DNA of 18,834 nucleotides, taken from Candidatus Sumerlaeota bacterium (GTDB taxonomy: Bacteria; CG03; SLGR01). A model generated the notes under the pieces. That model was not told the DNA's origin. It saw only the letters and a list, made by a program, of their open reading frames with translations, and ran no database searches. The stretch is from the NCBI GenBank assembly GCA_007136585.1, contig SLGR01000109.1, forward strand, positions 1 to 18,834, written 5' to 3'. Positions 1-18,834 of the stretch are shown in pieces (within the stretch, counting starts at the first letter, position 1; each line of letters begins with the position of its first letter). The position numbers were made by a program, and so were the translations under genes.

Positions 1-2
1 AG

Positions 3-1313
3 AAAATTATTCGCGCGGTTCTGGCCGGGTATGGGGTATTGAAATTTTTTTTCCCCGTCATAGGTGAACTCCATATTTCAAACTCAAAAGAGCTTCGGAA
101 TTATCTCAGATACGGCGGAGTCAGGGCGTGGGAGGCCGGGTACTATTGGAAACCGCTGCTGGGGGCTCCCCGTATCACAGGAGAATACAGGTTTATTAGG
201 GATAAGTTTAAATTTGATTGTGCCACCGAGGTATTAAATCTCTGGCAAATATGCTGCGGGGCTTATTTTTTCGAAAAAAAATCCGGGGAGACCTCGGTCA
301 GGTTTCTTAAGGCCGTTATCGATATTCTCAGATATACTTACTACCTTCAACAGGAGAACCCCATTCCGGTGTTTTCCAGCCGGTCTGAAGTTGTACGTAC
401 TTATAAGAATAACGGTGTAAATGAACTGGAATCTTTAGGGAGCGATGTGCTTGAAATAATAGAAAGATACTGGTCCCGGCGCAGGTTTGAGAATAGGTTT
501 TACGAGCGGGTGTATGCGGAGGTTCTGATTTACATTGACCGGGTTTTTAAGAAGCACTTGAGTTTGGAAACCAGAAGAAATCAGGGAAATGAATATGAGT
601 TTGTGGAAAAGGTCTATGATCTGAAATACAGGCAGGAGAAAGGCTGGAGGGAATTTTCAGAGGAAATTTTCAGAAACGCCAGCGGAGTGATACTGAAAAT
701 TATACTTGATACACCCGGTTTATTTTATGTAGTGGTAGATGATAAAATTACTTATTCAGACGCTTATTGTACGGCAGAGTTTATGAAACGTGCAAAGATG
801 GGGTTTCTTTCTCCTCACACAAATATCATTATTTTAACTGAGAATACTTACGGCATAATGTTGAATTGCCTTCTTATGGAAACACCTTTTAAAAAGTTTT
901 TCCCTGATTATTTTAAGGAGGGCTCCCGTGTATTTGTATCCCGGTTTTTAAAAAGAAGTGTGGCAAACTACAGGAATATGCGCCCTCCTGCCATACGGAG
1001 TGATCTTATTAAACTTTTTGCCCTGGAAGCTGTTGCCGAACTTGCCGTATCGGGAAGGGTTGAAAAAAAGGCCTCATTGCAGGGGGGATTGTATAAAACT
1101 TTCTTTTTATCCAACCTTGCCGCACTTAAGATATTTCTAACAGAAAATAAGATAATAACCCCGCCCCTTTTTGAGAACACTTTCTCATATTTAGAGAATA
1201 AAAATCCGGGTAAAGACAGACTCGGGGTTAAGAACCGCAGGTTTGACAATTATACCTTCACAAGTAGTATATTAAGGGAACTAAGCGGCATAATAGAAAA
1301 AGAGACATTATAA
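3..1313 (+). CDS. Hypothetical protein, 5' end outside the window
   Basis: The reading frame is open from base 3 to the TAA at 1311-1313, giving 436 visible codons. A TTG at 39 could serve as a start, but the frame continues upstream without a stop (residues KIIRAVLAGYGV precede it) and no convincing ribosome-binding site sits before it, so the real start is probably left of the window. The protein is rich in Phe, Tyr, Arg and Lys and has no signal peptide in the visible part. It has no CxxxCxxC cluster and no motif I recognise. A hydrophobic strand-like segment (VILKIILDTPGLFYVVVDD) lies near its middle, followed by a helical, basic C-terminal half. It precedes the first radical SAM gene by 44 bases on the same strand, so it may be co-transcribed with that cluster. 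Its base composition is more AT-rich than the downstream genes. I assign no function. Confidence 0.75.
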   Translation, partial: KIIRAVLAGYGVLKFFFPVIGELHISNSKELRNYLRYGGVRAWEAGYYWKPLLGAPRITGEYRFIRDKFKFDCATEVLNLWQICCGAYFFEKKSGETSVRFLKAVIDILRYTYYLQQENPIPVFSSRSEVVRTYKNNGVNELESLGSDVLEIIERYWSRRRFENRFYERVYAEVLIYIDRVFKKHLSLETRRNQGNEYEFVEKVYDLKYRQEKGWREFSEEIFRNASGVILKIILDTPGLFYVVVDDKITYSDAYCTAEFMKRAKMGFLSPHTNIIILTENTYGIMLNCLLMETPFKKFFPDYFKEGSRVFVSRFLKRSVANYRNMRPPAIRSDLIKLFALEAVAELAVSGRVEKKASLQGGLYKTFFLSNLAALKIFLTENKIITPPLFENTFSYLENKNPGKDRLGVKNRRFDNYTFTSSILRELSGIIEKETL

Positions 1314-1357
1314 ATAAGCGCCGCCCGTATATTAATTCGGAACTTTACAGGTATAAT

Positions 1358-2407
1358 ATGCTGCTTCCCGTAACAGAGAAAAGACCCAGGTACATAACCA
1401 TAGGAGCCCATTACAGGTGTAACGCTGACTGCCGGTTCTGTCTCGGGGGGGATTACCCTGATTTTACTCTGAGGTGTTACAGGGAATTCTTTGAGAAAGA
1501 ACTGCTCCCGGTAATGAGAGATGCCGAGCACGTGGGGTTCTGCGGTTACGGCGAGGTTCTGCTTATGCCTGGGATAACCGGGTTTCTTGATTACATAAAC
1601 ACAGAGAGCCTTTCCGGAACCGTTAAGGTGTTTACTACTAACGGGTACCCCCTGGATTCTGAGATAAGAGAGAGACTTGTGGGGGGGCGTTATTCCATTA
1701 TCATATCTCTACATGCCTCGAACAGCAAGCTCCATGAGATGCTTACGGGCCGCAAAATGTACGAACAGATAATAAATAATATTGAAACTCTTGCCGGACT
1801 CAAAAAAAAAAGGGAAAGCTCTCTCCATATAAACCTGGCTTTCCTGCTCACAACTCTTAATATAGGTGATCTTCCCGATTTTGTGGAGCTGAGCGCCCGG
1901 CTGGGCGCCGACAGGGTTACCTGCAGCTACCTTACGGTTTTCAGCAGGAACCAACTTCCAATGTCATGCTTTTTTCACCAGGATGAGACACTGCGAAGTA
2001 TGGAAAAAGCCGCTAAGGCGGCGGAAAGATCCGGGCTGGAGCTGATTCTGCCGCCCCGGTTCGGAAATAAGGAGGATGAACCGCGGATATGCCGGGATCC
2101 CTGGGAGTTCTTTTATGTTGAGGTTCAGAGGTCTGTGCTTCCCTGCTGCTATGCCGGAGACCACATAGGATACCTGGGGGAGAGTAGTTTTGAAGAGATA
2201 TGGAACTCTCCCGGATACATAAGACTCAGAAAAGGACTTTTAAGCGGAGATCCTTACAGGTGGTGCAGTCACTGTATGAATTACAGAAGTTCCAATGTTA
2301 ACGATATAAGGTCGCATATAACTTTCAGACATGGTGTAAGGGAGGAATTGCTTGAGTATATGGAATCAGCAGGGTATGATAATATAAAAAATGAGTTTAA
2401 GCCCTAA
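1358..2407 (+). CDS. Radical SAM/SPASM-like protein (first of two paralogues)
   Basis: A predicted radical SAM enzyme that would cleave S-adenosylmethionine with a [4Fe-4S] cluster. The CxxxCxxC cluster motif is C21, C25, C28 (CNADCRFC), and GYGE at residues 63-66 stands where the GGEP motif usually lies. The C-terminal part carries cysteines C245, C263, C264, C303 and C306, arranged like a SPASM or twitch auxiliary-cluster domain; a segment with EEIWNSP before the last pair is typical of SPASM proteins. Length (349 aa) fits the family. ATG 1358 has a weak AGG six bases upstream. The frame is open back to 1268 without an ATG, GTG or TTG, and that stretch resembles the N-terminus of the paralogue at 3449, so the true start may be a rare codon further upstream. 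The last 17 bases overlap the next gene. The substrate is unknown; SPASM enzymes often modify peptides or proteins. Confidence 0.88.
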   Translation: MLLPVTEKRPRYITIGAHYRCNADCRFCLGGDYPDFTLRCYREFFEKELLPVMRDAEHVGFCGYGEVLLMPGITGFLDYINTESLSGTVKVFTTNGYPLDSEIRERLVGGRYSIIISLHASNSKLHEMLTGRKMYEQIINNIETLAGLKKKRESSLHINLAFLLTTLNIGDLPDFVELSARLGADRVTCSYLTVFSRNQLPMSCFFHQDETLRSMEKAAKAAERSGLELILPPRFGNKEDEPRICRDPWEFFYVEVQRSVLPCCYAGDHIGYLGESSFEEIWNSPGYIRLRKGLLSGDPYRWCSHCMNYRSSNVNDIRSHITFRHGVREELLEYMESAGYDNIKNEFKP

Positions 2408-3449
2408 AGACCTGTACGGTAAAAAACGGGAAAATTACGAAACGGTTGAGAAGGAAAAAAAATCAGGGAGTATCCTGCTCTCCGGTTACCCATACTGGCT
2501 TACAATAGACCCTTCCAGCAGATGCAGCCTGAGATGTCCGCTATGCCCTACAGGGCAGCGTAGGGGAACCAGGCCCGCGGTCAATATGAGTATGGACAGG
2601 TTCAGAAAAGTTATTGATTCCCTGGGCCCCTGGCTCATACATATGGATATGTGTAACTGGGGGGAGCCCCTTATGAACGAAAGTATTTTTGATATGGTAT
2701 CATACGCAAAGAGGTACCTTATCCATATTAAAATAGATACAAATATGACGGTTCTTAGCGATGAGTCGGCCGAGAAACTTGTCAGTTCCGGTCTTGACAG
2801 GGTCATACTCTCGGTGGACGGTGTAACCCAGGAGACATACGGCATATACAGGAAAGGGGGGGATATAAAGAAAGTCTTTGATAATATAAGGCTGCTGGCA
2901 GAAAAACGCGCCGAGGTTTCATCGGATAAACCTTTCCTGGAATGGCAGTTTCTTGTATTCAGGCATAACCAGCACGAGATCGAGCGCGCCCGGGAAATAG
3001 CCCCTGAACTGGGAGTGGACCGGGTAAGTTTTACCCCTCCATACGCGGGGAGCGAAGAATGGCTTTCAACCTTAAAACCATTCAGGGATAAATACTACGA
3101 TACAACGGAGGGCAATATAAGTTTCAGAAGACAGTCAGGGCGGGAAATATGCTCCTGGCTCTGGGACGGCGTAACAGTAAATTCAGACGGTTCCGTATCC
3201 CCCTGCTGTTCGGTGGAGGAGGCCCCGGATGATTTTGCGGAAGAGTTCCCCGATGGGGATTTCCGGGAATTTTTCAATACCAAAAAATATATTGATGCCA
3301 GAAGAAGAATACTTGAGAGAAATCCCCCGGAACCTTCTTCCTCCAATGTCTGTCTGCGGTGTGAGCACTGGGGGTGGAGCAACCACGCCGATCTCGGGCA
3401 TTTACTCAGGGAGATATATGTTCCCGGTAAGGAGGCGTCTGAAGGGTAG
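2391..3449 (+). CDS. Radical SAM/SPASM domain protein
   Basis: A predicted radical SAM enzyme of 352 aa. The SAM-cluster cysteines are C45, C49, C52 (CSLRCPLC), and WGEP at residues 90-93 is the SAM-binding GGEP-type motif. The C-terminal auxiliary-cluster cysteines are C254, C272, C273, C321 and C324, preceded by a VNSDGSVSPCC segment that is a recognisable SPASM signature. The start ATG overlaps the preceding gene by 17 bases and lacks a good Shine-Dalgarno sequence, so translation is probably coupled. The stop TAG overlaps the GTG start of the next gene by one base. It sits between two paralogous radical SAM genes but is not closely similar to them; its motifs are closer to the classical SPASM family. 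Substrate unknown. Related SPASM proteins act as peptide maturases or in cell-envelope and cofactor pathways, which is family knowledge and not shown here. Confidence 0.9.
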   Translation: MSLSPKDLYGKKRENYETVEKEKKSGSILLSGYPYWLTIDPSSRCSLRCPLCPTGQRRGTRPAVNMSMDRFRKVIDSLGPWLIHMDMCNWGEPLMNESIFDMVSYAKRYLIHIKIDTNMTVLSDESAEKLVSSGLDRVILSVDGVTQETYGIYRKGGDIKKVFDNIRLLAEKRAEVSSDKPFLEWQFLVFRHNQHEIERAREIAPELGVDRVSFTPPYAGSEEWLSTLKPFRDKYYDTTEGNISFRRQSGREICSWLWDGVTVNSDGSVSPCCSVEEAPDDFAEEFPDGDFREFFNTKKYIDARRRILERNPPEPSSSNVCLRCEHWGWSNHADLGHLLREIYVPGKEASEG

Positions 3450-4528
3450 TGAAAGGTAAGCATATTTTAAACAGCGTGCTCAACAGGGCCGAATACGAAA
3501 AAAGAAAGATACATCTGGACTCTTTCCCGGAATCTGTTTTCATACAGATGGACGCGCCCTGCAACCACGACTGCGTATTCTGCTCCAGGCCGGAGAACTA
3601 CCCTTTTTTTGATATTGACTCCTTCAGAAGGGATTTCGGGGAAACGCTTGAACCCGTGTTTGAAAATGTTTCCAGGATAAACCTGACAGGTTCCGGTGAG
3701 CTCCTTTTTCTTCCGGAAGCCAGGCGCAGCCTTGAGTATTTCAACGGGTTCTCCCATGCCGGGAAGATGTTTGCCACTAACGGGAGTTCTCTTACTCCGA
3801 AAATGGCGGATTTTCTTCTGGAAAGCGGCAGCAGGTACGTGATACATATTTCTCTTCACGCCCCTTCGGATGAACTTCACCGTAAGATGACAGGCGCAAA
3901 AACATTCCAGGTAATACTTGAGAACCTGAAGCACCTTAAAAAAGCGCGTTCCGGAAGCGGGAACCTTACCCTGAATTTCATATTTGTGGCGACCGCGCTT
4001 AATATATCGGCCCTTCCGGATTTTGTCAGTTTCTCCTCCGGGATGGGCGCCGACGGTGTAATGGTTTACTATAACTACATATACCGTAACGACCAGCTGG
4101 AGTGCTCGTGTTTCCATAAACAGGAACTTGCAAACCGTATGCTTGAGGAGGCGGAAACCCGGGCCGCCTCCTGCGGGATAGATATATCCCTGCCCCCGTT
4201 TTTTGGAAGAAAATATCCCCGGGACCCGAACCCCTGCAGGGAACCCTGGAGCCAGATAATGATAAACTCCGCGGGGGATGTGATATCCTGCGATGTCGCC
4301 GGGGACTCCCGTGAGAACCTCAAAAGCGGAAAGAGTTTTATGGATATCTGGAACGGAAAGTACTACACCAGGTTAAGGAAAAATCTTGCGGTGGGAAGTT
4401 TCGATTGCGCGCAGAGATGCTGGCGGGCAAACCCGGAAACAGTAAACGAGTTTATCTCTCATATAATTACCCGCGGAAGATCCGAGGAGGAAATTGAGAA
4501 ACTTGCCAGGGAGTATAAACGGGTATGA
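3449..4528 (+). CDS. Radical SAM/SPASM-like protein (second paralogue)
   Basis: A predicted radical SAM enzyme of 359 aa with cluster cysteines C38, C42, C45 (CNHDCVFC), and GSGE at residues 81-84 in place of GGEP. The C-terminal cysteines C263, C281, C320 and C324 suggest an auxiliary cluster with fewer ligands than in the two upstream proteins. It is clearly paralogous to the product of 1358-2407. Shared segments include TNG followed by an ISLHA strand, LPDF, the LPP-FG segment, C-R-PW, IWN and YxRLRK. The GTG start lies in TAGTG, overlapping the upstream stop by one base, with GAAGGG just upstream and AAGGAGG at 3429-3435. The stop TGA overlaps the ATG that begins repeat element A. Two paralogues separated by a third enzyme suggest sequential or partner reactions on related substrates, which is inference. 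Confidence 0.88.
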   Translation: MKGKHILNSVLNRAEYEKRKIHLDSFPESVFIQMDAPCNHDCVFCSRPENYPFFDIDSFRRDFGETLEPVFENVSRINLTGSGELLFLPEARRSLEYFNGFSHAGKMFATNGSSLTPKMADFLLESGSRYVIHISLHAPSDELHRKMTGAKTFQVILENLKHLKKARSGSGNLTLNFIFVATALNISALPDFVSFSSGMGADGVMVYYNYIYRNDQLECSCFHKQELANRMLEEAETRAASCGIDISLPPFFGRKYPRDPNPCREPWSQIMINSAGDVISCDVAGDSRENLKSGKSFMDIWNGKYYTRLRKNLAVGSFDCAQRCWRANPETVNEFISHIITRGRSEEEIEKLAREYKRV

Positions 4529-4674
4529 AATTGCTGTCTCAGCCGCTGCCGTCATCCGTTTTCTCATTCTCGCAACCTGCGGTTGCTCCGAGGGGTTCTT
4601 CCCTGCCCTCAGAACAAACCCGAAAACAGATACCGTCAGCGTCTGAGGGTGTACTAAAGGGTATTTTTAGATGA
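4525..4674 (+). repeat. Intergenic repeat element, copy A
   Basis: A 150-base element, 92% identical (138 of 150 positions by my count) to copy C at 6457-6606 and related to copy B at 6281-6425. It holds a perfect hairpin, GCAACC-TGC-GGTTGC, at 4572-4586. A longer-range inverted repeat pairs CCCTCAGA (4606-4613) with TCTGAGGG (4642-4649). Within the latter, CAGA and TCTG flank a conserved TACCG. The 3' end carries AAAGGG at 4656-4661, nine bases before the ATG of the next gene, so the element supplies that gene's ribosome-binding site. The element starts exactly at the ATG overlapping the upstream stop and ends exactly at the downstream start. Confidence 0.9.
4525..4674 (+). CDS. Possible 49-aa small ORF within repeat copy A
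   Basis: Reading copy A from its first ATG gives 49 codons, beginning MKLLSQPLPSSVFSF and ending GVLKGIFR. The ATG overlaps the stop of the upstream radical SAM gene (ATGA, 4525-4528) and the TGA overlaps the start of the downstream gene (ATGA, 4671-4674), an arrangement typical of translationally coupled cistrons. The peptide is rich in Pro, Ser, Gln and Arg, with neither signal peptide nor cysteine. Against a coding role, the 12 differences from copy C fall 5, 3 and 4 on codon positions 1, 2 and 3, so purifying selection on a peptide is not visible, and the DNA is full of hairpins. It could be a leader or precursor peptide for the radical SAM enzymes, or simply an open frame in a repeat. 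Confidence 0.3.
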   Translation: MKLLSQPLPSSVFSFSQPAVAPRGSSLPSEQTRKQIPSASEGVLKGIFR

Positions 4675-6281
4675 AAACTGCTCTTATACAGGCGCCGGTA
4701 TGGGGGACCAGGGAGCCCCCTCTAGGGCTGGTTCAGCTTTCAGGGTGCCTGAAAAGCCGCGGTCTGCCTGTAAAGTCATTTGACCTTAATAATTTTCTTT
4801 ACCGGAACAGGTTCTCAGGGGTGGAGACTTCCTGGGCCTGGGAGCAGAGCGGATTATGGTATGAGAGCAGGTGGGTTGACTCATTTTTCCGGGAGTTTTC
4901 CGGGGTTATAAGTGATTTTACGGAAAGGATACTTGAGTACGGACCCGGTATAGCCGGGTTCTCAGTTTCGTCTTCAACATACCAGGCCAGTATCCGACTG
5001 GCGAAAATACTCAGAGAAAGATCCGATAAGGTTACTCTGATCCTGGGCGGGCCGGCCTTCATTGATAAACAGTTTATTGAGAGAGCTTTCAGGGAATCCC
5101 CCGCTGATTTTCTGATACAGGGAGAGGCGGATAATCTGTTTCCCCGCCTGGTGAAAAGTATCTGCCAGGGGAAGGACCCCGGTTCTGTGCGTGGTCTGTA
5201 CTTCAGAAAGGGAGACGGAACCGGGTATACGGGGCCGGAGCCGCCGGTTGAGAACCTGGATAAACTTCCGTACCTGGATTTTTCGGATCTCAGGATTGAT
5301 GGTTATGATGATAAGGTTCATATATCAATGATGAGCTCCAGGGGGTGCGTCTGGAAGTGTGTTTTCTGCAGTACAAGAGCGTTTTCTTCCGGATACAGGA
5401 GTATGAGCGCGGAGAGGATGCACCAGGAGATTACCTGGCACAGGATAAACCACTACGACCGGGAAAGAAAAGATAATATGGAACACGTGGATTTTGCCGA
5501 TCTGGAGATAAACGGCGACCCCGGGAGGCTGGAGGAGTTCTGCGAACTTATGATAAAGTATCCCCCGTGTTCTTTTCTTCCGGAAATGAAATGGGTTGCA
5601 AACGCCATAGTGCACCCCTCTCTAACCCGCGGGCTTCTTAGAAAAATGGCTTTCGCAGGATGCAAGAAACTCATATTCGGGCTGGAGTCCGGCTCCGACA
5701 GGGTCCTGCGCCTTATGAGAAAGCAATACGATCCCGCTCTGGCTATGAAAGTTATCAGGGATGCCTGGGAGGCCGGGATAGAGGTTACCGCGAATTTTAT
5801 GTTTGGCTTTCCGGGTGAGACCCGTGAGGATTTTCAAAAAACCCTTGATTTCATAAAGGAAACGGGAAAGTATCTGGAGAGAGTCTATCCTTCCCGGACT
5901 TGCTGCGCGGTGGAAGAGCACAGTGTTCTTCATAAGGACCCGGAGAGGTTCGGTATAAGAACACCCGTTGAGCACCACCTTTACTGGGAAACCATAGACG
6001 GAGAGAATACTTATCCACTAAGGGTTGAGAAATGCGCGGAGTTTGAAAGGTTCTGCCTTGGTATAGGGGTGAGAGTTGACAGGGGAGTCGGGACAACCGT
6101 TGAGATGGACAGGCTCTACAGCCTTGGATTTTACTACGATTATATGGGAAATTCCGGGGAGGCTGCCCGGTATTTTCAGGAGTATCTTAAGGCGGATCCG
6201 GATAACAGCACGGTAAGAAAACGACTCAGGGAATTAAAAGGTGATACTTTGCCGGATGCTGAAGAAGAGAACCGTAAGTAA
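4671..6281 (+). CDS. B12-binding-type radical SAM protein with TPR-like tail
   Basis: A 536-aa protein. Residues 1 to about 170 resemble a cobalamin-binding Rossmann domain as found before many radical SAM domains: an opening ALIQAP strand, PPLGLVQLSGCLKSRG, GFSVSSSTYQ, LILGGPAF and a QGEAD segment. The classical cobalamin-ligand motif DxHxxG is not evident, which is common in this group, so cobalamin use is likely but unproven. The radical SAM core has C226, C230, C233 (CVWKCVFC) after an SSRG stretch. Later it shows GLESGSDRVL and FMFGFPGET, typical of the Elp3/MiaB-like radical SAM fold. The last 60 residues (YSLGFYYDYMGN then YFQEYLKADPDN) look like a tetratricopeptide repeat. Members of this class methylate unreactive carbon or phosphorus or rearrange rings; the substrate here is unknown. 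Both ends abut repeat elements. Confidence 0.9.
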   Translation: MKTALIQAPVWGTREPPLGLVQLSGCLKSRGLPVKSFDLNNFLYRNRFSGVETSWAWEQSGLWYESRWVDSFFREFSGVISDFTERILEYGPGIAGFSVSSSTYQASIRLAKILRERSDKVTLILGGPAFIDKQFIERAFRESPADFLIQGEADNLFPRLVKSICQGKDPGSVRGLYFRKGDGTGYTGPEPPVENLDKLPYLDFSDLRIDGYDDKVHISMMSSRGCVWKCVFCSTRAFSSGYRSMSAERMHQEITWHRINHYDRERKDNMEHVDFADLEINGDPGRLEEFCELMIKYPPCSFLPEMKWVANAIVHPSLTRGLLRKMAFAGCKKLIFGLESGSDRVLRLMRKQYDPALAMKVIRDAWEAGIEVTANFMFGFPGETREDFQKTLDFIKETGKYLERVYPSRTCCAVEEHSVLHKDPERFGIRTPVEHHLYWETIDGENTYPLRVEKCAEFERFCLGIGVRVDRGVGTTVEMDRLYSLGFYYDYMGNSGEAARYFQEYLKADPDNSTVRKRLRELKGDTLPDAEEENRK

Positions 6282-6367
6282 TGATAATTCTGCTGCAGCC
6301 TCTGCCGGCACGGTTTTCCTTATTCTCGCCTCCGGCTCCGAGGGGTTCCGTCCGAAGGACGGAGTAA
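6281..6367 (+). CDS. Possible 28-aa small ORF within repeat copy B
   Basis: From the ATG that overlaps the TAA of the B12-type gene (TAATG, 6279-6283), copy B reads as 28 codons beginning MIILLQPLPARFSLFS and ending RRTE. It resembles the first half of the copy A and C peptides (shared QPLPAR, FS, APRGS). It stops where those have a CAA codon, so relative to them it is truncated by a nonsense change, and beyond that the frame does not lead to the conserved GIFR end because copy B has a one-base insertion near its 3' end. If the peptides are real, this is a decayed copy; if not, it is another open frame in the repeat. Confidence 0.2.
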   Translation: MIILLQPLPARFSLFSPPAPRGSVRRTE

Positions 6368-6425
6368 ACCCGGAGACCCGTACCGCCGGTCTCTTTAAAT
6401 GTATTTGAAGGATATTTTTAGGTAA
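6281..6425 (+). repeat. Intergenic repeat element, copy B (diverged)
   Basis: A diverged 145-base relative of copies A and C, collinear with them over most of its length. Conserved blocks include CTGCCGGCACGG, ATTCTCG, CTCCGAGGGGTTC, AAACCCG, TACCG and GGATATTTTTAG. Where A and C form the GCAACC/GGTTGC hairpin, copy B is six bases shorter and keeps GCC-TCC-GGC (6328-6336). It adds a perfect seven-pair hairpin, TCCGTCC-GAA-GGACGGA, at 6347-6363. A six-pair GAGACC/GGTCTC hairpin (6373-6378 with 6388-6393) surrounds the same TACCG block. Primary sequence changes while foldable arms remain in comparable places, which favours a structural role. GAAGGA at 6407-6412 matches the Shine-Dalgarno position of the other copies, but no gene begins directly after ATTTTTAG here. 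Confidence 0.8.
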
Positions 6426-6432
6426 AACGACC

Positions 6433-6606
6433 ATGAGTGTATACTCACAAAAAGAAATGGAATTACTGTCTCAGCCGCTGCCGGCACGGGTTTTCTCATT
6501 CTCGCAACCTGCGGTTGCTCCGAGGGGTTCTTCCCTTCCCTCAGAACAAACCCGAAAACAGATACCGTCAGCGCCTGAGGGTGTATGCAGGGGTATTTTT
6601 AGATGA
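6433..6606 (+). CDS. Possible 57-aa small ORF spanning repeat copy C
   Basis: An ATG at 6433, or an in-frame ATG at 6457 that matches the copy A start, opens a frame to the TGA at 6604-6606. It encodes 57 or 49 codons. The 49-codon form begins MELLSQPLPARVFSF and ends GVCRGIFR. The stop overlaps the start of the next radical SAM gene by four bases (ATGA). Protein differences from copy A are K/E, SS/AR, S/P and LK/CR, with two synonymous changes, so there is no sign of protein-level constraint. No good Shine-Dalgarno precedes 6457; GAAGGA of copy B lies 20 bases before 6433. The candidate functions are those considered for the copy A ORF: a coupling leader or a peptide substrate. Confidence 0.3.
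   Translation: MSVYSQKEMELLSQPLPARVFSFSQPAVAPRGSSLPSEQTRKQIPSAPEGVCRGIFR
6457..6606 (+). repeat. Intergenic repeat element, copy C
   Basis: A near twin of copy A, also 150 bases with no gaps in the alignment. It keeps the GCAACC-TGC-GGTTGC hairpin (6504-6518). The long-range pairing of CCCTCAG (6538-6544) with CTGAGGG (6575-6581) also survives, one pair shorter than in copy A. AGGGG at 6589-6593 sits nine bases before the ATG of the downstream radical SAM gene, as in copy A. The 31 bases between copies B and C (6426-6456) contain a short hairpin, TGAGT-GTAT-ACTCA, at 6434-6447 and no gene. Confidence 0.9.
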
Positions 6607-7454
6607 AAGAGTTTTATCTTCAGGGAAAGGATCTTACGGGTGAAACCGGTTCAAAGAGGGGGGAGATCAGGTTTCATTGGAATATAACTTACTCCTGTAA
6701 TTACAGGTGCAGGTACTGTTTTTTTGACGGAAAGTGGGAGGAGTACGGTAAGCGGACCGTTTTTCTGGAACCATCCGGCTGGGAGAAGAACTGGAGACGC
6801 ATCTTTGAAGTTTACGGGAGTTGCTTCCTGGTGATTACGGGAGGCGAACCTTTTACATACCCCGGGTTTATTCAGATAATAAGAAAAGTCTCCGCATTTC
6901 ACCGTATAAATATATCAACCAATGGCTCGGGAAACATGGAAAATTTTGCCGGGAGCGTCTCCCCGGAAAGGGTATCGCTTACTTTTTCTTTTCATCCCGG
7001 GTTCAATACCCTTAAAAAGATTATATCCGGAATTGAATTTGTGAGAGAAAAAGGTTTCAAGACGGATTATATAAATCTTTGCGCTTACCCCCCCTTTATC
7101 CCTAAAGTAGAGGGGTACCTTGAAGAGGCCGCAGGAAGCGGCCTTAAACTGAAACTTATACCTTTCTGCGGGGAGTTTGAAGGAAAGAGATACCCTGAAT
7201 CTTACAGCGATTATGAAAAAGAGGTCTTGGGGATGGACGGGGTATGGGAGGATAACGTAACCAGAAAGGGAAGTCTCTGCTGTGCGGGGTACAGGACGGC
7301 CCTGATTTTTCCTGACGGTAAAACGGCCAGGTGCGGGCAGATAGGGGAGAAGCATATTATAGGAGATTTTTTCTCGGATAAGTTTAGGCTTCTTGAGGAG
7401 CCTCTTCCCTGTGAAGCTGATATCTGTCCCTGTCTCGAGGCCCCGGAGGCTTAA
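6603..7454 (+). CDS. Radical SAM protein with C-terminal cysteine cluster
   Basis: A 283-aa predicted radical SAM enzyme with C32, C36, C39 (CNYRCRYC) and a canonical TGGEP at residues 79-83. The SAM-fold core is followed by C226, C227 and C244 in a segment with FPDGKTARCGQ, and by C270, C275 and C277 near the end. This resembles a twitch or SPASM-type auxiliary cluster site. It is shorter than the other radical SAM proteins in the row, and its end (CPCLEAPEA) looks abrupt; a second DICPC coding stretch lies exactly 100 bases downstream. The ATG is supplied by the end of repeat copy C, with AGGGG nine bases upstream. It is the last gene of the radical SAM row. Function unknown; cofactor or peptide modification is possible by family analogy. 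Confidence 0.88.
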   Translation: MKEFYLQGKDLTGETGSKRGEIRFHWNITYSCNYRCRYCFFDGKWEEYGKRTVFLEPSGWEKNWRRIFEVYGSCFLVITGGEPFTYPGFIQIIRKVSAFHRINISTNGSGNMENFAGSVSPERVSLTFSFHPGFNTLKKIISGIEFVREKGFKTDYINLCAYPPFIPKVEGYLEEAAGSGLKLKLIPFCGEFEGKRYPESYSDYEKEVLGMDGVWEDNVTRKGSLCCAGYRTALIFPDGKTARCGQIGEKHIIGDFFSDKFRLLEEPLPCEADICPCLEAPEA

Positions 7455-7491
7455 AGAGCGCGGGGGTCCCTTAAGTACCCATACGTTCTGA

Positions 7492-7587
7492 GGCCGGTAT
7501 AAAGTCAGAAAATATCCCGATATCTGCCCCTGTAATGAATGGGCGTTTCTGCTTGCTGAAAAAGATGACTCCTTTGAAAAACGTTGA
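7492..7587 (+). pseudogene. Possible remnant of a radical SAM C-terminus
   Basis: In the 174-base gap after the last radical SAM gene, one frame reads GRYKVRKYPDICPCNEWAFL then LAEKDDSFEKR before a TGA at 7585-7587. The DICPC coding stretch (7519-7533) matches 7419-7433 in the upstream gene at 14 of 15 bases and lies exactly 100 bases later, in a different frame. This suggests either a lost homologous gene or the former tail of the upstream gene, displaced by an insertion or duplication. No start codon precedes it in frame. The remainder of the gap is an AT-rich run with T8 tracts before the cyclase gene. Confidence 0.3.
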
Positions 7588-7628
7588 AGATTGTTTTTTT
7601 TCATAATTTTTTTTAAAATTACATCCGA

Positions 7629-9569
7629 GTGAAAAGAAAAAATAAAACCGGTACGGTTCTCTCGGTGCTTCTTCCGCTTTTTGCGGCGGCGCTTTTTATA
7701 TCCGGCATAGGAAACGGTTTGGAGCTTTGGACGCAGGACCTTAGGTTCAGGTTAAGGGGCCATAAGGCAGCCTCCGGAAATATTCTTATAGCCGCCATAG
7801 ACGACTCCAGCGTAGAGGGGTACGGGAGCTGGCCCTGGAATCGGAATATTATGGCGGTCTTTCTTGAGCTGATAAGGTCTGCCCCCCCGGCGGAGCTTGT
7901 ACTTGATATTACTTACACAGAGCCAAGCGAGGAGTTCGCCGCCTATGACCGGCTCCTTGCCCGGGCAGCCGAAGCCTGCGGAAACGTTTACTTCCCGTTC
8001 TTTTGTATAACCGGTCCCGACAATATGCTTCTCCCGCTTCCTTCAGAAGGGCATCCTGAACCTGCTGAGGAGCTCCTTGACAGGATAAGTCTCGGATCCC
8101 CGGCTGATTATCCCGGGGCTGATTTTATAAACGTAACCCGGTCGGTGATGCCCATCCCCGGGTTTGCGGCCGCGGCGGCGGGTTCCGGGTACGTGAACTC
8201 TCCTCCGGACCCCGATGGTGTTAACCGACGGATTCCGCTTGTAATGAGGTACGGGGATAGGATAATACCCAACGTGGCCTTTGACGCGGCCCTGAACTTC
8301 CTTGATGCAGACAGGGATACCCTTCAGATAACCCCCGGCAGGCATATAACGGTAGAGACCCCTGAAAAGGTTATAATGATACCGGTGGACCGCAGAATGA
8401 GGATGCTGGTAAACCATCCGGGAGGGTTTACCCCGGAAGTTTTCAGGTTGAAACCGTTTATCCGGCTTGTTCAGGAATACAGCCTTATCCGCCGGGGCGG
8501 GGAATCAGAACTTGATACCGCCCGGATAGGGGAGTCCCTGAAGTTCGTGGGGCTTACAGCCACCGGGACCGTTGACCACGGCGTTACGCCTTTCTCCCCG
8601 CATTTTCCAATGGTTGCGTACCTTGCCTCGGCGGCCTCAAATATAATTGAAGGAAACTTTATAAGGGTGATCCCGGCCTGGGTAAGCGTTTTTCTGATAC
8701 TGCTGGCCGGGCTTGCGGCCTCAAGGGCGACCCTTGCCGGCTCCGCCCCTGTTTCGGTTATAATAAACGCGGGGATACTGGGAGCGCTTTTCGGGGTCTC
8801 CCTTCTGCTTTTCCACCGGGATATACTCATCCCTCTGGCACACCCGGCCTTATCGGTCATCCTCTCCTACGCCGGGGTAACCGTTTACAGGGTTACCGGT
8901 GAGCAGAGAGAGAAGCGTGCCATAAAAAATATGTTCTCAAGGTATGTCTCCTCTCAGGTGGTTAACGAACTTCTTAAGGATCCCGATAAAGCCGGACTTG
9001 GGGGGGGGCGTAAGAGGCTTACGGTCTTTTTTTCCGATATAAGGGGGTTCACTTCTATGTCGGAGAAGCTTCCTCCCGAGGAGGTCGTGAGTATATTAAA
9101 CGAGTACCTTACTGAAATGATTGATGTGATTTTCAGGTATAACGGGACTCTGGATAAGTTCATGGGTGACGCGGTAATGGCAGTCTGGGGAGCTCCGGTC
9201 CCTCAGAAAGACCATGCCCGCCTGGCGGTGGAGGCGGCCTGGGGGATGCTCGGCGCGCTTAAGCGTCTTCAGGAGAAATGGGAGGGCGAAGGCCGTCTTC
9301 CGATATCGGTCGGTATGGGGATAAATACAGGTGACGTGGTCATAGGCAATATGGGGTCTGATGAGTTTGCCGATTATACGGTTATTGGAGATAACGTTAA
9401 CCTTGCTGCAAGGCTGGAGCAGAACGCCGGGCCGGGGCAGCTTCTAATCTCTGAAACAACATACGAAGAGGTAAAGGATATCGTTGAGGTGAAACGCCTT
9501 GAGCCTATGAGCGTCAAGGGAAAATCCAGACCCGTAGAGGTATACGAGGTTACTTCGGTAAAACATTAA
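7629..9569 (+). CDS. CHASE2-domain class III adenylate cyclase
   Basis: A 646-aa membrane receptor predicted to make cyclic AMP from ATP. A first membrane segment (residues 9-28) is followed by an extracytoplasmic CHASE2 sensor region up to about residue 340, recognisable by LELWTQDLRFRLRG, AIDDSSVEGYGSWPWNR and a VTATG-like end. Hydrophobic stretches at about 349-369, 375-396 and 399-421 match the three helices usual after CHASE2. The cytosolic catalytic domain has metal-binding D470 (FFSDIRGFTS) and D514 (DKFMGDAVMAVWG), K510 as the likely adenine-selecting lysine, and N591 and R595 (DNVNLAAR) for the transition state. All key residues are present, so it should be active. The GTG start is chosen because it begins just before the first helix; there is no clear Shine-Dalgarno. 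A run of nine G (9000-9008) lies in the linker before the catalytic domain. What it senses is unknown. Confidence 0.92.
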   Translation: MKRKNKTGTVLSVLLPLFAAALFISGIGNGLELWTQDLRFRLRGHKAASGNILIAAIDDSSVEGYGSWPWNRNIMAVFLELIRSAPPAELVLDITYTEPSEEFAAYDRLLARAAEACGNVYFPFFCITGPDNMLLPLPSEGHPEPAEELLDRISLGSPADYPGADFINVTRSVMPIPGFAAAAAGSGYVNSPPDPDGVNRRIPLVMRYGDRIIPNVAFDAALNFLDADRDTLQITPGRHITVETPEKVIMIPVDRRMRMLVNHPGGFTPEVFRLKPFIRLVQEYSLIRRGGESELDTARIGESLKFVGLTATGTVDHGVTPFSPHFPMVAYLASAASNIIEGNFIRVIPAWVSVFLILLAGLAASRATLAGSAPVSVIINAGILGALFGVSLLLFHRDILIPLAHPALSVILSYAGVTVYRVTGEQREKRAIKNMFSRYVSSQVVNELLKDPDKAGLGGGRKRLTVFFSDIRGFTSMSEKLPPEEVVSILNEYLTEMIDVIFRYNGTLDKFMGDAVMAVWGAPVPQKDHARLAVEAAWGMLGALKRLQEKWEGEGRLPISVGMGINTGDVVIGNMGSDEFADYTVIGDNVNLAARLEQNAGPGQLLISETTYEEVKDIVEVKRLEPMSVKGKSRPVEVYEVTSVKH

Positions 9570-9577
9570 CTGACCTC

Positions 9578-9612
9578 TCAGTGACTAAAGTCACTGACAA
9601 CTGACCTTTTTT
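9578..9612 (+). terminator. Hairpin and T-run after the cyclase gene
   Basis: An eight-pair perfect inverted repeat, TCAGTGAC with GTCACTGA around a TAAA loop (9578-9597), starts nine bases after the cyclase stop. Six T residues follow at 9607-9612. The ten-base gap between stem and T-run is longer than in a classical intrinsic terminator, and the stem is only half GC, so termination may be weak, or the hairpin may serve as a protein-binding site. Confidence 0.4.
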
Positions 9613-9623
9613 AAGTTTATATT
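9594..9623 (+). promoter_or_regulatory. Candidate sigma-70-type promoter for the FecR gene
   Basis: CTGACA at 9594-9599 (5 of 6 to TTGACA) is followed, after 18 bases, by TATATT at 9618-9623 (5 of 6 to TATAAT). Transcription would begin near 9630, leaving a leader of about 48 bases before the FecR-gene ATG. The -35 box overlaps the right arm of the preceding hairpin. The call rests only on matches to the consensus boxes. Confidence 0.35.
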
Positions 9624-9646
9624 ATATCAGGAAGTAAGGATAAAAA

Positions 9647-9671
9647 AGGCGCGGGAGCGCCTGCAGGAGGT
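9647..9671 (+). promoter_or_regulatory. GC hairpin directly before a strong Shine-Dalgarno
   Basis: AGGCGC-GGGA-GCGCCT (9647-9662) forms a six-pair stem closed by a GNRA-type tetraloop. Two bases later comes AGGAGGT (9665-9671), a near-ideal Shine-Dalgarno six bases before the ATG at 9678. The stem does not hide the Shine-Dalgarno, but its closeness could tune ribosome loading or leader stability. Confidence 0.5.
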
Positions 9672-9677
9672 GCGTAT

Positions 9678-11198
9678 ATGAGATTTCGCAGGGTTCTTTT
9701 CTTTTATCTGCTGCTTGCGGTTCCGGTTGCTCCGGACGCGGCATCAGCGGCCGCGGAGATTATAAATATCCGGGGAGAGGTTGCGGTTCTGGAGCCCGGT
9801 GCGGCGGAGTGGTCCGCTGCCGGAGAGGGGACTCCGCTTAGCGTCGGAGATACCGTAAGGACCGGTGCTGATTCCCTGGCGGAGATAAGGTTCCGCTACG
9901 GGCATACCACCCTTATGGACGAGTCCTGTAAACTAAGGATAAACCCCGCCCCTGATGATGACACTCTCCTTGAGCTCATTATGGGAAGCGTGCTGTCAAG
10001 GGTGGAGGAGCTTGAGCCGGGGCAGTCTTTCGAGGTCTCCACCCCCCAGGCTGTATGTTCGGTCCGCGGGACCGAGTTCACCGTAGCGACAGACGGTGAG
10101 AGAAGCCTTGTGGCGGTCCTATCGGGACGCGTGGAGGTTAGGGAGCTCATTACGGGGATGATCCGGGAAGTGGAGGCGGGGTATTATTCCGAGGTGAGAC
10201 CGGGGGCCTCACCGACTGAACCCGGGCTACTTCCTGAACCAGAACCCGATCCCGGAGATGATATGACCCGTGATATTACAGAGACCCGGGAGCTGCGGGA
10301 GGCGGCGCGGCGCGAGATGTTTAACGAGATATCGCGCGATGCCGTGCTCTCCAGGGCAGCGGAGGAGATGAAACGGGCCGAGTACGAGAACCGTAAAGCC
10401 TTAATAGACGCGCGCGGCAAAAGGGTCCGACTTGAAGAGTATATAGTAAGGCCCACCGACAGGGATTTTAAGTATGTCGTGCTCAATCACCGGGACGGAA
10501 GATTTGATTTCGGGAAAATAAATTTTTTCTTTGACAACGCGCTTCCGGAAGATCTTACCCGGGTAACATCGGGTATGATGGCAAGCGAGGAGAGGCCGGA
10601 GTGGGTGCTGACCGATCTTGTATCCGTGATATCAAATACGCGGGACCGTGTGAACGAAGACGCCTCCGGGGGGGATATGATGGAGGACTCTGCGGGGATA
10701 TGGCGCCATTATTTTCGCGAATACAGTTTTTACATCAAAGGGGAGGGGCGGGATGAGCTCCGGCTCTGGTCGCGCCGGATATCACCCGGGAGCATAAGAA
10801 ACTTTGACTCCCTCTCCCCCAGGTACAGCTACCTCGGGGACGGGGATAATTTTTACCGCCCCGGAGAATCCCCCAACCCGCCGGATAACCACCGGGAGTA
10901 CCCCTCGGGCTCCGGAAGCTTTCACCTCAGGCTCAGGGATACATACAGCAGCGATGTATGGATAAGCGCCGATGATTACATTATAGACGACAAGGGTGAG
11001 ATACAGGGCACCCGTGATTTTGAGGAGAGGTTTGATTTTGAGATCCCCGGTGACGTATCCGTTTTAAAAAACTACCTGGCCGGGCTTAACATACAAAGAA
11101 GATACGGGTCGTCAGAGTTCGGGGACAGGGATATTGACCTTGTCATATCCACCAAGCTTCTGCTGGATTCGGGTATGCTTGACTGGAACCTGGAATGA
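9678..11198 (+). CDS. Secreted FecR-domain protein
   Basis: A 506-aa protein with a Sec signal peptide (RFRR, then a hydrophobic stretch, with likely cleavage near the ASA/AAE region at about residues 24-27). Residues about 27-170 form a FecR-like beta domain: IRGEVAVLEPG, a PLSVGDTVRTGADSLAEI segment, LMDESC, and TPQAVCSVRGTEFTV near residues 124-139, which is the family signature. A Pro/Glu-rich linker (PEPEPDPGD) follows at about 190. Next comes an arginine- and glutamate-rich helical stretch (about 195-250) that could form a coiled coil. The C-terminal half (about 250-506) is rich in charged and aromatic residues and I do not recognise it. Here FecR is a periplasmic or surface structural domain, not a sigma regulator. 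The strong AGGAGGT supports the start. It directly precedes a predicted outer-membrane barrel gene, so the pair may act together at the envelope. Confidence 0.85.
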   Translation: MRFRRVLFFYLLLAVPVAPDAASAAAEIINIRGEVAVLEPGAAEWSAAGEGTPLSVGDTVRTGADSLAEIRFRYGHTTLMDESCKLRINPAPDDDTLLELIMGSVLSRVEELEPGQSFEVSTPQAVCSVRGTEFTVATDGERSLVAVLSGRVEVRELITGMIREVEAGYYSEVRPGASPTEPGLLPEPEPDPGDDMTRDITETRELREAARREMFNEISRDAVLSRAAEEMKRAEYENRKALIDARGKRVRLEEYIVRPTDRDFKYVVLNHRDGRFDFGKINFFFDNALPEDLTRVTSGMMASEERPEWVLTDLVSVISNTRDRVNEDASGGDMMEDSAGIWRHYFREYSFYIKGEGRDELRLWSRRISPGSIRNFDSLSPRYSYLGDGDNFYRPGESPNPPDNHREYPSGSGSFHLRLRDTYSSDVWISADDYIIDDKGEIQGTRDFEERFDFEIPGDVSVLKNYLAGLNIQRRYGSSEFGDRDIDLVISTKLLLDSGMLDWNLE

Positions 11199-11236
11199 TA
11201 CGGTCGTTTAAGCGTAAGAGTAAAGGTAAGGATATT

Positions 11237-12460
11237 ATGATTAAAGTTTGCGTTATTTTTCTGGGTGCTGTATTTGCGGTCTTAACCCCGCTTAGGGGAG
11301 CCCAACTTACCCCTGTCGCGGATATATCCCTCCAGGGAGGGCAGTATTATCTTGAGGGGAGCCGCTCCTCATTCGGCGGGAACGCCTCGGTATACTTTGC
11401 TCCCGTGCTCAGCTTTGAGGACGGCAGCGCGCTCCTTCCGGTTCTCAGTCTCCTTTACCGGGGGACCCGGGATCTCCGGGATCTTGTGGGGGGCGATACG
11501 CTTGTCCGTCAGACTGCGGATTACGGGCTTAACGTAAAGTACAGCTTGGATTTCGGCGGCACGGCCTGGGCCGGGCGCCTCTCCTACGCCCAATCCCTCG
11601 TTAACGAGACAAAGGACGAATCCTGGGGAAGCGGCCTCTTTGATTATACCAGGATGCTGGCGGGTGTGGAGGCGGGAAGGAGGTTCGGTCCCTACGGAGC
11701 AGTCTTTTCTTTTGATTATTATACCGTAAGTTTTGACAACTACGCGAGCCTTGTTTCGGAAGTTGACAGGGACGAGTTCAGCCACGCTATAGATACAACC
11801 ACCTATTCGGAGATATCCGCCAACGCCGGAAAGAACGTCCTGGATTACGGCGCTGCCGCCCTTACGGCGGGTTTGGAAAGAAGCTTCGGCAGTACCGAGG
11901 CGGAGCTTGAGTACAGGCTTGAACTGAGGAGTTACCGGGACCAGGCGCTTGTAAGAAGGGACGGTTCCTTTGCCTCGGGCAAGAGGAGCGATACCGTAAA
12001 CGCCTTCTCCGCTTCGGTTTCCCGGATCTTTGAGCGCCTTGATCTGGGCCTCGGGGGAGACCTGGTTTTTTTCTCGTCAAACCAGAACTCCTATGACGCC
12101 GGCGCCCCTAAGTTCATAAAGGATTTTTACTCTTATACCTCGCTGGGAGTTTCCCCCTCGGCGGCTCTTTACCTCGGAAACCCTCAGAGCCCCTCAAGGC
12201 TGGGTATAAACGCCCGCCTGAGGTGGCGTTTATACTCCTCCAGGCCAGCGCAGGACGCTGCCGCCCGTTACCTTGACGAGGAGATAATTCACTCCGAGCG
12301 GGGCTTGAGTATTACATATGTTTACCCCCTGAGCGATATGATATCGCTGAGCGCGAGGGCGGGGATGATGAACGTATCATCCAATATGAAGAACGAGGCC
12401 GGTTACCTTTATAACTATACGACAATGAACTACTTCACGGGTTTCAACTGGAGGTACTGA
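11237..12460 (+). CDS. Predicted outer-membrane beta-barrel protein
   Basis: From ATG 11237 the protein has 407 residues and begins with a clean signal peptide (MIKVCVIFLGAVFAVLTPL, then RGA). AAGGA lies four bases upstream, so I prefer this start. An alternative ATG at 11195 overlaps the FecR stop (ATGA) and would add 14 basic residues. The body alternates polar and hydrophobic or aromatic residues in short strands (for instance YGAVFSFDYYTVSF and LGINARLRWRLYS), with Gly/Ser/Asp-rich turns. The last residues are FNWRY, a terminal aromatic typical of barrels inserted by the BAM complex. I recognise no specific porin or transporter family. The position right after a secreted FecR-domain gene suggests the two form an envelope complex or an anchoring pair; this is inference from gene order. 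Confidence 0.75.
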   Translation: MIKVCVIFLGAVFAVLTPLRGAQLTPVADISLQGGQYYLEGSRSSFGGNASVYFAPVLSFEDGSALLPVLSLLYRGTRDLRDLVGGDTLVRQTADYGLNVKYSLDFGGTAWAGRLSYAQSLVNETKDESWGSGLFDYTRMLAGVEAGRRFGPYGAVFSFDYYTVSFDNYASLVSEVDRDEFSHAIDTTTYSEISANAGKNVLDYGAAALTAGLERSFGSTEAELEYRLELRSYRDQALVRRDGSFASGKRSDTVNAFSASVSRIFERLDLGLGGDLVFFSSNQNSYDAGAPKFIKDFYSYTSLGVSPSAALYLGNPQSPSRLGINARLRWRLYSSRPAQDAAARYLDEEIIHSERGLSITYVYPLSDMISLSARAGMMNVSSNMKNEAGYLYNYTTMNYFTGFNWRY

Positions 12461-12507
12461 TTTTAAAAGGATGCGGTTTTAAAGAGTGCGTTTTAAAGGG
12501 CCTTTAA
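12461..12507 (+). repeat. Three TTTTAAA boxes and an inverted repeat
   Basis: Immediately after the barrel-gene stop, TTTTAAA occurs at 12461-12467, 12477-12483 and 12491-12497, spaced 16 and 14 bases apart, with (A/G)TGCG before the second and third. The last box lies in TTAAAGG-G-CCTTTAA (12493-12507), a perfect inverted repeat with seven-base arms. This could be an operator or leader element for the giant gene at 12551, whose own GGAGG lies ten bases before its ATG. I see no convincing -35/-10 pair here. Confidence 0.4.
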
Positions 12508-12550
12508 TCTACTTTAAGGGCAAAAGGTGAAATACGGAGGAATTATAGAA

Positions 12551-15500
12551 ATGAAGATAAAAATTAAGAAAAGGGTTTTTCCTGTCTTTGCGGCGGCGAT
12601 CCTTCTGGGGGCGGGCCCGGTTTACGCGGAGACGATTGAGCCGGAAGTTACGGTTGATATAGTAACACCGCAGCACGGTTCCTCAATGGATTTGACATAT
12701 ACAGATATAGTAGCGGAAGCCTATAGTGATGGCAACAGAGAATTGATAGATGCGGTTTTAATAAAAACAGAGCGAATAGCTGATGGGTTTTACTGGACAG
12801 GGTATGATTGGGAAGGAACAGAAGCGTGGGTTTCGGCGGAGCCGGAAGATTATTATGATATTGGGCTTATTTACTGGGTTCTGCGACCTGATATGTTTGA
12901 AGACGGATGGTATACCGCTGTAGCAAAGGCGCGGGACGGAGAATACTGGTCAACTGTATATTCCACGGTTACATTTGCTTACGACACAACCCCGCCGCAA
13001 TCGCATATTGTTTTCCCCGAACAGGATGGGCAGTATGATGTCGGGATCAGTTCAATACACGGTACGGCTTTTGATGAAGTATCGGGAGTAGATTGGGTTG
13101 AGGTCATAATAAAAAATATTGACGAAAATTTATACTGGTGTGGTAGCTCGTTAGAGTGGGTAGACGAAACATATATTACATATAATCTGGCGGAAGGAAC
13201 CACAAACTGGGTATATGATACTTCGTCGGTTATGTGGTCTACAGCAACCTATACGGTTTGGTCGCGCGCCAGGGATAAAGCAGGACTTTCTGAAATCGAA
13301 GACACACAGTACAACAGGGTTACTTTCAATATCGGTCCTGTTCCACCTACTTTTGATTTTCTTGTTGAGGTAGGGGCTGGGGAGCAAGAACACGGGACGA
13401 GTCATCTAAGGCGGTTCAATTTTATAGTGGAAGAACCCGAGGATATGTATATTGACCTTGATGACGGCTTGGGTTTAAGGCATTTATCTGGCGATACAAG
13501 CGGGACGTCTTCTATAGATGTTACCGGTTTAGTCACACTTCAGTATGAAGATTCGGCAGAGCCTACCACTCATACAATAAGGCTCAGGGGCTCCGCTAAT
13601 ATGATTAGTTTTGGCGGGCCTCCGGATGCGGATACATCACGCGAGTCGCTGCTGGATATACTTACTCCCGTATACCCGGGTGTGACCGGTATTACAAGCG
13701 CCAGGTATATGTTCAGACAGGTTGGGGTTTCATCTTTTTCTGCTGAAGATTTCTTTGACGCGGCTTCCGCGAATGTCACGGATATGTCGGGAATGTTTTT
13801 AGAGGCAGGAGAATTTAACCAGGATATAAGTAGCTGGACAGTTTCAAATGTTACGGATATGTCCCGTATGTTTGAGTTTGCGCAATCCTTTGACCGGGAT
13901 ATCGGCGGGTGGGATGTTTCAAATGTTGAAAACATGGGCTGGATGTTTAATGGCGCGAATAAGTTTAATCAGGATATCGGCGGATGGGATGTCTCAAATG
14001 TTGGGAATATGGGCTGGATGTTTCATAGCGCGCATAATTTCAACCGGGATATCGGCGGGTGGGATGTCTCAAATGTTGGGAATATGGGCTGGATGTTTAA
14101 TGGCGCGAATAAGTTTAATCAGGATATCGGCGGGTGGGATGTCTCAAGAGTTTTTAATATGGCCAATATGTTCCGGAGTGCCGGTAGTTTTGACCAGGAT
14201 ATAAGCGGATGGGACGTATCAAATGTAAGTAACTTTATGGGGTTCCTTGCTGGAACGGATGGCCTCTCCAGGGAAAATTATAACTGGCTCCTTATCAAAT
14301 GGGGGCGACTGGAGCTTCAGAATGATGTGCAGTTTCACGCCGGGTGGTCAAGGTTAAGTGAAGGGCTGCCGTATGAGAGAAAACACCAGATAATGAGTAA
14401 GTTCGGATGGGATATTACAGACGGCGGCACGGACGGTTCGTTCTTCCCTTATACAGAGTTGACCCTGAGAGTTGCCGATCAGGACGGAGACCCGGTTGAA
14501 GGCGCGCAGGTGGCGGTTATGAACGTTGAACTTTCAGATGAGATCAACCCGGACCACTCGCTTATTTTTAATACCGGGCCGGAAAGCAAACACCTGGTAT
14601 ACATAGGGCGTAACCGGAGTTACAGGATACTAGCCTCCGCGCAGAATTACTTGCCGACGTTTGCCCGGCAGTTTGAGTCTGACGAGAGTTTAAGAAGCAC
14701 GTTTTACGGGGCTAAGAATATAGATATATCCCTCACAGAGAGCGCGCAGGAGCTCGGAAAGATCGTTGCTGAGCTGATCGTTCCGGAGGATGAGCTTCCC
14801 GCGTTAATTACGGGGCAGTTAATGATTTCCGGAACCCCGGCAGATGAGCCGGAGATAGGGTACGCGGTCCTTGAGAGCACGGCAGGAGAGATAACCTTTT
14901 ACAACGTGCCCTTGACAGCAGGGGCGGAGTACGCTCTTACTCTCTTTGCGCCGGGAATGTACCTTCTTATCGAACCGGATGAGGTTTACCAGGCCTCGGA
15001 TTTCGTAGGGAATATTCTTGATGCCGGGGTCTTTGATTTTACATCTGAAGATGCCTCTGTCCCGGGAAGGTACGAGGGTGAAGAGGATGATGTGATGGTC
15101 TGGGGGATTATAAGGAGCACATCCGGTGAGAGGCTCTCTAATGTTCATATTTACGCCACTTCTGAAACCGCGGACGGATCTTTGGAGGAATACGATCTCA
15201 GGAGCAGATTGGACGGCACATACCGGCTGCGGAACCCCAATCTCTCCAGTGATATTCTCAGTTCCACCTTCACCTTTGAAGTGAGAAAACTCGGGTACGT
15301 GGGTGTAAGAGATTCCGTTCATATCCCCGCAGCGCAGCTTTTAAGCGGCTACAGGAAGGATTTTCACCTTGAGGAGGCACACGGTTTCATAGAAGGGACC
15401 GTCCGCCTGGGCGGGTCCCCTGTCCCTGACGGAGAAGTTTACGTGGACGGGGACTGGGGAAGGTGGTATGTCGGGGGTTCTACCGAACCGTCAAATTATG

Positions 15501-18500
15501 TGGAAAATTATCCCCTCAGCGGGGGTAATACGCGGATTAATACTGACGGCAGTTTCAGGATAAGCGGCTTAGCACCCGGAAACTATAGACTCGGAGCAGC
15601 CACGTGGTTTTCGGACGGAAGTTATATTTACAATTACGGACCCAACCGTGTTCCTGATAAGGATTATTACAGCAGCGAATCGGAATACTTTGAGTATCAC
15701 AGGTACGACGGGGACGACAGGCGGGTTACAGTATACAAGAGTTCCTTTACGGTCTACTCCGCCAGCGCCGCTGTTATTTCCACCGGAACTGTAGATATAA
15801 ATATCCCCCCGAGGATTCCCGGGGCTCCGGCCACTGTAACGGGGAACCTGGTTCTGGACGAGGGGTATGAGATAACCCCGGAGAGCCCTGTAAGTATTCT
15901 GCTGAAGGAACGGCGCTATGACGACCGGATCATATCTACAGAAACAGTTACCCTGAATAAGGTAACCGGAGATGCCGAAGAGTTTTATTATGTTCAGGTT
16001 GAACACTGGATTGAGTACATAGGGGATATAATTTCAATAAAAGACCCCTCGGATATGAGCGATTTTAAAGTTGAAGGTATTTATATAGGGTACGACGAAA
16101 ACGGAAACCAGAGAATATGCTGGGGCGCTGATATTACGGGTCTTGAGGGAGTGGAGGAACTCAGAGTCGTATACGAGGGGCGGTATAACCCCTCCACCGC
16201 TCTCGGGTCGGTTACAGGAAGCGGCCGGATCCCTTACAGCATAGTAGTTGATGACGGAAAGATATACGAACTGGAAATAGTTTCCAGGAACTTCGCGGTC
16301 AAGTGGACTCCGGGGCTTGGGGAGGCTTTGGACAGGATAGATTTCCGTGACGAAGGTACAACTGCAAAGACTCTTCCGGATATTGAACTTATCCCCGGGG
16401 GCCAGATTTCCGGGCAGGTTCTTACTCCTGAGGGCTCTGTTTTAAGGCCTGTCAAAAGGGAGTTCGGGGTTCCCGGAACTACATACTGGTACCTTCTTGA
16501 GCCCAATGTGAAGATAAGGGCCAGGGGAGTGGGCTCCGACTCGTACGGTTCCGCCGGGCTCCGTGAAGACGGGACATTTTTTATAGGCGGCCTTATGCCG
16601 GGGTTATGCGATATCAGAACGGAATCGGGTTTCTACATAGAAGTTGATTATGAAAAATGGGATGAAGTTTACGGGAATGAGGCCGAAGAACGTATTGAAG
16701 AATTCAAAAGGAACCTGAAACGAAGACTGGGGTGGGCCGAGGCGAGGCGTCAGGTTAATGTAAGGGCTTCCGAAGAACCCCTGGAGATAACACTGAGACT
16801 TCGTGACGGGGTCCTCGTGAGACCTTCTAGTGAAATACTCGTGAACCTGAGCGCGGCTGAAGAGGATATCCTTGATTACTATTACTACTGGCTGGATGGC
16901 AGCGATGGTGACAGGTATGATGAAAGAGGCGGGATCGGGATACTTGGAATGGAAAGCGGGGTTCAGCTTACGGCAGAGCGGATGAGAGAGCTTCTTTTCA
17001 ATACGGAACTTATGGATGTGGGTTTCGGTTACGATCCGTTTATTGAAGGCGGATGGTGGAGCGATATGAGAGTAGCACCGGGAGATTACGACCTGTACCT
17101 TGGGGCTTATATTGAGCCGTACTTTGAAGTCGGACAGACGGATATGAGTATGATATTTCATTCCCGGAGCAGGGGCGTCAATATAGACCCCGGGCGCGTT
17201 ATAGAAGGCGATGACGGGCTGCCTCTTCAGGAAATTCATATTCCGGATGCCGTATTCGGAAACGCCGGGCTTTCCGGTTCCATAACAGGAAGCGGCCTTA
17301 TATCGGAAGAAGACCTGGAGGTCATAAGGGCAAGCTTTGAGCAGGTACAGAACCTGGTTCCCGTTGTTATGCTCTACGATTCTTCCGGGCGGCTTGCGGG
17401 AGTGGCTCTGAATATGCCCGCTGTTGATGAAGAGTGGATGATAGAACTGGCAGAGTATATCAATGAAGGGGACCTGGAGACAGTAAACAGTATGATTGCC
17501 GGTGAAGGTTCCGGATATGCTTTCCGGTTTCTCAGGGATGGTGAATACACGGCAGTATTCCACAGCCCGAATTACCCGCGGGTGGTAAGGAACGTTACCC
17601 TAAGGGCGGGCGATACGGTTAATATTGACATCAATTTTGATATAGATTCAGGGGCCGCCGAGGCCGAAAGGGGCTCAATATACGCGCTCTTTCAAAGTAC
17701 CGGAGGGGCTTCTGTATCAGGGGCTTCAGTAAATGTGCGGGGCCCTGATTTTAACCGGGATTACGTTTCCAGTTCGGCGGGGGAGGTGCGGATCCCCAAC
17801 CTGAGAAGGGGGGTATATTACCTCACTGTATCGGCTTCGGGTTACGAGCGGCGTGTAATACGCGTGGAAGTAAGGGAGATGGACGAGCACCGCAGGGAGG
17901 TGGTTCTAAGGGGCGCCCCCGAGGTTATGGCGGGGTTTGTATGGAGCCGGCCTCCCAGTTTCGGGAGCCGGGGTCTTCCTTATGAGGACGGTGCGTATAT
18001 AGCGGCGTATAATATAACCGACAGGGGAGATCTGCCTGCTTTATACGAGACCGAGTCGGACAGCGAAGGGCAGTACCTGATTGACAGTCTTATAACGGGA
18101 CACATATACAGGACCTGGCTCATTGTCCCGGGGTATGTCAGGTGGTCCGTTGATCACGAGGCGGGAGGTCTTGTCGCGGGGTATAATTTCTATCTCAGGA
18201 ACCTGAACCCCGATTACCACCTCTCGTACAGGGTTGAGAGTTCTTCAGTTGTATTTAGTGTCCGGGCCAACAAGGATATGCCTTCCGCGCCTGAGATATC
18301 CTACAGGAAACCCGGCGGCCCCGAGCATTACATACTGAATATAACCACGGTCGCCGCATCCCGGAGGTGGCGTTTTTCAATACCCTTCGGTCCGAACCTT
18401 GAGGAAGGGGAGAACTACGCGCTTACCGTAAAGGGCGTTGACGGCGAGGGCAGGGAGGCGGATAACAGATTCAATTTCAGTACAAGGGTTTTGGATACAT

Positions 18501-18834
18501 CTATAGTAAGGCTGCAGGAGTTTGTGGCTACAGGAGGAGAGGTTACTCTTGACGAGGAAAGCGAGGACGAATCCAGTATAACCGTACCCCCTGGTGCCAT
18601 AGAGGCCGCAACGGGAGGTTCGGGGCAGGCCCTGGTATCGGCCTTCACCTCGGATGGTTCAGAAGAAAAACTCCGGGCAAGTTCAATAGGCGGGCTGGCC
18701 TCCCTTTTATTTTCCAGGCAGGGAATTACAGGGGAGATCGGAGGTGTTATAAGCGATATTTACACCGCGGAGATTGATGACCCCGAGGGAGAGGTGGATA
18801 TTCAGGGGAACCTTAGGCTTAACCTCCGGTACAG
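12551..18834 (+). CDS. Giant secreted/surface protein with DUF285 repeats, 3' end outside window
   Basis: The frame from ATG 12551 has no stop up to the window edge: 2094 complete codons. GGAGG lies ten bases upstream. Residues 1-26 are a signal peptide (KIKIKKR, AAAILLGAG, VYA then ETIE). Residues about 27-144 are an unrecognised beta-rich, Trp/Tyr-rich region. Residues about 145-258 look Ig-like (DTTPPQSHIVFPEQDG ending RVTFNI). Residues 415-564 are six 25-residue BspA-type DUF285 repeats with the usual NYNWLLIKW and WDITDGG tail. From about 636 on there are successive carboxypeptidase-regulatory-like beta-sandwich segments, for example near 944 (EGTVRLGGSPVPDGEV, SFRISGLAPGNYRLGA), 1283 (GGQISGQVLTPEGS) and 1707 (SVSGASVNVRGP). 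A SSITVPPGAIE motif lies near 2010. Such architecture fits an adhesin or cell-surface structural protein. The first 1.9 kb is more AT-rich than the rest. No anchor or sorting signal is visible because the C-terminus is missing. Confidence 0.9.
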   Translation, partial: MKIKIKKRVFPVFAAAILLGAGPVYAETIEPEVTVDIVTPQHGSSMDLTYTDIVAEAYSDGNRELIDAVLIKTERIADGFYWTGYDWEGTEAWVSAEPEDYYDIGLIYWVLRPDMFEDGWYTAVAKARDGEYWSTVYSTVTFAYDTTPPQSHIVFPEQDGQYDVGISSIHGTAFDEVSGVDWVEVIIKNIDENLYWCGSSLEWVDETYITYNLAEGTTNWVYDTSSVMWSTATYTVWSRARDKAGLSEIEDTQYNRVTFNIGPVPPTFDFLVEVGAGEQEHGTSHLRRFNFIVEEPEDMYIDLDDGLGLRHLSGDTSGTSSIDVTGLVTLQYEDSAEPTTHTIRLRGSANMISFGGPPDADTSRESLLDILTPVYPGVTGITSARYMFRQVGVSSFSAEDFFDAASANVTDMSGMFLEAGEFNQDISSWTVSNVTDMSRMFEFAQSFDRDIGGWDVSNVENMGWMFNGANKFNQDIGGWDVSNVGNMGWMFHSAHNFNRDIGGWDVSNVGNMGWMFNGANKFNQDIGGWDVSRVFNMANMFRSAGSFDQDISGWDVSNVSNFMGFLAGTDGLSRENYNWLLIKWGRLELQNDVQFHAGWSRLSEGLPYERKHQIMSKFGWDITDGGTDGSFFPYTELTLRVADQDGDPVEGAQVAVMNVELSDEINPDHSLIFNTGPESKHLVYIGRNRSYRILASAQNYLPTFARQFESDESLRSTFYGAKNIDISLTESAQELGKIVAELIVPEDELPALITGQLMISGTPADEPEIGYAVLESTAGEITFYNVPLTAGAEYALTLFAPGMYLLIEPDEVYQASDFVGNILDAGVFDFTSEDASVPGRYEGEEDDVMVWGIIRSTSGERLSNVHIYATSETADGSLEEYDLRSRLDGTYRLRNPNLSSDILSSTFTFEVRKLGYVGVRDSVHIPAAQLLSGYRKDFHLEEAHGFIEGTVRLGGSPVPDGEVYVDGDWGRWYVGGSTEPSNYVENYPLSGGNTRINTDGSFRISGLAPGNYRLGAATWFSDGSYIYNYGPNRVPDKDYYSSESEYFEYHRYDGDDRRVTVYKSSFTVYSASAAVISTGTVDINIPPRIPGAPATVTGNLVLDEGYEITPESPVSILLKERRYDDRIISTETVTLNKVTGDAEEFYYVQVEHWIEYIGDIISIKDPSDMSDFKVEGIYIGYDENGNQRICWGADITGLEGVEELRVVYEGRYNPSTALGSVTGSGRIPYSIVVDDGKIYELEIVSRNFAVKWTPGLGEALDRIDFRDEGTTAKTLPDIELIPGGQISGQVLTPEGSVLRPVKREFGVPGTTYWYLLEPNVKIRARGVGSDSYGSAGLREDGTFFIGGLMPGLCDIRTESGFYIEVDYEKWDEVYGNEAEERIEEFKRNLKRRLGWAEARRQVNVRASEEPLEITLRLRDGVLVRPSSEILVNLSAAEEDILDYYYYWLDGSDGDRYDERGGIGILGMESGVQLTAERMRELLFNTELMDVGFGYDPFIEGGWWSDMRVAPGDYDLYLGAYIEPYFEVGQTDMSMIFHSRSRGVNIDPGRVIEGDDGLPLQEIHIPDAVFGNAGLSGSITGSGLISEEDLEVIRASFEQVQNLVPVVMLYDSSGRLAGVALNMPAVDEEWMIELAEYINEGDLETVNSMIAGEGSGYAFRFLRDGEYTAVFHSPNYPRVVRNVTLRAGDTVNIDINFDIDSGAAEAERGSIYALFQSTGGASVSGASVNVRGPDFNRDYVSSSAGEVRIPNLRRGVYYLTVSASGYERRVIRVEVREMDEHRREVVLRGAPEVMAGFVWSRPPSFGSRGLPYEDGAYIAAYNITDRGDLPALYETESDSEGQYLIDSLITGHIYRTWLIVPGYVRWSVDHEAGGLVAGYNFYLRNLNPDYHLSYRVESSSVVFSVRANKDMPSAPEISYRKPGGPEHYILNITTVAASRRWRFSIPFGPNLEEGENYALTVKGVDGEGREADNRFNFSTRVLDTSIVRLQEFVATGGEVTLDEESEDESSITVPPGAIEAATGGSGQALVSAFTSDGSEEKLRASSIGGLASLLFSRQGITGEIGGVISDIYTAEIDDPEGEVDIQGNLRLNLRY
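13793..14242 (+). repeat. Six tandem 75-base repeats coding DUF285/BspA units
   Basis: Six in-frame units of exactly 75 bases (25 residues) encode the pattern MF-x(5)-F(N/D)(Q/R)DI(S/G)(S/G)W-x-VS-x-V with small variations. Units 3 and 5 (from 13943 and 14093) differ at only one of their first 55 bases, and units 2-4 share long identical stretches, so the array has been homogenised or extended recently. The family forms leucine-rich-repeat-like surface modules. Confidence 0.92.

Follow-up and report, generated by a model that had tools for sequence, protein, structure and literature searches.

A palindromic mobile element, inserted at the start codons through which genes of an operon are translationally coupled and relaying ribosomes across itself so that the operon is nearly blind to its presence, most probably accounts for three repeats in the window, the 18,834-nucleotide stretch of Candidatus Sumerlaeota bacterium DNA analyzed here; we place the probability of this reading at roughly 0.85. 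The reading rests on what the data show: the number of copies, where they sit and which way they point, unoccupied sites in relatives, a frame that selection holds open while scarcely acting on the peptide, and a cloverleaf supported by covariation.

The repeats lie within a row of five radical SAM genes (1358-7454), one of which has a B12-binding domain. The relevant features of the window are as follows.

3449-4528 (+), upstream host gene, radical SAM/SPASM protein
4525-4674 (+), copy A, with a 49-aa open frame and lacking the 35-base left end
4540-4563 (+), copy A outer stem, 5' arm (alignment columns 11-34)
4569-4592 (+), copy A hairpin 1 (CTC-GCAACC-TGC-GGTTGC-TCC-GAG), helices 2 and 3 of the covariation test
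4595-4615 (+), copy A hairpin 2 (GTTCT...AGAAC), helix 4 of the covariation test
4622-4645 (+), copy A outer stem, 3' arm, helix 1 of the covariation test
4656-4661 (+), AAAGGG, Shine-Dalgarno (SD)-like run carried in by copy A, 5' of the ATG at 4671
4671-6281 (+), gene for a B12-binding radical SAM protein, lying between the insertions; its G002 orthologue is 61% identical
6281-6425 (+), copy B, decayed, beginning at a TAATG overlap
6422-6606 (+), full-length copy C, in tandem with the preceding copy B, left end GTAAAACGACCATGAG, right end ATGA at the start of the next gene
6433-6606 (+), copy C relay frame, 57 aa (MSVYSQKEMELLSQPLPARVFSFSQPAVAPRGSSLPSEQTRKQIPSAPEGVCRGIFR), its TGA overlapping the ATG of the next gene at 6603
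6472-6577 (+), cloverleaf of copy C, with hairpins at 6501-6524 and 6527-6547 enclosed by the outer arms 6472-6495 and 6554-6577
6603-7454 (+), downstream host gene, radical SAM protein

The first-pass annotation had reported three copies at these junctions, and this was borne out: copies A (4525-4674) and C (6457-6606) are 92% identical over ∼150 bases, and copy B is a diverged third. The true start of copy C lies ∼35 bases earlier, at 6422 (GTAAAACGACCATGAG...), where the left end is degenerate. Copy A can be translated without a stop from the ATG at 4525 to the TGA at 4672-4674; ATGA overlaps join it to both neighbors, its ATG to the TGA of the upstream gene at 4525-4528 and its TGA to the ATG of the next gene at 4671-4674. 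In copy B, an in-frame TAA (6365-6367) follows 28 codons, the frame shifts further on, and the terminal DTGA (where D is A, G, or T) is mutated to GTAA. The intact frames of copies A and C, each with a TGA overlapping the next ATG, had been overlooked, as had the many copies elsewhere in the genome.

Sequence searches of the genome contigs, from which all copy counts derive, revealed at least 30 copies of the element in the 1.88-Mb genome. With copy A as the query, 31 places in its own genome were found, and further queries added copies. Many copies lie at contig ends and several are cut by them, as expected of repeats, which break assemblies. The full-length element is ∼185 bp; shorter, left-truncated forms such as copy A also occur, and tandem doublets are common. 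The genome and its relatives had been named earlier as the place to look, and the outcome was copies elsewhere in the genome of origin and none, by DNA or protein, in 15 other genomes of the phylum. Nor was the element found in GTDB contigs, viral contigs, phages, or plasmids, sets that may omit close records of the source genome. Rfam covariance models gave no match in the window at the gathering score.

In most copies an open frame of ∼50-57 codons ends in a TGA that overlaps the ATG, GTG, or TTG of the next gene (DTGA). Among 31 right ends, 24 lay exactly at the DTG of an open frame of at least 60 codons (or of one cut by a contig end), four ran into a second copy, and three were off. By comparison, DTGA tetramers number 439 in the window when both strands are counted, and eight of these are the starts of listed genes. 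Where flanks can be read, copies sit at gene junctions, and those with a clear downstream gene point in the same direction as that gene. The downstream genes, named from our reading of their translations, are unrelated: uvrA, uvrC, trpG/pabA, aroK, aroA, pdxA, tsaD, purQ, genes for a 5-formyl-THF cyclo-ligase and a dihydroorotase-like protein, mltG, and radical SAM genes. That the element belongs to the radical SAM operon is ruled out by the copies beside unrelated genes. Eight copies (copy B, L013, L015, L016, L023, L025, L029, and L041+1683) are defective in that the frame shifts, a stop comes early, or an end is imprecise. One further copy (L027, 111-267) carries >50 extra bases in the hairpin region with the frame kept.

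Full left ends read DTGAAACGTCCATGAG, the DTG of which opens a micro-ORF of four MKRP-like codons; its TGA stop shares bases with the ATG that starts the main frame (ATGA), an arrangement intact in 15 copies. In left-truncated copies (A, B, L019, and L022), the start is an internal ATGAAA and the overlap with the upstream stop is retained; deletion between the two ATGAAA repeats would explain this form. The element ends in DTGAAACG on the left and TTTTCAG-DTGA on the right. Compared with MITEs, which are marked by terminal inverted repeats and a target-site duplication, it has its inverted arms internally. The letters of the left and right DTGA agree often, not always, which is no more than suggestive of a target-site duplication of DTGA(A). 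At the aroC-aroK junction, the end of aroC is followed by eight bases and then by ATGAA, the element, and ATGAA-TATAG, as if ATGAA had been duplicated.

Empty counterparts of these sites were read in relatives. In G002, a member of the same family, the radical SAM pair orthologous to that flanking copy A meets directly as AAAGAATGAAAAGAG, an empty ATGA junction. The trpB-trpA junction is an empty ATGA in both G001 and G002, and the aroC-aroK junction is an empty TTGA in G003. Radical SAM clusters orthologous to that of the window exist in G002 and G003 and lack the element at those junctions that were read.

Selection on the frame was assessed by setting each copy against a leave-one-out consensus, with neutral substitution giving the expectation. 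When the last two codons were ignored, 26 of 27 copies were open against 16.3 expected (P = 1.3e-5); with every codon counted, 24 of 27 were open against ∼16 expected (P = 4e-4). Given that copies share ancestry and recombine, so that partly dependent data are treated as independent, these P values are indicative. The encoded peptide is proline-rich and has a dN/dS of 0.86 (95% 0.76-0.97). The absence of third-position bias noted earlier for the window copies holds genome-wide, nearest-copy differences being distributed over the three codon positions as 119:94:119. Taken together, the excess of open frames, the dN/dS value, and this distribution therefore indicate that the open frame is kept by selection and that the peptide is hardly constrained. 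Selection on frame openness also rules out a purely non-coding RNA.

The foldable arms described in the first-pass annotation are real and form part of a larger structure, in which an outer stem of 21 pairs encloses two hairpins; across 29 copies this structure covaries strongly. Unaided, RNAalifold recovered hairpin 1 and the inner portion of the outer stem. In the full cloverleaf 86.7% of cells pair and two-sided changes occur at 20 of 39 pairs, a structure derived from the same sequences favoring the percentage paired, and the two-sided changes much less. None of 500 shuffles reached this number of changed pairs, and slid controls gave 3-11 pairs; 80 two-sided cells were seen against 30 expected. 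Pairing is better between the arms of one copy than between arms taken from different copies (p = 5e-5, or 0.003 without the two most divergent copies). Folding z-scores of single copies were weak (-2.05, -1.02, and -0.70). Two very divergent copies (L041, 1655-1761, and L023, 1029-1143) have outer-stem arms that are unlike all others yet pair with each other. Covariation and coding had been set against each other as alternatives; this was a false choice, since both constraints are present.

These observations can be accommodated in the following scheme. The element would insert at the DTGA(A) start codon of a gene, typically where the upstream stop overlaps or just precedes the start. The order after insertion would be the left DTG, the micro-ORF, the ATG of the ∼55-codon frame, and its TGA on the preserved downstream start. 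Ribosomes that have finished the upstream gene, or that start at the original SD sequence, would be relayed via the element to the downstream gene, and this relay would leave the element nearly invisible to the operon. Insertion is probably an enzymatic transposition at DTGA; the cloverleaf may be the recognition signal of the mobilizing enzyme, and re-initiation at the overlaps of the element probably does occur. A parent element, with the same ends placed around a transposase, was not present among the left-end and junction matches.

A plain dispersed palindrome of the REP or ERIC kind, in which the open frame and the start-codon position are by-products of an insertion preference alone, would account for the covarying palindromic cloverleaf and sits well with a gene for a REP-associated tyrosine transposase in the same genome. 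We nevertheless regard this account as unlikely, because open frames exceed the neutral expectation, the DTGA register is exact, the orientation follows that of the downstream gene, and left truncations retain a start that overlaps the upstream stop. A translated, attenuator-like leader RNA, placing many genes under joint control through hairpins that are rearranged or stalled by the progress of the ribosome through a proline-rich frame, is slightly less probable still. The proline-rich peptide and the overlap of covarying structure with a translated frame adjoining a start codon are what such a leader would lead one to expect; however, the genes served (uvrA, uvrC, tsaD, aroK, aroA, pdxA, purQ, and radical SAM genes) are functionally unrelated, the peptide evolves near neutrality, tandem doublets are common, and the element was not found in any relative searched.

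The first-pass annotation had itself proposed either a dispersed structured repeat or an RNA element that would control differential expression within the operon. The dispersed structured repeat is upheld by the many copies outside the radical SAM operon and by the significant covariation. The dedicated operon regulator has found no support, as the genes that follow the copies are housekeeping genes of unrelated function and most copies can be translated, in a frame held open by selection. Its further suggestion, that the element may insert or control ribosome binding of the next gene, came close: the purine run described before the ATTTTTAG end was found in most copies, so that the element brings a purine-rich, SD-like run together with a frame ending on the next start codon. 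Copies A and C, as small genes coupled through ATGA within a radical SAM operon, are also what a functional small-protein family, for example peptide substrates of radical SAM enzymes, would predict. This we consider very improbable, given that most copies adjoin genes other than those for radical SAM proteins, dN/dS is near 1, and family searches gave no match; for a radical SAM peptide precursor in particular, dispersal beside unrelated genes and the dN/dS value rule it out.

The mobile relay element favored here has its closest known counterpart in the mycobacterial interspersed repetitive units (MIRUs; Supply et al. 1997), described in PMC12548453 and PMC4473831. MIRUs appear to be mobile and insert at start codons, with an ORF coupled at -4 spacing and little effect on the host gene (2025 review, PMC12548453); they are without dyad symmetries (PMC4473831), and the units at senX3-regX3 measure 77 and 53 bp (PMC4213456). 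The element resembles them in being dispersed at intergenic and operon junctions, apparently mobile, and found in tandem, in having a small ORF that overlaps the contiguous ORFs in the same direction, and in start-codon insertion with -4 spacing (DTGA). Set against MIRUs by their descriptions, the element differs in its size (∼150-185 bp), its second, upstream micro-ORF, and its occurrence in another phylum, and it forms a covarying cloverleaf where MIRUs have no dyad symmetry. Because of this last difference, the element would, by analogy, be MIRU-like in its working yet palindromic, and hence a new variant. We lean, by a modest margin over even odds, toward a mobile-element class independent of MIRUs, marked by DTGAA start-site targeting, a cloverleaf mobility signal, and a two-step relay (micro-ORF and ∼55-codon frame) held open by selection, as a convergent form of “operon-transparent” selfish DNA in an uncultured phylum. 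A literature search yielded no report of such elements outside mycobacteria.

Rickettsia palindromic elements (RPEs) are mobile palindromes of ∼150 bp whose open frame is translated, which is why they are tolerated; nearly half sit within protein genes, to which they are fused in frame, and their peptide is conserved (PMC10969869). The palindromic nature, the length of ∼150 bp, and the open frame are shared with the element studied here, which, by contrast, lies between genes rather than being fused in frame within them, ends on start codons, and has a peptide hardly conserved by selection. REPs are likewise dispersed palindromes, and their associated tyrosine transposase has a gene in this genome, too. 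REPs are not known to carry coupled ORFs at start codons. The transposase gene (L185, G000:C230:16539-16874) scores above the NCBIfam cut-off, has a DnaA-like C-terminal part, and is flanked by GGGACGGATGTGAAA / TTTCACATCCGTCCC; no link between it and the element was found in this genome.

If the proposed relay operates, selfish DNA can occupy the most compact places of a genome, the start/stop overlaps of essential operons, by means of its own relay frame, and the open- and broken-frame copies constitute a natural experiment on how far operons rely on translational coupling. In gene calls, the frames of the element will tend to be listed as orphan small proteins.

Other short sequences were observed next to copies of the element. 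A second repeat, ending in TTTCTTTYAGRTGA and represented by two copies only (L032 ∼624-667, that is G000:C246:633-667, and G000:C238:4-38), lies directly 5' of full element copies; where it follows panD, it can be read as a mini-ORF, MNHSRAYSSPISFR, the TGA of which overlaps the left DTGA of the element. At L013 (∼1840-1905), two TGTTTCACGTGAAACA sites, which we take to resemble parS, lie directly to the left of a truncated copy with the left end GTGAAACATCTATGA.
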